A stretch of DNA of 64,000 nt, taken from NCBI GenBank assembly GCA_947164965.1, contig CAMUYR010000014.1, positions 1 to 64,000 on the forward strand, in the 5' to 3' direction. The translations under genes and the position numbers were made by a program. The DNA comes from an uncultured Prevotella sp. (lineage in GTDB: Bacteria > Bacteroidota > Bacteroidia > Bacteroidales > Bacteroidaceae). How positions within the stretch are numbered: the stretch's first letter is position 1; each line of letters starts with the position of its first letter. A model generated the notes under the pieces. The model had not been told where the DNA came from, searched no databases, and saw only the letters and a list, made by a program, of their open reading frames with translations. Of this stretch, positions 1 to 64,000 are shown piece by piece.

Positions 1-33
1 AACAATGGTGATGAGCCAGGCGAAGGCGATTAA
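1..33 (+). CDS. 3' end of an HU-like DNA-binding protein (partial)
   Basis: Frame 1 reads NNGDEPGEGD and then TAA. This is exactly the C-terminus of the HU-like protein encoded at 45200-45784 on the other strand. The bases after the stop (TAAGTCTAATTGACAATTGA) also match those after the second copy. Only the last ten codons lie in the window. The codons differ synonymously from the second copy, so these are diverged paralogues and not an assembly duplicate. No smalltalk reading frame follows here, unlike the other copy. Confidence 0.75.
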   Translation, partial: NNGDEPGEGD

Positions 34-129
34 GTCTAATTGACAATTGATAATTCTTTGACCTAAAGGTACAAAGCGACCAGAGGTCGAGCGGACAATT
101 GACAATTAGGAATGAAAATGAAGAGTGTG

Positions 130-164
130 AAAGGAGGCTCGGGCATGGTGCTCGGGCCTCCTTT
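130..164. terminator. Hairpin between convergent genes
   Basis: AAAGGAGGC pairs perfectly with GCCTCCTTT across a short GC-rich interior. It lies between the HU-like tail (+) and the phosphatase remnant (-), so it probably terminates transcription from one or both sides. There is no long T-tract. Confidence 0.55.
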
Positions 165-172
165 GGGGTATG

Positions 173-947
173 TTAGTTTCCAGTTATGCGGATGCACATC
201 ATCGTCAAATCGTCGTTGGGCTCGGCGCCGTTACGGTGTCGGCTTACTTCTTCCGCCAATGTCTCAATCACCTGACGGGCAGAGTCGAAGTGGGTGTTGC
301 GAAGGATGTCAATCAGACGGTCGTCGCCAAACTGCTCCTGCTGACGGTTCTCGGCCTCGTTTAGACCGTCGGTATAGATAAAGAGCGGACGGCCTTTGAT
401 GGTGTCTATCCCTTCACCTTCGTACTCCAGTTCTGGCCAGAGCCCGATGGGGGCGTTAGGCAGCATGTCGAGGAAATCACCATGATTCTCACCGCCTCCG
501 ATAATGGGTGGATTGTGTCCGGCGTTGCAGAAGTCGAGGTGACCTGTCGTCAGGTCCACGAGTCCTAAGAATAACGTCACGAACATACCACTCTCGTTAT
601 CCTCGCCGCTGAGGGCATCGTTCATGCGGGTACATATCTCGGCTGGCATCATGCCCTGCTTCGCCAGCGTCATGAAGAGTCGCGTGGCCTGTGCCATGAA
701 CAGCGAGGCTGGCACGCCCTTCCCGCTGACGTCGCCTAAGGCAAAGTAGAGCTTGTCGCCCTGCATCACGTAGTCATACAGGTCGCCGCCCACCTCCTTG
801 GCGGGTGTCATCGAGGCATACCAGTGGTCCACCGTTCTGGCAAGCCACGATGTTTAGCAACAATGCCAGCAGCACCGTTGTAAGCAGGCTTCCGTGCAGT
901 CCGATAGCCGTCCGGGCCGAATATGATTTCATTGTTTGAATCTTCAT
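173..947 (-). pseudogene. Truncated and frameshifted PP2C/SpoIIE-type serine phosphatase
   Basis: The ORF at 173-832 encodes a nearly complete PP2C/SpoIIE phosphatase domain. It starts at a GTG within YASMTPAKEVGGDLYDY and contains DVSGKGVPASLFMA, FCNAGHNPP, FIYTDGLNEA and NDDLTMM, which hold the metal-binding Asp/Gly positions of the family. Such proteins normally carry a sensor, HAMP or coiled-coil region in front. Here the upstream sequence, from ATG at 947, encodes only a signal-anchor-like stretch (SLLTTVLLALLLNIVA) and is in a different frame from the phosphatase domain. The likely history is an internal deletion with a frameshift that removed the sensor region. A soluble phosphatase domain made from the GTG cannot be ruled out. 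The end faces a hairpin at 130-164. Confidence 0.65.
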
Positions 948-959
948 TTTATTCTCATT

Positions 960-1376
960 TTAATTCGACTGCAAATTCGCAGGAACAGCAATGTTTTTCC
1001 TGTATCCCATGCCTGTGACATGGCAGATTAAAATATTGTCCTGATTCGTGACACGAACTTCAACGGAAGGAATCTTGTGGTGATCAGCCACGAAGAAGGC
1101 TTCAGCCCGTAGAACATCGCCTTCGTGCGCGCTGGCTATGAACATGATGCTGTTGGAAATGCCGAAGGTGAGTTGTCCATTGCTGTTCATCAGTGCAGCT
1201 ATGGCCAGGTCGGCCAGTGTGAAGAGGGCTCCACCCTGGCACACATTGCCACCATTCAGGTGTGTTTCAGTAACGGTCATTTCAGCCACGGCATGTTGTT
1301 TGTCTGCCTCTGTGATTCTGCAGCCTGCATTTGCTGCGAAGCGGTCGTTTCGATTCAGTATTTCTTTGATGTCCAT
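960..1376 (-). CDS. PaaI-family hotdog thioesterase
   Basis: The protein has 138 residues, the usual size for a single hotdog-fold acyl-CoA thioesterase of the PaaI/YbgC type. The central segment LNGGNVCQGGALFTLADLAIAALM matches the family core, where N/G and the D of the long helix line the active site. It probably hydrolyses aryl- or acyl-CoA in the cytoplasm. In Bacteroidales this gene often lies near paaK; here paaK is at 17.7 kb, so any link is only functional. It starts 13 bp upstream of the phosphatase remnant and ends convergently to nothing, being part of a minus-strand run. The exact substrate is unknown. Confidence 0.8.
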   Translation of the reverse strand: MDIKEILNRNDRFAANAGCRITEADKQHAVAEMTVTETHLNGGNVCQGGALFTLADLAIAALMNSNGQLTFGISNSIMFIASAHEGDVLRAEAFFVADHHKIPSVEVRVTNQDNILICHVTGMGYRKNIAVPANLQSN

Positions 1377-1392
1377 ATTTTACGAAATATTT

Positions 1393-1761
1393 TTAGTCTG
1401 ATTCCTTATTTCGTCGATGCAAAAAGATGAGTATAATGCCGATAATCAAAGGAACAGCGCCGATAATAATCCCTACTCCGCCAGCAGCCAGACCGAATAT
1501 AGCGGCAAAACCGCCCTGACGAATATATGGACGTGGTATCTCAGCAATAAGAGAATCACGTAATGACTCATCTTGTATGCTGTCCAAAACTGCCACCTGG
1601 TGGTTATATTCTTCAACCCATGCTTCGTGTTTATGTCCGGCATCTATGTCTGCAACCACCATCACAACAGCAACAAATATAGATAACGCCAGGATAAACC
1701 CACCCAGCACCACAAGCAAACAGCCACATCCACCTTTATACGATTTCTTTTGATTCATCAA
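1393..1761 (-). CDS. Small membrane protein of unknown function
   Basis: The 122-residue protein has two hydrophobic segments, about residues 13-37 (CLLVVLGGFILALSIFVAVV) and 83-113 (FAAIFGLAAGGVGIIIGAVP). Between them is a polar loop of about 45 residues, and the tail is basic (LHRRNKESD). This suggests two membrane helices with a periplasmic or cytoplasmic loop. I do not recognise a named family. It lies 16 bp upstream of the thioesterase gene and may be co-transcribed with it. Confidence 0.6.
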   Translation of the reverse strand: MMNQKKSYKGGCGCLLVVLGGFILALSIFVAVVMVVADIDAGHKHEAWVEEYNHQVAVLDSIQDESLRDSLIAEIPRPYIRQGGFAAIFGLAAGGVGIIIGAVPLIIGIILIFLHRRNKESD

Positions 1762-1775
1762 TTTTCTTATGAATA

Positions 1776-3206
1776 TTACTTCAGCTCATTGACAATGATT
1801 TCTGCCATTCGCTGAGCACCTTTTGTGTCAGGATGAATGCCATCGTCCAGCATTTTGTCGCCATCGTTGGCGTAAAGCGTATGCAGGTCGATGACGTGAA
1901 GTCCATACTTCTTGGCAACGGCCTGCTGAATAGGAATAATCTTATTGGTGATCACTTCGTCGCTGATGTTCCACGTCGGCTTAAAAGCGGGAATGGGCGT
2001 GCAGAGGAATATCTCAGGTTTGGCGTCGATTCTCACCTTGGCCTTCTTACCCTTATTGAGCTGTGCCAAATCAGGACGGAGGGTGAGAATCATCTGTTCG
2101 AGATCCTTCTGGAAATCGCTGCCGTACTGCCAGTTCTCGGGCTTCGAATCGTTGGTGCCCAGCTTGATGATGACGATATCAGGACGGAAAGCCAGAGCAT
2201 CCTGCCAAGCCATCTCGTTCATATAAGGATAGTCGCCCTTGTTCAACATGGTGCGAGAGCTGACACCAAAGTTCTTGACCCAAAAATCGTTGCCTAACAG
2301 TCGCTGAAGACAGGCGGGATAACCATATTTGGCCTTCATGTCAATACCATAGCCCTCGGTAATACTATTACCGATACAAGCAACGCGGACGGCATTGGGT
2401 TTAGGCGTGCTGAGAGACTGCAGCCAGGCGGAGATATCGGCCAGCATCTGATGGTGATACTTGAACCAAGGACCAAAGCCGAAGCCATGATCGCCTGAAG
2501 GATAGACGTACATGGTGCAATCGTTGCCTGCCTGACGCATGGCGGAATAATAGGTAAGCGCATTGGTGACGGGCGGGACCAGACGGTCGTCGTTGGCGGT
2601 GATGATCAGGGCTGGCGGTGTGAGATGGCAGCGCACCTGGCGGTTTGTCGAGAAGTCGTTGACCAGTTTGGGGTCTTTATGCCCCTCTTCGCCCAGGAAA
2701 TTGATGCACGACCATTTGTGTGACACGCGCTCGTCCATGCTGATGACGGGATAAAACAGAATGCTGAAATCAGGACGCACATCGAAAGCGGAACGGGTAG
2801 AGATGACTGATGCCAGATGGCCACCAGCCGAAAATCCCATGATACCTACATCGTGCGGATTGATACCCCACGCAACTGCCGAATCGCGAACGATACGAAT
2901 GCCCTGTTCGACATCGCCGATAGGCTTGGTACGATCGCCCTCGGGCAAGCGGTAGTTGACTACAAAGTAGGCAATACCCTGCTGATTCATCCATTTCGAC
3001 GCCATCGTACCCTCATGGTTGTTCGACAATACGGAATAGCCACCTCCAGGCACGCCGACAATCGCTCTGCCAGAGGGTTTCTCGGGCAGATAGCACACCA
3101 TGTGCGACTTGCCATCGGGTGTCAGGTTCAACTTGAATTCTCTCGCTGTCTGTGCCTGAGCTACCAATGCGGTGAGCAACAGGCCGAAAGTCATCAACTT
3201 CTTCAT
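1776..3206 (-). CDS. Secreted two-domain esterase: alpha/beta hydrolase plus SGNH hydrolase
   Basis: The 476-residue protein begins with a signal peptide (MKKLMTFGLLLTALVAQAQ). Residues about 30-265 are an alpha/beta hydrolase of the BD-FAE/acetyl-esterase kind, with an oxyanion region (VPGGGY), a nucleophile elbow (GFSAGGH), an acid in TANDDRLVPP and a His in SGDHGFGFG. Residues about 270-476 are an SGNH/GDSL esterase with block I IGNSITEGYG, block III LGTNDS and the catalytic D-H in DGIHPD. Both sets of catalytic residues look intact. The likely role is de-O-acetylation of plant polysaccharide (xylan or similar) in the periplasm or outside. No glycan-utilisation genes are adjacent. A Bacteroidetes promoter lies upstream at 3248-3255. 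Confidence 0.85.
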   Translation of the reverse strand: MKKLMTFGLLLTALVAQAQTAREFKLNLTPDGKSHMVCYLPEKPSGRAIVGVPGGGYSVLSNNHEGTMASKWMNQQGIAYFVVNYRLPEGDRTKPIGDVEQGIRIVRDSAVAWGINPHDVGIMGFSAGGHLASVISTRSAFDVRPDFSILFYPVISMDERVSHKWSCINFLGEEGHKDPKLVNDFSTNRQVRCHLTPPALIITANDDRLVPPVTNALTYYSAMRQAGNDCTMYVYPSGDHGFGFGPWFKYHHQMLADISAWLQSLSTPKPNAVRVACIGNSITEGYGIDMKAKYGYPACLQRLLGNDFWVKNFGVSSRTMLNKGDYPYMNEMAWQDALAFRPDIVIIKLGTNDSKPENWQYGSDFQKDLEQMILTLRPDLAQLNKGKKAKVRIDAKPEIFLCTPIPAFKPTWNISDEVITNKIIPIQQAVAKKYGLHVIDLHTLYANDGDKMLDDGIHPDTKGAQRMAEIIVNELK

Positions 3207-3247
3207 GATGTTATCAGTTTATGTCATTATTTATCAAAAATATGCTG

Positions 3248-3255
3248 CAAATATA
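3248..3255 (-). promoter_or_regulatory. -7 element for the esterase gene
   Basis: The minus strand reads TATATTTG, matching the Bacteroidetes TAnnTTTG consensus, about 40 bp before the esterase start. Confidence 0.5.
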
Positions 3256-3277
3256 GCGATTATTGCCGAAAAAATAG

Positions 3278-3285
3278 TATTTTTG
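3278..3285 (+). promoter_or_regulatory. -7 element for the lipoprotein-cyclophilin operon
   Basis: TATTTTTG matches TAnnTTTG, 55 bp before the start at 3340. It is divergent to the esterase promoter. No clear -33 TTG at the right distance was seen. Confidence 0.45.
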
Positions 3286-3339
3286 CAGCCACAATTACGA
3301 AACTTTAGAATAATAAAACAATAAAAAGACAGAATATCA

Positions 3340-3978
3340 ATGAAAAAGATTACAACATTTAGCATTGTGATGGTCCTGATGATGGGCCTGTGTATGACGT
3401 CGTGCCTGAAGGGCAACAATAATGACGAACAGGAGAAGCAATGGCAGGAATGGGTCAACGAAGTGAACGCAGAAATTAGAGCATCGATAGGCAGCTACGG
3501 CGGAAAAATGTATCTGTGTGCAGCAAACAAGGAAAGAGAGGACTCAGTGGTGGCCAATTGGGGCATCGCCAGCGACAGCACAATGGTATTGTCGGCTGTA
3601 CCCTTGAGTTGGTTGGTAAAGAAGATGCCAGAAAACCAGAAGGCCCTACAAACGGCTATTGCCGAGAGGGGAACCAGCGATATTCTGGTGAAAACAGCCT
3701 ATAACTACAGATTCCATTCGCCACTGGATATCTATATCTATCCGCAACCCATCAAGCTCAATGTCAGCTACGAGGGAAAGGCGCATCAGGTGGAGATACA
3801 CTTCTACAACACAGAGAGCAACACCAACAGCAGAGCCCAGTATTTGCAGTACAGCGATAAGGAGTTGGTCAATCTGTGTCTGCTCAGCCTGTCGCCAGAA
3901 TCGATATATTTGGACGGACAACGGCAGCATGTGTTCCAGATGGAGTATTATATATGGTGGTACGGTAGCAAAAAATGA
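3340..3978 (+). CDS. Predicted lipoprotein of unknown function
   Basis: The 212-residue protein has a lipoprotein signal (MMGLCMTSCLKG) with a lipobox Cys near residue 22, so it is probably membrane anchored. The rest is soluble and mixed alpha/beta, ending with an aromatic-rich stretch (MEYYIWWYGSKK). It resembles the roughly 200-residue DUF48xx-type lipoproteins of Bacteroidales, but I cannot name the family with certainty. Its stop overlaps the start of the cyclophilin gene (ATGA), which indicates translational coupling and perhaps a shared envelope role. Confidence 0.7.
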   Translation: MKKITTFSIVMVLMMGLCMTSCLKGNNNDEQEKQWQEWVNEVNAEIRASIGSYGGKMYLCAANKEREDSVVANWGIASDSTMVLSAVPLSWLVKKMPENQKALQTAIAERGTSDILVKTAYNYRFHSPLDIYIYPQPIKLNVSYEGKAHQVEIHFYNTESNTNSRAQYLQYSDKELVNLCLLSLSPESIYLDGQRQHVFQMEYYIWWYGSKK

Positions 3979-4556
3979 CGATGATGAAGAAACGTGCATT
4001 ATTCATATTGGCATCGATGATGTTTTCGGTAGTATGTCTGGCACAAACATCTACCAAGGAGGTAACGCTGAAAACCACGATGGGCGACATACGCATAGCG
4101 CTGTATGACGAGACACCGCTACATCGCGATAACTTTCTGAAGCTGGCCGAGGAGCACGTGTTCGACTCGTTGCTGTTCCATCGCGTCATCAAGAACTTCA
4201 TGATACAGTCTGGCGACATACACAGCAAACATGCGCTGCCAGGACAACGGCTTGGCACTGGCAGTTTCGATTATACCATCGAACCTGAATTCCGCACGCC
4301 AGACATCTATCACCGCTTTGGAACTGTGGCAATGGCCAGAGAGGGTGACAAGAAAAATCCTGAGATGCGCAGTTCTGCCACCCAGTTCTACATCGTAACG
4401 CGCCAGAACGGCACGCCTCATCTGGACGGCAAGTATACTGTGTTTGGAGAAGTGAAGGAAGGCATGGACGTGGTATGCCGCATACAAGAGATGGCGACTG
4501 ACGACTTTGACCGCCCACTGGAGGATATCAGGATACTGGAAGTTATCGTGAAATAA
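3975..4556 (+). CDS. Cyclophilin-type peptidyl-prolyl cis-trans isomerase, exported
   Basis: The 193-residue protein has a signal peptide (ALFILASMMFSVVCLAQ) followed by a compact cyclophilin domain. Recognisable parts are TTMGDIRIALYDETPLHRDN, FHRVIKNFMIQSGD (the catalytic Arg is in FHRVI), a substrate-groove segment around MRSSATQFYIV, and HLDGKYTVFGEV. It catalyses proline isomerisation, here probably in the periplasm. It overlaps the upstream lipoprotein gene by 4 bp, so the two form an operon. A strong inverted repeat follows the stop at 4560-4595. Confidence 0.9.
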   Translation: MTMMKKRALFILASMMFSVVCLAQTSTKEVTLKTTMGDIRIALYDETPLHRDNFLKLAEEHVFDSLLFHRVIKNFMIQSGDIHSKHALPGQRLGTGSFDYTIEPEFRTPDIYHRFGTVAMAREGDKKNPEMRSSATQFYIVTRQNGTPHLDGKYTVFGEVKEGMDVVCRIQEMATDDFDRPLEDIRILEVIVK

Positions 4557-4559
4557 AAA

Positions 4560-4595
4560 AATTTGCAAGCGACTGGTAAACAGTTCTTGCAAATT
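4560..4595 (-). terminator. Terminator for tRNA-Arg
   Basis: AATTTGCAAG and CTTGCAAATT form a perfect 10-bp stem with an inner ACTG/CAGT pairing. On the minus strand the stem is followed by a run of T (the A-run just below 4560). It lies directly after the tRNA 3' end and may also stop the convergent cyclophilin transcript. Confidence 0.75.
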
Positions 4596-4603
4596 ACTCT
4601 CCG

Positions 4604-4677
4604 TGATCCGGTCGGGATTCGAACCCGAGACCCACAGCTTAGAAGGCTGTTGCTCTATCCAGCTGAGCTACCAGACC
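4604..4677 (-). tRNA. tRNA-Arg (anticodon TCT)
   Basis: The 74-nt cloverleaf reads from GGTCTGGTAGCTCAGCTGGA to CCGACCGGATCA. The acceptor stem pairs with two G-T wobbles. The D-arm (GCTC..GAGC), anticodon stem ACAGC/GCTGT with loop CTTCTAA, and T-arm GGGTTCGAATCCC are all canonical. The loop gives anticodon TCT, reading AGA/AGG arginine codons. CCA is not encoded. It has its own promoter and terminator. Confidence 0.95.
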
Positions 4678-4689
4678 GATTAGCGGGTG

Positions 4690-4719
4690 CAAAGGTACAA
4701 CTTTTTTGCGAATTACCAA
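4690..4719 (-). promoter_or_regulatory. Promoter of tRNA-Arg
   Basis: The minus strand carries TTG (4717-4719), a 19-bp spacer and TACCTTTG (4690-4697). This is a full match to the Bacteroidetes housekeeping promoter, 13 bp before the tRNA. Confidence 0.75.
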
Positions 4720-4759
4720 GCCATTATTACGAAATATTTTATTTTTTGCACGCAGAAAT

Positions 4760-5557
4760 ATGGCAATTATTGAAATTACATCGCTAAAACAACCAGGAAT
4801 TGAGGTGTTTAGCACCTTAACAGAAGCTCAACTGCGCATGGAACTGGAGCCAGAACGCGGACTATTCATCGCTGAGAGTCCGAAAGTGATACGCGTGGCC
4901 CTGGATGCCGGATGGGAGCCTACTGCCCTACTCTGCGAACGCAAACATATAGAAGGTGATGCAAGGGATATCATCGCGCGCGTGGGCGATATACCTATAT
5001 ATACTGGTAGTCGTGAACTGCTGGCACAACTGACAGGCTATACCCTGACTCGTGGCGTGCTGTGTGCCATGCGAAGGAGACAGATGCCAACCGTAGAAGA
5101 AGTAGTGAAAGAGGCGCGTCGTGTGGTTGTCATCGAATCGGTCACAGATACCACCAACATCGGAGCTATCTTCCGTTCGGCTGCGGCATTAGGCATCGAT
5201 GCAGTATTGCTGACGAGAGACACATGCGACCCGCTAAACAGACGTGCGGTGAGAGTGAGCATGGGAACGGTATTTCTGGTGCCTTGGACATGGATAGACC
5301 ACCCCACCCCTACGCTGCATCAATATGGATTCCGAACCGTAGCTATGGCGCTGACAGACAAGAGTATAGCGCTGGACGACGCACGACTGAAAGCAGAACA
5401 ACGACTGGCTGTCATCATGGGAACAGAAGGCGACGGACTACCAGAACAAACAATCAGCGAGGCCGACTACGTGGTGCGCATTCCTATGGCACACGGAGTG
5501 GACTCGCTGAATGTGGCAGCAGCGGCTGCTGTGACTTTCTGGGAACTAAGAATTTAG
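4760..5557 (+). CDS. TrmH/SpoU-family RNA 2'-O-methyltransferase
   Basis: From ATG 4760 the protein has 265 residues. The ORF-track start at 4706 lies upstream of the likely -7 region and adds an unconserved stretch, so I prefer the internal Met (MAIIEITSLKQ). The N-terminal part resembles the SpoU substrate-binding domain (GLFIAESPKVIRVAL). The SPOUT knot domain has motif 1 IESVTDTTNIGAIFRSAAAL with the catalytic Asn/Arg, motif 2 IMGTEGDGLPEQ and motif 3 RIPMAHGVDSLNVAAAAAV. It methylates a ribose 2'-OH in tRNA or rRNA; the exact site cannot be told from sequence. Its stop overlaps the convergent yebC stop. Confidence 0.88.
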   Translation: MAIIEITSLKQPGIEVFSTLTEAQLRMELEPERGLFIAESPKVIRVALDAGWEPTALLCERKHIEGDARDIIARVGDIPIYTGSRELLAQLTGYTLTRGVLCAMRRRQMPTVEEVVKEARRVVVIESVTDTTNIGAIFRSAAALGIDAVLLTRDTCDPLNRRAVRVSMGTVFLVPWTWIDHPTPTLHQYGFRTVAMALTDKSIALDDARLKAEQRLAVIMGTEGDGLPEQTISEADYVVRIPMAHGVDSLNVAAAAAVTFWELRI

Positions 5558-6291
5558 TCCTCGATGCCCTCGGGCTTCATGTTGGTGTACACAGTCTGTA
5601 CATCGTCGAAGTCCTCAAGTTTCTCAATCATCTTGTCGATGGTCTCGCGCTCCTCGGGAGTAACGTCCTTCAGATCATTTGGAATGCGAGTAAACTCAGC
5701 ACCCGTGACCTCGAAACCGTTCTCCTCCAGATGCTTCTGAATAGCACCAAATGAAGAAGGATCGCCATAGATGGTGATTGAGTTCTCTTCCTCATCTTCG
5801 TCGTACTCATCCTCTACACCGTAGTCAATCAGGTCGAGAATCATCTCGTCCATATCCAGACCGTCAGTCTTCTTGAAAGTAAACACACATTTGTGGTCAA
5901 ACAAGAACGACAGACTGCCCTGAGTACCCAGGTTTCCATTAAACTTATTGAACACCGAACGAACGTCACCAACGGTACGTGTGGTGTTGTCGGTCAGCGT
6001 GTCTACAAAGATAGCAACGCCGTGAGGGCCATATCCCTCGTAAGTCACTTCCTTATAATCGCTCTGGTCCTTACCCATTGCGTTCTTGATGGCACGCTCG
6101 ATATTATCCTTCGGCATGTTCTCGCGCTTGGCATTGGCGATAATAGCACGCAATGCAGGGTTCATGTCGGGCTCTGGACCGCCAGCCTTCACGGCAATGG
6201 CAATCTGCTTGCCAATCTTAGTAAACGTCTTGGCCATGTGGCCCCATCTCTTCAGTTTCGCAGCTTTGCGATATTCAAATGCTCTTCCCAT
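5554..6291 (-). CDS. yebC: YebC/PmpR-family protein
   Basis: The 245-residue protein is full length for the family and starts with the signature MGRAFEYRKAAKLKRWGHMA. The motif IANAKRENMPKDNIERAI and the acidic C-terminal domain are typical. Family members act as DNA-binding regulators or as ribosome-associated factors helping translation of proline stretches; this one cannot be assigned to either. It shares 4 bp with the 3' end of the convergent SpoU methyltransferase gene. It follows pheT on the same strand after a repeat-rich gap. Confidence 0.93.
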   Translation of the reverse strand: MGRAFEYRKAAKLKRWGHMAKTFTKIGKQIAIAVKAGGPEPDMNPALRAIIANAKRENMPKDNIERAIKNAMGKDQSDYKEVTYEGYGPHGVAIFVDTLTDNTTRTVGDVRSVFNKFNGNLGTQGSLSFLFDHKCVFTFKKTDGLDMDEMILDLIDYGVEDEYDEDEEENSITIYGDPSSFGAIQKHLEENGFEVTGAEFTRIPNDLKDVTPEERETIDKMIEKLEDFDDVQTVYTNMKPEGIED

Positions 6292-6307
6292 ATTTTAATA
6301 TATTTAT

Positions 6308-6332
6308 AATTGACAATTGATAATTGATAATT
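6308..6332. repeat. AT-rich intergenic repeat (TTGACAATTGATAATT type)
   Basis: The gap between pheT and yebC reads AATTGACAATTGATAATTGA and onward. The same unit occurs at about 40-58 and 95-107 beside the first HU-like copy and at 45178-45198 beside the second. It is a short dispersed or tandem motif of unknown role. Confidence 0.6.
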
Positions 6333-8784
6333 AACGCAACTCGGCGTTTAGTTTCTGCTTCAGGTTCTGAATCAGCTTCTGCATGATGGCGTCGATCTGC
6401 TTGTCACCCATCGTCTTCTCTGCATCTTGCAGTATAAAGTTAACAGCATACGATTTCTTGCCGGCAGGCAGCTTGTCGCCCTCGTAAACATCGAACAACT
6501 CGACTTTCTTCAGGAACTTCTTCTCAGTCTGACGGGCAATATCCTCAATCTGCTGGAACTCAACGCTCTTGTCGATAAGCAGAGCAAGGTCTCGGCTGAC
6601 AGAGGGGAACTTAGGAATCTCCGTAAATTCAACCTTCTGCTTGCGAATCACCTTCATCAGGGCTGTCCAGTTCAGTTCGGCGTAATACACAGGGGTATCA
6701 ATGTCGAACTGCTTCTGCAACTTCTTCGTCAGCACACCCAGTTCGATGAGTTTCTTGCCACCACGGTTCTCGATAGTCAGACCTGCTGAGAAGATGGCAT
6801 TGTCGCTCTTTTTGCGTACCAGCATACCAGGCTGCACACCAATACGAGCCAGGATGTTGTCGACGTGGGCATCCAACTCGGCAAATGAAGTATCTTCGTT
6901 CTGGTGAGCCCATGAACCCTCAACACGCTTACCCGTCAGCCACAAGGCCATATGGTACTGCTCCTTATAGGCCTGCATGGGATCGTCCTGGTTCTCCTTC
7001 GCAGGGTCAAAGCTATAGACATTGCCAAATTCGAAGAAACGACAGTTGGGGTTCTTACGCTTGGCATTATGCTCGATGCTCTCCAGACCGCCATACAGCA
7101 GCGTGCCACGCATGACGTTAAGGTCACTCGACAGCGGATTCATAATCTTCACCAAGTTCTGGTTCTGTGTGTCGTCGTAGTACGACGACTTACTCAACGA
7201 GTTATTCAGAATCTCGTTGAATCCAGCGCCCACCAATTGCTCTGAAACGAGGTTTGCCAACTTGTGCTTCTGGTCTTCGTCGCCCTTAATCACCAGCGAA
7301 GACTTCAACTGGGTAGGAATCTCCACATTATTATATCCATAGATGCGCAGAATATCCTCTACGACATCGCAGGGACGCTGAACATCCACACGATAAGCAG
7401 GAATCTCCAGTTTCAGGGCCTCAGGCGTCTCCTCGAGCACCTTCATCTCCAAGCTGTCGCAGATGCTCTTGATGGTCTCGACAGGAATATCTTTACCTAC
7501 CAGCGAGTGAACATAGCTGTACTCGAGGTCGACAACGGCATTCTCCATCTTCTCTGGATAGATATCCTTGATTTCCATCGACACCTTTCCACCTGCCAGT
7601 TCCTTACAGAGTTGGGCAGCATATTTCAAAGCCTCAACAGTACCATTGGGATCAATACCACGCTCGAAACGGAACGAAGAATCGGTGCTCAGACCATGAC
7701 GGCGGGCTGACTTACGAATCCATGTGGGATGGAAATAGGCACTCTCCAGAACCACATTTCTAGTGGTCTCGTAGGTACCACTACCCTTTCCACCAAACAC
7801 GCCAGCGATACACATCGGCTCTTCGGCATTGCAGATAGCCAGGTCGCGATCGCTCAGTTTATGCTCTACGCCATCCAGCGTCTGGAAAGGAGTACCCTCG
7901 GGCATTGTCTTCACCACAATCTTGTGACCCTTCACCATGTCGGCATCGAAACAATGCAAGGGCTGACCTAACGCCATCATCACATAGTTGGTGATGTCGA
8001 CGATATTATTGATAGGACGCAGACCTATGGTAGTCAGCTTATTCTTCAGCCAATCGGGCGATTCCTTCACCTCACAATCAGTCACACTGACACAAGCATA
8101 ACGCTTACAAGCCTCCTGGTTCTCAATCACTACTTCGATAGGCAGGCTGCTGTCATCGACGGCAAACGTCGATGCGCAGGGTTTGTGGGTAGCCGTCTGA
8201 TAGCCGTTCTGCTTCAGCCAGGCATACAGGTCGCGAGCCACACCCCAATGACTCAGGGCATCAGCACGGTTGGCAGTGATGTCTACCTCGATGAGCCAGT
8301 CGCTCTCCAGATGGTAATACTCAGCGGCAGGCGTACCAACAACAGCATCCTCAGGTAATACGATAATGCCGTCGTGGCTGCTGCCGATACCAATCTCGTC
8401 CTCAGCACATATCATGCCCAAAGACTCGACGCCACGCAGCTTCGATTTCTTAATCACAAACTCCTTGTCGCCATCATAGAGCACACAGCCCAAGTCGGCC
8501 ACAATCACCTTCTGACCTGCAGCCACATTTGGTGCACCACAGACAATCTGCTGTGGCTCGCCCTTACCCAAGTCAACGGTGGTAACATGTAAATGGTCTG
8601 AATCGGGGTGCATCTCGCACGTCAGCACCTTACCAACGTAAAGGCCCTTCAGACCGCCCTTAATACTTTGTACTTCTTCGAGTGCATCAACCTCAAGACC
8701 TGTCGACGTCAAAGCATCGCACACCTGCTGCGGTGTAAGGTCGAAATCAACGTACTCCTTTAGCCATTTATACGATATATTCAT
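6331..8784 (-). CDS. pheT: Phenylalanyl-tRNA synthetase beta subunit
   Basis: The 817-residue product (from ATG 8784, MNISYKWLKEYVDFDL) is normal length. Domains in order are the N-terminal B1 region, an EMAP-type tRNA-binding domain (YVGKVLTCEMHPDSDHL), the B3/B4 editing domain (MALGQPLHCFDADMV), the B5 domain, the catalytic-like core (RFFEFGNVYSFD) and the C-terminal anticodon-binding FDX-ACB domain (FPSVSRDLALLID). With PheS, which is not in this window, it charges tRNA-Phe. The track start at 8820 would overlap the promoter at 8818-8825, so the internal Met is preferred. Confidence 0.96.
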   Translation of the reverse strand: MNISYKWLKEYVDFDLTPQQVCDALTSTGLEVDALEEVQSIKGGLKGLYVGKVLTCEMHPDSDHLHVTTVDLGKGEPQQIVCGAPNVAAGQKVIVADLGCVLYDGDKEFVIKKSKLRGVESLGMICAEDEIGIGSSHDGIIVLPEDAVVGTPAAEYYHLESDWLIEVDITANRADALSHWGVARDLYAWLKQNGYQTATHKPCASTFAVDDSSLPIEVVIENQEACKRYACVSVTDCEVKESPDWLKNKLTTIGLRPINNIVDITNYVMMALGQPLHCFDADMVKGHKIVVKTMPEGTPFQTLDGVEHKLSDRDLAICNAEEPMCIAGVFGGKGSGTYETTRNVVLESAYFHPTWIRKSARRHGLSTDSSFRFERGIDPNGTVEALKYAAQLCKELAGGKVSMEIKDIYPEKMENAVVDLEYSYVHSLVGKDIPVETIKSICDSLEMKVLEETPEALKLEIPAYRVDVQRPCDVVEDILRIYGYNNVEIPTQLKSSLVIKGDEDQKHKLANLVSEQLVGAGFNEILNNSLSKSSYYDDTQNQNLVKIMNPLSSDLNVMRGTLLYGGLESIEHNAKRKNPNCRFFEFGNVYSFDPAKENQDDPMQAYKEQYHMALWLTGKRVEGSWAHQNEDTSFAELDAHVDNILARIGVQPGMLVRKKSDNAIFSAGLTIENRGGKKLIELGVLTKKLQKQFDIDTPVYYAELNWTALMKVIRKQKVEFTEIPKFPSVSRDLALLIDKSVEFQQIEDIARQTEKKFLKKVELFDVYEGDKLPAGKKSYAVNFILQDAEKTMGDKQIDAIMQKLIQNLKQKLNAELR

Positions 8785-8817
8785 TGCAATGATAATTAAT
8801 TTCCTAAAAATCGCGTG

Positions 8818-8825
8818 CAAAATTA
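8818..8825 (-). promoter_or_regulatory. -7 element for pheT
   Basis: The minus strand reads TAATTTTG, followed by a leader of about 30 bases to ATG 8784. It abuts the T-tract of the rprY terminator. Confidence 0.6.
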
Positions 8826-8836
8826 CAAAAAAAAAA

Positions 8837-8860
8837 TGGACTGACCAAACGGTCAGCCCA
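8837..8860 (-). terminator. Rho-independent terminator of rprXY
   Basis: TGGGCTGACC-GTTT-GGTCAGTCCA (minus strand) forms a 10-bp stem with one G-T pair, followed at once by a run of ten T. It lies 7 bp after the rprY stop. Confidence 0.88.
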
Positions 8861-8867
8861 CTTTCTT

Positions 8868-9566
8868 TTATTCTTCCTCTGGAGTTATGAGTTTATAACC
8901 CTTTCCGTGGATGTTGATAATCTCAATTTTGGGGTCGTCTTTAAGGTGTTTACGTAACTTAGTGATGTAAACATCCATCGAGCGAGCATTGAAGTAATTA
9001 TCGTCAATCCAGATAGTTTTCAGAGCAAAATCACGCTGCAAAATCTCGTTGGCATGTGAGCAAAGCAGAGCTAACAACTCGTTCTCCTTTGTCGTCAACT
9101 TGGTTTGTTTATCACCTATAACCAACAGCTGCTTCTGTGTATCGAAGAGGAAGTCGCCAATATGATAGACAGAACTCTCCTTGTTCTTCTTACCACGAAC
9201 TCGACGCAGAATAGCCTCTACACGGAAAACCAATTCCTCCATAGAGAAAGGCTTAGTGATGTAGTCGTCGGCGCCAATCTTGAAGCCCTCAAGAATATCC
9301 TCCTTCAGAGTCTTAGCAGTCAGGAAGATAATGGGAATGTCGGCATTAGCCTGACGAATTTCCTGTGCCAAAGTGAATCCATCCTTTTTAGGCATCATCA
9401 CGTCAAGCACGCAGATATCAAACTTGGTTTTGAGAAAAGCCTTGTAACCGGCCTCACCATCGGGGCAGAGCTCTGCCTGATAGCCTTTGGCTGCCAAATA
9501 CTCACGCAACAGCATTCCGAGGTTCTCGTCGTCTTCACAAAGAAGAATTTTCAGTTTTTCGTCCAT
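8868..9566 (-). CDS. rprY: OmpR-family response regulator RprY
   Basis: The 232-residue protein has a receiver domain with the acidic pair CEDDE, phospho-acceptor Asp in ICVLDVMMPKKDG, Thr/Lys positions in FLTAKT and PF in YITKPFSMEEL. The C-terminal winged helix ends with ARSMDVYITKLRKHLKDDP and IHGKGYKL. Sequence and pairing with the kinase match RprXY of Bacteroides, a system tied to envelope and oxidative stress and originally found through effects on tetracycline-resistance genes. It is 47 bp downstream of the kinase gene and ends in a strong terminator. Confidence 0.88.
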   Translation of the reverse strand: MDEKLKILLCEDDENLGMLLREYLAAKGYQAELCPDGEAGYKAFLKTKFDICVLDVMMPKKDGFTLAQEIRQANADIPIIFLTAKTLKEDILEGFKIGADDYITKPFSMEELVFRVEAILRRVRGKKNKESSVYHIGDFLFDTQKQLLVIGDKQTKLTTKENELLALLCSHANEILQRDFALKTIWIDDNYFNARSMDVYITKLRKHLKDDPKIEIINIHGKGYKLITPEEE

Positions 9567-9613
9567 AACCTTAAATCATTTTAAATTTGACATTATTTTA
9601 ATAACTATTTATT

Positions 9614-11167
9614 TCAATCTTCTTTCAGAATAGGCAGAGAGATAGTAAATTTAGTTCCTTTGCCTAATTCGCTCTCACACTTGATTTCACCCTGATGGAG
9701 ATCTATTACCTTCTTGACATATGCCAGACCGAGTCCGAAGCCTTTCACATCGTGCTTGTTGCCCGTATGGACACGATAGAACTTGTCGAATATCTTCTTC
9801 AGGTTTTCCTTCTTGATACCCAGACCGTTATCACGGATACTCAAGTAGAGCTTATCGTTGTCGTTCCAAGTGCGAATATAGATATCAAGCGGTTCGTCCT
9901 GCTTCCGATATTTCACCGCATTATCCATCAGATTGGTAATGGCATTTTGGAAATGAACCTCATCGACAAATATGCCAGAGTCGACGGCTTCAATCTCCGT
10001 ATATATCTTACCACCAGTATGTTCCACACGCAAATTAAATGATTGCGCGATATTTTCTACGGTCTCATTAAGATCCAATTCCTTCTTCTTGAACACGATG
10101 CTCTTCTTATCGAACATTGACATCTGAAGCACCTTTTCAACCAAGAAACGCAGACGCTTAGACTCATCGGTAATCACTCCACTCAGGTGTTTTGTCATCT
10201 GTTCCGACTTAGTTACAGAATCATCATTCATCATCTGGGCAGCCAACGAGATAGAGGCAATTGGCGTCTTCAGTTCGTGAGTCATATTGTTAATGAAGTC
10301 GTTCTTAATTTCCGTATAACGCTTTTGACGGAATATGACCACAATAGTAAAGAGAAACGTGATAAGCAGCACAATGGTAAAGATGATGCTGGGAATCATA
10401 AAACGCACCGACGAGAAAATATAGCTGCTCATTTCAGGGAAGTGGACACGTACCAAACCCATCTTAGACTGCGGATCATTCTGGAACAGCTTGGTTTCAT
10501 AGGTGTATTCCTTACCAGTTTCCTCATAGTCCGGACAGCGATAGACCTCACGTCCGTCCGTAGTAGAGACCGTAAAATGGTATGGGATATTAATACCATT
10601 GTTGGCCAACTGTTCACGGATGTCATTATCGAGCATACGGAAATTGACACGCTCTTTCAGAGGCTTGTCACTCGCAGTATATAGAATATTATAAATCACC
10701 TCGTCGAGCAATGCTCTCTGATAGACATAACGATTGCGAAGAATCTCCTGCATCGTCTTGGTAGCATCAGCCAGAGAATTCTTATCCTTACGCAGAATCA
10801 TGGCCTTAGGAATAGAAGCAGGCTTAATCTTCAGCGCCTTTACCTGGAACGAAGAATAAATGGTACCATCATCGGCTGCAACAGAAAACTGGTGACTATG
10901 TGTCACACTGCCCAAACCGTCGATAACCATACTATCTTGTGTGAACGCACGACGTTCGGTCTCGTTAACATCCTTCTCCAAATAGCGCATCGTCTCGTTC
11001 ACTTCCATATTGTGCGAGGCTTGATACAAACTGCGATTCACACTCTCATCGAACTGCTCTTTCTTCATCTTTACCATCTCCTCAACATAGGAGAACTGAA
11101 GGAAAAGCAGCACCAGGAACGAGAATCCCATTATGATGGCTATGACCCAAATAGTAGACTTCTTCAT
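9614..11167 (-). CDS. rprX: Membrane sensor histidine kinase RprX
   Basis: The 517-residue protein has two transmembrane helices, at about residues 7-27 (VIAIIMGFSFLVLLFLQFSY) and 258-280 (IIFTIVLLITFLFTIVVIF), flanking a periplasmic sensor of about 230 residues. The kinase core has the H-box MTHELKTPIASIS, N-box NLMDNAVKYR, G1 DNGLGIKKEN and G2 GFGLGLAYVKKV. There is no obvious HAMP domain. It is expected to phosphorylate RprY, encoded next in the operon. The promoter's -7 element sits only about 9 bp before the ATG, so the leader is extremely short. Confidence 0.88.
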   Translation of the reverse strand: MKKSTIWVIAIIMGFSFLVLLFLQFSYVEEMVKMKKEQFDESVNRSLYQASHNMEVNETMRYLEKDVNETERRAFTQDSMVIDGLGSVTHSHQFSVAADDGTIYSSFQVKALKIKPASIPKAMILRKDKNSLADATKTMQEILRNRYVYQRALLDEVIYNILYTASDKPLKERVNFRMLDNDIREQLANNGINIPYHFTVSTTDGREVYRCPDYEETGKEYTYETKLFQNDPQSKMGLVRVHFPEMSSYIFSSVRFMIPSIIFTIVLLITFLFTIVVIFRQKRYTEIKNDFINNMTHELKTPIASISLAAQMMNDDSVTKSEQMTKHLSGVITDESKRLRFLVEKVLQMSMFDKKSIVFKKKELDLNETVENIAQSFNLRVEHTGGKIYTEIEAVDSGIFVDEVHFQNAITNLMDNAVKYRKQDEPLDIYIRTWNDNDKLYLSIRDNGLGIKKENLKKIFDKFYRVHTGNKHDVKGFGLGLAYVKKVIDLHQGEIKCESELGKGTKFTISLPILKED

Positions 11168-11175
11168 ATCAGGTG

Positions 11176-11183
11176 CAAAATTA
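11176..11183 (-). promoter_or_regulatory. -7 element for rprXY
   Basis: The minus strand reads TAATTTTG, ending 9 bp before the rprX start codon. The transcript would be leaderless or nearly so. Confidence 0.55.
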
Positions 11184-11537
11184 GCATTTATCCTGACACT
11201 AAGAAACTTTTTAGTTAATTAATTCCGTTAATTTTAACGTTATTAACTATTTTGAAGTTGTTTAATTAATTAAATTGAACTACAAGATGTAGATATTGAT
11301 ATTGCACTCAACATAATCACCTTAAGTATTCATGTTGTAACCTAAGGTCAGGCTCTTTACAAATGAACCAGAAAATAATACACCTTATTATTATAATTAT
11401 ATGGATTATCAATTCATGTGCAAAGAAACTGGCATTTTTTCATTCTCACAATCCTCATTTATATGGATTTTTCACATTCTACATACAATATCTGTTAAAA
11501 AATAGCGCGATATGAATTAAATATGATATTTTCTTCG
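11184..11537. other. AT-rich intergenic region between rprX and recJ
   Basis: About 350 bp without a credible gene. It is rich in TTAATTAA-type tracts and has a small inverted repeat CGTTAATTTTAACG near 11228-11241. I saw no terminator, tRNA or additional TAnnTTTG promoter on either strand. Confidence 0.5.
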
Positions 11538-11545
11538 TAACTTTG
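11538..11545 (+). promoter_or_regulatory. -7 element for recJ-recQ
   Basis: TAACTTTG matches TAnnTTTG exactly and precedes recJ by 64 bp, giving a 5' leader of roughly 58 nt. Confidence 0.6.
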
Positions 11546-11609
11546 GCATCGTATTATGTGCATATGCATCGAAATACACTAAAGTCGACAAAAATAAAAA
11601 CAATTATAA

Positions 11610-13340
11610 ATGCAATTTAAATGGAATTACGAACCACCTACACCAGAGACACAACAGGCGGCTAAGGAACTGGCCGAAAAGATAGGAATGAGTCCTATCT
11701 TGGCTGGCTTGCTCATCAAACGTGGCGTTAAGACGGAAAGTGCTGCCAAGCGCTTCTTCAGGCCAATGCTCAACGAGCTAATTGACCCGTTCTTGATGAA
11801 CGATATGGATGTAGCTGTTGACCGCCTCAATGATGCTATGGGACGAAAAGAGCGCATCATGGTGTATGGTGATTATGACGTAGACGGCTGTACGGCTGTC
11901 GCTTTAGTGTATAAGTTCTTGCAGCAGTTCTATTCGAATATAGACTACTATATTCCTCATCGCGAAGAAGAAGGGTATGGAGTCAGTAGGAAAGGAATAG
12001 AATTCGCAGCAGAAACGGGTGTCAGTCTTATCATCGTATTGGATTGTGGTATCAAAGCAGTTGACGAGATTGCCTATGCCAAACAATTGGGTATCGATTT
12101 CATCATTTGCGACCATCATGTGCCTGATGAAGTGATGCCACCAGCTGTGGCCATTCTGAATCCAAAACGTACCGATTCAACCTATCCTTTCAAGCACCTT
12201 TGCGGTTGTGGCGTAGGCTTTAAGTTGATGCAGGCTTTTGCAAAGAATAACGGAATCCCATTCTCACGACTTATCTCCCTACTCGATTTCTGTGCTGTCA
12301 GCATTGCTGCTGACTTGGTGCCAGTAGAGAGCGAAAATCGTATTTTGGCATTTCACGGACTGAAACAACTAAACCAGAATGCCTCTACGGGGCTGAAATC
12401 CATTATTGAGATTTGCGGGCTTACCAATCGTGAACTGACTATGAGCGATATTGTGTTTAAGATCGGTCCACGCATCAATGCCTCAGGACGTATGATGAAC
12501 GGAAGAGAAGCTGTTGAGCTTTTGGTGGAGCGTGATCTGCAAAAGGCACTGACAATGGCTACTCGTATCAATGAACTGAACGAGCAACGCAAAGATGTAG
12601 ACAAGCAGATGACCGAAGAGGCCAACGAGATTGTTGAGCGCCTGGAGAGTCAGCAACACATGCAGTCTATTGTGCTTTACGATGAAGGATGGAAGAAGGG
12701 TGTTGTTGGTATTGTAGCATCAAGACTAACAGAACTCTATTTCCGCCCGACGGTGGTTTTGACCATCATCGATGGCATCGCTTCTGGTTCCGCCCGTTCT
12801 GTAGCTGGTTTTGACATTTACGATGCAGTCAAGTCGTGTCGTGATCTTCTGGAAAACTTTGGAGGTCATACTTATGCCGTAGGACTCACGCTGAAACAAG
12901 AAAACATCCCAGAATTCCGTCGTAGGTTCCAAGAATATGTGAGCAGGCACATCATGCCAGAACAGACACAACAAGCACTTGAGATCGACGGAGAAATAGA
13001 CTTCAAGGATGTCAATAAGCGTTTGCTGAATGAACTGAAACGGTTGGCTCCTCATGGACCAGGCAATGAAAAGCCGTTGTTCATCACTAGAAATGTATAC
13101 GACTATGGCACTTCGAAAGTAGTAGGACGTCATCAGGAACATATCAAGTTGGAACTGGTTGATTCCAAGTCGGCTGTGGTTATGAATGGCATTGCCTTCG
13201 GACAGAGCAAAGCTGCACGATACATCAAATCGAAACGCTCGTTTGACATTGTGTATACGATTGAGGAGAATACCTACAAACGTGGTGAGGTACAACTGCA
13301 AATAGAGGATATCCGGCCGTCGGAAGATGAATCATTCTAG
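11610..13340 (+). CDS. recJ: Single-stranded-DNA-specific exonuclease RecJ
   Basis: The 576-residue protein has the DHH phosphoesterase motifs VYGDYDVDGCTA (motif I), VLDCGIKA and ICDHHVPDE (motif III, DHH). These are followed by the DHHA1 domain with KIGPRINASGRM and GIASGSARS, and a C-terminal OB-like segment. It degrades single-stranded DNA 5' to 3' in recombination and mismatch or base-excision repair. The stop lies 14 bp inside the start of recQ, so the nuclease and the helicase that commonly feeds it single strands are translationally linked. Confidence 0.95.
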   Translation: MQFKWNYEPPTPETQQAAKELAEKIGMSPILAGLLIKRGVKTESAAKRFFRPMLNELIDPFLMNDMDVAVDRLNDAMGRKERIMVYGDYDVDGCTAVALVYKFLQQFYSNIDYYIPHREEEGYGVSRKGIEFAAETGVSLIIVLDCGIKAVDEIAYAKQLGIDFIICDHHVPDEVMPPAVAILNPKRTDSTYPFKHLCGCGVGFKLMQAFAKNNGIPFSRLISLLDFCAVSIAADLVPVESENRILAFHGLKQLNQNASTGLKSIIEICGLTNRELTMSDIVFKIGPRINASGRMMNGREAVELLVERDLQKALTMATRINELNEQRKDVDKQMTEEANEIVERLESQQHMQSIVLYDEGWKKGVVGIVASRLTELYFRPTVVLTIIDGIASGSARSVAGFDIYDAVKSCRDLLENFGGHTYAVGLTLKQENIPEFRRRFQEYVSRHIMPEQTQQALEIDGEIDFKDVNKRLLNELKRLAPHGPGNEKPLFITRNVYDYGTSKVVGRHQEHIKLELVDSKSAVVMNGIAFGQSKAARYIKSKRSFDIVYTIEENTYKRGEVQLQIEDIRPSEDESF

Positions 13341-15270
13341 TCATAGAGAAGATTTTCGTTCCATTCTGAAAAGATACTGGGGTTATGACGACTTCAGAGG
13401 TATTCAACGTGAAATCATTGAATCGATATGTGCTGGGCATGATACTCTAGGGTTAATGCCAACGGGTGGCGGAAAATCAATTACCTTTCAGGTTCCGGCT
13501 TTGGCTATGGAAGGTACGTGTATCGTGGTGACACCCCTAATCGCATTAATGAAAGACCAGGTTCACCATCTTCACCAATTAGGCATCCGAGCGGAAGCTA
13601 TCTATAGTGGTCTTCAACACCAGGAAATACTACGCATCTTAGAGAACTGCATCCTGGGGAGTGTTAAACTACTGTATGTATCACCAGAACGATTAGGAAG
13701 TGAACTGTTTCAAAAGAAACTGATGCACATGCAGATCAGTTTCATCACTGTAGATGAAGCTCACTGTATCTCCCAATGGGGCTATGATTTCCGTCCTTCC
13801 TATCTGGAGATTGCGAATATCCGCTTATTATGTCCTTCTGCCCCCGTTTTGGCACTCACAGCCACAGCAACCCCACATGTAGTAGACGACATCTGCAAAC
13901 GACTAGAAATAGAAGACAAGACTAAAGACACAAAGGAAAAAACTTCTTTCAATGTCTTCCGAATGAGTTTCGAACGCAAGAATCTGGCTTATCTCGTACG
14001 CCATGCAGATGACAAGCACTACGAAATTATCAATACGCTACAACAAGCAAGCGGATCGGCTATAATCTATGTACGCAGCAGAAGACACGCCAAGGAAATC
14101 AGCGAATACCTTTGTGAGGCAGGACTGAGCGCGACATTTTATCATGCAGGGCTAGAACACACTGAGAAAGACCAGAGGCAAAGAGACTGGCAACACGATA
14201 GAACCCGCATTATGGTAGCGACCAACGCTTTCGGCATGGGTATCGACAAACCAGATGTTCGTACCGTCATTCACTACGAATGCCCTGATTCACTAGAAGC
14301 ATATTTCCAAGAGGCAGGAAGAGCAGGAAGAGATGGAAAACCTGCTCAAGCTATCTTGCTCTACAACAACAGCGATAATGCAAAATTACAGAAACGCATT
14401 GCCGATACTTTTCCTGAAAAAGATTATATTCGACAAGTCTATGAACACTTGGCCTTCTACTATCAGATAGCTACTGGCGATGGTTATGGAGTAAGTCATG
14501 AATTCAATATCGATGAATTTTGCTTACGTTTCCGTCATTTCCCAATACGCGTCCACTCTGCCCTTCAGATTCTTCAGCGAGCAGGCTATATTGATTATGA
14601 TGAAGAGGCAGACAATCAGGCTCGTGCACGATTTCTTGTAAGCCGTGAAGACCTGTACAGGCTCGAGCAAGTAACACCCGATGAAGAACGGGTCATTGTA
14701 GCTTTGTTACGTAATTATGGTGGTTTGTTTGCTGACTATGGTTATATCGATGAAAGCATGGTTGCACAACAGGCTGGTATTTCTCAACCACAATGTTATG
14801 AGATTTTGAAAGTTCTCTCACAACGCCAATTGATTAGCTTTATTCCACAAAAGAAAGTACCCTATATCCGTTACATGCAACGACGTGAGGACAAAGAACA
14901 TGTAATATTACCCCGTTCCATCTATGAAGAACGTCGTAAACAATATGAATTGCGAATCAAAGCCATGCTTCAATATGCAGAGACCTCCCATAGGTGTCGC
15001 AGTAGAATGTTGTTAGAGTATTTTGGCGAGAAATCAGCAAAGAATTGCGGACAATGCGACTTCTGTCTGGAAGAACATGGAGAGACCGTCACAAAGAAAG
15101 GACAGGAAAATGCTCGCCAACAAATCCTTTCACTATTAGCTGATCGCCAACGACACCACATCACCGAACTCTTCCGTTTGCAGTTACCAACGGATGAACT
15201 GAATGCTGCCCTATCCTATCTGGTTGAGGAAGAAAAGATTAAACAGGAAGATGGTTTCCTGACACTTTAA
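13327..15270 (+). CDS. recQ: ATP-dependent DNA helicase, RecQ family
   Basis: The 647-residue helicase has Walker A (MPTGGGKSITFQ), the DEAH box (VDEAHCISQWG), motif III (LALTATATPHV), motif V (ATNAFGMGIDKPDVR) and motif VI (YFQEAGRAGRDGK). The RQC region has a Cys cluster (CRSRMLLEYFGEKS, then CGQCDFC) that should bind zinc. A winged-helix tail follows, and no clear HRDC domain is seen. It unwinds duplex DNA 3' to 5' during repair. It overlaps recJ by 14 bp, and its 3' end overlaps the convergent phosphatase gene by 4 bp. Confidence 0.93.
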   Translation: MNHSSHREDFRSILKRYWGYDDFRGIQREIIESICAGHDTLGLMPTGGGKSITFQVPALAMEGTCIVVTPLIALMKDQVHHLHQLGIRAEAIYSGLQHQEILRILENCILGSVKLLYVSPERLGSELFQKKLMHMQISFITVDEAHCISQWGYDFRPSYLEIANIRLLCPSAPVLALTATATPHVVDDICKRLEIEDKTKDTKEKTSFNVFRMSFERKNLAYLVRHADDKHYEIINTLQQASGSAIIYVRSRRHAKEISEYLCEAGLSATFYHAGLEHTEKDQRQRDWQHDRTRIMVATNAFGMGIDKPDVRTVIHYECPDSLEAYFQEAGRAGRDGKPAQAILLYNNSDNAKLQKRIADTFPEKDYIRQVYEHLAFYYQIATGDGYGVSHEFNIDEFCLRFRHFPIRVHSALQILQRAGYIDYDEEADNQARARFLVSREDLYRLEQVTPDEERVIVALLRNYGGLFADYGYIDESMVAQQAGISQPQCYEILKVLSQRQLISFIPQKKVPYIRYMQRREDKEHVILPRSIYEERRKQYELRIKAMLQYAETSHRCRSRMLLEYFGEKSAKNCGQCDFCLEEHGETVTKKGQENARQQILSLLADRQRHHITELFRLQLPTDELNAALSYLVEEEKIKQEDGFLTL

Positions 15271-16076
15271 ATCATCCCTATAACATCCAATAACGACTGG
15301 TGGATATGGCCATTAGTTGCAACAACACTATCACCTTGCATAAAGTCATCAGAACCACCATAATTTGTAACACAGCCACCAGCTTCTTGTACAATCAACG
15401 CACCAGCCATATAATCCCACTGACCAATATAGCGTTCGGCATAACCATCTAACCTGCCTGCTGCCACATAACAAAGGGCCATAGCCGCAGAACCGATCAT
15501 TCGGATGCTTCCAACATGACCATAGAAATGATCTATCAGATGCTTAATGACAGGCTTGTAAGCATCACTATTATAAGGAAGTTGCAAGCAAAGCAAAGCA
15601 TCGTTAAGTTCACTCTTTCCAACATGAATAATCTGAGGATTTTCTGCAGAATGCTGAGAATCAGATAAATAGGCCCCACCATCTTTCCAAGCATAAAAGC
15701 ACTCGTCAGCACATATTTCATAGACTACGCCTAATAGAATTTCCTTATTACGAATAAGAGCAATTGATACAGCATAGGGAGCAAAGCCATGAATAAAATT
15801 AGTGGTTCCATCCAGTGGATCTACTACCCACAACAGCTGTTCATCTGTATGAGTAGCCAAACCTTCTTCAGTAATAAAGCCCGCTTCAGGCAACAGATGT
15901 TTTAAGGATTCAACGATTAACTTCTCAGAGTTTTTATCAACATACGACACATAATCGTGCGCATGTTTGCGTTCTACCTTATTCAATGAGAAATTAGCAC
16001 GCTCGTTTTTAATATACGTACCTGCCTCACGGGCTATCTGACAAACACTGAAAGTCAATTTCTGTAAATCCATCAT
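15267..16076 (-). CDS. Inositol monophosphatase family protein
   Basis: The 269-residue protein carries both family signatures, WVVDPLDGTTNFIHG (metal-binding Asp residues) and WDYMAGALIVQEAGG. It also has the upstream Glu in GFITEEG. It is a Mg-dependent, Li-sensitive type phosphatase acting on inositol phosphate, fructose bisphosphate or PAP. The exact substrate cannot be told; SuhB-like or CysQ-like roles are both possible. A second Met follows the first, so the start could be one codon in. Its promoter is at 16102-16109. Confidence 0.88.
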   Translation of the reverse strand: MMDLQKLTFSVCQIAREAGTYIKNERANFSLNKVERKHAHDYVSYVDKNSEKLIVESLKHLLPEAGFITEEGLATHTDEQLLWVVDPLDGTTNFIHGFAPYAVSIALIRNKEILLGVVYEICADECFYAWKDGGAYLSDSQHSAENPQIIHVGKSELNDALLCLQLPYNSDAYKPVIKHLIDHFYGHVGSIRMIGSAAMALCYVAAGRLDGYAERYIGQWDYMAGALIVQEAGGCVTNYGGSDDFMQGDSVVATNGHIHQSLLDVIGMI

Positions 16077-16101
16077 ACCATAAATTTGTTATAAACACAT
16101 G

Positions 16102-16109
16102 CAAAGATA
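16102..16109 (-). promoter_or_regulatory. -7 element for the inositol monophosphatase gene
   Basis: The minus strand reads TATCTTTG, 26 bp before the start codon. Confidence 0.55.
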
Positions 16110-16191
16110 CACATTTTATTGTTAATAAGTGAGAAAAATGCTGAAATAGTGAACTTTACTGCTAATATATTGTTGATTTTTCAAAGAATAT

Positions 16192-16222
16192 TTGGTAGAT
16201 AAGAAGATTTTTTGTACCTTTG
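16192..16222 (+). promoter_or_regulatory. Promoter of rplU-rpmA
   Basis: TTG (16192-16194), a 20-bp spacer and TACCTTTG (16215-16222) form a good Bacteroidetes promoter. The transcript would carry a leader of about 80 nt. Confidence 0.7.
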
Positions 16223-16255
16223 CGCCCGATTTGGTCCGTTTTGGCTCAAACAAGC

Positions 16256-16272
16256 CACAGCACGAAGCTGTG
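16256..16272 (+). promoter_or_regulatory. Hairpin in the rplU leader
   Basis: CACAGC-ACGAA-GCTGTG forms a perfect 6-bp stem in the untranslated leader, followed by CGCCAGGCGG. It may be the site where a ribosomal protein controls its own operon, but this is inference; no named leader family was recognised. Confidence 0.4.
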
Positions 16273-16310
16273 CGCCAGGCGGAAAAACCCGTTAAACATT
16301 TTAAAAAACA

Positions 16311-16628
16311 ATGTACGCAATTGTAGAAATCAACGGTCAGCAGTTTAAGGTTGAGGAGGGCAAGAAGCTCTTCGTTAACCACATGAAAGATGTGGAGACC
16401 GGTAAAACTGTTGAATTCGACAAGGTACTGCTTGTCGACAATGAAGGTTCAGTACAGGTAGGCGCACCCACCGTAGCAGGTGCCAAAGTAGTATGTGAGG
16501 TGGTTAATCCACTGGTAAAGGGTGAGAAGGTTATCGTTTTCAAGATGAAGCGTCGTAAGGACTCTCGCAAGCGCAACGGTCACCGTCAGCAGTACACCCA
16601 GGTAGAAGTTAAATCAGTAATCGCTTAA
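16311..16628 (+). CDS. rplU: 50S ribosomal protein L21
   Basis: The 105-residue protein is full length. It starts [19 protein letters not shown] and has the L21 core ([15 protein letters not shown]) and a basic tail ([19 protein letters not shown]). It binds 23S rRNA in the large subunit. It is followed 18 bp later by rpmA, the usual pairing. Confidence 0.98.
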
Positions 16629-16646
16629 AATTAGGAGGAACAAGAA

Positions 16647-16910
16647 ATGGCACATAAAAAAGGTGTAGGTAGTTCTAAGAACGGCCGCGAGAGTGCAGCT
16701 CAGCGACTTGGCATCAAGATTTTCGGCGGTCAGAAAGTTGTTGCTGGTAACATTATCGTTCGTCAGCGTGGTTCTAAGCACAATGCAGGCAACAACGTGG
16801 CTATGGGTAAGGATGACACTCTTTACGCTCTCTGCGATGGAACAGTAGAGTTCCACAAGGGCAAGCGCGACAAGAGTTATGTTTCAGTAATTCCTGAAGC
16901 TCAGGCCTAA
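16647..16910 (+). CDS. rpmA: 50S ribosomal protein L27
   Basis: The 87-residue protein starts [20 protein letters not shown] and contains the L27 signature [21 protein letters not shown]27 sits near the peptidyl-transferase centre. There is no N-terminal cleavable extension as found in Firmicutes. A clear AGGAGG ribosome-binding site precedes it, and the operon ends at a terminator at 16950-16976. Confidence 0.98.
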
Positions 16911-16949
16911 GAGTAAAAAACAAATAACTTACATTCCAAACAAACAAGA

Positions 16950-16976
16950 AAAGGGAGTCCGACGTGGACTCCCTTT
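16950..16976 (+). terminator. Terminator of rplU-rpmA
   Basis: AAGGGAGTCC-GACGT-GGACTCCCTT is a perfect 10-bp stem followed by TCTCT. It lies 40 bp after the rpmA stop. Confidence 0.85.
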
Positions 16977-17002
16977 CTCTGTCATTATCCATTATAAATG
17001 GA

Positions 17003-17076
17003 CAAAAACAAAGATTGATTGTCTCACGACAACCAATCTTAAAATTAACCTTAATAATCTAATACCATGAAAAACA
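17003..17076 (-). ncRNA. Candidate small RNA with own promoter and terminator
   Basis: The minus strand carries a complete promoter (17082-17111), then about 65 nt with no reading frame of note, including CATGGTATTAGATTATTAAGG, and then a terminator hairpin with a T-rich end. The predicted RNA is about 74 nt. Known Bacteroidales small RNAs near ribosomal-protein genes, such as the Bacteroidales-1 motif, have this organisation, but I cannot confirm membership by eye. The 5' end is estimated from promoter spacing. Confidence 0.55.
17011..17040 (-). terminator. Terminator hairpin of the candidate small RNA
   Basis: AAGATTGGTTGTC-GTGA-GACAATCAATCTT pairs over 13 positions with one G-T pair, then TTGTTTTTG on the minus strand. 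It would also stop read-through from the DUF3256 gene. Confidence 0.75.
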
Positions 17077-17081
17077 CATTG

Positions 17082-17111
17082 CAAATATACGACTAATTAT
17101 CGAATTGACAA
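17082..17111 (-). promoter_or_regulatory. Promoter driving the candidate small RNA
   Basis: The minus strand has TTG (17109-17111), a 19-bp spacer and TATATTTG (17082-17089). It points away from any gene on that strand, 28 bp after the DUF3256 stop. Confidence 0.65.
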
Positions 17112-17138
17112 TGCTTTTTTCGAAATAAATGCCACAAT

Positions 17139-17705
17139 TTAATATTTATTAAACCTTTCGCCATTCCATTTAAATGTTTTTGATGGTTTTTCCATCATTT
17201 TCTGCTCATCATTAGCAGGAGCATCCAATCTACATTCTGGAGTGGCAATCAATGTTGGCTCTTCATCACCTAAAGTCAAAAGCAGCATTTCTTGGGGCAG
17301 TTCAACCCTTTCCGAGGCATCAAGCAGTTTCCAATCTGTTGTATAAAAACTAATGGTACTTTCGCGAATATCGGAACCATACGTTTGAACTAAGCAAACT
17401 ATCTGTTTAGCATCATTAACTGGAGTGTTTACATCGAGTAAACGCATGTCCAGCTGAGAGGCTTTTGTCAACTTGATAGAAGCATAGACATCAGTCAGTT
17501 TTGTCAGTTCACTTTTTCCTTCCAATCCGTTGTTCACCTCCGCACGCATACCAGAATCTATAAAATCGATAAAGTCAAGGCGGGCATTTTCTTTCAGATA
17601 TGGAACCAATGTCTCTGGCATCTTTTTCAGCACATCACGCATCTTAACCTGTGCCAGAGAGGCACAAGCTAAGAAACATGACAGAGTTATAAAGAGTATT
17701 CTCAT
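17139..17705 (-). CDS. DUF3256 family protein
   Basis: The 188-residue protein has a signal peptide (MRILFITLSCFLACASLAQ) and the pattern MRDVLKKMPETLVPYLKENA then LDFIDFIDSGMRAEVNN, which I recognise as DUF3256, a Bacteroidales-restricted envelope family of unknown function. The mature part is soluble and probably periplasmic. It starts 13 bp after the paaK stop, so the two may be co-transcribed. No catalytic motif is visible. Confidence 0.8.
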   Translation of the reverse strand: MRILFITLSCFLACASLAQVKMRDVLKKMPETLVPYLKENARLDFIDFIDSGMRAEVNNGLEGKSELTKLTDVYASIKLTKASQLDMRLLDVNTPVNDAKQIVCLVQTYGSDIRESTISFYTTDWKLLDASERVELPQEMLLLTLGDEEPTLIATPECRLDAPANDEQKMMEKPSKTFKWNGERFNKY

Positions 17706-17718
17706 TTGTACACGAAGA

Positions 17719-19059
17719 TTATCCTCTACCCGGACGAAGATCCTTTACACGCACAGCCTTACCTTCGCTGACAGGTAACGATCCCTTCTTCACCAGTTTC
17801 ACCTGAGGTGTCAGTAGAATTTCATCCTTCAAGGCACGCTGGATATCACGTGTCATCTTCTGCAGTTCGGGATAAACATCCGTATTCAGACCATCGAGCT
17901 CAACCTCAACAGTCATGATATCATTGTCATCCTCAGTATCAAGCGTAATCAGATAATTGCTTCCCAAACCAGGATACTGAACGAGAATCTTCTCAACCTG
18001 CATTGGGAACACGTTGACACCCTTAATGATAAACATATCATCAGTACGCCCCTTGATACGGTCTATACGACGATGGGTACGTCCACACTTACACTCTCCA
18101 GGAATGATACGTGTGAGGTCACGTGTACGATAACGCAGAATGGGCATCATTGTGCGATCAAGCGTGGTAAGAACCATCTCACCCATCTCTCCATCGGGCA
18201 CAGGCTCAAGTGTATCGGGGTCTACAATCTCGATGATGTAGTTATCCTCCCAAAGATGCATACCATCCTGACACTTACACTCAAAGGCTACACCTGGACC
18301 ATTCATCTCAGTCATACCAAACGAGTTGTAAGCCTTGACACCCAACATACGCTCAATACGGCGTCGCTGCTCCTCAGTATGAGGCTCGGCTCCGATACAA
18401 AGTGTGCGTAGCTTGGTGCTAGAAGGGTCTACTCCCTCCTCTTTGAACACCTCGGCCAAACGAATGGCGTATGAAGGAATGGCATGCAGACATGTTGTGC
18501 CAAAATCCCTGATAAACTTAATCTGGCGCTTAGAGTTACCTGCTGCAGCAGGAACCGTCATAGCACCCAGCCACTCAGCACCATATTGGAAGCCAAGACC
18601 ACCAGTAAACATACCATAACCTGAAGAATTCTGAAACACATCGCTTTTACGGCAACCCACCATATAGAGGTTACGGGCAATCATATTGGCCCAAGAGCAG
18701 ATGTCGTGCTCGGAATAAACAACCACACAAGGATTACCTGTTGTACCGCTGGTTGAGTGAATACGTACGGCGTCATCCATATTAGCACCAACCAGACCGA
18801 AAGGATAGTTATCACGCAGATCCTGCTTAGTGGTAAACGGAATCTTACGGATATCCTCTGGTGTCTGAATCGAATCAGCCGTAATACCAAGTTCACCTAA
18901 ACGTTTCTTGTAGAATGGTGAATTCAATGCAACATTAATGCTCGCTTTCAATTTCTTTACTTGCAACTCTCTGAGCTGTTCACGAGGCATTTTCTCGATT
19001 TCCGGCTGCCAACACTCCCCATCTGGCTTGATGGTAGCCATGATTTTTTCATCAGTCAT
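17719..19059 (-). CDS. paaK: Phenylacetate-CoA ligase
   Basis: The 446-residue protein is full length for the PaaK branch of adenylate-forming enzymes. It has the ATP-binding loop HSTSGTTGNPCVVVY, the core motif YNSFGMTEMNGPGVAFEC, and TRDLTRIIPGECKCGRTHRR with the hinge Asp. A C-terminal lobe follows (IKGVNVFPMQVEKIL). It activates phenylacetate or related aryl acids with ATP and CoA. In gut and rumen Bacteroidales it is usually linked to reversible formation of aryl acids from amino acids. No indolepyruvate oxidoreductase genes are in the window. rsmE lies 28 bp upstream. Confidence 0.93.
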   Translation of the reverse strand: MTDEKIMATIKPDGECWQPEIEKMPREQLRELQVKKLKASINVALNSPFYKKRLGELGITADSIQTPEDIRKIPFTTKQDLRDNYPFGLVGANMDDAVRIHSTSGTTGNPCVVVYSEHDICSWANMIARNLYMVGCRKSDVFQNSSGYGMFTGGLGFQYGAEWLGAMTVPAAAGNSKRQIKFIRDFGTTCLHAIPSYAIRLAEVFKEEGVDPSSTKLRTLCIGAEPHTEEQRRRIERMLGVKAYNSFGMTEMNGPGVAFECKCQDGMHLWEDNYIIEIVDPDTLEPVPDGEMGEMVLTTLDRTMMPILRYRTRDLTRIIPGECKCGRTHRRIDRIKGRTDDMFIIKGVNVFPMQVEKILVQYPGLGSNYLITLDTEDDNDIMTVEVELDGLNTDVYPELQKMTRDIQRALKDEILLTPQVKLVKKGSLPVSEGKAVRVKDLRPGRG

Positions 19060-19087
19060 TTGTTTTTGTTTTATTGATTGTTCTTGT

Positions 19088-19813
19088 TTATTTTTGTTCT
19101 TTTGATAAATGCATCATCATCACTGCAGCAAGTCCTGCCGTTTCAGTACGTAGTCGACTCTTGCCCAGATGAACGGACTGATAGCCGTTTTCTACAGCTT
19201 TCTTCACCTCATCGATTGAGAAGTCACCCTCAGGACCTATCAAAACGGTTATTTCATCATTTATATCCGTCTTGGAAAGTTCATCATATAAATAGGTACG
19301 CGGTACCTCTTCATAACAATGGGCAATATATTTCCTACCCTCACGAGGCTGAGCAATGAAATCAGCAAACGTATGCACTTCATTAATTTTTGTTGCCCAC
19401 GCCTTGTGACTCTGTTTGACTGCAGATATCATGATTTTCTCTATACGGGGCACCTTAACCAGGCGACGCTCAGAAAATTGGCAGTTCAGAAACGATAGTT
19501 CATCGAAACCAATCTCTACTGCTTTCTCCGTCATCCATTCCACACGATCCATCATCTTCGTAGGAGCAATCGCCAAATGCAGGTGTCCCTGCCACTGACG
19601 CTCCTGAGGTATTTTCTCCAATATTTTGTAAAGACAATGTTTCGTATGTGCTAAGGTAACCTCAGCATGATAGTAGTTACCCTTACCGTCCATAAGCATC
19701 ATATCATCTCCTATCTTCAAGCGAAGCACGCGCAAAGCATGCATCGCCTCTTCGGCAGGCAACTCATTAGCCGTTTCGGCTTCTGGTACAAAGAAGAATC
19801 GAACTTCTTTCAT
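19088..19813 (-). CDS. rsmE: 16S rRNA (uracil1498-N3)-methyltransferase
   Basis: The 241-residue protein has the RsmE N-terminal PUA-like domain (EAMHALRVLRLKIGDDMMLM) and the SPOUT domain with IAPTKMMDRVEWMTEKAVEIG, VLIGPEGDFSIDEV and LGKSRLRTETAGLAAV, which form the AdoMet knot. It methylates U1498 of 16S rRNA. It lies between the transporter gene and paaK on the same strand. Confidence 0.94.
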   Translation of the reverse strand: MKEVRFFFVPEAETANELPAEEAMHALRVLRLKIGDDMMLMDGKGNYYHAEVTLAHTKHCLYKILEKIPQERQWQGHLHLAIAPTKMMDRVEWMTEKAVEIGFDELSFLNCQFSERRLVKVPRIEKIMISAVKQSHKAWATKINEVHTFADFIAQPREGRKYIAHCYEEVPRTYLYDELSKTDINDEITVLIGPEGDFSIDEVKKAVENGYQSVHLGKSRLRTETAGLAAVMMMHLSKEQK

Positions 19814-19839
19814 TTTAAATAATTATTCTCTTTTATATT

Positions 19840-21168
19840 TTAGTGTTTTATTTCACCAATAGGTTTCTTTTCGGGCTTAAATACGATTGCGAAGGTGATA
19901 CCAACTACCAATGCGAAAGCTGCAAAAGTAAACCAACATGTCTGCCAGTCGCCAACCAGGAAGCCACCTTCCCACTGGCAATAAGCATTTACTATCTCAC
20001 CAGCAGCCAACGTTCCAATAGTAGCACCCAAGCCATTTGTCATCATCATAAACAGACCCTGTGCCGAAGCCTTTATGTTTGGTTCACACTCCTGATCGAC
20101 AAAGATACCTCCAGACACATTGAAGAAGTCGAAGGCGACACCATAGACAATGCAAGAGAGAATGAAGAATATTACGCCAGGCATTGCTGGATCTCCTATT
20201 CCGAAGAAACCAAAACGGAATACCCATGCAAAGAGCGACATCATCATTACCACCTTGATACCAAAACGCTTCAGGAAGAATGGAATCATCAGGATACATA
20301 ATGCCTCACTTATCTGTGAGACAGAGGTCAACATCGTTGCATTGTTGGCTGCAAACGTATCTGCAAACTCTGGAGTACCCTTAAAACTTGTCAGGAAAGG
20401 ACCGGCAAAGCCGTTAGTGACCTGCAGGCACATACCCAGCAATGCCGAGAAGATGAAGAACAACGCCATCTGTCGACGCTTAAACAGCTTGAAGGCATTG
20501 AGGCCAAGGGTTTCCACCAGCGACACCTTTCCTTCTTTTTTCTCCAATTTGCACTCAGGTAATGTAAAGCAATAAGCAAAGAGCACAACACTCAGAACAC
20601 CTGATACCAGGAACTGCAAATAGGTGTACTGGAACTTATGAGCGTTCTCACCCAATGTAAAACCAAAGCCGCTGTCATCTATGAAAGCACAGTTGACAAA
20701 CCACATGGTAGCAATGAAGCCAACGGTACCCAACACACGGATAGGCGGGAAGTCTCTTACGGTATCCAACCCATTATTCTTCAGTATGGTAAATGCTGCC
20801 GTGTTGGTCAGTGCGATTGTTGGCATATAGAATGCTACACTCAGCGTATAGAGGGCAATGAACAGCGACTTGTCTGCCAGTTCATTACCGAAACCTGCCT
20901 GTTCTCCCATCCACCAGCAACTGATCATGAAGGCACCTGCCACCAAATGGCACAAGCCTAACAAGCGCTGAGGCTGGATATACTTATCGGCCACAATACC
21001 CATCAGCGTAGGCATAAAGATGCTTACAATACCCTGAATGGCATAGAACCAAGAAATTTTGTCACCTAATCCGGCTACTCCCAGATAATTACCCATACAC
21101 GTGAGGTATGCACCCCACACGGCGAACTCCAAGAAGTTCATGACCGATAAACGAAGCTTCAGATTCAT
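19840..21168 (-). CDS. MFS transporter, nucleoside permease (NupG) type
   Basis: The 442-residue protein is hydrophobic, with about 12 predicted membrane helices. It starts with the family-typical MNLKLRLSVMNFLEFAVWGAYL. The loop GIVADKYIQPQRLLGLCHL resembles the first cytoplasmic MFS loop. Bacterial homologues import nucleosides with protons. It follows a small gene and the DUF4296 gene on the same strand, possibly at the end of the ileS operon. The substrate is inferred from the family only. Confidence 0.85.
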   Translation of the reverse strand: MNLKLRLSVMNFLEFAVWGAYLTCMGNYLGVAGLGDKISWFYAIQGIVSIFMPTLMGIVADKYIQPQRLLGLCHLVAGAFMISCWWMGEQAGFGNELADKSLFIALYTLSVAFYMPTIALTNTAAFTILKNNGLDTVRDFPPIRVLGTVGFIATMWFVNCAFIDDSGFGFTLGENAHKFQYTYLQFLVSGVLSVVLFAYCFTLPECKLEKKEGKVSLVETLGLNAFKLFKRRQMALFFIFSALLGMCLQVTNGFAGPFLTSFKGTPEFADTFAANNATMLTSVSQISEALCILMIPFFLKRFGIKVVMMMSLFAWVFRFGFFGIGDPAMPGVIFFILSCIVYGVAFDFFNVSGGIFVDQECEPNIKASAQGLFMMMTNGLGATIGTLAAGEIVNAYCQWEGGFLVGDWQTCWFTFAAFALVVGITFAIVFKPEKKPIGEIKH

Positions 21169-21179
21169 AGTTATAATTT

Positions 21180-21410
21180 TTATGTAATTAATTTGTTATT
21201 ATAATATGCTCGCAAATGTCCTTCCTCACTTTTTAGGTACACCCGGCCCTGGAGCCACTCTGTGAAGGGGAGCTCTTGACGGAGCGGGTAATGGTTGACT
21301 ACGTAAGTCGCTGATATTTCCACGACGTGCAGAGTCAGGCATTGGCCCTCCGGGGTGATGACTTCGTTGCAGGCTATCCGCCTTAAGTGAGTCTCGTTGA
21401 ATGGTTTCAT
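21180..21410 (-). CDS. Small conserved hypothetical protein (76 aa)
   Basis: The protein has a coherent small fold pattern (RRIACNEVITPEGQCLTLHV, then NHYPLRQELPFTEWLQGRVY) that I recall as a short conserved Bacteroidales family found next to DUF4296 genes. Function is unknown. Its first 185 bp lie inside the 3' part of the DUF4296 ORF in another frame. Of the two, this reading looks the more protein-like, so it is probably real. It sits 11 bp upstream of the transporter gene. Confidence 0.65.
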   Translation of the reverse strand: MKPFNETHLRRIACNEVITPEGQCLTLHVVEISATYVVNHYPLRQELPFTEWLQGRVYLKSEEGHLRAYYNNKLIT

Positions 21411-22191
21411 TGCTTGGTGATGGTAATTGTTTGTTATGGAAACGAATGAGCTGAATCTGACTGATAAACATCAGCCGGCGTGCATCAACATCGTCACCCG
21501 AATTGCTCAGATAGATAAAACCCGTCATTTCCTTCAGTTTCCGTTCGCGGTTGGCAGGGATTCGAATCTGTGACAGACCTGACACGTTGGCATGATTCAT
21601 GGTTTGAATAATGCTGTCACCCTCATATTTGGTAACGACGCATACTATGACATCCTTTGATCCGCTCTGCCACAGAAAATCCGACATGAACTGCAACATA
21701 AACGAGTCACCCAGATAGAAAGAGGTGTCGGCCTTCAAAGTGAAATCAAAGCGATTCATCGTAGGACGTGGCATCAGCAAAGCCTCTGACGTAAACTTCC
21801 AGATGTTTGCCGTGTCGCCTGTACTTGAATACTGCGAATAGCGGTTCAAATCGCCCACCGATGCTCCTAGCGCCTTGGTTTCCTGTATCATACGCTTGTT
21901 AACCTCTGCATATATTTCCTTAAAGCGGTCTACATGAGAGTAGTAATAAACCAGCGAACTGTCGAATTCAGCCTCAGTAACACCATGCTTCTTCAACACG
22001 GCATTGAAATACTTGACACGATTAAAATCAGTCTGTTCACTTGTATGACCAGTCTTAGCCATCGCACTAGCCAGATGATAATCGAAAAGCAAGTCTTCCA
22101 TATCATCGGGTTGGATATACTGCGATGGTACGGTCGGCTTACATGCTATAACGAGCATCAGCAACAGCAGATATGTCAGGCCATGCTTCAT
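21226..22191 (-). CDS. DUF4296 lipoprotein with an extended C-terminus
   Basis: The 321-residue protein begins with a lipoprotein signal (GLTYLLLLMLVIACKPTVPS). The segment DDMEDLLFDYHLASAMAKTG and the following helices match DUF4296, a Bacteroidetes family of unknown function usually next to lspA. The last roughly 55 residues are rich in Pro, Arg and Ser (PLPAPSRAPLHRVAPGPGV) and lie over the next gene in another frame. They look like an extension after loss of an earlier stop. The start overlaps the lspA stop by 4 bp. Confidence 0.8.
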   Translation of the reverse strand: MKHGLTYLLLLMLVIACKPTVPSQYIQPDDMEDLLFDYHLASAMAKTGHTSEQTDFNRVKYFNAVLKKHGVTEAEFDSSLVYYYSHVDRFKEIYAEVNKRMIQETKALGASVGDLNRYSQYSSTGDTANIWKFTSEALLMPRPTMNRFDFTLKADTSFYLGDSFMLQFMSDFLWQSGSKDVIVCVVTKYEGDSIIQTMNHANVSGLSQIRIPANRERKLKEMTGFIYLSNSGDDVDARRLMFISQIQLIRFHNKQLPSPSNETIQRDSLKADSLQRSHHPGGPMPDSARRGNISDLRSQPLPAPSRAPLHRVAPGPGVPKK

Positions 22192-22853
22192 TCTTCGCTG
22201 GGAACAGGTTGTTCTTTCTTTGTCTCGTTATCAGATTTTATTTCACTGAGTTCCTTACGGTAAAACAGCAACAGCAGCACAACACCAACAGAGATGCTGG
22301 AATCGGCAAAATTGAAGATGGGTGAGAAGAATACATAGGGGGCACCTCCCACGAATGGAACCCAGTCAGGCCATGTGGTGACGATGAGCGGAAAGTAGAA
22401 CATATCTACTACCTTACCCATCAGGAAGGGCGCATATCCTGTTCCAAACGGTACGAAATAGCTGGTGTAATACTCTGAACTGGCATTGAACACCAGACCG
22501 TAGAACATCGAATCGAAGATGTTACCAGCAGCACCAGCCATTATCATTGCCAGACAGACAATATAACCCCAGCGCGCTTGTTTCTTCACTTGTTGAACGA
22601 TGTACCAGCCTAAGAAGCCAACGGCTACAATGCGGAAAATGCTCAGTACTAGCTTCGAACCGATCTCCATACCATAGGCCATTCCGTTGTTCTCGATGAA
22701 CACGATCTTAAACCACGACAGGATCTCAATCTGCTCGTGCAGCGTCATGTGCGTCTTCACCCAAATCTTAATGACTTGGTCGATAATGAGGACGGCTAGC
22801 ACGATAGCAGCGGCCAGCCATCCTCGTTTTGCTATGTTGCCTTGTGCACCCAT
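22188..22853 (-). CDS. lspA: Lipoprotein signal peptidase (signal peptidase II)
   Basis: The 221-residue membrane protein has four predicted helices. The two catalytic aspartates lie in AGAAGNIFDSMFYG and FNFADSSISVGV, with the upstream conserved Asn in IENNGMAYGM. It is longer than the enterobacterial enzyme (about 164) because of a loop after the first Asp, as is usual in Bacteroidetes. It cleaves signal peptides before the lipidated Cys of prolipoproteins, several of which are encoded in this window. The gene directly follows dksA (no gap). Confidence 0.95.
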   Translation of the reverse strand: MGAQGNIAKRGWLAAAIVLAVLIIDQVIKIWVKTHMTLHEQIEILSWFKIVFIENNGMAYGMEIGSKLVLSIFRIVAVGFLGWYIVQQVKKQARWGYIVCLAMIMAGAAGNIFDSMFYGLVFNASSEYYTSYFVPFGTGYAPFLMGKVVDMFYFPLIVTTWPDWVPFVGGAPYVFFSPIFNFADSSISVGVVLLLLFYRKELSEIKSDNETKKEQPVPSEE

Positions 22854-23234
22854 TTACTTCTTGCCTGCCAACTTCGACTCAACGCTCAACGTGGCGTGTG
22901 GCACGGCCTTCAGGCGCTCCTTGGGTATCAGTTTGCCTGTGATACGGTCAATGCCGTATGTTTTGTTCTCGATGCGTACCAACGCAGCCTTCAGACCCTG
23001 AATGAACTTCTGCTGACGGGCAGCCAACGAGATGATCTCTTCTTTCGACTGCGTAGCACTACCCTCTTCCAGGGCTTTGTACGTTGGTGATGTGTCATCC
23101 ACATCGTTCGAGTCCTTATTCATCAGGGCACTCATCATCTGGTCGTAGTCACGCTTGGCCAATGCCAGCTTCTCTTCAATAATCACGCGGAACTCTTCGA
23201 GTTCTTCGTCCGTGTAACGTAATTTTTCTGCCAT
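22854..23234 (-). CDS. TraR/DksA family regulator without zinc-finger cysteines
   Basis: The 126-residue protein has the DksA-like coiled-coil (FRVIIEEKLALAKRDYDQMM) and the C-terminal YGIDRITGKLIPKERLKAVP pattern. The zinc-finger cysteines are absent, the first being replaced by Asp. This suggests a Cys-less DksA-like protein binding in the RNA polymerase secondary channel; the effect on stringent control is unknown. It lies between ileS and lspA, a conserved Bacteroidetes arrangement. Confidence 0.88.
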   Translation of the reverse strand: MAEKLRYTDEELEEFRVIIEEKLALAKRDYDQMMSALMNKDSNDVDDTSPTYKALEEGSATQSKEEIISLAARQQKFIQGLKAALVRIENKTYGIDRITGKLIPKERLKAVPHATLSVESKLAGKK

Positions 23235-23240
23235 ATTACT

Positions 23241-26200
23241 TTAGATTTTTGCTATTTTTATGTTCAGTTTAAAATCGTCAAATTCAACTTCCTGACCATC
23301 GTTGGCTTCCAACTTCAGATCATCGGCCAGCACCTGACGGGCAATATAGTCGCCAAAAGCCTCTACAGCCTTGGTCGATGCCTCATTGGGCTCGATGCTC
23401 ACACGGATGTGGTCGGTAATTTCCAATCCACTCTTTTTGCGGATGTTCTGGATGCGGTTGACCAATTCGCGAGCCATACCCTCGGCACGCAGCTCATCGG
23501 TCAAAGTGATATCGAGGGCTACGGTCAAGTTGCCTTCGTTGCCTACCAGCCATCCTGGGATGTCCTCGCTGATGATCTCAACATCCTCAGCCAGAATCTC
23601 ATAGCTATCCAACTGCAACTTTCCATTCGTTTCCAATTCGGCTATCTGCTCCTGTGACATAGCAGCTACGGCAGCAGCTACGGCCTTCATGTCCTTGCCG
23701 AACTTCTTACCCATGGTTCGGAAGTTACATTTCACCTTCTTCACCAGAATGCCGGCACCCTCAACGAACTTCACTTCCTTCACGTTCACCTCTTGCAGGA
23801 ATATCTGCTTGACGGTCTCGATGGCTTCACGCTGCGCATTGTCAACGGGAGGAATCATCAGTGTCTGCAGTGGCTGCTTCACCTTGATGCTCTCCTTACG
23901 GCGCAAGGCAAGTACGATAGTAGTGATACGCTGGGCAATGGCCATACGCTCCTCGAGGTCCTTGTTGACAAGGGATGCGTTGAATTCGGGGAATTTATCC
24001 AGATGTACGCTATCCAAAGCGCCACCAAGGTCCTTATACAACTGGTCGGCAAAGAACGGTGCAAATGGTGCCAACAGCTTCGATACGGTCATCAGACACT
24101 CATACAGCGTCTGATAGGCTGCCAGTTTGTCGTTGTCCATCTCCTTGCCCCAGAAGCGTTTCTTATTCAGGCGAACATACCAGTTAGACAGGTCTTCATC
24201 TACAAATGCATCGATGAGTCGACCGGCACGTGTAGGATCGTAGCCGTCCATTTCTTGCTGAACACCCTGAACCAATGAGTTCAGACATGACAGTATCCAA
24301 CGGTCGAACTCAGGACGCTCACTAACGGGAATCTGCGGCGACTGCGGGTCGAAGCCATCTACGTTGGCATACATCGCAAAGAGTGAATATGTATTATATA
24401 AGGTGCCAAAGAACTTACGGCTGATTTCGGCCACTCCTTCGGGGTCAAACTTCAGGTTGTCCCAAGGCTCGCTATTTGTCATCATATACAGGCGCACGGC
24501 ATCAGAACCGTACTTGCCAATCATATCGAACGGATTCACTACGTTGCCGACGTGCTTCGACATCTTGTTGCCCTTGGCATCGAGCACCAATCCCGATGAA
24601 ATCACATTCTTGAAGGCTACTGAGTCGAAAATCATCGTAGCAATGGCGTGCAACGTGAAGAACCAGCCACGCGTCTGGTCGACACCCTCGTTGATGAAAT
24701 CGCAGGGGAAGGCTATGCGCTTGTCGATGAGTTCGGCATTTTCAAACGGATAGTGCACCTGAGCGTATGGCATAGAGCCGGAATCGAACCATACATCAAT
24801 CAGGTCTGACTCTCGCTTCATCGGTTTACCCGATGCAGAACACAGCACGATATAATCCACGTAAGGACGGTGCAAGTCTATCTTGTCGTAGTTCTCCTTG
24901 CTCATATCGCCTGGCACGAATCCCTGATCCTTCAGCAGATTGCTCTTCATAAAGCCAGCCTCGACAGCCTTCTCCATCTCGTTATACAGCTCCTCAACGC
25001 TGCCGATGCAGATTTCCTCACCTTCCTCCGAGCGCCAGATAGGCAGCGGCGTGCCCCAGAAGCGGCTACGGCTCAGGTTCCAGTCGTTCAGATTATCGAG
25101 CCAGTTGCCGAAGCGACCCGTACCTGTTGATTCAGGCTGCCAATTGATGGTCTTGTTGAGCTCTGACATACGCTCCTTGCAAGCCGACGACTTGATAAAC
25201 CAGCTGTCCAATGGATAGTACAATACAGGCTTGTCGGTACGCCAGCAATGGGGATAGTTGTGCACGTGCTTCTCAATCTTGAACACTTTGTTCTGAGCCT
25301 TCAGATCCATGCAGATCGAGATGTCCAGTGTCTCGTCCTTGTCGGTCAGCGTGTCGTCGTAGGCATTCTTCACGTAACGGCCTGCAAACTTGTTCCACTC
25401 GTCGACGTTCACGTAGTTCTTCACAAACTCTGGGTCGAGGTCTTCGATGACAAAATACTTACCCTGCAGATCAACAACGGGGCGCTCAGCACCTTTTTTA
25501 TCTATCAGCACGATAGGGCATATACCGGCCTTCTTGGCTACGAAGGCATCGTCGGCACCGAAGTTAGGAGCGATATGTACGATACCGGCACCATCGTCGG
25601 TCGTTACGTAGTCACCAGGAATCACCTTGAAGGCATCACCCATGGGTTTGATAGCGGGCATCAGCTGCTCATACTCCATACCGACGAGGTCGGTACCCTT
25701 GTAGCGGGCTACGATGCGATAGGGAATCAGCTTCTCACCCTTCTTGTATTCAGGCATCTCTCCACCATCGGTGATGGCTCCCTCGGCGGGCAGATAGGCG
25801 TTCAGGCGAGCCTCGGCCAGCACCAGTGTCACCTTGTCGGCGGTGTAAGGATTATAAGTCTCTACAGCCACATAGTCAATCTTCGGACCTACACAGAGGG
25901 CTGAGTTGGCTGCCAGGGTCCAAGGGGTGGTCGTCCATGCCAGGAAGTATGGGGTGCCCCACTTCGTCATCTCCGGCTTCGGGGTCTTCATCTTAAACTG
26001 AGCGGTACACGTTGTGTCCTTCACATCACGGTAGCAACCAGGCTGGTTCAACTCGTGGCTCGAAAGACCGGTACCTGCGGCTGGCGAGTATGGCTGGATG
26101 GTGTATCCCTTATAGAGCAGACCCTTGTTGTAGAACTGCTTCAGCAGCCACCACAGCGTCTCGATATACTTGTTGTCGTAGGTGATGTAGGGATTGTCGA

Positions 26201-26651
26201 GGTCAACGAAGTAACCCATCTTCTCCGTCAGGTCACGCCATTCCTGAGTGTACATCATCACGTTCTCGCGACACTTCTTGTTGTAGTCCTCCGTTGAGAT
26301 ATACTTGTCGCTCTCCTTGTTGTCAATGTCGGCCTTGGTAATGCCCAACTCCTTCTCAACGCCCAACTCTACGGGCAGTCCATGGGTGTCCCAACCGGCC
26401 TTGCGCTTCACTTGGAAGCCCTTCATTGTCTTGTAGCGGTTGAAGGTGTCCTTGATGCTGCGCGCCAGCACATGATGGATTCCGGGGTGACCATTGGCCG
26501 ATGGAGGACCCTCGAAGAATACAAATTGCGGACAACCTTCCCGCTCCGTCACGGAGCGCCAGAAGACGTTTTTCTCCTTCCACTGTTGCAGCACGTCATC
26601 GTTCGTCTGCACTAAATTCAAGCCTTTGTGTTCGGCAAATCTCTTACTCAT
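23241..26651 (-). CDS. ileS: Isoleucyl-tRNA synthetase
   Basis: The 1136-residue protein is of the long type. It has the HIGH-equivalent motif PSANGHPGIHHVLA, an editing (CP1) domain with TTPWTLAANSALCVGP, the KMSKS-like motif GNKMSKHVGNV and an anticodon-binding domain with a long C-terminal part. It charges tRNA-Ile. It is first in a run ileS-dksA-lspA-DUF4296 and has a good promoter at 26691-26721. No T-box or other leader structure was seen. Confidence 0.97.
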   Translation of the reverse strand: MSKRFAEHKGLNLVQTNDDVLQQWKEKNVFWRSVTEREGCPQFVFFEGPPSANGHPGIHHVLARSIKDTFNRYKTMKGFQVKRKAGWDTHGLPVELGVEKELGITKADIDNKESDKYISTEDYNKKCRENVMMYTQEWRDLTEKMGYFVDLDNPYITYDNKYIETLWWLLKQFYNKGLLYKGYTIQPYSPAAGTGLSSHELNQPGCYRDVKDTTCTAQFKMKTPKPEMTKWGTPYFLAWTTTPWTLAANSALCVGPKIDYVAVETYNPYTADKVTLVLAEARLNAYLPAEGAITDGGEMPEYKKGEKLIPYRIVARYKGTDLVGMEYEQLMPAIKPMGDAFKVIPGDYVTTDDGAGIVHIAPNFGADDAFVAKKAGICPIVLIDKKGAERPVVDLQGKYFVIEDLDPEFVKNYVNVDEWNKFAGRYVKNAYDDTLTDKDETLDISICMDLKAQNKVFKIEKHVHNYPHCWRTDKPVLYYPLDSWFIKSSACKERMSELNKTINWQPESTGTGRFGNWLDNLNDWNLSRSRFWGTPLPIWRSEEGEEICIGSVEELYNEMEKAVEAGFMKSNLLKDQGFVPGDMSKENYDKIDLHRPYVDYIVLCSASGKPMKRESDLIDVWFDSGSMPYAQVHYPFENAELIDKRIAFPCDFINEGVDQTRGWFFTLHAIATMIFDSVAFKNVISSGLVLDAKGNKMSKHVGNVVNPFDMIGKYGSDAVRLYMMTNSEPWDNLKFDPEGVAEISRKFFGTLYNTYSLFAMYANVDGFDPQSPQIPVSERPEFDRWILSCLNSLVQGVQQEMDGYDPTRAGRLIDAFVDEDLSNWYVRLNKKRFWGKEMDNDKLAAYQTLYECLMTVSKLLAPFAPFFADQLYKDLGGALDSVHLDKFPEFNASLVNKDLEERMAIAQRITTIVLALRRKESIKVKQPLQTLMIPPVDNAQREAIETVKQIFLQEVNVKEVKFVEGAGILVKKVKCNFRTMGKKFGKDMKAVAAAVAAMSQEQIAELETNGKLQLDSYEILAEDVEIISEDIPGWLVGNEGNLTVALDITLTDELRAEGMARELVNRIQNIRKKSGLEITDHIRVSIEPNEASTKAVEAFGDYIARQVLADDLKLEANDGQEVEFDDFKLNIKIAKI

Positions 26652-26690
26652 AAATATCGATATTTTCTTTACTTATTTCTTAATGACGTG

Positions 26691-26721
26691 CAAAGGTAAG
26701 CATTATTTTTCATACCACCAA
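26691..26721 (-). promoter_or_regulatory. Promoter of the ileS operon
   Basis: The minus strand has TTG (26719-26721), a 20-bp spacer and TACCTTTG (26691-26698), about 40 bp before ileS. Confidence 0.7.
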
Positions 26722-26784
26722 ATTTCTGCTTTACTAAAATGTTAAAAATAGAGAAAGTGACAACCAACCTAAGTACTTTGTGAA

Positions 26785-26953
26785 TTTGTGACTTTTGGAA
26801 TTTGTGACATTAAGGATGTTTCAATATGCAGAACGAAGAAAAAGTAGTATTAGAATTATATAATATTATAATATTATATAATTTATATAATAGCGGTGAA
26901 TAGAATTTGTGTATGGGAATGTGCTTAATGTCACAAATTCCCATTGTCACAAA
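26785..26953. repeat. Inverted repeat (30-bp arms) around an AT-rich palindrome
   Basis: The arms are 26785-26814 (TTTGTGACTTTTGGAATTTG and on) and 26924-26953. The inner 18 bp (GGAATTTGTGACATTAAG) are inverted perfectly, and the outer 8 match after a 4-base mismatch. The centre is nearly pure A/T (TATAATATTATAATATTATA). The right arm runs into tilS and supplies its last codons and stop. The structure resembles a small non-coding insertion element or a large terminator. Confidence 0.75.
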
Positions 26954-28256
26954 GTCCAATCTCCAGCACTTCTTTTGTCTGGTCAGAAACAGCAACACGA
27001 CTATCGGTTCTCAAGCCGACGGCCCAAACGATAACTCCCTGAGAATCAACAACAACCAGCTGCCGACGCTTCTCAAAAACAGTCATCTTGCAATCGGTCA
27101 TCAGATCGCTTAACAACTTGCGGCCCGACATACCATAGGGTATCATCCAGTCACCCTCTTCTACCCCTCTGACGGTCAAAGGAAAAGTTACTTTTGCAGC
27201 ATCAAGCGTGGCTATATAAGGCATTTTCGACACGTAAACAGCACATTTACGCACCCTAAACAGCATGTTTTCATCCAAACGATACGTACCTTCCTCGGGA
27301 ACGATATTACGTTTCAAAGGCTTTGATATTGCTTCAACGATCAAGCGAGAACGGTCCTTCAATACTTCATAGCCCGAAGCAGAACTGACGATTCTACCGC
27401 TCTCGGCATCCATAATCTGACGCACCTGACTGCCGTTGAAACCGTAGTTTTTAAGCCATTCATAGACGATATATTCACTTGAACCGTATTTTTCTAACTC
27501 TCTAATTTCTAGTATATTACTATTTCTATATTTATCGACAATAGTATCCAATACCGTCTGTGCTTCGCCAACGTTCTCCGTCATCCGCTGAATATTCTCC
27601 GAAACGGCTGGATTGAGTTCGCGAAGCAAAGGGAGCACCTGTAATCGAATCCTATTTCGTTGCACGTCAGCCTCCAAATTGGTGCTGTCCGTGACATATT
27701 TCTGCCCTCTTTTTACCAAAAAATCCTCAATTTCCGCACGGGAAACGCACAAAAGCGGCCGCAAACATGTCACAGAGGGACGGTTCTTTTGTGACATTTG
27801 CGACTTCGGTTGAATGCCCATCAGCCCACGCAAGCCCGTACCACGCACCAGGTTCAGAAGCACCGTTTCTACCGAGTCGTCACTATGATGAGCCACACAG
27901 ACCCCAGCCGCACCCACATCTTTGCATAACTGGGCAAACCAGCTATAACGCAATTCACGGGCAGCCATCTCAATGCTAACCTTATGCAGTTCGGCGTATT
28001 CGTGCGTATCAAAATGAGCACGATGCAGTTCAACACCAAGCTTCTCGCACAGCTCCACACAAAACGCCTCGTCCCTATCCGATTCAGCGCCTCGTAGATG
28101 AAAATTACAATGGGCAACATGCACACGATAGCCCGCCTCATGCAACAACAAAAGCAAAGCAACACTATCTGCACCACCGCTTAAAGCAATAATATATAAA
28201 TCGCTAGTATTAAGCAGGTTATATTTCTTAATATACGCATCTATCTTACTCCACAT
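26931..28256 (-). CDS. tilS: tRNA(Ile)-lysidine synthetase
   Basis: The 441-residue protein has the PP-loop ALSGGADSVALLLLLHEAG, HCNFHLRGAESDRDEAF and VAHHSDDSVETVLLNLVRG, typical of TilS, plus the C-terminal TilS-C domain. It converts C34 of tRNA-Ile(CAU) to lysidine, an essential step. Between GLMGIQ and LRPLLCV lies an extra stretch (PKSQMSQKNRPSVTC) encoded by a palindromic repeat at 27767-27797. The final codons (LCDNGNL) come from the inverted repeat at the 3' end. It overlaps the upstream methyltransferase gene by 11 bp. Confidence 0.95.
   Translation of the reverse strand: MWSKIDAYIKKYNLLNTSDLYIIALSGGADSVALLLLLHEAGYRVHVAHCNFHLRGAESDRDEAFCVELCEKLGVELHRAHFDTHEYAELHKVSIEMAARELRYSWFAQLCKDVGAAGVCVAHHSDDSVETVLLNLVRGTGLRGLMGIQPKSQMSQKNRPSVTCLRPLLCVSRAEIEDFLVKRGQKYVTDSTNLEADVQRNRIRLQVLPLLRELNPAVSENIQRMTENVGEAQTVLDTIVDKYRNSNILEIRELEKYGSSEYIVYEWLKNYGFNGSQVRQIMDAESGRIVSSASGYEVLKDRSRLIVEAISKPLKRNIVPEEGTYRLDENMLFRVRKCAVYVSKMPYIATLDAAKVTFPLTVRGVEEGDWMIPYGMSGRKLLSDLMTDCKMTVFEKRRQLVVVDSQGVIVWAVGLRTDSRVAVSDQTKEVLEIGLCDNGNL
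27767..27797 (-). repeat. REP-like palindrome inserted in frame in tilS
   Basis: ATGTCACA ... TGTGACAT arms (8 bp) surround AAAGAACCGTCCCTC on the minus strand. The core AGAACCGTCCnTCTGTG is shared with the palindrome next to the RAYT gene at 48200-48222. It adds codons to a loop of TilS without breaking the frame. Confidence 0.8.
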
Positions 28257-29424
28257 AGAGAACCAAACCCTTCAGGTATTCACCCTCCGGATGATAGATG
28301 TTGATAGGATGATCGGCAGGCTGATGCAGCTGATGAAGGATGCGAACCTTACGCTTGGCAAGGGCTGCAGCAGTGAAAACAGCATTGCGGAAATGGTCTT
28401 TCGTAACCACCTGCGAACACGAGAACGTAAACAAGATGCCACCCTTCTCTATCTTCTCGAACGCCTTCTGATTCAGACGCGTATAACCTTTCAGCGCATT
28501 ATGCAGGGCACCACGATGCTTGGCAAAGGCGGGCGGGTCAAGGATAATGAGATTATAATTAGAACCAGCCTGTTCTAAATACTTGAAGGCATCCTCGCAA
28601 AAGGCCTGATGACGGGCATCGCCAGGGAAATTGAGTTCTACATTTTGCTTCGTCAGTTCAATCGCTTTGGCTGACGAATCGACACTATGCACGAGCTCAG
28701 CGCCGCCACGCATGGCATAGAACGAGAAGCCGCCCGTATAGCAGAACATGTTCAGCACACGCTTGCCCTTTGAGAATTTCTCCAGCAACGAACGGTTCTC
28801 ACGCTGGTCAACGAAGAAGCCCGTCTTCTGACCTTTCAACCAGTCGACACGGAACTTCAAGCCATTCTCGACGGCAATATTATCATCGCTACCCCCCACG
28901 AGGAAACCATTCATATCATCGGCAGTCATAAAGGGCAACGTAGTCTCACTCTTATAATAAATATGTGAAATCCTCGATTCCATCACATCGCTCAGCGCAC
29001 GAGCTATCTCCTTGCGACACAGATGCATACCGATGGAATGGGCTTGCATGACAGCCGTCTGCCCATACACGTCGACAATCAGGCCAGGCAGATTGTCACC
29101 TTCGCCATGTACCAGTCGGTAGGTATTATTCTGTGGATTGTCAGCGATGCCAATGGCCTGACGCATCTTCAAAGCCGACGAGAGGCGGGAATGCCAGAAT
29201 TCATCGTCAATCTGGACGTCAGAGAACGATAATACACGCACGGCAATGGAGCCCTCTTGGTAGTGGCCAACAGCGATAAAATCGCCCGAATGAGCCAATA
29301 CACGCACCACATCACCCTCACCGATGCCTTCATCGATGCTGAGTATGGCGCCCGAGAATACCCACGGATGGAATCGCTTCAGACTCTCTTCCTTGCCCCG
29401 TTTAAGCCGAATTTCTTTGTACAT
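28246..29424 (-). CDS. Class I SAM-dependent rRNA methyltransferase (RlmI-like)
   Basis: The 392-residue protein has an N-terminal PUA-like domain (MYKEIRLKRGKEESLKRFHP, then VRVLAHSGDFIAVGHY), a middle RlmI-type domain and a Rossmann methyltransferase domain with LNMFCYTGGFSFYAMRGGA (motif I) and LIILDPPAFAKHRG (motif IV). RlmI-type enzymes methylate a cytosine at C5 in 23S rRNA, but related proteins differ in target. The last residues overlap tilS, and its start overlaps the exonuclease gene by 23 bp, giving a compact three-gene operon. Confidence 0.9.
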   Translation of the reverse strand: MYKEIRLKRGKEESLKRFHPWVFSGAILSIDEGIGEGDVVRVLAHSGDFIAVGHYQEGSIAVRVLSFSDVQIDDEFWHSRLSSALKMRQAIGIADNPQNNTYRLVHGEGDNLPGLIVDVYGQTAVMQAHSIGMHLCRKEIARALSDVMESRISHIYYKSETTLPFMTADDMNGFLVGGSDDNIAVENGLKFRVDWLKGQKTGFFVDQRENRSLLEKFSKGKRVLNMFCYTGGFSFYAMRGGAELVHSVDSSAKAIELTKQNVELNFPGDARHQAFCEDAFKYLEQAGSNYNLIILDPPAFAKHRGALHNALKGYTRLNQKAFEKIEKGGILFTFSCSQVVTKDHFRNAVFTAAALAKRKVRILHQLHQPADHPINIYHPEGEYLKGLVLYVE

Positions 29425-30043
29425 CGTCTATCACTTTTATCAGTTCGTAATCGCCCGTCTGCTCCAGTCGCATCAGCTCCTCGTAGAGCATGATACACGA
29501 CCAGGCATCTGTTGCGGCATACAATTTCTGCTTGTCCTGCAGGATATCAGCCTCCCAATTCGTCAGCTGTTCACGTTTGGAAATACGCTGCTCGAAGAAG
29601 TTGGCATAGAGCTTCTGAAGACTCAGGTCCTCAATACCCACCTCGCGCACATGATCCTGTAAATCAACGAAATAGCCTGCATTGAAATCGCCAAGTTTAT
29701 GCAGCGAATTAAGGTCGTCACGCAACGAAAGACCTATCTTCGGCACCGTCGTATCCTCTAACAAACGCTTCACCGAGGGCGACAAACCCAATTGGTTGAG
29801 GCGGAAGAGGAAGCACACATCGTGAGACGACACTTGGAGAAGGGCAACATGATGTATCGTTCCCTTCTTAAACGAGGGTCTGGTCTCTGTATCAATACCC
29901 AAAATGGGTTGCGACAGCAGGTAACGCACGGCTTTTTCGGCATCGCGTTCGGTCAAAACGACCTCTATACGACCCTCGAAGAGCACTCGCGGAAGCGACG
30001 AAATCCTCGTTTTATCAAATTTACTATATATTCTTTTCTTCAT
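29402..30043 (-). CDS. DEDDy 3'-5' exonuclease
   Basis: From ATG 30043 the protein has 213 residues (MKKRIYSKFDKTRISSLPRV). The track start at 30154 lies upstream of the promoter and is rejected. Exonuclease motifs are Exo I LGIDTETRPSF, Exo II around GLSLRDDLNSL/YFVDLQD and Exo III YAATDAWSCIMLY (the Y-x3-D form). Such stand-alone 3'-5' exonucleases resemble RNase D or WRN-type nuclease domains; the substrate may be RNA or DNA. Its -7 element is only 8 bp from the ATG. Confidence 0.87.
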   Translation of the reverse strand: MKKRIYSKFDKTRISSLPRVLFEGRIEVVLTERDAEKAVRYLLSQPILGIDTETRPSFKKGTIHHVALLQVSSHDVCFLFRLNQLGLSPSVKRLLEDTTVPKIGLSLRDDLNSLHKLGDFNAGYFVDLQDHVREVGIEDLSLQKLYANFFEQRISKREQLTNWEADILQDKQKLYAATDAWSCIMLYEELMRLEQTGDYELIKVIDDVQRNSA

Positions 30044-30051
30044 TTTGGGTG

Positions 30052-30059
30052 CAAAGTTA
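30052..30059 (-). promoter_or_regulatory. -7 element for the exonuclease-methyltransferase-tilS operon
   Basis: The minus strand reads TAACTTTG, eight bases before ATG 30043. The leader is nearly absent, which also fixes the start choice. Confidence 0.6.
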
Positions 30060-30113
30060 GTGAAATAAAATAAAAAAACCGCCAATTTATGATGAAATCT
30101 AAGAATTTCTTTG

Positions 30114-30121
30114 TAATTTTG
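30114..30121 (+). promoter_or_regulatory. -7 element for ftsK
   Basis: TAATTTTG precedes the ftsK start by 26 bp and is divergent to the exonuclease promoter. Confidence 0.55.
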
Positions 30122-30147
30122 CATCTTAAAATAATATAATAAGGTAT

Positions 30148-32607
30148 ATGGCAAAAAAGAAAACTAGTAAATCATCAGCCGACAAGCCCGCATCATCGCT
30201 CAAAGAGGCTTTAGGATTCAACAATATATTCCATAACGAACGCATCAATTTTGTACTGGGACTCTTTCTGATTTTCGTCTCGGTCTATATGTTGTGGGCT
30301 TTCGTGTCATATTTCACGACGGGAGCAGCCGACCAGAGTCTGATAGAGACGCCTCGCGATGGCGAACTATTGAATCAGAACCATGAATTCCAGAATGCCT
30401 GCGGCAGTTTGGGCGCTTATGTCTCTTGGTTCTTCATTAAGCGTTGCTTCGGTTTGGCAGCTTTTATCATCCCGTTGTTCCTCATCTTATTGGGAGTCAA
30501 CCTGATGCGAACCTACAAGATAGGCCTGCTGAAGTGGTTTATGTGCCTGGCTATTTTGATGGTCTGGGCTTCAGTAACCTTTGCTAATTTCCTGGTACCT
30601 TTCTTCGAGAGCGCCTGCTATAACCCAGGTGGAGACCACGGATTGGCTATGAGTCAGCAGATAGAAGGATTGGTCGGCACACCAGGCTTGACGGCCCTAT
30701 TGGGATTGATTGCCATCGCATTCCTTACTTATCTCAGTATGGAGACGGTCATCATTATCCGCAAGATATTCAATCCGCTTCGCTATCTGAAGAAGATTCC
30801 CATGACGATCAATGTGGGAGGCGGCGACAGTACTGACAACAACGGTATCGTAGAAGACCCGACCGTGTTTGACAATCCTCAGGCCGAAGAGATTGAGTTT
30901 GTGATGGACGACAACAAGAAAGAAGACACAGTGGAAACCATCATACCTACTCCCAAACCCGTTGACACAACTGCCGATGATGCAGATGATGACAAAGACG
31001 ACGATGTGATCATGACGGTTGATACGGGCAAGGAAGAGGAGGAAGCCAAAGGAAAGAATGTGGTTGGCAACTATGGTGACCTGTCGACACCCTACGATCC
31101 CAAGCGCGATTTGGAGAACTACCACTATCCCACCCTCGACCTGCTACAGAAGTACGAGAGCGACGGCAAGCCCTATATCGACATGCAGGAGCAGACCAGC
31201 AACAAGAATCGTATTGTGGACGTGTTGCGCAACTTCGGCGTGGAGATAAGCAGCATCAAGGCAACCGTAGGTCCTACCATCACGCTCTATGAGATTACGC
31301 CCGCTCCCGGTGTCCGTATTTCGAAGATTAAAAATCTGGAAGACGACATTGCATTGAGTCTGGCTGCCCTCGGCATTCGTATCATCGCCCCGATTCCTGG
31401 TAAGGGAACGGTAGGTATCGAGGTACCAAACGCCAAGCCCGCCACCGTATCGATGGAGTCTATCCTCAACTCGAAGAAGTTCCAGGAGACAACGATGGAG
31501 TTGCCTTGTGCCGTAGGTAAGACCATTACCAACGAAGTATTTATGTTCGACCTTGCCAAGGCGCCTCACCTGTTGGTAGCCGGTGCTACTGGTCAGGGTA
31601 AGTCGGTTGGATTGAATGCCATCATCACCTCTTTATTATATAAGAAACACCCCGCAGAGTTGAAGATAGTGCTGGTAGACCCCAAGAAGGTTGAGTTCAG
31701 CGTCTATAGCAGCATTGAGAAACACTTCCTTGCAAAGGTGCCCGATGATGGCGAAGAACCTATCATCACCGACGTCACCAAGGTGATCCGCACGCTGAAC
31801 TCGCTGTGTAAGGAGATGGATACCCGTTACGACCTGCTGAAGATAGCACAGGCACGCAACATCAAGGAATACAACAAGAAGTTTATTGACCGTCAGCTGA
31901 ATCCTGAGCACGGCCATCGCTTCATGCCGTATATCGTCGTGGTTATCGATGAGTTCGGCGACCTGATTATGACGGCAGGCAAGGAGGTTGAGCTGCCAAT
32001 CGCACGTATTGCTCAGCTAGCCCGTGCCGTAGGTATTCACATGATTATCGCTACCCAGCGTCCTACTACGAATATCATCACAGGTACCATCAAGGCCAAC
32101 TTCCCAAGCCGCATAGCCTTCCGTGTTGGCGCCATGATTGACTCACGCACCATTCTCGACCGCCCAGGTGCTCAGCAGCTGGTAGGCCGAGGCGACATGC
32201 TCTACTTAAACGGCGGTGAGCCTGTTCGTGTTCAATGTGCCTTTGTCGATACACCTGAAGTGGAGCGCATCAACCAGTTTATTTCTTCGCAACAGGGCTA
32301 CATGTCAGCCTTCGAGCTGCCAGAGCCTGATACCGACGAGGGCGACAGCAGCGAGAGTCGCGATGTAGACATGCAACACCTTGACCCGATGTTTGAGGAT
32401 GCTGCCCGTCTGATTGTTCGTGAGCAGAGCGGCAGTACGAGCTTGATTCAGCGTAAGTTTGCTATTGGTTACAACCGTGCCGGTCGACTGATGGATCAGC
32501 TGGAGAAGGCTGGCATTGTGGGCGCCGCTCATGGTTCAAAGCCTCGTGAAGTGTTGATTATGGACGAAAACAGTCTTGAAAACTTATTAGGACAATGGAG
32601 AGGATAA
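30148..32607 (+). CDS. ftsK: DNA translocase FtsK/SpoIIIE
   Basis: The 819-residue protein has four or five N-terminal membrane helices (residues about 35-210), an acidic linker (TTADDADDDKDDDVIM) and the motor. The motor carries Walker A (LVAGATGQGKSVGLNAI), Walker B (YIVVVIDEFGDLIM) and IATQRPTTNIITG. A C-terminal gamma winged helix follows (TSLIQRKFAIGYNRAGRLMD) that reads polar KOPS-like sequences. It pumps chromosomal DNA at the division septum. Its stop overlaps the lolA-like gene by 13 bp, a conserved Bacteroidetes pairing. Confidence 0.96.
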   Translation: MAKKKTSKSSADKPASSLKEALGFNNIFHNERINFVLGLFLIFVSVYMLWAFVSYFTTGAADQSLIETPRDGELLNQNHEFQNACGSLGAYVSWFFIKRCFGLAAFIIPLFLILLGVNLMRTYKIGLLKWFMCLAILMVWASVTFANFLVPFFESACYNPGGDHGLAMSQQIEGLVGTPGLTALLGLIAIAFLTYLSMETVIIIRKIFNPLRYLKKIPMTINVGGGDSTDNNGIVEDPTVFDNPQAEEIEFVMDDNKKEDTVETIIPTPKPVDTTADDADDDKDDDVIMTVDTGKEEEEAKGKNVVGNYGDLSTPYDPKRDLENYHYPTLDLLQKYESDGKPYIDMQEQTSNKNRIVDVLRNFGVEISSIKATVGPTITLYEITPAPGVRISKIKNLEDDIALSLAALGIRIIAPIPGKGTVGIEVPNAKPATVSMESILNSKKFQETTMELPCAVGKTITNEVFMFDLAKAPHLLVAGATGQGKSVGLNAIITSLLYKKHPAELKIVLVDPKKVEFSVYSSIEKHFLAKVPDDGEEPIITDVTKVIRTLNSLCKEMDTRYDLLKIAQARNIKEYNKKFIDRQLNPEHGHRFMPYIVVVIDEFGDLIMTAGKEVELPIARIAQLARAVGIHMIIATQRPTTNIITGTIKANFPSRIAFRVGAMIDSRTILDRPGAQQLVGRGDMLYLNGGEPVRVQCAFVDTPEVERINQFISSQQGYMSAFELPEPDTDEGDSSESRDVDMQHLDPMFEDAARLIVREQSGSTSLIQRKFAIGYNRAGRLMDQLEKAGIVGAAHGSKPREVLIMDENSLENLLGQWRG

Positions 32608-33188
32608 AGATAACAATGCTCGCACTGCTCATGGCAGTGGCATCGTATGGACAGACTGCCAAGCAGGTATTGGATAAAGCTGCTGCTGTGGTGTCCAATA
32701 AGAAAGGAGCACAGGCGTCGTTCACCATCAGCGGGCAGAACATGAACGCCAGCGGAACCATCGCCATCAAAGGCAAGAAGTTTCATGCCACCACCCCGCA
32801 AGCCACTATTTGGTTTGACGGCAAGACACAATGGACCTATATGAAGAAGAACGACGAGGTTAATGTGTCGAATCCATCGGAGTCGGAGTTGGCAGCCATC
32901 AACCCCTACAACTTCATCTACATGTACAAGAACGGCTACAGTTATACGATGGAGAAAAAGGGCTCGAACTATGTGATTCATCTTAAAGCCAACGGCAAGA
33001 AGCCTATTCAGGAGATGTTCATTACAATCGGGCAGAAAACGTCAGTTCCATCACAGATCCGGATGAAGCAAAGCAAGGGTTGGACAACCATCGACATCCG
33101 CAACTTCAAGCAGGCTTCATTGTCCGATGGAATGTTCCGTTTTAACTCCAAGGACTTTCCTTCGGCTGAGGTAATCGATTTAAGATAG
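32595..33188 (+). CDS. LolA-like outer-membrane lipoprotein carrier
   Basis: The 197-residue protein has a signal peptide (MERIKITMLALLMAVASYGQ) and the LolA pattern: KQVLDKAAAVVSNKKGAQAS, a run of beta strands with KGKKFHATTPQATIWFDGKT, and PSQIRMKQSKGWTTIDIRNF. It would ferry lipoproteins across the periplasm. It overlaps ftsK by 13 bp and is co-transcribed. Confidence 0.85.
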   Translation: MERIKITMLALLMAVASYGQTAKQVLDKAAAVVSNKKGAQASFTISGQNMNASGTIAIKGKKFHATTPQATIWFDGKTQWTYMKKNDEVNVSNPSESELAAINPYNFIYMYKNGYSYTMEKKGSNYVIHLKANGKKPIQEMFITIGQKTSVPSQIRMKQSKGWTTIDIRNFKQASLSDGMFRFNSKDFPSAEVIDLR

Positions 33189-33230
33189 TATATCACACAA
33201 ACAACACAACACGTTGAATATTAATAACTT

Positions 33231-34727
33231 ATGAACAAGATACAGCTATTTTTCCTCTTACGCAAGCATACAAAACTGAGTCAGAAGCGCCATCCCATGT
33301 TCGAAGCCAACCAATATGGTAAATTCTTCGGCTATCTCTTTGCAAGCATCATGGCTGTTGAGTTTATAGCTCTTGGCACGTTTCTCGGATGGATTGCAGC
33401 CAAGGAAGGAGAGCAAGAGGTACTGCTTTATGGCATGCCCTTCATATTGCTATTAGACTTCGCCTCGCGTTTTATGACGCAGCAGACACCATTGATGCTC
33501 GTGAAGCCCTATCTGCTGACACCTATCAAGAAATATTCGGCCATCGACTGTTTCCTGATCAACCAAGTATTTGACCTCGGCAACCTGTTTTGGATGGTGA
33601 TGTTCCTGCCCTACGTCTTCATCGTGTGGTGTGGCGGATTAAGCACGTGGGCTGCTTTGGGCATGCTGTTCCTTTTGCACCTCATGGTGGTAGTCAATAG
33701 CCAGTGGTACCTGCTGGTGCGCACGCTTGTCAACCAGAGCATGTGGTGGTGGGCACTCCCCATCGCATTCTACGGAGCGATGATAGCGCCCTTCATTCTG
33801 CTTCCTGATGGCGTCGCTGATAAAGTCTTCGATTTCATTGGCAATAACATCCTGGAACCCTTTGCCTTCTCATGGTGGTCGTTTGCCCTGTTTGCCATTC
33901 TGTTCGTCATCTTTTTCATAATTAACCGCAGCTTGCAGATGCGCTTTATCTACAGCGAGATATCGAAGGTAGAGAAGACCAAGATGAAGCACGTGTCAGA
34001 GTTCAGCGCTTTGAACCGCTTCGGACAGATTGGCGAATACCTGAAGTTGGAAATCAAGAGCACTATGCGCAATAAAGCCATCCGTTCACGCTTTATCCAA
34101 GGTATCTGCTTCATCACCTTCTTCTCGCTAGCTATCGCATTCGGCAATATTTATCAAGGCGACTTTGCCCGCAACTTCCTGTGTCTCTATGCCTTTGTGT
34201 TCTTTGGAGCCGTCAATCTGACAAAGGTGATGTGTCCAGAAGGCAATTATATCGATTTGCTGATGGTTCACGAAGAAAACATCCTGAAGTTGCTGACTGC
34301 CAAGTACTATTACTATTGCGCCATCCTGTTGTTGCCCTTGCTGCTGCAGTTGCCGCCAGTCATCACGGGCCAATTCTCTATCCTGATGTTGCTGGCCTAC
34401 ATGTTCACAGCCACGGGACCTATCTATTGCATGCTTTTCCAAATGGCTGTTTATAATAAGGACACCCTACCCTTGAACGACAAGATTACCGGAAAGAACC
34501 AGATGGAAAACAAGTGGCAGGCTATTCTCTCGATGGTTACGATGTTTGCGCCTGTTGTAGTTGTTTTACTCATCGAGGCTCTTTTCAGTGCCACAACGGC
34601 TTATCTTATTCTCATCGTCATCGGCCTTGCCTTCACCTTCAGCGAGCCATATTGGATGCGTAACATTTACCAACGCATGATGACTCGCAGATATGAGAAT
34701 CTGGAAGGATTCCATGCAACGAGGTAA
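33231..34727 (+). CDS. DUF5687 family integral membrane protein
   Basis: The 498-residue protein has about ten to twelve membrane helices, a charged N-terminus (LLRKHTKLSQKRHPMFEANQ) and a central cytoplasmic segment (ISKVEKTKMKHVSEFSALNR). It resembles DUF5687, membrane parts of ABC-type exporters in Bacteroidetes that usually sit next to an ATPase gene. No ATPase is adjacent here, so it is either an orphan or works with one encoded elsewhere. The substrate is unknown. Confidence 0.65.
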   Translation: MNKIQLFFLLRKHTKLSQKRHPMFEANQYGKFFGYLFASIMAVEFIALGTFLGWIAAKEGEQEVLLYGMPFILLLDFASRFMTQQTPLMLVKPYLLTPIKKYSAIDCFLINQVFDLGNLFWMVMFLPYVFIVWCGGLSTWAALGMLFLLHLMVVVNSQWYLLVRTLVNQSMWWWALPIAFYGAMIAPFILLPDGVADKVFDFIGNNILEPFAFSWWSFALFAILFVIFFIINRSLQMRFIYSEISKVEKTKMKHVSEFSALNRFGQIGEYLKLEIKSTMRNKAIRSRFIQGICFITFFSLAIAFGNIYQGDFARNFLCLYAFVFFGAVNLTKVMCPEGNYIDLLMVHEENILKLLTAKYYYYCAILLLPLLLQLPPVITGQFSILMLLAYMFTATGPIYCMLFQMAVYNKDTLPLNDKITGKNQMENKWQAILSMVTMFAPVVVVLLIEALFSATTAYLILIVIGLAFTFSEPYWMRNIYQRMMTRRYENLEGFHATR

Positions 34728-34748
34728 GTGAAAAGTGAAAAGTGAAAA
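34728..34748. repeat. Short tandem repeat (GTGAAAA x3)
   Basis: Three 7-bp units follow the DUF5687 stop in the gap before rlmH. This looks like simple-sequence intergenic filler common in the order. Confidence 0.5.
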
Positions 34749-34766
34749 ATTCGCTACCGCCCAAAA

Positions 34767-35237
34767 ATGAAAACTGTTCTGATTCAGGTTGGTAAGACGG
34801 TCAATAAGCACTTCATAGCTTGTATTAATGACTATGTGGAACGCATCAGTCACTACATGCCTTTCGAAGTGGTGACCATTCCCGAACTGAAAAACACCAA
34901 GAAGCTCAGTGAGGAACAGCAGAAAGAGGCCGAAGGAGAACTGATTCTGAAACAGCTGCAACCTTCGGACACCGTCGTCTTGCTTGATGAGCACGGACGC
35001 GAATATCGCAGCGTGGACTTTGCCCGTTGGCTCGAACAGAAACAGCAGACAGCCCGTCGCCTCGTCTTCATTATCGGAGGCCCTTACGGCTTCTCGCAAG
35101 CTGTTTATCAGCGTGCCAACGAACAGTTGTCGCTATCGAAAATGACGTTTTCCCACCAAATGATACGCCTCACCTTTACCGAACAGCTTTATCGGGCTTG
35201 TACTATTATTAAAGGTGAGCCGTATCATCATGAATAG
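34767..35237 (+). CDS. rlmH: 23S rRNA (pseudouridine1915-N3)-methyltransferase
   Basis: The 156-residue protein is full length for RlmH (MKTVLIQVGKTVNKHFIACI). It has the SPOUT knot motifs VLLDEHGREYRSVDFARWL, FIIGGPYGFSQAV and LSKMTFSHQMIRLTFTEQLY. It methylates pseudouridine 1915 in helix 69 of 23S rRNA. The 3' end overlaps the convergent feoB gene by 10 bp. Confidence 0.95.
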   Translation: MKTVLIQVGKTVNKHFIACINDYVERISHYMPFEVVTIPELKNTKKLSEEQQKEAEGELILKQLQPSDTVVLLDEHGREYRSVDFARWLEQKQQTARRLVFIIGGPYGFSQAVYQRANEQLSLSKMTFSHQMIRLTFTEQLYRACTIIKGEPYHHE

Positions 35238-37528
35238 AACAAGCTTCCTATCTGGTAGAACAGGGCCGAAACCACCCAAGCCAATCCTGTGGTGTAAAGT
35301 GCTGCAAACATAGCCCAGCGCCAAGAACCGCTCTCGTTTTTGATGGCCACAATCGTAGCAATGCAGGGGAAATAGATGAGCACGAACAACAGGAAGCTAT
35401 AGGCTACTAACGGCGTGAAATCGAAAGCTGCCTCGCCATACAACACACCAATCGTTGAAGCTACAATCTCCTTGGCCCCAACACCAGCTATCAGGCTGAC
35501 ATCCAGTCGCCAGTTGAAGCCTTGGGGCACGAACAATGGTTCTATCGCTTTTCCCAACATGCCAATAAAGCTCTCTTCCAACGATTCTGCAACACCTGAT
35601 GTTCCAAAGTATCCTAATGCCCAAACAATGATTGATGCCACGAGAATCACACCACCCATCTTCTTCAAATACTGCTTTCCTTTTTCCCAAGTATGACGAA
35701 ATATAGCCTTTGCTGTCGGGAAACGGTAAGGAGGCAGTTCCATCACGAAAGGCGTGTCTTCGCCTTTAATAACGAAAGTGCTCAGCAGACGGGAAACGAT
35801 GACAGAAAGCACTATGCCGATGAAATAGAGCGAAATCATCACCAGGCTCTGATACTTCACAGCAAAAAATGCGCCTGTGATCATGATGTATATAGGCAGT
35901 CTGGCCGAGCACGACATCAAAGGCAACACCAGCATTGTAATCAGTCTCGAACGACGGCTCTCAACTGTTCTGGTAGCCATCACTGCCGGCACGTTACAGC
36001 CAAAGCCCATGATTAATGGGATAAACGACTTGCCGTGCAATCCCATGCCGTGCATCAATTTATCCATGATGAATGCCGCACGAGCCATATAGCCCGAGTC
36101 TTCCATTATAGATATAAATGTGTAGAGAATTAATATCTGCGGCAGGAAGACGATTACCGAACCGACACCGGCAATAATACCGTCAACCAGCATTGCTTTC
36201 AGCGGACCGTCACTCATCGTGTCTCCAATCAGCTCACCCAGCCAACTTACGCCAGCATCAATCCAATCCATCGGGTATTGACCTAGGGTAAAGGTCACTT
36301 CGAACATCAGAAACAGCAGGGCAAAGAAGATGGGGAATCCCAACCAGCGATTGGTAATGAGCGCGTCAAGTCGGTGCGTCACTTGATAAGTGTTTTCTTT
36401 CTGTCCCACCTTATAGCCGGCCTCTTGCAAAGCACCACGTACAAAGCCGTATTTGGCGTCCATGATGGCTGTCTCAGAATCTTCTCCAGTCTCTTCCTTC
36501 ACACGATGCACCGCCACATCACGAGCTTCAATAATCTGCTGTGCCTCGGGCAAAGCCGTAATCACACGTTCTGCCTCCGTATCTTTCTCCAGCAGTTTCA
36601 ATGCCAGCCAACGGGTGCTGTAACGCAATCGCAGCAAGTCGTTGCCCTTCAGGAATTTCTGAATATTTGCGATTCCTTGTTCTATCTCATGACCGTGATT
36701 GATGTGGATGTGACGATAGTAGTTGTCGTGACCCTCCTGACTTTCAAAAATATGAATCACCTCTCGCAACAAATCCTGCAGTCCCCTACCCGTCTTAAAC
36801 GACGTTGGCACCATCGGCATACCCATTAGCGAACTCAGCGTGTCGATGTCCAGATGATCGCCTCGGCGCTCCGTTTCATCAAACATATTCAGCGCGCACA
36901 CCACTCTGAGGTGCATGTCCATCAGCTGAGTCGTCAGATAAAGATTGCGCTCTAAGTTGGAAGAGTCGATGACGTTGATAATTACATCAGGCGTCTCTTC
37001 CACCAGTTGTTTTCTTACATAGAGTTCCTCAGGCGAATAAGCCGTCAGTGAATAAGTGCCAGGCAGGTCAACGAGCTTCAGATGATAGCCCTCAAAGTCG
37101 GCATAGCCCTCTTTGGCATCGACGGTTACACCACTATAATTACCCACGCGCTCGTGCGCGCCCGAAGCAAAATTGAAAAGCGATGTCTTACCACAGTTGG
37201 GATTTCCAACGAGAGCAACGTTGATGGTATGGCGGGCGGAATGAGTCGCGTAATGAGCCGCCGTCGACACGTTTTGCGGTTCGGTAATGTCGGCAGCCTC
37301 GCTTTCATCCTGACTCACCTCTATCTGTTCGGCTTCCTGGCGTCGAAGGCTCACCTCATATCCCATTACCTTATATTTCACAGGATCCTGCAAGGGAGCA
37401 CTCTGCAACACATCTACGCGTTGCCCCTTGATAAATCCCATTTCCACAATACGCTTGCGGAAACCTCCGTGTCCTTTTACCTTGACGATAAACGCTTCGT
37501 CGCCCGTCTTCAATTCAGAGAGTCTCAT
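35228..37528 (-). CDS. feoB: Fused FeoA-FeoB ferrous iron transporter
   Basis: The 766-residue protein starts with a FeoA (SH3-like) domain of about 75 residues (MRLSELKTGDEAFIVKVKGH). A FeoB G-domain follows with G1 GNPNCGKTSLFN, G3 DLPGTYSL and G4 NMFDE. Next come a helical spacer and the permease, with Gate motifs PLIMGFGCNVPAVMATR and a later Cys-containing segment (FPCIATIVAIKNE). It imports Fe(II) across the inner membrane. The A-B fusion is common in Bacteroidetes and removes the need for separate FeoA. A -7 element is at 37551-37558. Confidence 0.95.
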   Translation of the reverse strand: MRLSELKTGDEAFIVKVKGHGGFRKRIVEMGFIKGQRVDVLQSAPLQDPVKYKVMGYEVSLRRQEAEQIEVSQDESEAADITEPQNVSTAAHYATHSARHTINVALVGNPNCGKTSLFNFASGAHERVGNYSGVTVDAKEGYADFEGYHLKLVDLPGTYSLTAYSPEELYVRKQLVEETPDVIINVIDSSNLERNLYLTTQLMDMHLRVVCALNMFDETERRGDHLDIDTLSSLMGMPMVPTSFKTGRGLQDLLREVIHIFESQEGHDNYYRHIHINHGHEIEQGIANIQKFLKGNDLLRLRYSTRWLALKLLEKDTEAERVITALPEAQQIIEARDVAVHRVKEETGEDSETAIMDAKYGFVRGALQEAGYKVGQKENTYQVTHRLDALITNRWLGFPIFFALLFLMFEVTFTLGQYPMDWIDAGVSWLGELIGDTMSDGPLKAMLVDGIIAGVGSVIVFLPQILILYTFISIMEDSGYMARAAFIMDKLMHGMGLHGKSFIPLIMGFGCNVPAVMATRTVESRRSRLITMLVLPLMSCSARLPIYIMITGAFFAVKYQSLVMISLYFIGIVLSVIVSRLLSTFVIKGEDTPFVMELPPYRFPTAKAIFRHTWEKGKQYLKKMGGVILVASIIVWALGYFGTSGVAESLEESFIGMLGKAIEPLFVPQGFNWRLDVSLIAGVGAKEIVASTIGVLYGEAAFDFTPLVAYSFLLFVLIYFPCIATIVAIKNESGSWRWAMFAALYTTGLAWVVSALFYQIGSLFYS

Positions 37529-37550
37529 TCTTTATCTTTTTATTTGCGTG

Positions 37551-37558
37551 CAAAGGTA
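37551..37558 (-). promoter_or_regulatory. -7 element for feoAB
   Basis: The minus strand reads TACCTTTG, 22 bp before feoB. No Fur-box-like palindrome was recognised nearby. Confidence 0.6.
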
Positions 37559-37614
37559 GCAAATAAAAACCATAAAGACGAATATTTTTGTGCAAATACC
37601 TAAAAATGATGATG

Positions 37615-38307
37615 TTATTCTAATGGCTTCACGAATTTCATCTCGTGAAGAATGCGCTTCTGGCGTTTCAACATATAGCCCGACGGCTTAGCTGAATTGA
37701 AACGACGGGGATTGGGCAGCGTGGCAGCAATCAGTGCACATTGCGGCTTGGTCAGCTTGTCGGCAGTCGTATTAAAATGCCATTCTGCCACTGCATCGGC
37801 ACCATAGATTCCGTTGCCCATTTCGATAGAATTAAGATAGACTTCCATAATGCGTTGCTTCGACCACATCAGCTCAATCAACGCAGTAAAATACACCTCA
37901 AGACCTTTGCGCGTCCATGAACGACCAGGCCACAGAAACACGTTCTTGGCCGTTTGCTGCGAAATGGTCGAAGCCCCCAGTTTTCTCTTTTCCGGATGCT
38001 TCATATTTCGCATAGCGGCATGTTCTATGGCTTTATAATCGAAGCCGTTATGCTCTAAGAATCGGGCATCTTCAGAAGCCATCACCGCCAACGACAGCGA
38101 GGGCGATATTTCTTCCAGCGGAACCCAGTGGTGGTGCAACGTCATCTCCTGGCCTGCCGACACCTGCTGTCCCAGACGGATAAACATGAGAGGCGTGAAG
38201 TAGACGGGCAACCAGCGCAGGGCTACCACAGAAAGGATAGTGGAGGCAAAGAATGCCACCACTATCCATATGATTACTTTCTTAATGAAAGCGCGGATTT
38301 TCTTCAT
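37615..38307 (-). CDS. mtgA: Monofunctional peptidoglycan glycosyltransferase
   Basis: The 230-residue protein has one N-terminal membrane helix ([20 protein letters not shown]) and a GT51 domain with the catalytic Glu in [14 protein letters not shown] and the motif [20 protein letters not shown], then [16 protein letters not shown]. There is no transpeptidase domain. It polymerises lipid II into glycan strands. It follows the OmpA-like gene on the same strand after 41 bp. Confidence 0.94.
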
Positions 38308-38348
38308 ATATTCTGGCTAACAGCGAACTGCTAACAGCTAACCGCCAA

Positions 38349-39008
38349 TTAGTTAGCCTGCGACTGAGCAGCCTGAATCATCTGCTGAGAAGCATACATG
38401 TAAACCTCAACGCGACGATTCTGCTGACGGCCAGCCTCGGTAGAGTTGTCGGCAACGGGATTCTTTGAACCCTGACCGTCTACTACCTTAATGTTGCTTA
38501 CGCCCTGGTTAACCAAGCTCTTCTGAACGGCCTGAGCACGCTTCTTTGACAGAGGATTGTTGATGGCGTCAGAACCAGTGCTGTCGGTATGACCGTAAAT
38601 GGCCACATCCATGTCGCTGTTCTTCTTCAGCACGTCAGCAATCTGCTTGATAGAGTTTTGAGATGTAGCGTTCAGGTCAGACTTACCGGTAGCAAACAAG
38701 ATACCAGAATCGAATGAAACCTTCACAGCGTCCAAGCCGTTAGCATCCTTAACGGTCTCAACCTTTGCGTTCTGAACCTTAGCGGCTTCTGCCTTAGCTT
38801 TGTCCATGCGGTTACCAATGACGGCACCGACACCAGCGCCTACAGCACCACCGACAACAGCACCAACGGCTGTGTTACCAGCAATTGCGCCAATAATTCC
38901 ACCTAACACAGCACCGCCACCGGCACCAACACCTGCGCCTTTCTGAGTATTGTTACAAGCGAACAACAAACCCACGCAAAGCAGCAAAGAAACAATTTTT
39001 GTCTTCAT
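38349..39008 (-). CDS. OmpA-family lipoprotein with glycine-zipper domain
   Basis: From ATG 39008 the protein has 219 residues and starts with a lipoprotein signal (IVSLLLCVGLLFACNN). Next is a Gly/Ala-rich glycine zipper (GGGAVLGGIIGAIAGNTAVG) that may insert in the membrane, then a C-terminal OmpA-like peptidoglycan-binding domain with IYGHTDSTGSDAINNPLSKK and RVEVYM. It resembles the YiaD type. The track start at 39092 runs through the promoter and is rejected. It probably links the outer membrane to the cell wall. Confidence 0.9.
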   Translation of the reverse strand: MKTKIVSLLLCVGLLFACNNTQKGAGVGAGGGAVLGGIIGAIAGNTAVGAVVGGAVGAGVGAVIGNRMDKAKAEAAKVQNAKVETVKDANGLDAVKVSFDSGILFATGKSDLNATSQNSIKQIADVLKKNSDMDVAIYGHTDSTGSDAINNPLSKKRAQAVQKSLVNQGVSNIKVVDGQGSKNPVADNSTEAGRQQNRRVEVYMYASQQMIQAAQSQAN

Positions 39009-39048
39009 AATCTTATTATTTAAAAGTGAAACATTCAATTTTCGGATG

Positions 39049-39056
39049 CAAATATA
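39049..39056 (-). promoter_or_regulatory. -7 element for the OmpA-like gene
   Basis: The minus strand reads TATATTTG, 40 bp before ATG 39008. It supports the internal start. Confidence 0.55.
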
Positions 39057-39078
39057 GAAAATAATTATCAAATAACAA

Positions 39079-39108
39079 TTGAAAATTCTCATTTATTTTG
39101 TACCTTTG
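39079..39108 (+). promoter_or_regulatory. Promoter of proS-rbr
   Basis: TTG (39079-39081), a 19-bp spacer and TACCTTTG (39101-39108), 29 bp before proS. It is divergent to the OmpA-like promoter. Confidence 0.7.
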
Positions 39109-39137
39109 CAGCAAAATTTAAGAAAACGTACAAAAAT

Positions 39138-40613
39138 ATGGCAAAAGAATTAAAAGATTTAACGAAAAGGGCTGATAACTACAGTCAGTGGTACAACGAT
39201 CTTGTGGTGAAGGCCGACCTGGCAGAGCAGTCAGCTGTTCGCGGCTGTATGGTAATCAAGCCTTACGGCTACGCTATTTGGGAAAAGATGCAGCAGCAAC
39301 TGGACAAGATGTTCAAGGAGACGGGCGCTCAGAATGCCTACTTCCCCCTGTTGATTCCCAAGTCATTTCTCTCTCGCGAGGCCGAACACGTCGAGGGTTT
39401 CGCCAAAGAGGCTGCCGTCGTCACTCACTATCGTCTGAAGGCTGCCGATGGCGGCGTGGTCGTTGACCCTGCTGCTAAGTTGGAAGAAGAGCTGATTATC
39501 CGCCCCACTTCGGAGACGATTATCTGGAACACCTATAAGAACTGGATTCAGTCATGGCGCGACCTGCCCCTGATGTGCAATCAGTGGTGTAACGTCATGC
39601 GTTGGGAGATGCGCACGCGTCCTTTCCTCCGCACTTCTGAGTTCCTGTGGCAGGAAGGTCACACCGCTCATGCTACCCGCGAGGAGGCTGAAGAGGAAGC
39701 CAAGAAGATGCTGAAGGTTTATGCCAAGTTTGCTGAGGAATGGATGGCCGTTCCCGTATTACAGGGTGTGAAGAGCGAGACCGAGCGCTTTGCCGGTGCT
39801 CTCGACACTTACACCATCGAGGCTATGATGCAAGACGGCAAGGCACTGCAGAGTGGTACCAGCCACTTCCTCGGTCAGAACTTCGCCAAGGCTTTCGAGG
39901 TGACCTATCTTAATAAGGAGAACAAGCCCGAGTACGTCTGGGCAACATCGTGGGGTGTTTCTACCCGACTGATCGGCGCGCTCATCATGACGCACTCCGA
40001 CGACAACGGACTGGTATTGCCTCCACGCTTGGCTCCTATCCAGGTTGTCATCATTCCTATTGCTAACAAGCCCGAACAGCTGGAGCAGGTGAACAGCGCC
40101 GTACAGCCTATCATCGAGAAGCTGCGCAATGCCGGCATCAGCGTGAAGTTCGACGATGCCGACAATAAGCGCCCGGGCTTCAAGTTTGCCGACTACGAGC
40201 TGAAGGGTGTTCCCGTGCGCCTGGTACTTGGTGCCCGCGACTTGGAGAACGGTACTATTGAGGTGATGCGCCGTGACACCTTGGAGAAAGAGACCCGTTC
40301 TATCGATGGAATCGCAGAATATGTTGAGCAGTTGCTTGAGGACATCCAAAAGAACATCTTCGAGAAGGCCCGCAAGTATCGCGACGACCGCGTCTACGAG
40401 TGCGACAACTACGAGGAGTTCAAGGAGCGCGTCAAGGACGGCGGCTTTTTCCTCTGCCACTGGGACGGCACCGCTGAGACCGAGGCACAGATCAAGGAAG
40501 AGACGCAGGCAACCATCCGCTGCGTGCCGTTTGCCTACGAGCAGACGCCCGGCACCGATATGGTCAGCGGCAAGCCCGCCAAACATCGTGTTATTATAGC
40601 CCGCAGTTACTAA
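39138..40613 (+). CDS. proS: Prolyl-tRNA synthetase (archaeal/eukaryote-like short type)
   Basis: The 491-residue protein is the short form without an inserted editing domain. Class II motifs include [17 protein letters not shown] (motif 1), [25 protein letters not shown] (motif 2, shortened here) and [17 protein letters not shown] (motif 3). A C-terminal anticodon-binding and zinc-like extension follows. It charges tRNA-Pro. The rubrerythrin gene follows after 26 bp. Confidence 0.96.
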
Positions 40614-40639
40614 ACTAACCCCTATAACACTAAACGAAT

Positions 40640-41182
40640 ATGAAAGAACTGAAAGGAACAAAGACAGAGAAGAATCTGCAGGAGGCTTTTGCCGGTGAGA
40701 GCCAGGCACGTAACAAATACACCTACTGGGCATCGAAGGCCAAGAAGGACGGTTACGTACAGATAGCAGCTATCTTTGAGGAGACTGCCGCCAACGAGAA
40801 AGAGCACGCCAAGATGTGGTTCAAACTGCTGGAGGGCGGTGCCATCAAGTCGACACCAGAGAATCTGGAGGCCGCTGCCAGTGGCGAGAACTTCGAGTGG
40901 ACCGACATGTACGCCCGCATGGCACAGGAGGCTCGCGAGGAAGGCTTCGACGAGATTGCCGAGAAGTTTGAGGGTGTAGCCAAAATCGAGAAGGAACACG
41001 AAGAGCGCTATCGCAAGTTGCTCGATAATATTAAAAAGGAACGCGTGTTCTCGAAGGACGGCGACGTCATCTGGCAATGCTCTAACTGCGGCCACATCGT
41101 TGTCGGCAAGAAAGCACCCGATGAGTGCCCCGTCTGCAACCATCCGCAGGCCTACTTCCAGGTGAAGGCAGAAAACTATTAA
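40640..41182 (+). CDS. rbr: Rubrerythrin
   Basis: The 180-residue protein has a ferritin-like four-helix domain with metal-binding E-x-x-H sets ([49 protein letters not shown]). A C-terminal rubredoxin follows with two CxxC pairs ([22 protein letters not shown]). It reduces hydrogen peroxide in the cytoplasm and is a main peroxide defence in anaerobes. It is probably expressed from the proS promoter and ends in a terminator at 41191-41225. Confidence 0.95.
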
Positions 41183-41190
41183 TTGGATAA

Positions 41191-41225
41191 AAGGAGATAG
41201 CCGCTTTTCAGCGGCTATCTTCCTT
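41191..41225. terminator. Bidirectional terminator between rbr and panD
   Basis: AAGGAGATAGCCGCT pairs with AGCGGCTATCTTCCTT over about 15 bp with one bulge. T-rich sequence lies to the right and A-rich to the left, so it can serve both convergent genes. Confidence 0.85.
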
Positions 41226-41229
41226 TATT

Positions 41230-41574
41230 TTACAGGCTGTTTCCCGCTTTCGGAAACACCACCGTAGGCTTAAACTGCTTGGCCTCTTCGAAATCCATGA
41301 GCGCATACGATATGATGATAACCACATCGCCCACCTGCACTCTGCGCGCTGCCGCTCCGTTCAGGCAGATGCAGCCCGAGCCACGCTCACCTTTTATGAT
41401 ATAAGTCTCAAACCGTTCACCGTTGTTGTTGTCCAACACCTGCACTTTCTCGCCGGCTATCAGATTGGCAGCATCCATCAAGTCCTCGTCAATGGTAATA
41501 CTGCCCATATAGTTCAGATTAGCCTCTGTCACCGTCACGCAGTGCAGCTTCGACTTCATTACTTCTATCATCAT
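41230..41574 (-). CDS. panD: Aspartate 1-decarboxylase
   Basis: From ATG 41574 the protein has 114 residues ([20 protein letters not shown]), the normal size. The Gly-Ser self-cleavage site that makes the pyruvoyl group is in [11 protein letters not shown], and the conserved [26 protein letters not shown] follows in part. It makes beta-alanine for pantothenate. The track start at 41613 overlaps panC and has no support; GGAAGAG lies just before ATG 41574. It is last in a panC-panD operon. Confidence 0.95.
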
Positions 41575-41587
41575 CTCTTCCAGCGGT

Positions 41588-42439
41588 TTATGATTTATAT
41601 TTGATGTGATCAATCAGTCGGATTGGCGTATGGCCGCAGTACACGGTGATACAACCTACGACGTAGGGCGTATCGTCCCACGACTCAACGTCCTGCAGCG
41701 TGTTGCCGTCGACTATCGAGAAATACTCCACGTCCAATCCCTCTACGGCATTGATGTCGGCCACCACCTTGTCGTGCGTTTCCTTCACCGTATGCTTCTT
41801 GGCGTAAGCCAGGCTCTTCTTCAGGGCCTCGTAGATTTTCGGAGCAATGGCTCTCTCCTCCTTGGTCAGCAGCGTGTTACGCGAGCTGCGAGCCAGTCCG
41901 TCGTCGTCTCTCACGATGTCGCACTCCACAATCTGCACACCCAGTCCCAAGTGTCTCACCATTGCCTTTACGACGGCTATCTGCTGCCAGTCCTTCTCAC
42001 CGAAGTAGGCGCGCTGGGGCTTCACGATATAGAACAGACGGCTGACCACCTGACAGACACCATTGAAGTGGCCGGGGCGGTGCGCGCCTTCCATCACTGT
42101 CGACACGGGCGGATACTCAAACTGACGCGTGTCGGGCACGGGATACATCTCCTCGACCGACGGCGCCAGTACATAGTCGGCACCGCACGACTCCAGCAAC
42201 AGGCAGTCGGCATCCAGCGTCCGTGGGTAGTTCTTCAGGTCGTTCTTATCGTTAAACTGCGTTGGGTTTACAAATACCGACACTACGGTTATCCCGTTCT
42301 CCTTCACACTGCGGCGCACCAGCGAGGCATGACCCTCATGCAAGGCGCCCATCGTGGGAACTAGTCCAATCTCTTTTCCTTTTTTGCGATCTTCGAACAG
42401 TTGGTTCTGAAGGTCCACAATCCTATTGAATACTTTCAT
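41588..42439 (-). CDS. panC: Pantothenate synthetase
   Basis: The 283-residue protein has the HIGH-type motif [35 protein letters not shown], the adenylate-binding [14 protein letters not shown] and [12 protein letters not shown]. It condenses pantoate and beta-alanine with ATP. panD lies 13 bp downstream, so the two terminal steps are made together. A weak TTATTTTG-like element lies upstream on the minus strand, so the promoter is uncertain. Confidence 0.96.
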
Positions 42440-42583
42440 TCTTTTTTCTTAGTTGTCTCGAAATCGGGTGCAAAATAACAACATTTTTACCAAATAAGGA
42501 AAAAATAACGTAAAAATATGCCAAATTTGAGGCTAAAAATCCTTAAATATGCACGTTTTTGATGATTTGAGAATTTTTTTTCG

Positions 42584-42591
42584 TAACTTTG
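42584..42591 (+). promoter_or_regulatory. -7 element for the GT5-DUF4270 operon
   Basis: TAACTTTG lies 20 bp before the ATG at 42612 and is divergent to panC. Confidence 0.6.
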
Positions 42592-42611
42592 CGCTGTAAA
42601 AAGCAAGATTT

Positions 42612-43409
42612 ATGGCACAGAAGATTCTATTTATTAACCAGGAGATTACTCCCTATGTTCCCGACACCGAACTCTCACTGATGGGTAAGGCATTACCTCA
42701 GGCTATGCTGGAAAACGATCACGAAATCCGTACCTTCATGCCGAAGTGGGGTAACATCAACGAACGTCGCGGACAGCTGCATGAGGTCATCCGTCTTTCT
42801 GGTATGAATATGATCATCGACGATACCGACCATCCGCTGATTATCAAGGTTGCAACTATTGTTCAGACGCGTGTGCAGGTGTACTTCATCGACAACGACG
42901 ACTATTTCTCCAAGCGCCTGATGACCAAGGACGATCAGGGAGCCGACTATAGCGACAATGCCGAACGTGCCGTATTTTTTGCCCGTGGCGTGCTTGAGAC
43001 CGTCAAGAAGCTGCGCTGGGTGCCCGATATCATCCACATTCAAGGATGGATGGGAGCCGTGGTGCCTCTCTATATCAAGACGGCCTATCACGAAGAGCCC
43101 TCGTTTGCTAATACCAAGGTGGTCACGTCGCTCTTCCCGAAGGATTTCGACAGTACGCTCGATCCCAACTTCAAGCAGTATATCAACTTCCGCGAGGCAA
43201 CACCCGAAGTGCTCAAGAAGTACAACGACGTCTTCGACTATGATGAGCTGTGCAAGCTGGCCATCGACTACAGCGACGGCGTCATAGCCGGTAGCAAGAA
43301 GACCAATGCCGCGCTGCTCAAGTATGCCAAGGAGGCAGGCATTCCTACCCTGCCCTATGCCGGCGAAGACTTCACGCAGGCCTACAAGGACTTCTACGAC
43401 AAGCTTTAA
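42612..43409 (+). CDS. Short glycogen/starch synthase-like protein (GT5 N-terminal domain only)
   Basis: The 265-residue protein matches only the N-terminal GT5 domain of glycogen synthases: ILFINQEITPYVPDTELSLM, EIRTFMPKWGNINERRGQLH and DIIHIQGWMGAVVPLYIKTA. The nucleotide-sugar-binding C-terminal half (about 200 residues) is missing, and the usual KTGGL near the start is altered. Similar short forms occur next to panC in other Bacteroidales, so this is a conserved type and not a fresh truncation. It probably lacks synthase activity on its own. The DUF4270 gene follows by 48 bp. Confidence 0.8.
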   Translation: MAQKILFINQEITPYVPDTELSLMGKALPQAMLENDHEIRTFMPKWGNINERRGQLHEVIRLSGMNMIIDDTDHPLIIKVATIVQTRVQVYFIDNDDYFSKRLMTKDDQGADYSDNAERAVFFARGVLETVKKLRWVPDIIHIQGWMGAVVPLYIKTAYHEEPSFANTKVVTSLFPKDFDSTLDPNFKQYINFREATPEVLKKYNDVFDYDELCKLAIDYSDGVIAGSKKTNAALLKYAKEAGIPTLPYAGEDFTQAYKDFYDKL

Positions 43410-43457
43410 CAGTACAACAACAGGATAAATATATTTAATATAAGGAAAAGAACATTC

Positions 43458-44918
43458 ATGAAGAATAAACTGATAATGGCAGGGATTGCAATGCTCGCGC
43501 TTGCAATCTCTTCGTGTGATGAGGACACCGACACGATGGGCTACACACTCACCAGCGAATCCGATCGCTACGCAATGGCTACCGACACGTTCCTGGTCAA
43601 CACACGCTCCATCATTGCCGACTCGGTGCTCTCGCGCAGCGCCTATAGCTTCCTCGGTCGCATCAAAGACCCCGAGACGGGTACCGACATCAATTGCGAC
43701 TACATGACACAGTTTGTAGTGCTCGAAAACGAGGCCGACAGAATATTCCCCGTCAAGGACTCCCTGCTGAGTATCGATGCCGCAGGATTGCCAATAGCCG
43801 ACTCTGTCACCGTCAACCTCGTTGTCGAAAGCTATCAGGGCGACTCGCTGGCTGCCATGAAGCTCAACCTCACCGAGCTCGATCATCCAGTAGAGGAAAA
43901 CAGGACCTACTACACCAACTTCGATCCCGAGGCCGAAGGCTATCTGCGCGAGGGCGGACTCTCGCAGAACAAGCTCTATAGTATGGCCGACCTCACTCAG
44001 ACCGACAGTGCCCGCAATGCTCAGCGCACCAGCTATTACTATGCCATCAGGATTGCCCTCAACAAGCCGTATACCGACAAGAAGGGCAACACCTACAATA
44101 ACTACGGCACCTATCTGATGCGCACCTATTACGAACATCCCGAATACTTCAAGAATTCCTTTACCTTCACCAAGAATGTGTGTCCGGGATTCTATATCAA
44201 GACCACCGACGGACTGGGCGTCATGTCGAAGATCATGCTCACTCAGCTGAACGTCCACTACCGCTACAAGTGGGACGGCGTGTTCTATTCACGCACCCGC
44301 AGGTTTAACGGCACCGAGGAAGTGTTGCAGACCACACATATCGTGAACGACAAGAAAAACATACAGCGATTGGTCAACAACAACGAGTGCACCTATCTGA
44401 AGACCCCTGCCGGCATCTTCACCGAGGTCACGCTACCCATCGACGACATCAAGCGCGGACACGAGAACGACACCATCACGTCGGCAAAGATCATCTTCAA
44501 GAAGATGACCGACTACAGCGATCTGAGCGACATCCTCCTCGAAGAACCCAGCGAGCTACTCATGGTCGAGCGCGACAGCCTCTATTCGTTCTTCGAGAAA
44601 AACAAGCAGAGCGACAATCTCACCAGTTTCCTCGCCACCTACAGCAGCCAGTATCACATGTATACATACAGCAACATCTCCAGCCTGGTCAACCACATGT
44701 ACAAGATTCGCAATCAGGGCTCGCCCAACTGGAACAAGGTGGTACTCGTACCCGTCGAGAGCACTAGCATATCGAGCACCAGCTACTACACCAGCACCAG
44801 CACGGTGACGGGCATGAGCAACGACATGTCGATCACCAGCATCCGTCTGGTCGGAGGCAGTGCCAACAAGCACGAGCCGGTGACCATCAGCGTCATCTAC
44901 AATAAACAGGCAAAATAA
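43458..44918 (+). CDS. DUF4270 family lipoprotein
   Basis: The 486-residue protein has a lipoprotein signal (LIMAGIAMLALAISSCDEDT). The pattern with early DSVLSRSAYSFLGRIKDPET and later YKIRNQGSPNWNKVVLVPVE matches DUF4270, beta-rich surface or periplasmic lipoproteins of Bacteroidetes with unknown function. It is commonly found after the short GT5 protein, as here. A Ser/Thr-rich stretch near the C-terminus (STSISSTSYYTSTSTVTG) may be a flexible loop. Confidence 0.8.
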   Translation: MKNKLIMAGIAMLALAISSCDEDTDTMGYTLTSESDRYAMATDTFLVNTRSIIADSVLSRSAYSFLGRIKDPETGTDINCDYMTQFVVLENEADRIFPVKDSLLSIDAAGLPIADSVTVNLVVESYQGDSLAAMKLNLTELDHPVEENRTYYTNFDPEAEGYLREGGLSQNKLYSMADLTQTDSARNAQRTSYYYAIRIALNKPYTDKKGNTYNNYGTYLMRTYYEHPEYFKNSFTFTKNVCPGFYIKTTDGLGVMSKIMLTQLNVHYRYKWDGVFYSRTRRFNGTEEVLQTTHIVNDKKNIQRLVNNNECTYLKTPAGIFTEVTLPIDDIKRGHENDTITSAKIIFKKMTDYSDLSDILLEEPSELLMVERDSLYSFFEKNKQSDNLTSFLATYSSQYHMYTYSNISSLVNHMYKIRNQGSPNWNKVVLVPVESTSISSTSYYTSTSTVTGMSNDMSITSIRLVGGSANKHEPVTISVIYNKQAK

Positions 44919-44920
44919 AT

Positions 44921-45052
44921 ATGGCAGACAACTTCCTGGAGCGACACTACGAAGAGTACGAGGCACGCAAAGCCGCCTACCTGCGCAAGAAGCGCCATCT
45001 GCCAAAAACAAAGCATCATCTCCCGGAACGTCCGGAGGATGATGCTCTTTAG
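44921..45052 (+). CDS. Small basic/acidic protein (43 aa) of the MADNFLE type
   Basis: The ATG at 44921 opens a 43-residue frame (MADNFLERHYEEYEARKAAY...) too short for the ORF track. Tiny proteins starting MADNFLE are common in Bacteroidales and are often loosely annotated; their function is unknown. Charged residues dominate, suggesting a short helix. It begins 3 bp after the DUF4270 stop and is likely in the same transcript. Confidence 0.6.
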   Translation: MADNFLERHYEEYEARKAAYLRKKRHLPKTKHHLPERPEDDAL

Positions 45053-45066
45053 TTACCATTTTTCAC

Positions 45067-45177
45067 TTAGAACGGCCCCCGTCCCATACAACTCGTGGTG
45101 GTCAGTGCCGTCAGGAAAGCCGTGAGTGCGGCTACTGCCATCTTCACCGCAACCTCAATCAATCGATTCTTCTTCAT
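45067..45177 (-). CDS. Smalltalk protein
   Basis: The 36-residue frame (MKKNRLIEVAVKMAVAALTA, then FLTALTTTSCMGRG) is below the ORF-track cutoff. It has a basic start, one hydrophobic helix and a terminal Ser-Cys-Met, matching the tiny smalltalk family that follows HU-like genes in Bacteroidales. It may be membrane inserted or lipidated at the Cys. It lies 22 bp after the HU-like stop. The amidase gene often found next in this cassette is absent. Confidence 0.75.
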   Translation of the reverse strand: MKKNRLIEVAVKMAVAALTAFLTALTTTSCMGRGPF

Positions 45178-45199
45178 AATTGTCAATTGTCAATTAGAC

Positions 45200-45784
45200 T
45201 TAATCTCCCTCTCCCGGTTCGTCACCATTGTTGGTTGAAGGAGGAGTCTGGCTTGAGCCGCTGCCGCTGCTGCCGCTGCCCCCATCGTCGGCCTCATTAC
45301 CCGTCAGGCTCTTCACCAGCGCCTTGGTCTTCGACGTGAATGTGGTGCTGGCGGCGCGGGTCATCTCGTCCATGGTCGTCTCGCCGGTGGCCTGCATGAT
45401 GAGCTTCACGTTGCCGATGGCGAACTGCTGCAGGGCGATGTTCTCGGCCAGTTCCTCGTCCTTGCGCTGAATGCCGACACCTGCCGACACCTTGGCGTCC
45501 TTCTTCAGCGTCAGGCCGTTGGACTCCACGGAGCACTTGAACAATCCGAGGTCGTCAATCTTGATGACGTAGCCCAGCAGCGCCAGCTCCTTGATGCACG
45601 ACACCATGTCGGTCAGCATACCCAGAATCTCGCCCTTCGAGAACGAGGTGGTGTGTTCGGCCATGTGCTTGGCCAGCTGCGAGGTGCCGATAGTGCCCTT
45701 GTACTCGACGCGGGCGAAGTACTTTCCCTTGACGCCCTGAATGACGTCGTTAGTGTTCTTTGTCAAATTCAATTCCAATGCCAT
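45200..45784 (-). CDS. HU-like DNA-binding protein
   Basis: The 194-residue protein has the HU/IHF-like domain of Bacteroidales (MALELNLTKNTNDVIQGVKG, SQLAKHMAEHTTSFSKGEIL) in its first 120 residues. A tail rich in Gly, Ser and Asp follows (GGSGSSGSGSSQTPPSTNNG). Such proteins probably bind and shape DNA. A second copy ends at position 33 of the window. The gene is preceded by a 10-bp repeat array at 45926-45975 and followed by smalltalk, the usual order. Confidence 0.88.
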   Translation of the reverse strand: MALELNLTKNTNDVIQGVKGKYFARVEYKGTIGTSQLAKHMAEHTTSFSKGEILGMLTDMVSCIKELALLGYVIKIDDLGLFKCSVESNGLTLKKDAKVSAGVGIQRKDEELAENIALQQFAIGNVKLIMQATGETTMDEMTRAASTTFTSKTKALVKSLTGNEADDGGSGSSGSGSSQTPPSTNNGDEPGEGD

Positions 45785-45888
45785 AATAATCTTTTTTTTA
45801 GTGTTAATAATTCGTTTTCTGTTCGCTTAAACCGGCCTTTCTTTCGGAGTATTCCGGACTGCCCCAATCGATTCCGATTTTCTTGCTG

Positions 45889-45896
45889 CAAAATTA
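45889..45896 (-). promoter_or_regulatory. -7 element for the HU-like gene
   Basis: The minus strand reads TAATTTTG, about 105 bp before the start codon. A TTG lies 16 bp further upstream, shorter than usual spacing. The 10-bp repeats begin 29 bp upstream. Confidence 0.5.
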
Positions 45897-45925
45897 ATAC
45901 ATTCCGTTTTGGCAAGTGGACGTTC

Positions 45926-45975
45926 GTGGTCAATCGTGGTCGAAAGTGGTCAAAAGTGGTCAAATGTGGTCGGAA
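45926..45975. repeat. Five tandem 10-bp repeats (GTGGTCnnnn)
   Basis: The units are GTGGTCAATC, GTGGTCGAAA, GTGGTCAAAA, GTGGTCAAAT and GTGGTCGGAA with no spacing. One unit equals about one helical turn, so all GTGGTC cores face the same side. The array covers the 3' end of the DUF4248 gene and lies just upstream of the HU-like promoter. Confidence 0.9.
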
Positions 45976-46196
45976 TTGGCTTCCTGATATTCATAGGGCT
46001 CGCCAAACTCGTCTACGATTTGCTGCACCTGACTCGGCGTGAAGTCGTTGAGTTCCAGCAGATTAGAGAGGTTCCGATTCTTCTTAAGCCAATTGTTCAA
46101 CCGCCTTATCGCACCGCGACGCGTCATCTTGGGATAATAAATCATGGCCAACTCCGACTTGTAATAAGCCTTAATTTCAAACGGTTCCTGTTTCAT
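45960..46196 (-). CDS. DUF4248 family protein
   Basis: The 78-residue protein reads MKQEPFEIKAYYKSELAMIY, then RGAIRRLNNWLKKN and FTPSQVQQIVDEFGEPYE, which is the DUF4248 pattern. The family is small, soluble and helical, and accompanies HU-like genes in Bacteroidales; function is unknown. Its start overlaps the upstream gene by 20 bp, and its last codons are formed by the 10-bp repeat array. Confidence 0.85.
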   Translation of the reverse strand: MKQEPFEIKAYYKSELAMIYYPKMTRRGAIRRLNNWLKKNRNLSNLLELNDFTPSQVQQIVDEFGEPYEYQEANSDHI

Positions 46197-46881
46197 CGCT
46201 CTCTTGATTTTTTTTCTTCATCGCCAGCCATTCCTCACGACTCACGGCGCCCTTCTTTCGTTCTTCAATTTCCTGCCACACCCGCTCGTTGTCCTCCTGA
46301 CGCGTCTGCGCCACAGCCTGCTGCTTCTGCTTCTTCTCCAGCCGTTTCATACGGATGGCGGCGGCGGTGTTGGCTGCACTGTATTCCGTATTCATCCATC
46401 GTTTCAGTCGCTTGTCGATATTCCAGTAGCGCTCTTCCTCAAACCGCATCTTTCCTGTAGAAGGATTCTCCTCGCTGTAGAAGTTGTAGAAATCAGCCAG
46501 ACGCTGTGGGTCGTACTGTCCTAATCGCTTCAGACACTCCTGATGAAAAACCTCTCGACGATCGCCACCGGCAATATATATAACTTTCTCTTCTGTTTCT
46601 TTTTTTGCTTTTTCTTTTATAAGGGGGTTCGGGGGGAAGTTTTTCTTTTTCTTTGTTTCTTTTCTCTCTTTCAGACTGAAACGGGCGCAAAAAAAATACT
46701 GCAGCTTCTTCTTCAGCGACGTCACCAGCGACTTCTCGTCGTTGCTCAGCTGTTCGAAGCTGGCAACGGCCATCAGCACGTGGTACAACGTGTCGTACAC
46801 CGACCGCTCACTGCCGTCGCGATTGACGGAAGAGACGGTCAGCAAATCGACAACGTAGCGTTCAATTCTTGTTCTCTCCAT
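46177..46881 (-). CDS. Hypothetical protein with Lys-rich linker (accessory cassette)
   Basis: From ATG 46881 (MERTRIERYVVDLLTVSSVN) the protein has 234 residues. The N-terminal about 60 residues are helical and polar. A Lys/Glu-rich linker follows (KKKNFPPNPLIKEKAKKETE), then a C-terminal domain with ADFYNFYSEENPSTGKMRFE and WNIDKRLKRWMN, a pattern seen in replication-associated DUF7833-like proteins of Bacteroidetes mobile regions. I do not assign a function. In related cassettes a VirE/primase-like protein occupies this place. Coupled to the DUF4248 gene by a 20-bp overlap. Confidence 0.6.
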   Translation of the reverse strand: MERTRIERYVVDLLTVSSVNRDGSERSVYDTLYHVLMAVASFEQLSNDEKSLVTSLKKKLQYFFCARFSLKERKETKKKKNFPPNPLIKEKAKKETEEKVIYIAGGDRREVFHQECLKRLGQYDPQRLADFYNFYSEENPSTGKMRFEEERYWNIDKRLKRWMNTEYSAANTAAAIRMKRLEKKQKQQAVAQTRQEDNERVWQEIEERKKGAVSREEWLAMKKKNQESDETGTV

Positions 46882-47022
46882 TGTCAACATTATTCTCATT
46901 ATAAATAGCAAGTAAAACACGCACAATTTCACGCTTTACCTCCCAGTCAAATTTACCCACCCTACGCTTTTAGTTATCATCGTATTTTTTGAATTTAAGC
47001 CTGCAAAATAAGCAAAAACTTT

Positions 47023-47051
47023 CAACTTTTCGGCAAAAAGTTGTATCTTTG
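47023..47051 (+). promoter_or_regulatory. Promoter of the RAYT gene with an overlapping inverted repeat
   Basis: TATCTTTG (47044-47051) is the -7 element. CAACTTTT-cggca-AAAAGTTG (47023-47043) is an inverted repeat just upstream of it, where a repressor could block the polymerase. Confidence 0.55.
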
Positions 47052-47101
47052 CATCCATTAATTCATATAAAAATAAAAAAGAGGACTATAAATAACCAGA
47101 T

Positions 47102-48199
47102 ATGCCAAGGAGTAAAGAAGAAGCGCTGGCAGCAGGCGTGAAGATCAGAGAGACACAGCACAACATGAAGCGACGCAAGCCGTGGCACAATTACTATCAT
47201 AAGGGTACCTATATGCTGACGATGGTGGTTGAAGGAAGGAAGCCGGTGCTGGGGCGACTGATTATGCCCGCAGCTGACGCAGCGGGAATAGAGGCAGGAA
47301 AACCGGCGGGAGTAAAGACGGGAAAGACGGCGGGAGCAGCTACTCCCGCTGCGTCAGCTGCGGGCTCCTACATCGAACTGACGGCCCTCGGAAGAGCCAT
47401 CCGCGACGAAGAGATACGGAAAATCTCTACCATCTACAAGACGGTGAAGGTCTGGAAGCTCTGCATCATGCCCGATCATATCCACATGATAGTCAGAATA
47501 ACCGAAGACCTACCTGAGGGCAAGCATCTGGGGCATATCGTGGCAGGATTTAAGGGAGGCTGCTCTCGGGCGTGGTGGAGAATGAATATGCCCGCTGCTG
47601 ACGCAGCGGGCTCTTCTCCTCACTTGCCGGCGCTTTTCGAGAGTGGCTACAACGACCAGATTCTACTTGAAGAAGGGCAGCTCGACAATTGGAAGCACTA
47701 CCTTGACGACAACCCGCGGCGCCTGGCTATCAAACGGTTATGTCCCGACTTTTTCATAACCCTCAACTATGTCGACATTGCCGAATGGCATTGCCAGTTG
47801 GTAGGCAATAAATTCCTGCTGGACATCCCGCAGAAGGTGGCAGTTATTGTGCATAGTGCCTATACCGATAAAGACTATGCCGACTATTGCGAGAAATGGC
47901 TGGCATGCGGAGAGGCCGGTGGCGTATTGGTAAGTGCCGCTATCGCAATCCGCGAGAAAGAGGTTATGCGCGAAGCCATGGACAGAGGCTATCGTATCAT
48001 CCTCGTCAGGGAGAACGGCTTTCCTCCCTTGTACAAGCCATCCGGTGAATCCTTTGATGCTTGTTCTGATGGCCGTCTATTACAGGTCAGCCCTTGGCAA
48101 TACCACATGGCGCGTCGCTGTATCTCCCGTGAGCAATGCCTGATGCTGAACCGATTAGTAGAAGATATTGTAAAATATATTCCTATTGAGATCCGTTGA
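47102..48199 (+). CDS. REP-associated tyrosine transposase (RAYT) with a C-terminal Rossmann-like domain
   Basis: The 365-residue protein has the Y1 (HUH) transposase fold in its first half: NYYHKGTYMLTMVVEGRKPV, then CIMPDHIHMIVRI with the His-x-His metal site, and SGYNDQIL with the probable catalytic Tyr. Two stretches (MPAADAAG... near residue 55-90 and again near residue 163) are encoded by palindromic repeats and look like in-frame insertions. The C-terminal about 140 residues (GVLVSAAIAIREKEVMREAM, RGYRIILVRENGFPPLYK) resemble a DprA/LOG-like Rossmann domain, by inference. RAYTs nick single-stranded REP hairpins and spread them. A REP-like palindrome follows the stop. Confidence 0.85.
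   Translation: MPRSKEEALAAGVKIRETQHNMKRRKPWHNYYHKGTYMLTMVVEGRKPVLGRLIMPAADAAGIEAGKPAGVKTGKTAGAATPAASAAGSYIELTALGRAIRDEEIRKISTIYKTVKVWKLCIMPDHIHMIVRITEDLPEGKHLGHIVAGFKGGCSRAWWRMNMPAADAAGSSPHLPALFESGYNDQILLEEGQLDNWKHYLDDNPRRLAIKRLCPDFFITLNYVDIAEWHCQLVGNKFLLDIPQKVAVIVHSAYTDKDYADYCEKWLACGEAGGVLVSAAIAIREKEVMREAMDRGYRIILVRENGFPPLYKPSGESFDACSDGRLLQVSPWQYHMARRCISREQCLMLNRLVEDIVKYIPIEIR
47266..47365. repeat. Two inverted REP-like palindromes within the RAYT gene
   Basis: GCCCGCAGCTGACGCAGCGG (47266-47287, 22 bp in all) and its perfect reverse complement (47344-47365) enclose 56 bp. Each copy is itself an imperfect hairpin. They encode MPAADAAG and AATPAASAAG-type stretches within the transposase. Confidence 0.85.
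47590..47611. repeat. Third copy of the RAYT-internal palindrome
   Basis: GCCCGCTGC-TGAC-GCAGCGGGC is a perfect 9-bp stem with a 4-base loop, differing from the first copy by a few bases. It encodes a second MPAADAAG in frame. Confidence 0.85.
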
Positions 48200-48222
48200 C
48201 ACAGAAGAACCGTCCTTCTGTG
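48200..48222. repeat. REP-like palindrome downstream of the RAYT gene
   Basis: CACAGAAG-AACCGTC-CTTCTGTG (8-bp perfect arms) starts one base after the RAYT stop. It shares AGAACCGTCC and TCTGTG with the palindrome inside tilS at 27767-27797. Confidence 0.8.
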
Positions 48223-48262
48223 CTTATAAAAGAGGCGTTCTATGTCTTTTCCTGAAAAATGT

Positions 48263-48293
48263 TTGGCAGTGTGAAAAGAATAGAGTATCTTTG
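48263..48293 (+). promoter_or_regulatory. Promoter of the gene at 48320
   Basis: TTG (48263-48265), a 20-bp spacer and TATCTTTG (48286-48293), 26 bp before the start. Confidence 0.65.
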
Positions 48294-48319
48294 CAGCAAA
48301 ATAACTGAATTTTCAACTT

Positions 48320-49252
48320 ATGATGAAGACTATTTTATCTCTTTTACTGATGATTTGTGCCACGTCGATGCAGGCACAGGACGACAATGAATACTACGGT
48401 TTTAAGGCCAAGTTGAATGGAAAGATAGCGGTGGAGCTGATCTACCACAACGAACCGAACGGCAGCGATTGGACGTCGGCGGGGTATATCTATTACCCCA
48501 ATGCGAAGACGCCCGCTCCGATATTGATCGTAGAAGACTGGGGCAAGGAGAAACACGTGGTTCCGAAGGAGGACAATGTGTTTAAGACACGCTTCGTGGA
48601 GTTTCAGCCCGACGGCGAGATAACCGGCATCATCTATATAAAATTTGCAGAGGTGGAGGGCGACTACCAGGTGCTGGAGGCCCAATGGAAAAACCCCACG
48701 ACGGGCAGGGTGATGAAGTTCAGCGATTTTGAGGAGCTGCGCCAGAAACCCGCGTGGTATCCTGGCCAGCCCGCCGTGTTCTCAGCACCCAAGCGCGACG
48801 CATGGACATTCACGTATAGCCTGTACAATGAGAATAACGAGGACAGCGAGTGGATGAACAAGATCCGCGTCAATTTCCACGTGAACGGTCAGGAAGACAG
48901 CAAGCTGAGCTTCGTGGACGATCTGAACGGTGCGGTGAACAGTGAGATGGAAGAGAAGCTGGATTGGATCGAGGAGAGGGATATCAACTTCGACGGTATC
49001 CCCGACCTGCTGATCTATGTCGGTGTCAGCCGACTGGCACAGACGCTCTACAGGGCTTTTGTATGGAATCCTGTAACGCGCCAGTTCTATGAGGTTGAGG
49101 AGTTCCAGATGATTGAGGAACCGACGTTCGACAAGAAGCAGGAAACCATCACCAGCTACGCTCGTGACGGGCAGGCGATGTATATTTCAACGTATAAATG
49201 GAAGAACGGTAAGCTGAAAATGATTTCAGAAGAGAAAGAAGTGCAACCTTAA
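48320..49252 (+). CDS. Exported protein of unknown function (XAC2610-like/FG-GAP-like segment)
   Basis: The 310-residue protein has a signal peptide (MMKTILSLLLMICATSMQAQ). The mature part is beta-rich. A segment ERDINFDGIPDLLIYVGVS followed by YRAFVWNPVTRQFYEVEEF resembles the calcium-binding-like repeat in XAC2610-type periplasmic proteins that describe numeric outputs. Function is unknown. The ORF has a good promoter and stands alone; its stop overlaps the convergent AraC-type gene by 4 bp. Confidence 0.7.
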   Translation: MMKTILSLLLMICATSMQAQDDNEYYGFKAKLNGKIAVELIYHNEPNGSDWTSAGYIYYPNAKTPAPILIVEDWGKEKHVVPKEDNVFKTRFVEFQPDGEITGIIYIKFAEVEGDYQVLEAQWKNPTTGRVMKFSDFEELRQKPAWYPGQPAVFSAPKRDAWTFTYSLYNENNEDSEWMNKIRVNFHVNGQEDSKLSFVDDLNGAVNSEMEEKLDWIEERDINFDGIPDLLIYVGVSRLAQTLYRAFVWNPVTRQFYEVEEFQMIEEPTFDKKQETITSYARDGQAMYISTYKWKNGKLKMISEEKEVQP

Positions 49253-49938
49253 GGTTTTACTTTCTTCTTGAACATCCCGCTCATGCTGTTCAGATAGTCG
49301 GCAGGCGTAATGCCGAAGGCGAACTTGAAAGCGCCGTTGTAGGCTGCAGTATTCCTGAAGCCACACATGCGGGCTATGTCTTCTGCAAAGTAATCTGAGT
49401 GGTCCATAAGAATCTTTGCAGCATATTCCGCACGTAGCGAGTTGATATAGTCGAGCGTTCTCTCGGGCTCCTTATAGCGCGGCACGAGTTCGCAGAACGT
49501 CTCATCGCTGACGCCCATAAACTTTACCAGAGCGTCGTGGTCGAAGTCGGGATCTGTGAATGGCTTCTCCTTATTGACACGGGCGTCCATCATGACAGCA
49601 AAGTTCGGCTTCTCGACTTTCTGATCGGCCTTGACCTGCTTCGGCATCTGCAGCTTTTTATTCAAAGCCTCTTCCTGCTCGTCGAGCGACAAGATCTCGT
49701 CGCCCACCAGCTCTCTGTATTCATTCAGCGTCGTCAGAATGCGCTGCATCTGTTCGTTACGACGGCTGATAATCCGATTGTAACGCAGACTGATGACTCC
49801 AAGTACGATGAGCACTATCACGACGATGACGAGTATGATAATGATATGATTGGCATCATCCACCGTGTATCCGCTGGCAAAGCAGAAAGGAGAGGCCAAT
49901 AATAGCATTGAAAGGCTTGAAACTAATCTCTTATTCAT
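49249..49938 (-). CDS. Membrane-anchored AraC-type regulator
   Basis: The 229-residue protein has a signal peptide-like start, a single membrane helix (HIIIILVIVVIVLIVLGVIS) and a coiled-coil linker. The C-terminal about 100 residues are an AraC-type double helix-turn-helix (RTLDYINSLRAEYAAKILMD, DIARMCGFRNTAAYNGAFKF, FGITPADYLNSM). It lacks a periplasmic sensor of any size, so it probably responds to a membrane partner or to modification. It has its own promoter (49986-49993) with paired direct repeats 50-90 bp upstream. Confidence 0.85.
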   Translation of the reverse strand: MNKRLVSSLSMLLLASPFCFASGYTVDDANHIIIILVIVVIVLIVLGVISLRYNRIISRRNEQMQRILTTLNEYRELVGDEILSLDEQEEALNKKLQMPKQVKADQKVEKPNFAVMMDARVNKEKPFTDPDFDHDALVKFMGVSDETFCELVPRYKEPERTLDYINSLRAEYAAKILMDHSDYFAEDIARMCGFRNTAAYNGAFKFAFGITPADYLNSMSGMFKKKVKP

Positions 49939-49985
49939 TATTAATATTAGGGGTATATTTGGTTGAACTTATCTATATTCACTTG

Positions 49986-49993
49986 CAAAGATA
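49986..49993 (-). promoter_or_regulatory. -7 element for the AraC-type gene at 49249
   Basis: The minus strand reads TATCTTTG. No well-spaced -33 TTG is present, which fits activator dependence. Confidence 0.5.
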
Positions 49994-50040
49994 ACAAAAA
50001 AATTGGAATATCCATGCATCAAGTGTCACAATAATGCACT

Positions 50041-50078
50041 TTTTGCATATTTTGAAACTATTTTTGCATATTTTGAAA
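50041..50078. repeat. Two 17-bp direct repeats with 21-bp period (probable operator)
   Basis: TTTTGCATATTTTGAAA occurs at 50041-50057 and 50062-50078, separated by 4 bp. This is the geometry of AraC half-sites. It lies about 60-100 bp upstream of the predicted start of the AraC-type gene at 49249. Confidence 0.75.
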
Positions 50079-50080
50079 GT

Positions 50081-51271
50081 CTACCCTCTATCGATTATCA
50101 CGGTTGGTGTGTCGTGATAGCGGCCAACAACCAGGACGTTCTTATACGTCTTATAACGGTAGAGTCCGGCCAGTGTCGATACCACCATCTCGTAGCTGCG
50201 GCCTATCTCCAGCTGGTCTAGCGTGAGCAGCGTGTCATAGTTGCTGGCCTCCTTGGGTTTGAATTCGTAGAACACGCTGTCGGGAATGAGCACCGTCTGC
50301 GGGTCGTCGAGATTGAGCATCGTCGAGAAGGTGCCTTCGGGCGAAGCGATACCCGTAAACAGGAAATGAAGATCCTTGCCACAATAGGTGCGCAACAGTT
50401 CGAAGCTAGCCGTAAGTTGGTCAACGTCGTACACCATGATGCAGCGCAGCGACGGCCACAGCTGTCCTACTATCTGCGTGCCGATGTGGTGCGACTCCAT
50501 GATTTCTCTAACGGCATTGGCCCTGTCGGCATCGGGCTCTATATACGGATTGCCATGCTCTATGTCGTCGGCCAGTCCGGGCCAGTGCTTCTCGATGTAG
50601 CGCAGCAGTTCGAGCATATACTCGTAATGCTCGCAGATGGCCAGCGAGATATATTTCTGTCGCAGGGCAAAGAGCGCCTGCATATACAGGATATCCGATT
50701 GGTCGGACACGTTGCCCACATCGACAGGCACCACATAGACATCGTCGTATTCGAAGTCACGTCTGACCAGCAGCCGCCCCAGCATGTTGCCCACAATCAT
50801 CCCCGACGCCAGACGCTCTACGCTGTGGTCCACCAGGTTCAGCGTCATGCCGTTGGCCAGCAGACCGTGGTTGCCCGCAATCTGAAATCCCGCACAGAAG
50901 CTGTAGTCAAAACTGGTCTGCACACTCCATCGCGACTGCGGCAGTCCCTTGTATCCGTCCAAGGCCGAGATATGCTCCGTCAGATAGGCTGTCAGAATGT
51001 TTTTTTCGCCATTGCTTAGCCGTTCGATATAAGGCAGATAGTCATCGTAAGTCGTCAACGGGACGTAGCGTCTGTAGTCGGCCATCGTGCGCAGATTGGC
51101 AAAGCCGTGTTCGCTGCCGTATGCCGTCTTGGCATTCTCGCGTACCAGTCGCATCACGAATTCTTCCTGACTCTGCATCGGGTTGAATGTGATGTCGTCC
51201 AGCCTGTTTCTGACCATCTGACCGTCAGCCCAGCGCGCCTCGTTAACTATTTTGATAACCCTCTCGTCCAT
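50081..51271 (-). CDS. Short GH3-like protein lacking the adenylation motifs
   Basis: The 396-residue protein aligns by eye with GH3 auxin-responsive family proteins, for example YIERLSNGEKNILT near residue 80, YEFKPKE and the final GLYRYKTYKNVLVVG. The P-loop that should follow NILT (TSGTT-type) is replaced by ALDGYKGLPQS. The hinge GD after YRY is replaced by YKN, and the C-terminal lobe (about 100 residues) is missing. It is therefore unlikely to adenylate acids. It forms a two-gene unit with the S66 gene 3 bp upstream. Confidence 0.65.
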   Translation of the reverse strand: MDERVIKIVNEARWADGQMVRNRLDDITFNPMQSQEEFVMRLVRENAKTAYGSEHGFANLRTMADYRRYVPLTTYDDYLPYIERLSNGEKNILTAYLTEHISALDGYKGLPQSRWSVQTSFDYSFCAGFQIAGNHGLLANGMTLNLVDHSVERLASGMIVGNMLGRLLVRRDFEYDDVYVVPVDVGNVSDQSDILYMQALFALRQKYISLAICEHYEYMLELLRYIEKHWPGLADDIEHGNPYIEPDADRANAVREIMESHHIGTQIVGQLWPSLRCIMVYDVDQLTASFELLRTYCGKDLHFLFTGIASPEGTFSTMLNLDDPQTVLIPDSVFYEFKPKEASNYDTLLTLDQLEIGRSYEMVVSTLAGLYRYKTYKNVLVVGRYHDTPTVIIDRG

Positions 51272-51274
51272 ATA

Positions 51275-52255
51275 TTATAGCTCTATTGACTTGAATAAAT
51301 TCGAAGTTTCAATATCCATTTCGTAGGTTTCAACCTCACCTTTCATATTAAAGGTTACTGTCGCATGTTCTGTTGTCACATCCAATGAACACGGCGCACC
51401 CTCAATCAGCGGAATACAGCTGTTGCTGCCCACAGGGAATCCGCAGCAGACGGGAATTTCATAGTCATGAAGATGAGCCACCAGCATCTGTTCGACGCTG
51501 CCGTATTGCAGGTCGTATTTGATGGAGGAAAAAGAGCCGAAGATGACACCCTTCACTCTTTCAAAGTCATATTGCAGGCGCAGCATATAAAAGAGACGGT
51601 CGATGGCATGCAACGACTCTTCCACCTCTTCGATAAAGAGGATGACGTCGTGTTTCGATGCCAGATGTATCTTCGTGCCTGCAACGGTGGAATAGCTCGA
51701 CAGGTTGCCTCCCACCAGGATTCCCTCTGCATGGCCGCACCGGTTATAGGGATGACCTGGAATCTTGTATTGTGGCAGGGTGCCGAAAAGGATATTACGG
51801 ATAATAGAAGTGGCTGGCTCCTGACCGCCAGCTATCTGAAACGCCATAGGACCATGAATACACGTCACGCCAGCATAGGCAATCGCATAAAGCAACATGG
51901 TGATGTCGCCATGACCGATAAGCCATTTGGGGTGTTGTTTGTAACATTCCACGGGAATGCGGTTGAGCAGATGAATGGAGCCGTAACCGCCGCGCGAACA
52001 AATGACTGCCTTGATACTGTCGTCTTCGAGCGCCCAAAGCAGGTCGGCAGCACGCTCATCGGCCGTTCCCGCATACGCGTTCACATTAAGATTGTTGGTG
52101 TTTGGTCCTATCACAGGCTGCAGTCCCCACCCTCTGATGGTTTCTGCAGCCTGCTGAAGGGCTTCCTGAGGCACCCAATAGGCAGGAGAGACAAGTGCAA
52201 TTTTGTCGCCTGCATTTAAATAGGGTGGCTGAATAATCTTTTTACCTAAATACAT
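51275..52255 (-). CDS. S66 family (LD-carboxypeptidase-like) protein with altered catalytic residues
   Basis: The 326-residue protein has the S66 fold pattern: IALVSPAYWVPQEALQQAAE, ICSRGGYGSIHLLNRI, PKWLIGHGDITMLLYA and IEEVEESLHAIDRLFYML. In active LdcA/MccF enzymes the second-last motif is G-x-S-D with the nucleophile Ser; here it is GHGD. The His near the end (normally FPxGH) is also replaced (FPVGSNSC). Only the catalytic Glu (IEEVEE) is kept. No signal peptide is seen, so it is cytoplasmic. Promoter and direct repeats lie upstream. Confidence 0.8.
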   Translation of the reverse strand: MYLGKKIIQPPYLNAGDKIALVSPAYWVPQEALQQAAETIRGWGLQPVIGPNTNNLNVNAYAGTADERAADLLWALEDDSIKAVICSRGGYGSIHLLNRIPVECYKQHPKWLIGHGDITMLLYAIAYAGVTCIHGPMAFQIAGGQEPATSIIRNILFGTLPQYKIPGHPYNRCGHAEGILVGGNLSSYSTVAGTKIHLASKHDVILFIEEVEESLHAIDRLFYMLRLQYDFERVKGVIFGSFSSIKYDLQYGSVEQMLVAHLHDYEIPVCCGFPVGSNSCIPLIEGAPCSLDVTTEHATVTFNMKGEVETYEMDIETSNLFKSIEL

Positions 52256-52292
52256 TATATTAGAAGAATATTGCTATCGTTATTTTGTTCTG

Positions 52293-52323
52293 CAAAATTA
52301 GTCTTTTTTCCTTTATTATGCAA
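52293..52323 (-). promoter_or_regulatory. Promoter of the S66-GH3 pair
   Basis: The minus strand has TTG (52321-52323), a 20-bp spacer and TAATTTTG (52293-52300), about 38 bp before the start codon. Confidence 0.7.
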
Positions 52324-52350
52324 TACCAGCACACACCGCTAACCTCGATT

Positions 52351-52383
52351 TTGTAAATTCTGAGAGAGAATTTGTAAATTCTG
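52351..52383. repeat. Two 12-bp direct repeats with 21-bp period (probable operator)
   Basis: TTGTAAATTCTG occurs at 52351-52362 and 52372-52383. It lies upstream of the S66 promoter, at about -64 to -96, a usual activator position. A related box GCATTTGGTATGCATCCC (52400-52417) follows on the outer side. Confidence 0.7.
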
Positions 52384-52433
52384 TGAGTTGAAGATGACGG
52401 CATTTGGTATGCATCCCGAATTCGAGCAACGCG

Positions 52434-53552
52434 TCAATTCACCGTTTGTTCCTTCATCCACGCGGTGACAGTCTGGTCGTTGAACAGCTTGAAGGCAGCA
52501 GCAAAAGTGCTGTAGCTGCGGAAGCCGCTCTGTTGGGCCAGTTCGGCGGCGGTGACAGGACGCAACGAATTGATGTTTTCGCGATAGAGGCGCATGAAGT
52601 GGTGGATGCGCAGGCGGTTGATATAGGCATTGTAGGTAATGTCCTGCTGTGCGAAATACCGGCTGAGGTAGGTACGGTTGGTACCAATGGCAGTGGCGAG
52701 CTGTTGCAGGGTGAGGTCGTGCAGCAGATAGAGTTGCGTGGCCTCGCAGTGCTGTTCGAGCAACGAGCCGATATTCGACGGAACGCCCGCAGTCATGCTG
52801 TCGTCGTCATCGTCGTCATCATCATCGTGTTGCTCGTCGGATATCACGGTTCCTTTAGCATCAAGTTGCTGTATCGTCTCGACACGCCAGAGCAGAAAAG
52901 CGATGATGATGAGCGTATTAATCTGCGACAGGAACTCCCTTGACATATTCCCAGGGTTCGTGGAATAAACCTCATAGATGATGAAAAGAGCGACGGCAAA
53001 CAGCAGACTCTGCCACACCTCTTTGTGGTCCAAATCAGCATAGTTGTCATTCAACCAACGGCTGTATTGTACGAGCGCGTATATATAATAGGTAACAAAG
53101 AGGGCGATGATAACCACCTGACAATTGTGCATCAGCTCCAAGCCAAGATCGTTGTGAGTGGCTATTCCCACAGCGGCTCCACCAATGACAAGCACTTGAG
53201 TCGCAGCCCACGGCCAAATCGGACGCTGACGGTCCTGCAGCATGCGCAGAAGCAAAGCAATGACGAGCGGCACCAGCGTGACATGATCGAGCATGATGCA
53301 GACGATATTTCGAACCAGTCGGTCGTCTTGCAGCCAATAGACCCCAAGCACATACCACCACACATGGCTCATCGCTGCCGTCATGAAGAAGGCTGCCGTC
53401 CACCGGCGTAGTACTCTCGGAGGTGTAACTTCAGAATCAATGGCGTTGCTGCGTCTCAACCACAAATAAATGCCTGCCACAAAGGCAAGCATAGCAGCAC
53501 CGCCATAAAGCATCAAAAAAAGAATATCTTGGAGACTCTGAGGTGCGTACAT
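52434..53552 (-). CDS. Multi-pass membrane AraC-type regulator
   Basis: The 372-residue protein has about six to seven predicted membrane helices in the first 230 residues (ILFLMLYGGAAMLAFVAGIY and others). An acidic linker (DDDDDDDD) follows, and then an AraC-type DNA-binding domain (LTLQQLATAIGTNRTYLSRY and ELAQQSGFRSYSTFAAAFKL). The plan resembles Bacteroidetes regulators that sense at the membrane without a kinase. The DNA for the Asp run is a GAT/GAC microsatellite (CGTCGTCATCATCATC region near 52805). Target genes are probably in this cluster. Confidence 0.85.
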   Translation of the reverse strand: MYAPQSLQDILFLMLYGGAAMLAFVAGIYLWLRRSNAIDSEVTPPRVLRRWTAAFFMTAAMSHVWWYVLGVYWLQDDRLVRNIVCIMLDHVTLVPLVIALLLRMLQDRQRPIWPWAATQVLVIGGAAVGIATHNDLGLELMHNCQVVIIALFVTYYIYALVQYSRWLNDNYADLDHKEVWQSLLFAVALFIIYEVYSTNPGNMSREFLSQINTLIIIAFLLWRVETIQQLDAKGTVISDEQHDDDDDDDDDSMTAGVPSNIGSLLEQHCEATQLYLLHDLTLQQLATAIGTNRTYLSRYFAQQDITYNAYINRLRIHHFMRLYRENINSLRPVTAAELAQQSGFRSYSTFAAAFKLFNDQTVTAWMKEQTVN

Positions 53553-53580
53553 TGAAACTTACAAAATTGGGAGTTAATGG

Positions 53581-53934
53581 TTATTCCTCATCGTCAGAGT
53601 CCACGAGTGTATCGCGATATTCAGCGGGCGTAATACCGTAGCAGCGCTTAAACTGTTCACGCAGGTTCGGAGCCGTGAACCCTACTTCGGTAGCTACGTC
53701 TCTGATGGTCATCTCAGGGTGATTGGTAAGCAAATCGTAGGCAATCTCCATGCGTATGGAGTTGATATACTGCGGAAAGGACATGCCGTCGGCAAAAGCA
53801 TTAAGCTGGTCGTTCAGATGGTGGCGGCCAATGCCGAAACGTTGCATGATATCTTCACGCATCAGGTTTACCTGCGCATAGAGACGTTCATTGCGGATGA
53901 TAGTGTCGATGGTCTTAAAGAGGTCTTTGTCCAT
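53581..53934 (-). CDS. Stand-alone AraC-type DNA-binding domain protein
   Basis: The 117-residue protein is only the double helix-turn-helix (FGIGRHHLNDQLNAFADGMS, IRDVATEVGFTAPNLREQFK, YGITPAEYRDTL). It is closely similar to the C-terminus of the regulator at 54109-55884 and was probably derived from it by duplication. It has no sensor or membrane part. It carries its own promoter and a 34-bp palindrome upstream. It may act as a constitutive regulator or compete with its larger paralogue for sites. Confidence 0.85.
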   Translation of the reverse strand: MDKDLFKTIDTIIRNERLYAQVNLMREDIMQRFGIGRHHLNDQLNAFADGMSFPQYINSIRMEIAYDLLTNHPEMTIRDVATEVGFTAPNLREQFKRCYGITPAEYRDTLVDSDDEE

Positions 53935-53956
53935 TGCGGTTTGAATAATTTATCCG

Positions 53957-53964
53957 CAAAATTA
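53957..53964 (-). promoter_or_regulatory. -7 element for the 117-aa AraC-type gene
   Basis: The minus strand reads TAATTTTG, 23 bp before the start codon. Confidence 0.55.
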
Positions 53965-53996
53965 ATCAAAATAGATTGGATTAGAAAGAAAACGTA

Positions 53997-54030
53997 TGCA
54001 CGCATTTGGTACGTATCCCAAATGCGTGCA
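53997..54030. promoter_or_regulatory. 34-bp palindrome (probable operator)
   Basis: TGCACGCATTTGG-TACGTATC-CCAAATGCGTGCA has perfect 13-bp arms. GCATTTGGTAnGnATCCC is shared with the box at 52400-52417. It sits at about -46 to -79 relative to the predicted transcript start of the 117-aa gene. Confidence 0.7.
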
Positions 54031-54045
54031 TTAAAAACAAAAGAT

Positions 54046-54077
54046 TTGTATATTTTGAGAGTATTTTGAAGATTCTG
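54046..54077. repeat. Degenerate direct repeats (about 20-bp period)
   Basis: TTGTATATTTTG (54046-54057) and TTGAAGATTCTG (54066-54077) resemble the repeats at 50041 and 52351. They lie between the 34-bp palindrome and the end of the next gene. Confidence 0.45.
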
Positions 54078-54108
54078 AATGTGCTTGAAGTGTCGAAATT
54101 GTAGGTTT

Positions 54109-55884
54109 TTATTGATTCTGACGATACTCAACTGGCGTCATGCCATACTTGCGCTTAAACTGTTCGCGCAGGTTGGCAGGCGAGAAACCTACCTCGGTGG
54201 CAATAGCTGCAACCGTTTTATCGGGCTCGTCGCGGAGCATGCGGAGGGCTTCGTCGAGACGAATGGTATTGATATACTGCGGAAACGAGAGACCATCGGC
54301 ATGGTCGGCCAACAGGTCGTTGAGCGTATGGCGGCTGATGCCGAAGCGGTCACAGATATCCTGACGCTGCAAACCGGCGTCGGCATAGAGACGCTCGTTA
54401 CGGATAGCGGTATCGATTTCGGAGAAGGTCAAAGCCTCACTCCCAGCCCCCCTCCGACTGGCGAGGGGAGTAAATAGTTTTTCCGCCTGTTTATTAATCA
54501 TACGGACCAGAGCGCGGTTTTTCTCAGTGACAATACGCTTCTGACGGAAGAAGTAAACGGCAAAGGCAATGGCCAGCAAGGCAATGAGGGCAACGGCCAG
54601 GCTGATAATATGCGAGCGCTCGGCCTCGGCCTCTTTCTCCTGAATAGCCAGCTGCTGCTCTTGCGCGTGGTAGCGGGCGGCATAGTCGTGAGCCTCGCTT
54701 CGGTGAAGACTATCACTGATCTGCTTAGAGAGATTGGCATAGCGAGTCTGGTAGTCGAGTGCTTCGGCCGTATGCCCTTTAGCGCGCGATGCAATGGCGC
54801 GAGCACGAAGAATGACAGCATAATCGTCGTTTATAGTATCGGCAGCCATTCGTCGTTCCATCTCGGCATAGGTGGCCAGAGCCTCATCGTAATTGCCAAG
54901 TGCTATTTGGGTAGGTGCAATGAAGCGGCGGGCAGAAAACGACTTGCTATAGTTTGTACCTTCAAAAAGTGTGAGGTAATATCGAGCCTCCCCAAGCCCC
55001 TCCGAAGGAGGGGATGTTTGGTTACCAGAAAAGTGGGATGCTCGCATGGCGTGGGCATGAGCCATGAATCCCCATGCCTGTGCACGGCTGAAGTCGAGAT
55101 AGCGGTCGCGATCTACAGGATTATCGCTCCACGATAGGCGGTAGCTGTCTTCCGCATAATCGTTAGAATGCTGCTCGTAGTGATCGAGACGGTCGAGGAT
55201 GCGTTGCCCCAATGGAATAACTTCATCGAAGCGCTGGAGGGCATCGAGTGCATTGATCTTTCGTTTGCAGGCCACCACAAAGGCATCCATACGGTCGATG
55301 CTGCCAGGAGAATCGAGATGGCTGATGGCCTCGTCGAGTTTCTTTATACCATTATCTACTTGACCCAGTTGAGTCATGATTAAACCGATGTCGGCCTCAG
55401 TGCGCCAACGTTCGGTTTCTTCGCCTTGCTTCTGACAGAGTTCGGCTTTCTGTGTGGCCCATTGCAGATATTGTTCGTAATCAGGACGGGCACGACTGCA
55501 GGCAATAAGCATATCGAGAATATTCATCTGCTCTGCAGGTTGGCTGAGAACAGAGTCGTGCTTAAGTAAATCCTTACAAATAGCAATGGCAGAATCAAGA
55601 CGCTGTTCAGCAAGCGACTTGCTATAGATTTTGGCACGGATAAACTGCGCACGATATTCGCTGACGTTGCCTAATAGCAGGGCCGAGTCGAGTAAGGTTA
55701 GCGCACGCTCTGGATTAGTGGCATAAGCCACCAGTATAGTATCCTGCTGATAAGGTGTGTTGCCAAGATGTGGCAGTTGTCGGACAGAACGGTTGTATCC
55801 GCAGCCCGCTAACGTCAGGAGCAGGAGACACAAAAACAATGATATCAAAGAGTTGCGCCTCATTATTTTGTCAACTTTATTCAT
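54109..55884 (-). CDS. TPR-containing, membrane-anchored AraC-type regulator
   Basis: From ATG 55884 (MNKVDKIMRRNSLISLFLCL) the protein has 591 residues; the start at 55941 overlaps pcrA and is less likely. It begins with a lipoprotein-like signal (LLLLTLAGCGYN), followed by about 400 residues of TPR helices, one membrane helix (SHIISLAVALIALLAIAFAV) and a C-terminal AraC domain (FGISRHTLNDLLADHADGLS, YGMTPVEYRQ). It probably senses periplasmic signals and binds DNA directly. Two short stretches (QTSPPSEGLG and TPLASRRGAGSEA) are encoded by GC-rich palindromes and look inserted. Confidence 0.85.
   Translation of the reverse strand: MNKVDKIMRRNSLISLFLCLLLLTLAGCGYNRSVRQLPHLGNTPYQQDTILVAYATNPERALTLLDSALLLGNVSEYRAQFIRAKIYSKSLAEQRLDSAIAICKDLLKHDSVLSQPAEQMNILDMLIACSRARPDYEQYLQWATQKAELCQKQGEETERWRTEADIGLIMTQLGQVDNGIKKLDEAISHLDSPGSIDRMDAFVVACKRKINALDALQRFDEVIPLGQRILDRLDHYEQHSNDYAEDSYRLSWSDNPVDRDRYLDFSRAQAWGFMAHAHAMRASHFSGNQTSPPSEGLGEARYYLTLFEGTNYSKSFSARRFIAPTQIALGNYDEALATYAEMERRMAADTINDDYAVILRARAIASRAKGHTAEALDYQTRYANLSKQISDSLHRSEAHDYAARYHAQEQQLAIQEKEAEAERSHIISLAVALIALLAIAFAVYFFRQKRIVTEKNRALVRMINKQAEKLFTPLASRRGAGSEALTFSEIDTAIRNERLYADAGLQRQDICDRFGISRHTLNDLLADHADGLSFPQYINTIRLDEALRMLRDEPDKTVAAIATEVGFSPANLREQFKRKYGMTPVEYRQNQ
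54439..54471. repeat. GC-rich REP-like element in the TPR/AraC gene (copy 1)
   Basis: ACTCCC...CCCTCCGACTGGCGAGGGGAGT folds with ACTCCC/GGGAGT and CCCTC/GAGGG pairings. It encodes an extra loop between the membrane helix and the DNA-binding domain. Confidence 0.65.
54986..55014. repeat. GC-rich REP-like element in the TPR/AraC gene (copy 2)
   Basis: CCCCTCC-GAA-GGAGGGG is a perfect 7-bp stem, preceded by GCCTCCCCAAG. It encodes PPSEGLGEA in a TPR linker. Confidence 0.7.
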
Positions 55885-55915
55885 TATTTGATACAAACAA
55901 GAAATATTCTGAATA

Positions 55916-58248
<2,333 letters not shown>

Positions 58249-58252
<4 letters not shown>

Positions 58253-60174
58253 AGCTCCTCACACTCTTTGAGCCACAGCGTATTCGAAGCATCGCTTGGC
58301 ATGCGCCAATCGCCACGGGGCGATAGCGAGATGGAACCGACCTTGGGACCATCGGGCAAGCAAGAGCGCTTGAACTGTTGGTTAAAGAAACGGCGGCAGA
58401 ACGTGGTGAGCCACTTCTTGATGGTGGCATCGTCGTAACGACCAGCGAAGGCCTGCTGTGCCAGGAAGAATATCTTCTGCGGACGGAAACCGAAGCGCAT
58501 GAAGTAATAGATGAAGAAATCGTGCAACTCGTAAGGACCCACAAGGTCTTCAGTCTTCTGTTTGATATTACCCTCTTCATCGGCAGGCGTAAGCTCGGGC
58601 GAGATTGGTGTATCAATTACGTCGAGCAAAGTGTCCTTCTGAGGTGCAAACTCCTTCTGAGCAGCCAAATAACGAATAAGATACTGAATGAGCGTCTTGG
58701 GAATGCTGGCGTTGACACCATACATCGACATGTGGTCGCCGTTATAGGTTGCCCAACCAAGTGCCAGCTCCGAGAGGTCGCCCGTGCCAACAACCAGTGC
58801 GTTGAGCTTGTTGGCAAGGTCCATCAGGATCTGCGTACGCTCGCGCGCCTGCGAATTTTCATAGGTAACATCGTGGTTCGACGAGTCGTGACCAATATCC
58901 TCGAAATGCTGCATCACGGCCTTGGCAATAGGAATCTCCATCTGCGAAATGCCAAGGGTCTGCATGAGCGTAGTAGCATTATCGTGTGTGCGGTCGGTCG
59001 TGCCAAAGCCTGGCATGGTGACGCCTACGATACCCTTGCGGTCGTAGCCCAAGCGATCGAAGGTGCGCACGCAAACCATCAACGCCAGCGTGGAATCGAG
59101 ACCGCCGCTGATGCCGATGACCACATGTTCGCAATGAATATGGTGAAGACGCTGGGCTAAACCCAAGGTCTGGATGTTCAGAATCTCCTCGCAAGTTTCG
59201 CGCATGTCCTCGTCGGCAGGAATAAAGGGATGCGGATTCACGGTACGCGTAAGCTTGAACTCATGCTGCTCCTGCAGAGGCTTGGTATCGATGATGCGGG
59301 CCTGATAGTGGCGCTGGGCATTGATAAACGTGGTATTGGTCTGACGCTCCGTGCGCAGGCGCTCGACATCAATCTGAGATACCTGTAACTGTGGCTGCAA
59401 CGAGAAGCGATCGCCCTCGACCAGCATCTTGCCATTCTCCAGAATCATCGCGTTACCACCGTACACGACATCCTGCGTTGACTCACCAAAGCCGCAAGAG
59501 CTATACACATAGCCACTCAGCGTGCGGGCACTCTGCTGCATCAACAGCGAGCGCAGATAGCGGTGCTTGCCCGTCAACTCGTCGCTGGCTGAGAGGTTGA
59601 AAATGATGTCGGCACCGGCCATTGTGAGATGATTGCTGGGGGGAACAGGTGCCCAGACATCCTCACAAATCTCAATGCCCAGCTTCACACCACCTTCTGT
59701 ACGGAACAAGGTGGGTTCGGGGGTGAGCAATAGCTGCGTACCGGCAAGGTAGATCTCGGTAGGATTGAGGTCTTGCGCAGAAGCAAACCAACGCTTCTCG
59801 TAGAACTCATTATAGTTGGGCAGAAAGGTCTTGGGGACGATACCCAGTAATGAGCCGTGTTGGATGACGGCGGCACAATTGAGCAACAGGCCACCAGCCT
59901 GAACGGGCATGCCCACTATGCAGATGACATCGAGCTTGCGCGTGAAGTCGAGCAACATCATGAGTCCCTCCTCAGCCTTGTCCAAGAGCAGGCGCTCCTT
60001 AAACAAGTCCTGACACGAATAGCCGGTCAGCGACAACTCGGGGAAACACATGACTTCGACGTGGTCGGCATCGGCCATCGCGATGAGCTTCTCCATCTCC
60101 AACACGTTGTATTCAACATCGGCAACTCGCACAGCTGGTACCGCAGCAGCCACCTTGATAAATCCGTACTTCAT
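58249..60174 (-). CDS. nadE: Glutamine-dependent NAD+ synthase
   Basis: The 641-residue protein has an N-terminal nitrilase-like glutaminase with Glu in CFPELSLTGYSCQD, Lys in KTFLPNYNEFYEKRWF and Cys in GIEICEDVWAPVPP. A C-terminal NAD synthetase domain follows with the ATP-pyrophosphatase loop GISGGLDSTLAL and the deamido-NAD site. It amidates deamido-NAD using glutamine, the last step of NAD synthesis. It lies between queA and pcrA and is coupled to pcrA by a 4-bp overlap. Confidence 0.96.
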
Positions 60175-60203
60175 AGTCTTATCTTATTTTTTATTTGTTA
60201 CAC

Positions 60204-61442
60204 TTAAGGAATCAACAACGACGAATCGCCATAACTCAGGAATCGGAAATCGTGAGCAAGGGCATAGTCGTAAATCTTGTGCCAGTCGCCCTTCACAAAA
60301 GCGCTCACCAGCAACAGCAGCGTAGACTGAGGCTGATGGAAATTCGTAATGAGCATCTGGACAATCTTATACTCGTAGCCAGGAGCGATAATAATCTGCG
60401 TTGAAGAGTGGAGCACCGTCAAATCGTGACGAACCATCCACGCAAGCAAGGCTTCCAGTGCCTTTGTACTGTCAACGTTCAAATTTGATGTTTCAGCTTC
60501 ATAGGGTTCCCACTGGGAGACATGCAGCGATTCCTCACTGATTTCGGGCTGCGCCATCACCTTCAAACCCATATAGTAAAGGCTCTCGAGCGTGCGAACA
60601 CTGGTAGTGCCAACGGCAATGGCCTTGCACTGATGAGCAATCAGGCGTTCGAGGGTGTGGCGACGCACAGCGATATATTCCGTATGCATCGGGTGTTCGC
60701 CTATCGTTGAGCTCTTGACGGGCTTAAACGTACCTGCACCGACATGCAACGTCACTTCCTCGCGTTCAATACCTCGGGCGTCGACATCAGCCAACACACG
60801 CTGGGTGAAATGCAAACCAGCCGTAGGAGCTGCAACACTGCCTTTTATCTTGGAATAGACAGTCTGATAGGTGGTCTTGTCGCTCTCCTGCGTCTCACGA
60901 TTCAGATAGGGAGGAATGGGTAGTTCGCCAACGGCATCGAGAATCTCTGCAAAGCTGATCTGTGAGGCGGTGCCATCGGCCTGTGCCCAACAGAATTCTA
61001 CCAGCTGGCTGGTGCCCTGTTCATGCAGACGGGTAGCACGCAGTTCTATCTGCTCACCTTTTATCTCCAATGGGCGCACCAATGTGCCGTCCTTCCACTT
61101 CTTGAGATTTCCCACCAGACAGAGCCATTGACAACGCTCGGTCTGCAGGAACATCACCTCATAATCGGAAGGCAGGGCGGGTTCCAACAGAAAGACCTCA
61201 ATCAAAGCGCCTGTAGACTTGCGGAAATGCATGCGGGCCTGAATGACCTTTGTGTTATTCATCACCATCAGCGCCCCTTCAGGCAGATGGTTGGAGAGGT
61301 TGCGAAACACGTCTTCGCTCACCTGCCCTTTGTTATAGATCAGCAACTTCGACTGATCGCGCTCTGCCTTGGGGAACTTAGCAATACGTTCGTCAGGCAG
61401 AGGGTAGTTATAGTCACTTATTTGTATTTCTTTCGTATTCAT
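60204..61442 (-). CDS. queA: tRNA preQ1(34) S-adenosylmethionine ribosyltransferase-isomerase
   Basis: The protein has 412 residues from MNTKEIQISDYNYPLP; the start two codons upstream (61448) is also possible. It shows QueA motifs: LPDERIAKFP, LVMNNTKVIQARM, AAPTAGLHFT and GTFKPVKS. It adds the cyclopentenediol ring in queuosine synthesis on tRNA. A long insert of variable sequence is not seen, and the length is normal for the Bacteroidetes form. It lies 11 bp after the PAP2 gene on the same strand. Confidence 0.95.
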   Translation of the reverse strand: MNTKEIQISDYNYPLPDERIAKFPKAERDQSKLLIYNKGQVSEDVFRNLSNHLPEGALMVMNNTKVIQARMHFRKSTGALIEVFLLEPALPSDYEVMFLQTERCQWLCLVGNLKKWKDGTLVRPLEIKGEQIELRATRLHEQGTSQLVEFCWAQADGTASQISFAEILDAVGELPIPPYLNRETQESDKTTYQTVYSKIKGSVAAPTAGLHFTQRVLADVDARGIEREEVTLHVGAGTFKPVKSSTIGEHPMHTEYIAVRRHTLERLIAHQCKAIAVGTTSVRTLESLYYMGLKVMAQPEISEESLHVSQWEPYEAETSNLNVDSTKALEALLAWMVRHDLTVLHSSTQIIIAPGYEYKIVQMLITNFHQPQSTLLLLVSAFVKGDWHKIYDYALAHDFRFLSYGDSSLLIP

Positions 61443-61452
61443 AATCAAATCA

Positions 61453-62124
61453 TCAACTCAAAATCAGCGCTTTCAACATTGCGAAAAGCAGCGTCAGGCA
61501 AAGTATGGCAATGGGTACGTCGCAGAGCTTGGCCGAATAACAGACCAGATGAGGACCGCAATAGCGATGGTAAATCCAGCAATAGAGGCGGTAGACACCG
61601 TAGCCAACAAGCGCGCCCCACAGTAATCCGACGGTGATGTCGCCAGGATAATGAACGCCCAGATAAAGACGCGTATAGCAGTTGGTCAGCGACCAGAGAA
61701 CCATAGCAATAGTAAAAAGGCGCTGACGCATAAGCAGGGAAAAGAAGATGGCGATGGAGAAGGTATTCGAAGCATGAGCGGAAAAGAAACCATAACGACC
61801 GCCACGATAGCCGTCGACGGTATCGACCAATAAGCCAATCTCCGGATCGCGCCCCGGACGCCAGCGTGCCACCAGGGGCTTGACTATCGTGTCGTCGATA
61901 GTACCCGCAAAGAAAACACACAAGCCTGCTGCCGCCAAAACCAGGAAGATGCGAAGCACCGTTGTATTGCTGCGCATAACGACATAGAAAAGTGCCAAGT
62001 AAAATGGAATCCACGTGCGCGCATTGGTTAGCGTCATAATCAACGTGTCAAGGAAGAGTGAATTGCTGCCATTGAGCAGCAAAAGTAATTCTTTGTCAAA
62101 GTGTATCAACTCTTCCATAAGCAA
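61453..62124 (-). CDS. PAP2-family membrane phosphatase
   Basis: The 223-residue protein has five to six membrane helices and the three PAP2 motifs: KPLVARWRPGRDP, the His in FFSAHASN and RLYLGVHYPGD. Family members dephosphorylate undecaprenyl pyrophosphate, phosphatidate or lipid A. The compact size and location fit a UppP-like (BacA-unrelated) recycling or lipid phosphatase role. It lies 16 bp downstream of the batD/E gene. Confidence 0.9.
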   Translation of the reverse strand: MLMEELIHFDKELLLLLNGSNSLFLDTLIMTLTNARTWIPFYLALFYVVMRSNTTVLRIFLVLAAAGLCVFFAGTIDDTIVKPLVARWRPGRDPEIGLLVDTVDGYRGGRYGFFSAHASNTFSIAIFFSLLMRQRLFTIAMVLWSLTNCYTRLYLGVHYPGDITVGLLWGALVGYGVYRLYCWIYHRYCGPHLVCYSAKLCDVPIAILCLTLLFAMLKALILS

Positions 62125-62140
62125 TCCATGAAAATTAGGG

Positions 62141-64000
62141 TTAAATCACTTCAATCTGAGTGGTTTCAAGCCAACCTTTTTTACCGTCGGCAACACGGAT
62201 TTCCTTCCATCCCTTCATCGAGTCATCAGTAATGGTGACACGCGTGCCCTCGTGAAGAATGAAGAGGTCGGTACCATTACGAGCCGGCGTACTCTTAACG
62301 GGAACGGCAGAACGAATGATGACAGCTCCAGTACGATGATCGAGCGCACGTTTCTGTTGCCAGGCAAAGAGATTGCTGGAGAGGAACACGAACAACAGCA
62401 ACAGGCCACCGAAGAAACCGACCTTGCGGAGCCAAACGGCATCGGCAAAGAGATAGGCCAATGCCAGGATGATAACCAGAACCAACGATATCAGAGCAAC
62501 ACGGGCCCAAGCATCGACACTCATCAGATTGACCAACGAACGATACCAGGTGACGAAGAACATCTCTGATTCGGGCACAATCTTGTCGATGGTCTTTGAG
62601 CGAGCCATCTGCAGATTGAAACGAATATCTTCGTCGCCAGGAGAAAGCAGCAGGGCACGCTCGTAGGCAATCACCGCCTTGGTGATTTGATCCATACGGT
62701 AATAGCAGTTACCCAGATTATAATAGAGGTCGGAAGAAACGCCCGCCTTCAGCAATTCTTCGTAAGCCTGAGCGGCCTTCTGGTAATTCTCATTGACATA
62801 AGCACTGTCAGCATCAGCCTTGGTAACGGCAGCCTGAGAAGTGAGCGGGAAGAGAGAAGAGCACAGGAGCAGGGCCGTCAGAACAACCATAGTGGCAGAA
62901 CCAGACTTCTTTCCTTTCTTCATCGTAGTGGCAATCTGAGTGATTGCACCCATTGCCGCATCGTATACCTTGTTCATATTACCTGTTGCGTCGCCAGGAG
63001 CGTAACGAGCATATTCACACTCGTCGAGAGCGCCAAGGAACTGATCAATAACCGATTGTTCAACACTATGCGATAGGAGCTGCTGACTGATATTCTCACG
63101 CGACAACTGCTCGACGGGCATGCTGAGCTTGTCGCCCACATATCCCCAAAGAGCACGCATCACCTCATCGTAGAACTCGCCGCTCTTGCCAGCCTGCATC
63201 AAGCGATGAGCCTGTTTCAGTCGCTTCGTAGCTACCTTGTTAGCCTTGCCAGCACGCTGTCCGGCAATATTGGCACGCTCAATAGCTCTGCGACGGAATA
63301 TCACCAAAAGCAGGATGAACGATAACAACAGAACACCGAGAGAAGCCCAATACGCTGTAGAACCAAAAAAGAACTCATCGACAGCATGCTGACGGGTGGA
63401 ACCAGTGTGAATATAGTGAATATCGCTGTTCAGCAGTTTGACATCTTCCTGAGCAGTGAATGCCGCTGGACTGGAACCATCGCCCTTGGAAACATGAAGA
63501 TGGAAGGGTTCAGTCTTCACCGTCTTATAATTGCCTGTCTGTGTGTCAAAATAGATGTACTCGATGGCAGGAATCTCATAATCGCCCTGATGACGTGGTA
63601 CTGCAAGGAAATCGTAAATGATTGAGCCCTCAAGACCTTGTGTAGTAAGACGCGTCTTGTCTGTAACCTTAGCATCATACTTGTCAAAGTCCTTGGGGAA
63701 CTGAACGACGGGTTCCTTCAGCAGTTTCATATTACCAACACCGCTCACCACAACCTGGAGTTTGATAGGATCGTTGGCTTTAACCTCGGTTTTATCTAAC
63801 GTTGCCGAGATATTATACTGCCCCACTCCACCAGAGAATCCTGCAGGACGCTGAGGCAGAGGATCGACCTGAATCGTGATGCCTGGAGCCTTGATCTGTT
63901 TCTTGACTTCGATATAACCGGAGCCACCATTGAAGAATGCCTCGAAGGGATCGACAGAACGATTCTGCTGGACCACCAGTCCTTCGTAAGTAATGCTGGG
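62141..64000 (-). CDS. batD: BatD-BatE fusion protein (partial, 5' end outside window)
   Basis: The reading frame stays open to the window edge, so the track start at 63976 (a GTG) is not the real one. The N-terminal part is BatD: beta-rich extracytoplasmic domains (GGVGQYNISATLDKTEVKAN, then KDFDKYDAKVTDKTRLTTQG), a membrane helix (SLGVLLLSFILLLVIF) and a cytoplasmic helical region. From about residue 370 it continues as a BatE-like section with a signal-like helix, TPR units (ENYQKAAQAYEELLKAG) and a C-terminal SH3-type domain. Bat proteins aid aerotolerance and envelope integrity. BatD and BatE are usually separate genes. Confidence 0.85.
   Translation of the reverse strand, partial: PSITYEGLVVQQNRSVDPFEAFFNGGSGYIEVKKQIKAPGITIQVDPLPQRPAGFSGGVGQYNISATLDKTEVKANDPIKLQVVVSGVGNMKLLKEPVVQFPKDFDKYDAKVTDKTRLTTQGLEGSIIYDFLAVPRHQGDYEIPAIEYIYFDTQTGNYKTVKTEPFHLHVSKGDGSSPAAFTAQEDVKLLNSDIHYIHTGSTRQHAVDEFFFGSTAYWASLGVLLLSFILLLVIFRRRAIERANIAGQRAGKANKVATKRLKQAHRLMQAGKSGEFYDEVMRALWGYVGDKLSMPVEQLSRENISQQLLSHSVEQSVIDQFLGALDECEYARYAPGDATGNMNKVYDAAMGAITQIATTMKKGKKSGSATMVVLTALLLCSSLFPLTSQAAVTKADADSAYVNENYQKAAQAYEELLKAGVSSDLYYNLGNCYYRMDQITKAVIAYERALLLSPGDEDIRFNLQMARSKTIDKIVPESEMFFVTWYRSLVNLMSVDAWARVALISLVLVIILALAYLFADAVWLRKVGFFGGLLLLFVFLSSNLFAWQQKRALDHRTGAVIIRSAVPVKSTPARNGTDLFILHEGTRVTITDDSMKGWKEIRVADGKKGWLETTQIEVI

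Follow-up and report, generated by a model that had tools for sequence, protein, structure and literature searches.

A probable trans-acting small RNA of the FopS family occupies a fixed locus in Prevotella genomes that mostly lack an RRM_1 protein

What is made from a promoter that faces a terminator with no gene in between? The question is raised by a unit on the minus strand of a 64,000-nt stretch of DNA from an uncultured Prevotella sp. (contig CAMUYR010000014.1, positions 1 to 64,000; hereafter the window), which the original prediction, made from the letters alone, proposed as an independent small RNA gene. The promoter agreed with that description: a −33 element TTG (17111–17109) is separated by exactly 19 bp from a −7 box TATATTTG (17089–17082) of the Bacteroidota sigma-ABfr type TAnnTTTG. 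Downstream on the same strand lies the strong hairpin terminator that had been proposed (17040–17011), one of two sites returned by a terminator scan of 16900–17145 against 0.0 expected in shuffles, and no ORF of at least 60 aa was found over the promoter-terminator unit, matching the stated lack of coding potential. The observation of a small RNA gene with promoter and terminator is confirmed.

The family of this RNA was given by an Rfam 15 covariance model search, in which RF04319 (BTncRNA_FopS) matched 17003–17077 of the minus strand at 65.2 bits, over model positions 1–71 of 71 and above the gathering score of 56 bits. Such a search was one of two checks suggested with the original prediction, and the other, conservation of a 20-mer in relatives, also came out in its favour. 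In the Rfam alignment the 5′ end puts the predicted first base at 17077, rather than near 17076 as first estimated, and the predicted short form is 75 nt long (fold z = −3.5). FopS RNAs, described by Ruttiger et al. in 2025, are ~70-nt sRNAs of Bacteroides, with 14 copies in B. thetaiotaomicron and 12–15 in other Bacteroides, and their pairing with susC-like mRNAs at the start region blocks translation, a block relieved by the RRM_1 protein RbpB, which binds FopS (PMC11697453). In B. theta this mechanism has been shown experimentally, with EMSA, in-line probing and in-vitro translation, and FopS and RbpB have been proposed as a single conserved circuit of the Bacteroidaceae (PMC11697453); expression and induction by bile salts are traits of the family (RF04319). 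The window’s sRNA is a new member of this known family, in a genus for which we found no description of FopS-type sRNAs in the literature searched, which was mostly non-subscription. We consider it likely that 17003–17077 is a trans-acting small RNA gene of the FopS family, whose promoter would give a ~75-nt RNA and a read-through form.

The sRNA shares with FopS (RF04319) the 5′ seed GUGUUUUUCAURGUAUUAGAU, an unstructured 5′ part, a single terminator hairpin, a promoter of the sigma-ABfr type and the occurrence of more than one copy per genome. It differs in a UUA insertion within the extended seed (R1′) of the Prevotella copy (AGAUUAUUAAGG), in a possible second, longer form in Prevotella and, relative to the FopS of Bacteroides, in its Prevotella-specific locus beside DUF3256. 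The host genome holds two copies above the cut-off, the second at C2:50868–50935 with 79.9 bits, in contrast to the 12–15 of Bacteroides, together with one weak match at 34 bits and one 24-nt fragment. The weak match (G000:C1:239430–239505, L005) is a divergent FopS-like RNA with a changed seed and a strong hairpin (GUAGUUUUUUCAUGGUAAUCAG...), and comparable weak matches are also present in other genomes of the genus; the fragment is a lone copy of the seed (G000:C4:118181–118204, L006; TTGTTTTTCATGGTATTAGATTCT; E = 0.84) from which the rest of the RNA is absent.

Conservation was followed in 24 named relatives retrieved with the DUF3256 protein, nearly all of them uncultured Prevotella or Prevotellaceae and many from rumen and gut, and in an alignment of 25 sequences comprising the window, 22 DUF3256-linked loci and two genomes from this genus. 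The first 33 nt of the sRNA (17045–17077, minus strand; GUGUUUUUCAUGGUAUUAGAUUAUUAAGGUUAA), containing the single-stranded 5′ part and the seed (R1/R1′ of GibS/FopS), are identical in all 25 (33/33 columns), while the flanks are 28–40% identical (33% over the 25 nt that precede the promoter, 28% over +80 to +140, as means of an ungapped comparison that understates identity where lengths differ). A TAnnTTTG box stands within 20 nt of +1 in 25/25 orthologous loci, against a mean of 0.3 and a maximum of 4 of 25 in shuffles, and is preceded by TTG at 17–24 nt in 19 of them. The 24-nt core was present with at most one mismatch in 161/200 genomes of the genus, and in 78 of the 86 good-quality ones, its reversed control being found in none of the genomes listed.

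The surroundings of the sRNA are conserved on one side. The gene encoding the DUF3256 protein (PF11644; 17139–17705, minus strand; Pfam, 137 bits) is its constant upstream neighbour in the genus: the exact 21-nt 5′ end lies 50–80 nt downstream of a DUF3256 homologue, on the same strand, in 22 of the 24 named loci, across which the DUF3256 proteins are just 34–57% identical to that of the window. Outside the genus, no sRNA was found beside DUF3256 in 27 loci of other genera and families, a single 5-mismatch match on the other strand (L141) looking like chance, so the linkage is genus-specific and an ancestral linkage was rejected. That this sRNA copy occupies a fixed locus in Prevotella is a new finding. 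On the other side, the convergent gene rpmA for ribosomal protein L27 (16647–16910, plus strand; Pfam) adjoins the sRNA only in the window and in L069–L073 among the loci compared; a meaningful link to it was rejected on account of this restriction, and the rpmA neighbourhood is incidental. The Bacteroidales-1 motif, a structured Bacteroidales RNA, has been reported close to genes for ribosomal proteins, and the analogy that the original prediction had drawn with it fell away, since Rfam gave no match to it at E≤1 across 16900–17200 and the constant neighbour is DUF3256.

The 22-nt FopS/GibS seed also occurs exactly in 39 IMG/VR viral contigs (L163–L201; e.g. L180:5194 and L185:2160). Fifteen of these copies resemble ordinary FopS genes and carry the host promoter box, and 24 are without the box; many have the seed on differing 3′ parts, and in L180 and L185 it begins within 10 nt past an ORF stop. 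They may represent seed RNAs carried by phages, sponges, or flanks of the host. An unannotated 10.8-kb phage record obtained from human faeces (MT836368.1:8039–8109, hit H1), which may be a host fragment, contains a copy of the window sRNA with 93% identity.

In the centroid fold of the RNA the first 37 nt are unpaired save for a weak 4-bp helix, and they are followed by a 13-bp hairpin (17011–17040, minus strand) with a GUGA tetraloop that is almost invariant across the alignment. Both sides of the hairpin changed at 7 of its 13 pairs, with 28 compensatory cells observed against 6.4 in shuffles that do not preserve relatedness among the sequences, none of the 500 shuffles reaching 28. Because of that property of the shuffles, better support for covariation comes from the slid control, with 96% of the hairpin cells paired against only 26–57% in slid positions, and from the variety of pair types, one pair occurring as GC, GU, AU and UA. 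An independent small RNA gene, as originally proposed, is supported by these compensatory changes, by the conservation in relatives and by an Rfam match above the cut-off.

Behind the hairpin, the U-rich segment TGTTTTTG supplies a short U-tract that is interrupted (UCUUUGUUUUUG), and the hairpin is the predicted terminator of the short form. The other site of the terminator scan is a second terminator-like hairpin at 16949–16977 (AAAGGGAGTCC..GGACTCCCTTTT), which, as it scores on the strand of the sRNA, may end a longer sRNA as well as rpmA; a ~135-nt read-through form probably ends there, as does rpmA from the opposite side. The 135-nt RNA of the window has a fold z of −6.7. In seven relatives (L080–L083, L085–L087) the U-tract behind the first hairpin is lost, with a longest T run of 1–4, and each of the seven carries a second terminator that begins at roughly +101 to +122, implying a form of ~140 nt, folded in L080 into three hairpins; these relatives likely make the long form alone. 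The window combines the interrupted first U-tract with the second terminator, and its locus probably makes the short form, plus the long form by read-through.

A long form brings to mind GibS, a 145-nt GlcNAc-induced sRNA (Rfam RF04182; Ryan et al. 2020, PMC7366714) with which the sRNA has the R1 seed in common, and which resembles the read-through form in length and in its terminal hairpin. That the sRNA is a GibS orthologue, with the long form as its real product, is nevertheless unlikely. The GibS model does align end to end, with the window (16943–17077) at 49.8 bits and with long-form relatives at 46–51 bits, and some relatives probably produce the long form alone; these scores, however, are far under the cut-off of 115, and RF04319 outscores GibS in every long-form locus with both matches. 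Moreover, gibS of B. theta is flanked by a para-aminobenzoate cluster and the glycogen operon and has a PM2 promoter (PMC7366714), unlike this locus between DUF3256 and rpmA with its canonical TAnnTTTG box. GibS orthology was rejected, as both score and synteny fail. BTnc231 (RF04180), which has a related 5′ end and a hairpin with a GUGA loop, scored 31.2 bits where 80.4 are required; both matches are weaker than that of FopS, and the 5′ end is common to them. One genus group, g44 (G079, G105, G126, G144, G160, G175, G189, G203), has no FopS at E≤1e-5, and each of its genomes carries one GibS-like match of about 60–77 bits, which suggests that one sRNA may take the place of the other.

The position of the sRNA invites another account, in which it is mainly the terminator or 3′ UTR of the DUF3256 transcript and the RNA a processed 3′-end product or a passive element. 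The sRNA starts 61 nt past the DUF3256 stop (17139) on the same strand, the linkage is conserved, and FopS-14 of B. theta is derived from a 3′ UTR. The unit does lie between rpmA and DUF3256 as originally placed, but the terminator that had been ascribed to each neighbour was not found for DUF3256 between its stop at 17139 and the sRNA promoter, and a hairpin at 17181–17197 is on the opposite strand within the DUF3256 gene; DUF3256 transcripts therefore probably enter the sRNA and share its terminator. We still hold this account to be very improbable, because a dedicated promoter box separates the DUF3256 stop from the RNA in 25/25 loci, 33 invariant unpaired nucleotides go unexplained by a terminator role, and the seven loci without a U-tract keep the paired hairpin. 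There is likewise little to recommend the conserved 5′ part as a protein-binding or DNA-level element instead of an antisense seed. The RbpB CLIP footprint in B. theta spans the 5′ part (PMC11697453) and target prediction for the window copy is weak, but the 5′ part is kept in the genus though most genomes are without RRM_1, compensatory-mutation tests in B. theta showed base pairing by the same region, and covariation in the hairpin favours an RNA over a DNA site.

For the preferred reading, a trans-acting FopS-family sRNA, we propose that the sigma-ABfr type promoter would drive the ~75-nt RNA, whose unstructured 5′ part would be complementary in style to mRNA start regions, with CAU against AUG and the U-run against AAA codons, and that the 3′ hairpin would stop transcription, read-through yielding the ~135-nt form. 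The reverse complement of the 5′ part resembles a start region (..CUAAUACC AUG AAA AAC), and across 106 start regions of the host genome, placing CAU on AUG gave the best of 17 registers (0.61 pairing vs 0.37–0.52), a small excess that about 2% of CAU-preserving shuffles reach and that is partly due to generic MKK-type starts. When duplex energies with the 20 susC-like start regions of the same genome were compared, 11% of shuffled seeds were as good as the window sRNA, and this prediction was set aside as not significant for the window copy; for the second copy, 0/100 shuffles were as good. Two of the best duplexes in the susC-like set lie near −17.5 kcal/mol, one of them (L061) with a doubtful start. 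An exact target search of the window with at most 3 mismatches returned solely the opposite strand of the sRNA gene itself. Given this weak target prediction, repression by base pairing at the start codon has its main support in the B. theta experiments, and the Prevotella targets are putative. The weak susC duplexes and the small register excess count against our best explanation, as does the absence of RbpB.

No match to RRM_1 (PF00076) was found in the window’s assembly, which is 93% complete, unlike the B. theta setting of FopS; association with RbpB is not part of the Rfam definition. RRM_1 proteins occurred in 8/200 genomes of the genus and in 5 of the 86 good-quality ones, and in the family 31 of 151 genomes had RRM_1 and 139 of the same 151 had FopS matches. 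The search is unlikely to have failed across the board, since it detected the few positive Prevotella at 75–86 bits and the Bacteroides control as well. The rarity of RRM_1 in the genus and its absence from the host genome suggest that the sRNA persists without an RbpB-type partner, and our reading is that maintenance of FopS does not need such a protein. Expansion of FopS copy number, on the other hand, may go with it: RRM_1-positive genomes had a mean of 5.3 copies vs 2.4 in others, and copy number and RRM_1 were correlated over 30 genera (Spearman 0.56, p = 0.001) in a test that ignores phylogeny. In Prevotella the sRNA would thus act mostly without RRM_1/RbpB, alone or with another RNA-binding protein, and the place of RbpB could be taken by a divergent RRM or by another such protein (KH, cold shock). 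We regard as evenly balanced the broader proposal that Prevotella FopS act without this partner, with a seed frozen by mRNA targets or by another RNA-binding protein, RbpB being a lineage-specific addition or lost here, and one nearly obligatory FopS locus being kept that yields a short or a long RNA according to the terminator used.

What makes the locus worth following is its near-invariance together with the absence of the presumed partner. As FopS is nearly universal in the family but RRM_1 is present in far fewer genomes, the two parts of the circuit are separated and the role of the protein becomes testable, Prevotella offering a background that naturally lacks rbpB. The invariant 33-nt 5′ part of this mostly single-copy orthologue also makes it a convenient handle for the targets of Prevotella sRNAs.

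Follow-up and report, generated by a model that had tools for sequence, protein, structure and literature searches.

RAYT-type enzymes are thought to spread short palindromes such as repetitive extragenic palindromes (REPs). In subclass 2.4 of the TnpA_REP transposases, which is abundant in Bacteroidetes and Cyanobacteria, REPs have been inserted into the tnpA_REP gene itself without breaking its frame, for the most part within a variable surface loop that separates the HuH and Tyr motifs (Quentin et al. 2018; PMC6006769). Coding genes, DNA-repair and tRNA genes among them, can also contain in-frame REPs and Rickettsia palindromic elements (RPEs), and the sites of these elements are sometimes common to several species (PMC3733652).

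The locus described here belongs to an uncultured Prevotella sp. (GCA_947164965.1; 3.8 Mb in 81 contigs). The window is a 64,000-nt stretch, positions 1 to 64,000 of the forward strand of contig CAMUYR010000014.1, and it contains a RAYT-like gene with the following features.

47102..48199, + strand: RAYT-like (Y1 HUH) gene with a DprA-like C-terminal domain; open ORF of 365 aa
47189..47740, + strand: HUH/Y1 domain, residues ~30-213, identified by invariant residues and PDB fold matches
47264..47367, + strand: loop 1, residues ~55-88, with two palindromes in inverted orientation (REPIN-like)
47266..47287, + strand: palindrome copy 1, GCCCGCAGCTGACGCAGCGGGA; 20-nt core at 47267-47286
47344..47365, - strand: palindrome copy 2, exact reverse complement of copy 1; core at 47345-47364
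47474-47485, + strand: HUH motif DHIH, residues 125-128
47590..47611, + strand: loop 2, residues ~163-170, between the HUH and Tyr motifs, with palindrome copy 3, GCCCGCTGCtgacGCAGCGGGC; core at 47591-47610
47699-47701, + strand: catalytic Tyr, Y200, in YLDDNP
47741..48181, + strand: predicted DprA-like (SLOG/Rossmann) domain, residues 214-360 (model pLDDT 93, fold matches)
48200..48222, + strand: hairpin CACAGAAGaaccgtcCTTCTGTG with loop GAACCGTC, adjoining the stop codon; a third repeat family, unrelated to the in-gene palindromes

The reading that we favor, and regard as probable, is that this RAYT-DprA-like fusion gene carries three hairpins of its family's kind in two insertion-tolerant loops, as self-insertions that have been kept.

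Residues H126, H128, Y200, N204 and P205 are invariant in an alignment of 50 homologues, and the protein has both the HUH motif and the single Tyr-xxx-NP motif that define RAYT/TnpA_REP. It scores 22.7 bits against Y1_Tnp of Pfam (cut-off 23) and 23.1 bits in the genome search, and its 34.8 bits against REP_Tyr_transpos of NCBIfam (NF047646) are under the cut-off of 80. The AlphaFold model of the 365-aa protein has a pLDDT of 87 and a pTM of 0.79; residues 60-85 are disordered and residues ~161-180 have lower scores, and these two stretches are the palindrome loops. A fold search with the whole model returned IS200/IS605 transposases (ISDra2, IS608 TnpA) and the E. coli RAYT, followed by DprA. 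The HUH/Y1 fold is matched by PDB 2xm3 (E 3e-6) and 4er8 (rmsd 3.1). When the C-terminal domain alone was searched against PDB, ranks 1-14 were all DprA or the DprA-like ShosA (best E 3e-4, prob 1.00), and a profile search of PDB sequences found DprA weakly (E 0.037); at the Pfam level the domain has no sequence match to DprA. By its motifs and modelled fold, the gene product is a predicted TnpA_REP/RAYT-type HUH single-strand nuclease fused to a DprA-like domain, and the model allows the C-terminal half to be called DprA-like with confidence. The original prediction had named a RAYT with a DprA/LOG-like Rossmann C-terminal half. The motif residues and fold matches agree with the former, and the fold matches, together with the weak profile match, make the latter right at the level of fold. 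The gene had been placed at 47102-48222; its start holds, but the ORF closes at 48199 and the remainder is the separate hairpin past the stop codon. PADLOC gave no significant match to a defence system (DrmA, E 0.041). An assembly artefact is unlikely, because the isolate chromosome of Prevotella communis E15-14 (L114) has the same kind of gene with hairpins inside it.

The three palindromes leave the reading frame unbroken and encode the peptides MPAADAAG (copy 1), TPAASAAG (copy 2) and MPAADAAG (copy 3). Copies 1 and 2 are perfect inverted repeats of each other over 22 bp and together span 100 nt (47266-47365; called as an inverted repeat of 26 nt at 96%). Taken alone, each of them has one mispaired position (7/8 pairs), and copy 3 folds into a perfect 9-bp stem with the 4-nt loop TGAC. 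Loop 1 as a whole is predicted to form a single long hairpin of -65 kcal/mol as RNA and -39 kcal/mol as DNA. At 3 mismatches, 0.01 copies are expected by chance in the window, compared with the three that are present. Three in-frame palindromes of 20-22 nt, a perfect inverted pair about 100 bp across and added loops of the MPAADAAG type had all been read from the DNA beforehand, and the coordinates and translations bear them out. The elements have the size and shape of REPs, which are palindromic hairpins of 20-40 nt, and loop 1 (47266-47365) has the REPIN geometry of two inverted REPs with a short spacer. REPs typically occur in many, mainly extragenic copies; here the three exact copies are in the gene and related copies are mostly in genes. 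Replication as a unit, expected of a REPIN, was not seen, the pair in loop 1 being the sole one in the genome. The 5' GTAG or CGTC tag of REPs is absent, which counts against our reading.

The original prediction had treated a palindrome confined to this gene as evidence against itself, and the count came out literally that way: even at 3 mismatches, the 3.8-Mb assembly holds no further copy, all three being in the RAYT-like gene, and the exact palindrome is present in none of 300 other genomes of the family. The idea that the exact palindrome is a genome-wide repeat is hence rejected, and since this version has no further copy in the genome, its current mobility is only putative. It is the relatives that rescue the repeat idea despite the lone exact copies, as the HUH-Tyr loop of most long-loop homologues also bears hairpins, which are clade-specific and for the most part differ in sequence. 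The claim that the gene had been invaded by its own kind of repeat therefore stands in part: related genomes have in-frame hairpins of this type in further genes, but the exact palindrome is not repeated in the genome.

Of 60 related genomes, 21 have the RAYT family; a search of GTDB genomes yielded 471 relatives, of which 80 were kept. Most long-loop homologues have an 8-9 bp stem in the HUH-Tyr loop, and the clade-specific hairpins on the tree begin with TGTTGCTGT, TGTTGCGAC, TGCTGCAAC, GCTGCGAC, GCTGCGGC, CCCGCAGC and CCCTGCGT. A stem of at least 8 bp occurs in 67% of 51 long loops, compared with 0% of C-terminal controls of the same length. Random synonymous recoding of the same peptide in 97 genes gave a Fisher p of 3e-24 for the loops and of 1.0 for the C-terminal controls, a combined p that ignores relatedness; for loop 2 of the window gene alone, p was 0.027. 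That an Ala-rich loop was retained for the sake of its peptide, the palindrome being incidental, is rejected on this null and on hairpins that code for unrelated peptides. The only two differences between L018 and L141 in a 21-nt hairpin restore a pair, and one of them is nonsynonymous (Q to R). One homologue (L082) has five palindrome copies in its gene. Short-loop homologues have no internal hairpin, an absence that counts against our reading, and several of them have one 11-13 nt past the stop codon. The alignment went as the original claim needed, with homologues and near orthologues that have no palindrome, or a different one, in variable loops.

Among the close orthologues, loop 1 has no palindrome in P. 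communis L114, one in L116 and the inverted pair in the window gene. Loop 1 of the near relatives L079, L080 and L081 has no palindrome, so that gain rather than loss of the loop 1 palindromes would be the simpler reading. Loop 2 ends in a PAA(S/D)AAG hairpin in L114, L116 and the window gene, where it is the sole loop 2 element. The L114 genome also has several copies of another perfect palindrome, CCCTCTCTnnnnAGAGAGGG, which may be another REP family or terminators.

The comparison of orthologues bears on the best-surviving alternative, namely that the RAYT is decayed or domesticated and the hairpins peculiar to it are remnants of an element that has lost its mobility. Such a state would fit the scarcity of the element, with three copies confined to the gene and a single related hairpin in the leucyl-tRNA synthetase (LeuRS) gene, as well as the borderline Pfam score; against it, the ORF is intact, the catalytic residues are all invariant, and stems differ between orthologues yet stay paired. 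We consider it unlikely.

Self-insertion by an element of the family's kind finds its counterpart in other genes, whose names outside the transposase were read from translations and not from a family search, except where a specific search was run. The window-type class, CCCGC(T/A)GnTTCTnC(A/T)GCGGG, lies in frame in LeuRS of the same genome, the only related hairpin there; it adds 7 residues relative to two orthologues, and the net difference from two others is zero. In relatives, this class is in frame in an RdgB/HAM1-like gene, a RecB-like gene (twice), an NRPS gene and others.

A paralogue in the same genome (G000:C41) carries a second class, type A, with the pattern TGTTGC-NNN-nnn-NNN-GCAACA. 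Among the initial 14 genomes, of which ten have the RAYT family and four are controls, all three inner pairs were Watson-Crick in 44 of 55 matches, with nine distinct stems; in 46 other relatives, 9 of 39 type A matches were fully paired, eight of them in four genomes. At least two type A palindromes occur in 10 of the 21 genomes with the RAYT family, compared with 2 of the 39 without it (p 2e-4). Two genomes have type A palindromes and no detected RAYT of the family, which counts against our reading. The window genome has six dispersed palindromic type A copies outside the paralogue, all in frame in genes. Of 38 dispersed copies fetched, about 23 are within ORFs of at least 200 aa; about 15 are intergenic or ambiguous, notably in one genome (G308), and count against our reading. 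The type A hairpins encode other amino acids in two frames (SVAVPQQQ, CCCDTATN), and their flanks are shared with dispersed copies.

Type A inserts are in frame in the TopoI, DegT, IspG and SufS genes. The orthologues in genus mates without the RAYT family are shorter: in TopoI, exactly 12 residues (36 nt) are missing in 4 of 4 orthologues, and the differences are 8-11 residues for DegT, 13 for IspG and 8-9 for SufS. The hairpin of PepP and that of an ABC gene stand in place of other sequence, the net length being unchanged, which simple insertion does not explain and which counts against our reading. In IspG, and likewise in PepP, two species differ in the stem variant that they carry at a common site, and in a RecB-like gene the two palindrome classes occupy almost the same position, one in each of two species (L243 in G360, L170 in G330). 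By sequence comparison, these coincidences suggest either that existing sites were overwritten or that the species have a tolerant site in common. In a genome in which no RAYT of the family was found (G332), an apparently decayed or altered hairpin is at the same site in the ABC transporter (L198, L230) and SufS (L192, L214) genes.

The spread over genes also weighs on a second alternative, which we judge improbable: that the hairpins are kept chiefly as cis-regulators of the gene, either as mRNA stems (the 104-nt loop 1 hairpin and the 9-bp loop 2 stem) or as an ssDNA site to which the enzyme would bind and so limit its own expression. The hairpin is kept while its sequence shifts, with a nonsynonymous compensatory change, the predicted fold of loop 1 is very stable, and several short-loop homologues have a hairpin just past the stop codon, all of which would suit such a role. 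But the same hairpin classes are found in many unrelated genes and are therefore not specific to control of the RAYT-like gene; in addition, the loop 1 copies vary from 0 to 2 among close orthologues, and several homologues have no hairpin at all. Least credible of the three is growth of low-complexity, disordered loops by slippage or local duplication with palindromes as by-products of an Ala/Gly/Pro-rich code, for although the loops are disordered in the model, those of L114 and L116 contain tandem repeats, and P-A-x-S-x-A-G codons are inherently near-palindromic, it is opposed by the synonymous-codon null with its clean C-terminal controls, by type A hairpins with other amino acids, two frames and flanks matching dispersed copies, and by clean empty sites in orthologues.

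Most simply, the gene's own copies would be self-insertions of its cognate element, kept as hairpins. The enzyme would recognise the hairpin in single-stranded form, for instance on the lagging-strand template, and would copy or move it by cleavage and strand transfer. Coding sites could persist because the elements leave two or more reading frames open and can enter in lengths divisible by three, and the DprA-like part may assist by binding ssDNA or loading RecA. A broader proposal, to which we give somewhat less than an even chance, is that RAYTs of this DprA-fused lineage drive REP families compatible with coding sequence in Prevotella, with at least two open frames, in-frame entry of ~36 nt into ordinary genes, in-place overwriting by new stems in different species (IspG, PepP, RecB-like) and an in-transposase copy as donor or safeguard.

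Further repeats are present in the genome. The hairpin at 48200-48222 was rejected as the gene's own REP, as it belongs to a different family and its loop GAACCGTC occurs elsewhere with other stems. Repeats with a conserved loop GAACCGTCC and varying stems are scattered over the genome (48200-48222; L253, L254, L255, L256). A second, ordinary RAYT-like gene (L250; G000:C4:190062-190421, - strand) has an open frame of 275 aa with MPNHVH and YIHQNP and scores 49 bits to Y1_Tnp; the GAACCGTCC repeats may belong to it. A TilS-like tRNA(Ile)-lysidine synthase gene (ORF 26931-28256) contains a member of a third palindrome family, ATGTCACAaaagaaccgtccctcTGTGACAT, in frame at 27767-27797 (- strand), and the palindrome-bearing loop of that protein is 5 residues longer than in PDB 3a2k.

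How REPs spread and how REPs and RAYTs are paired are unsettled in the field. Here the cognate hairpin can be read from the transposase gene, with dozens of natural variants, and the enzyme has a DprA-like ssDNA domain; together, these make substrate recognition and a possible DprA/RecA-type ssDNA route for REP movement directly testable. The locus is also a further bacterial example of short palindromes that reside in essential genes, among them those for aminoacyl-tRNA synthetases and topoisomerase. In the part of the literature covered, we found no paper on a DprA-fused RAYT family in Prevotella.

Compared with the E. coli RAYT (PDB 4er8) and IS200/IS605 TnpA, the window protein shares the HUH/Y1 fold and differs in having a DprA-like domain, long variable loops and hairpins inside the gene, theirs being only flanking. 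Its C-terminal domain has the fold of DprA, and differs from DprA in being fused to an HUH nuclease. With intragenic REPs and RPEs (PMC3733652), the locus has in common short palindromes in frame in coding genes; unlike those, its palindromes co-occur with a hairpin-bearing RAYT, are low in copy number, have other sequences and lack a GTAG/CGTC tag. Subclass 2.4 is similar in the in-frame hairpin between HuH and Tyr, as seen in copy 3 and in many homologues. It differs in its motifs, NH[IFV]H and YIxNNP, where the window protein has PDHIH and YLDDNP and its family DHxH and YLDDNP, and in being an HUH core of about 194 aa without a large C-terminal domain, compared with 365 aa including the DprA-like domain. 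The window gene has, in addition, a second loop with an inverted pair, and no GTRG double foot. The in-gene hairpins are not unprecedented: they extend the phenomenon reported in 2018 for subclass 2.4 and do not found a new one.
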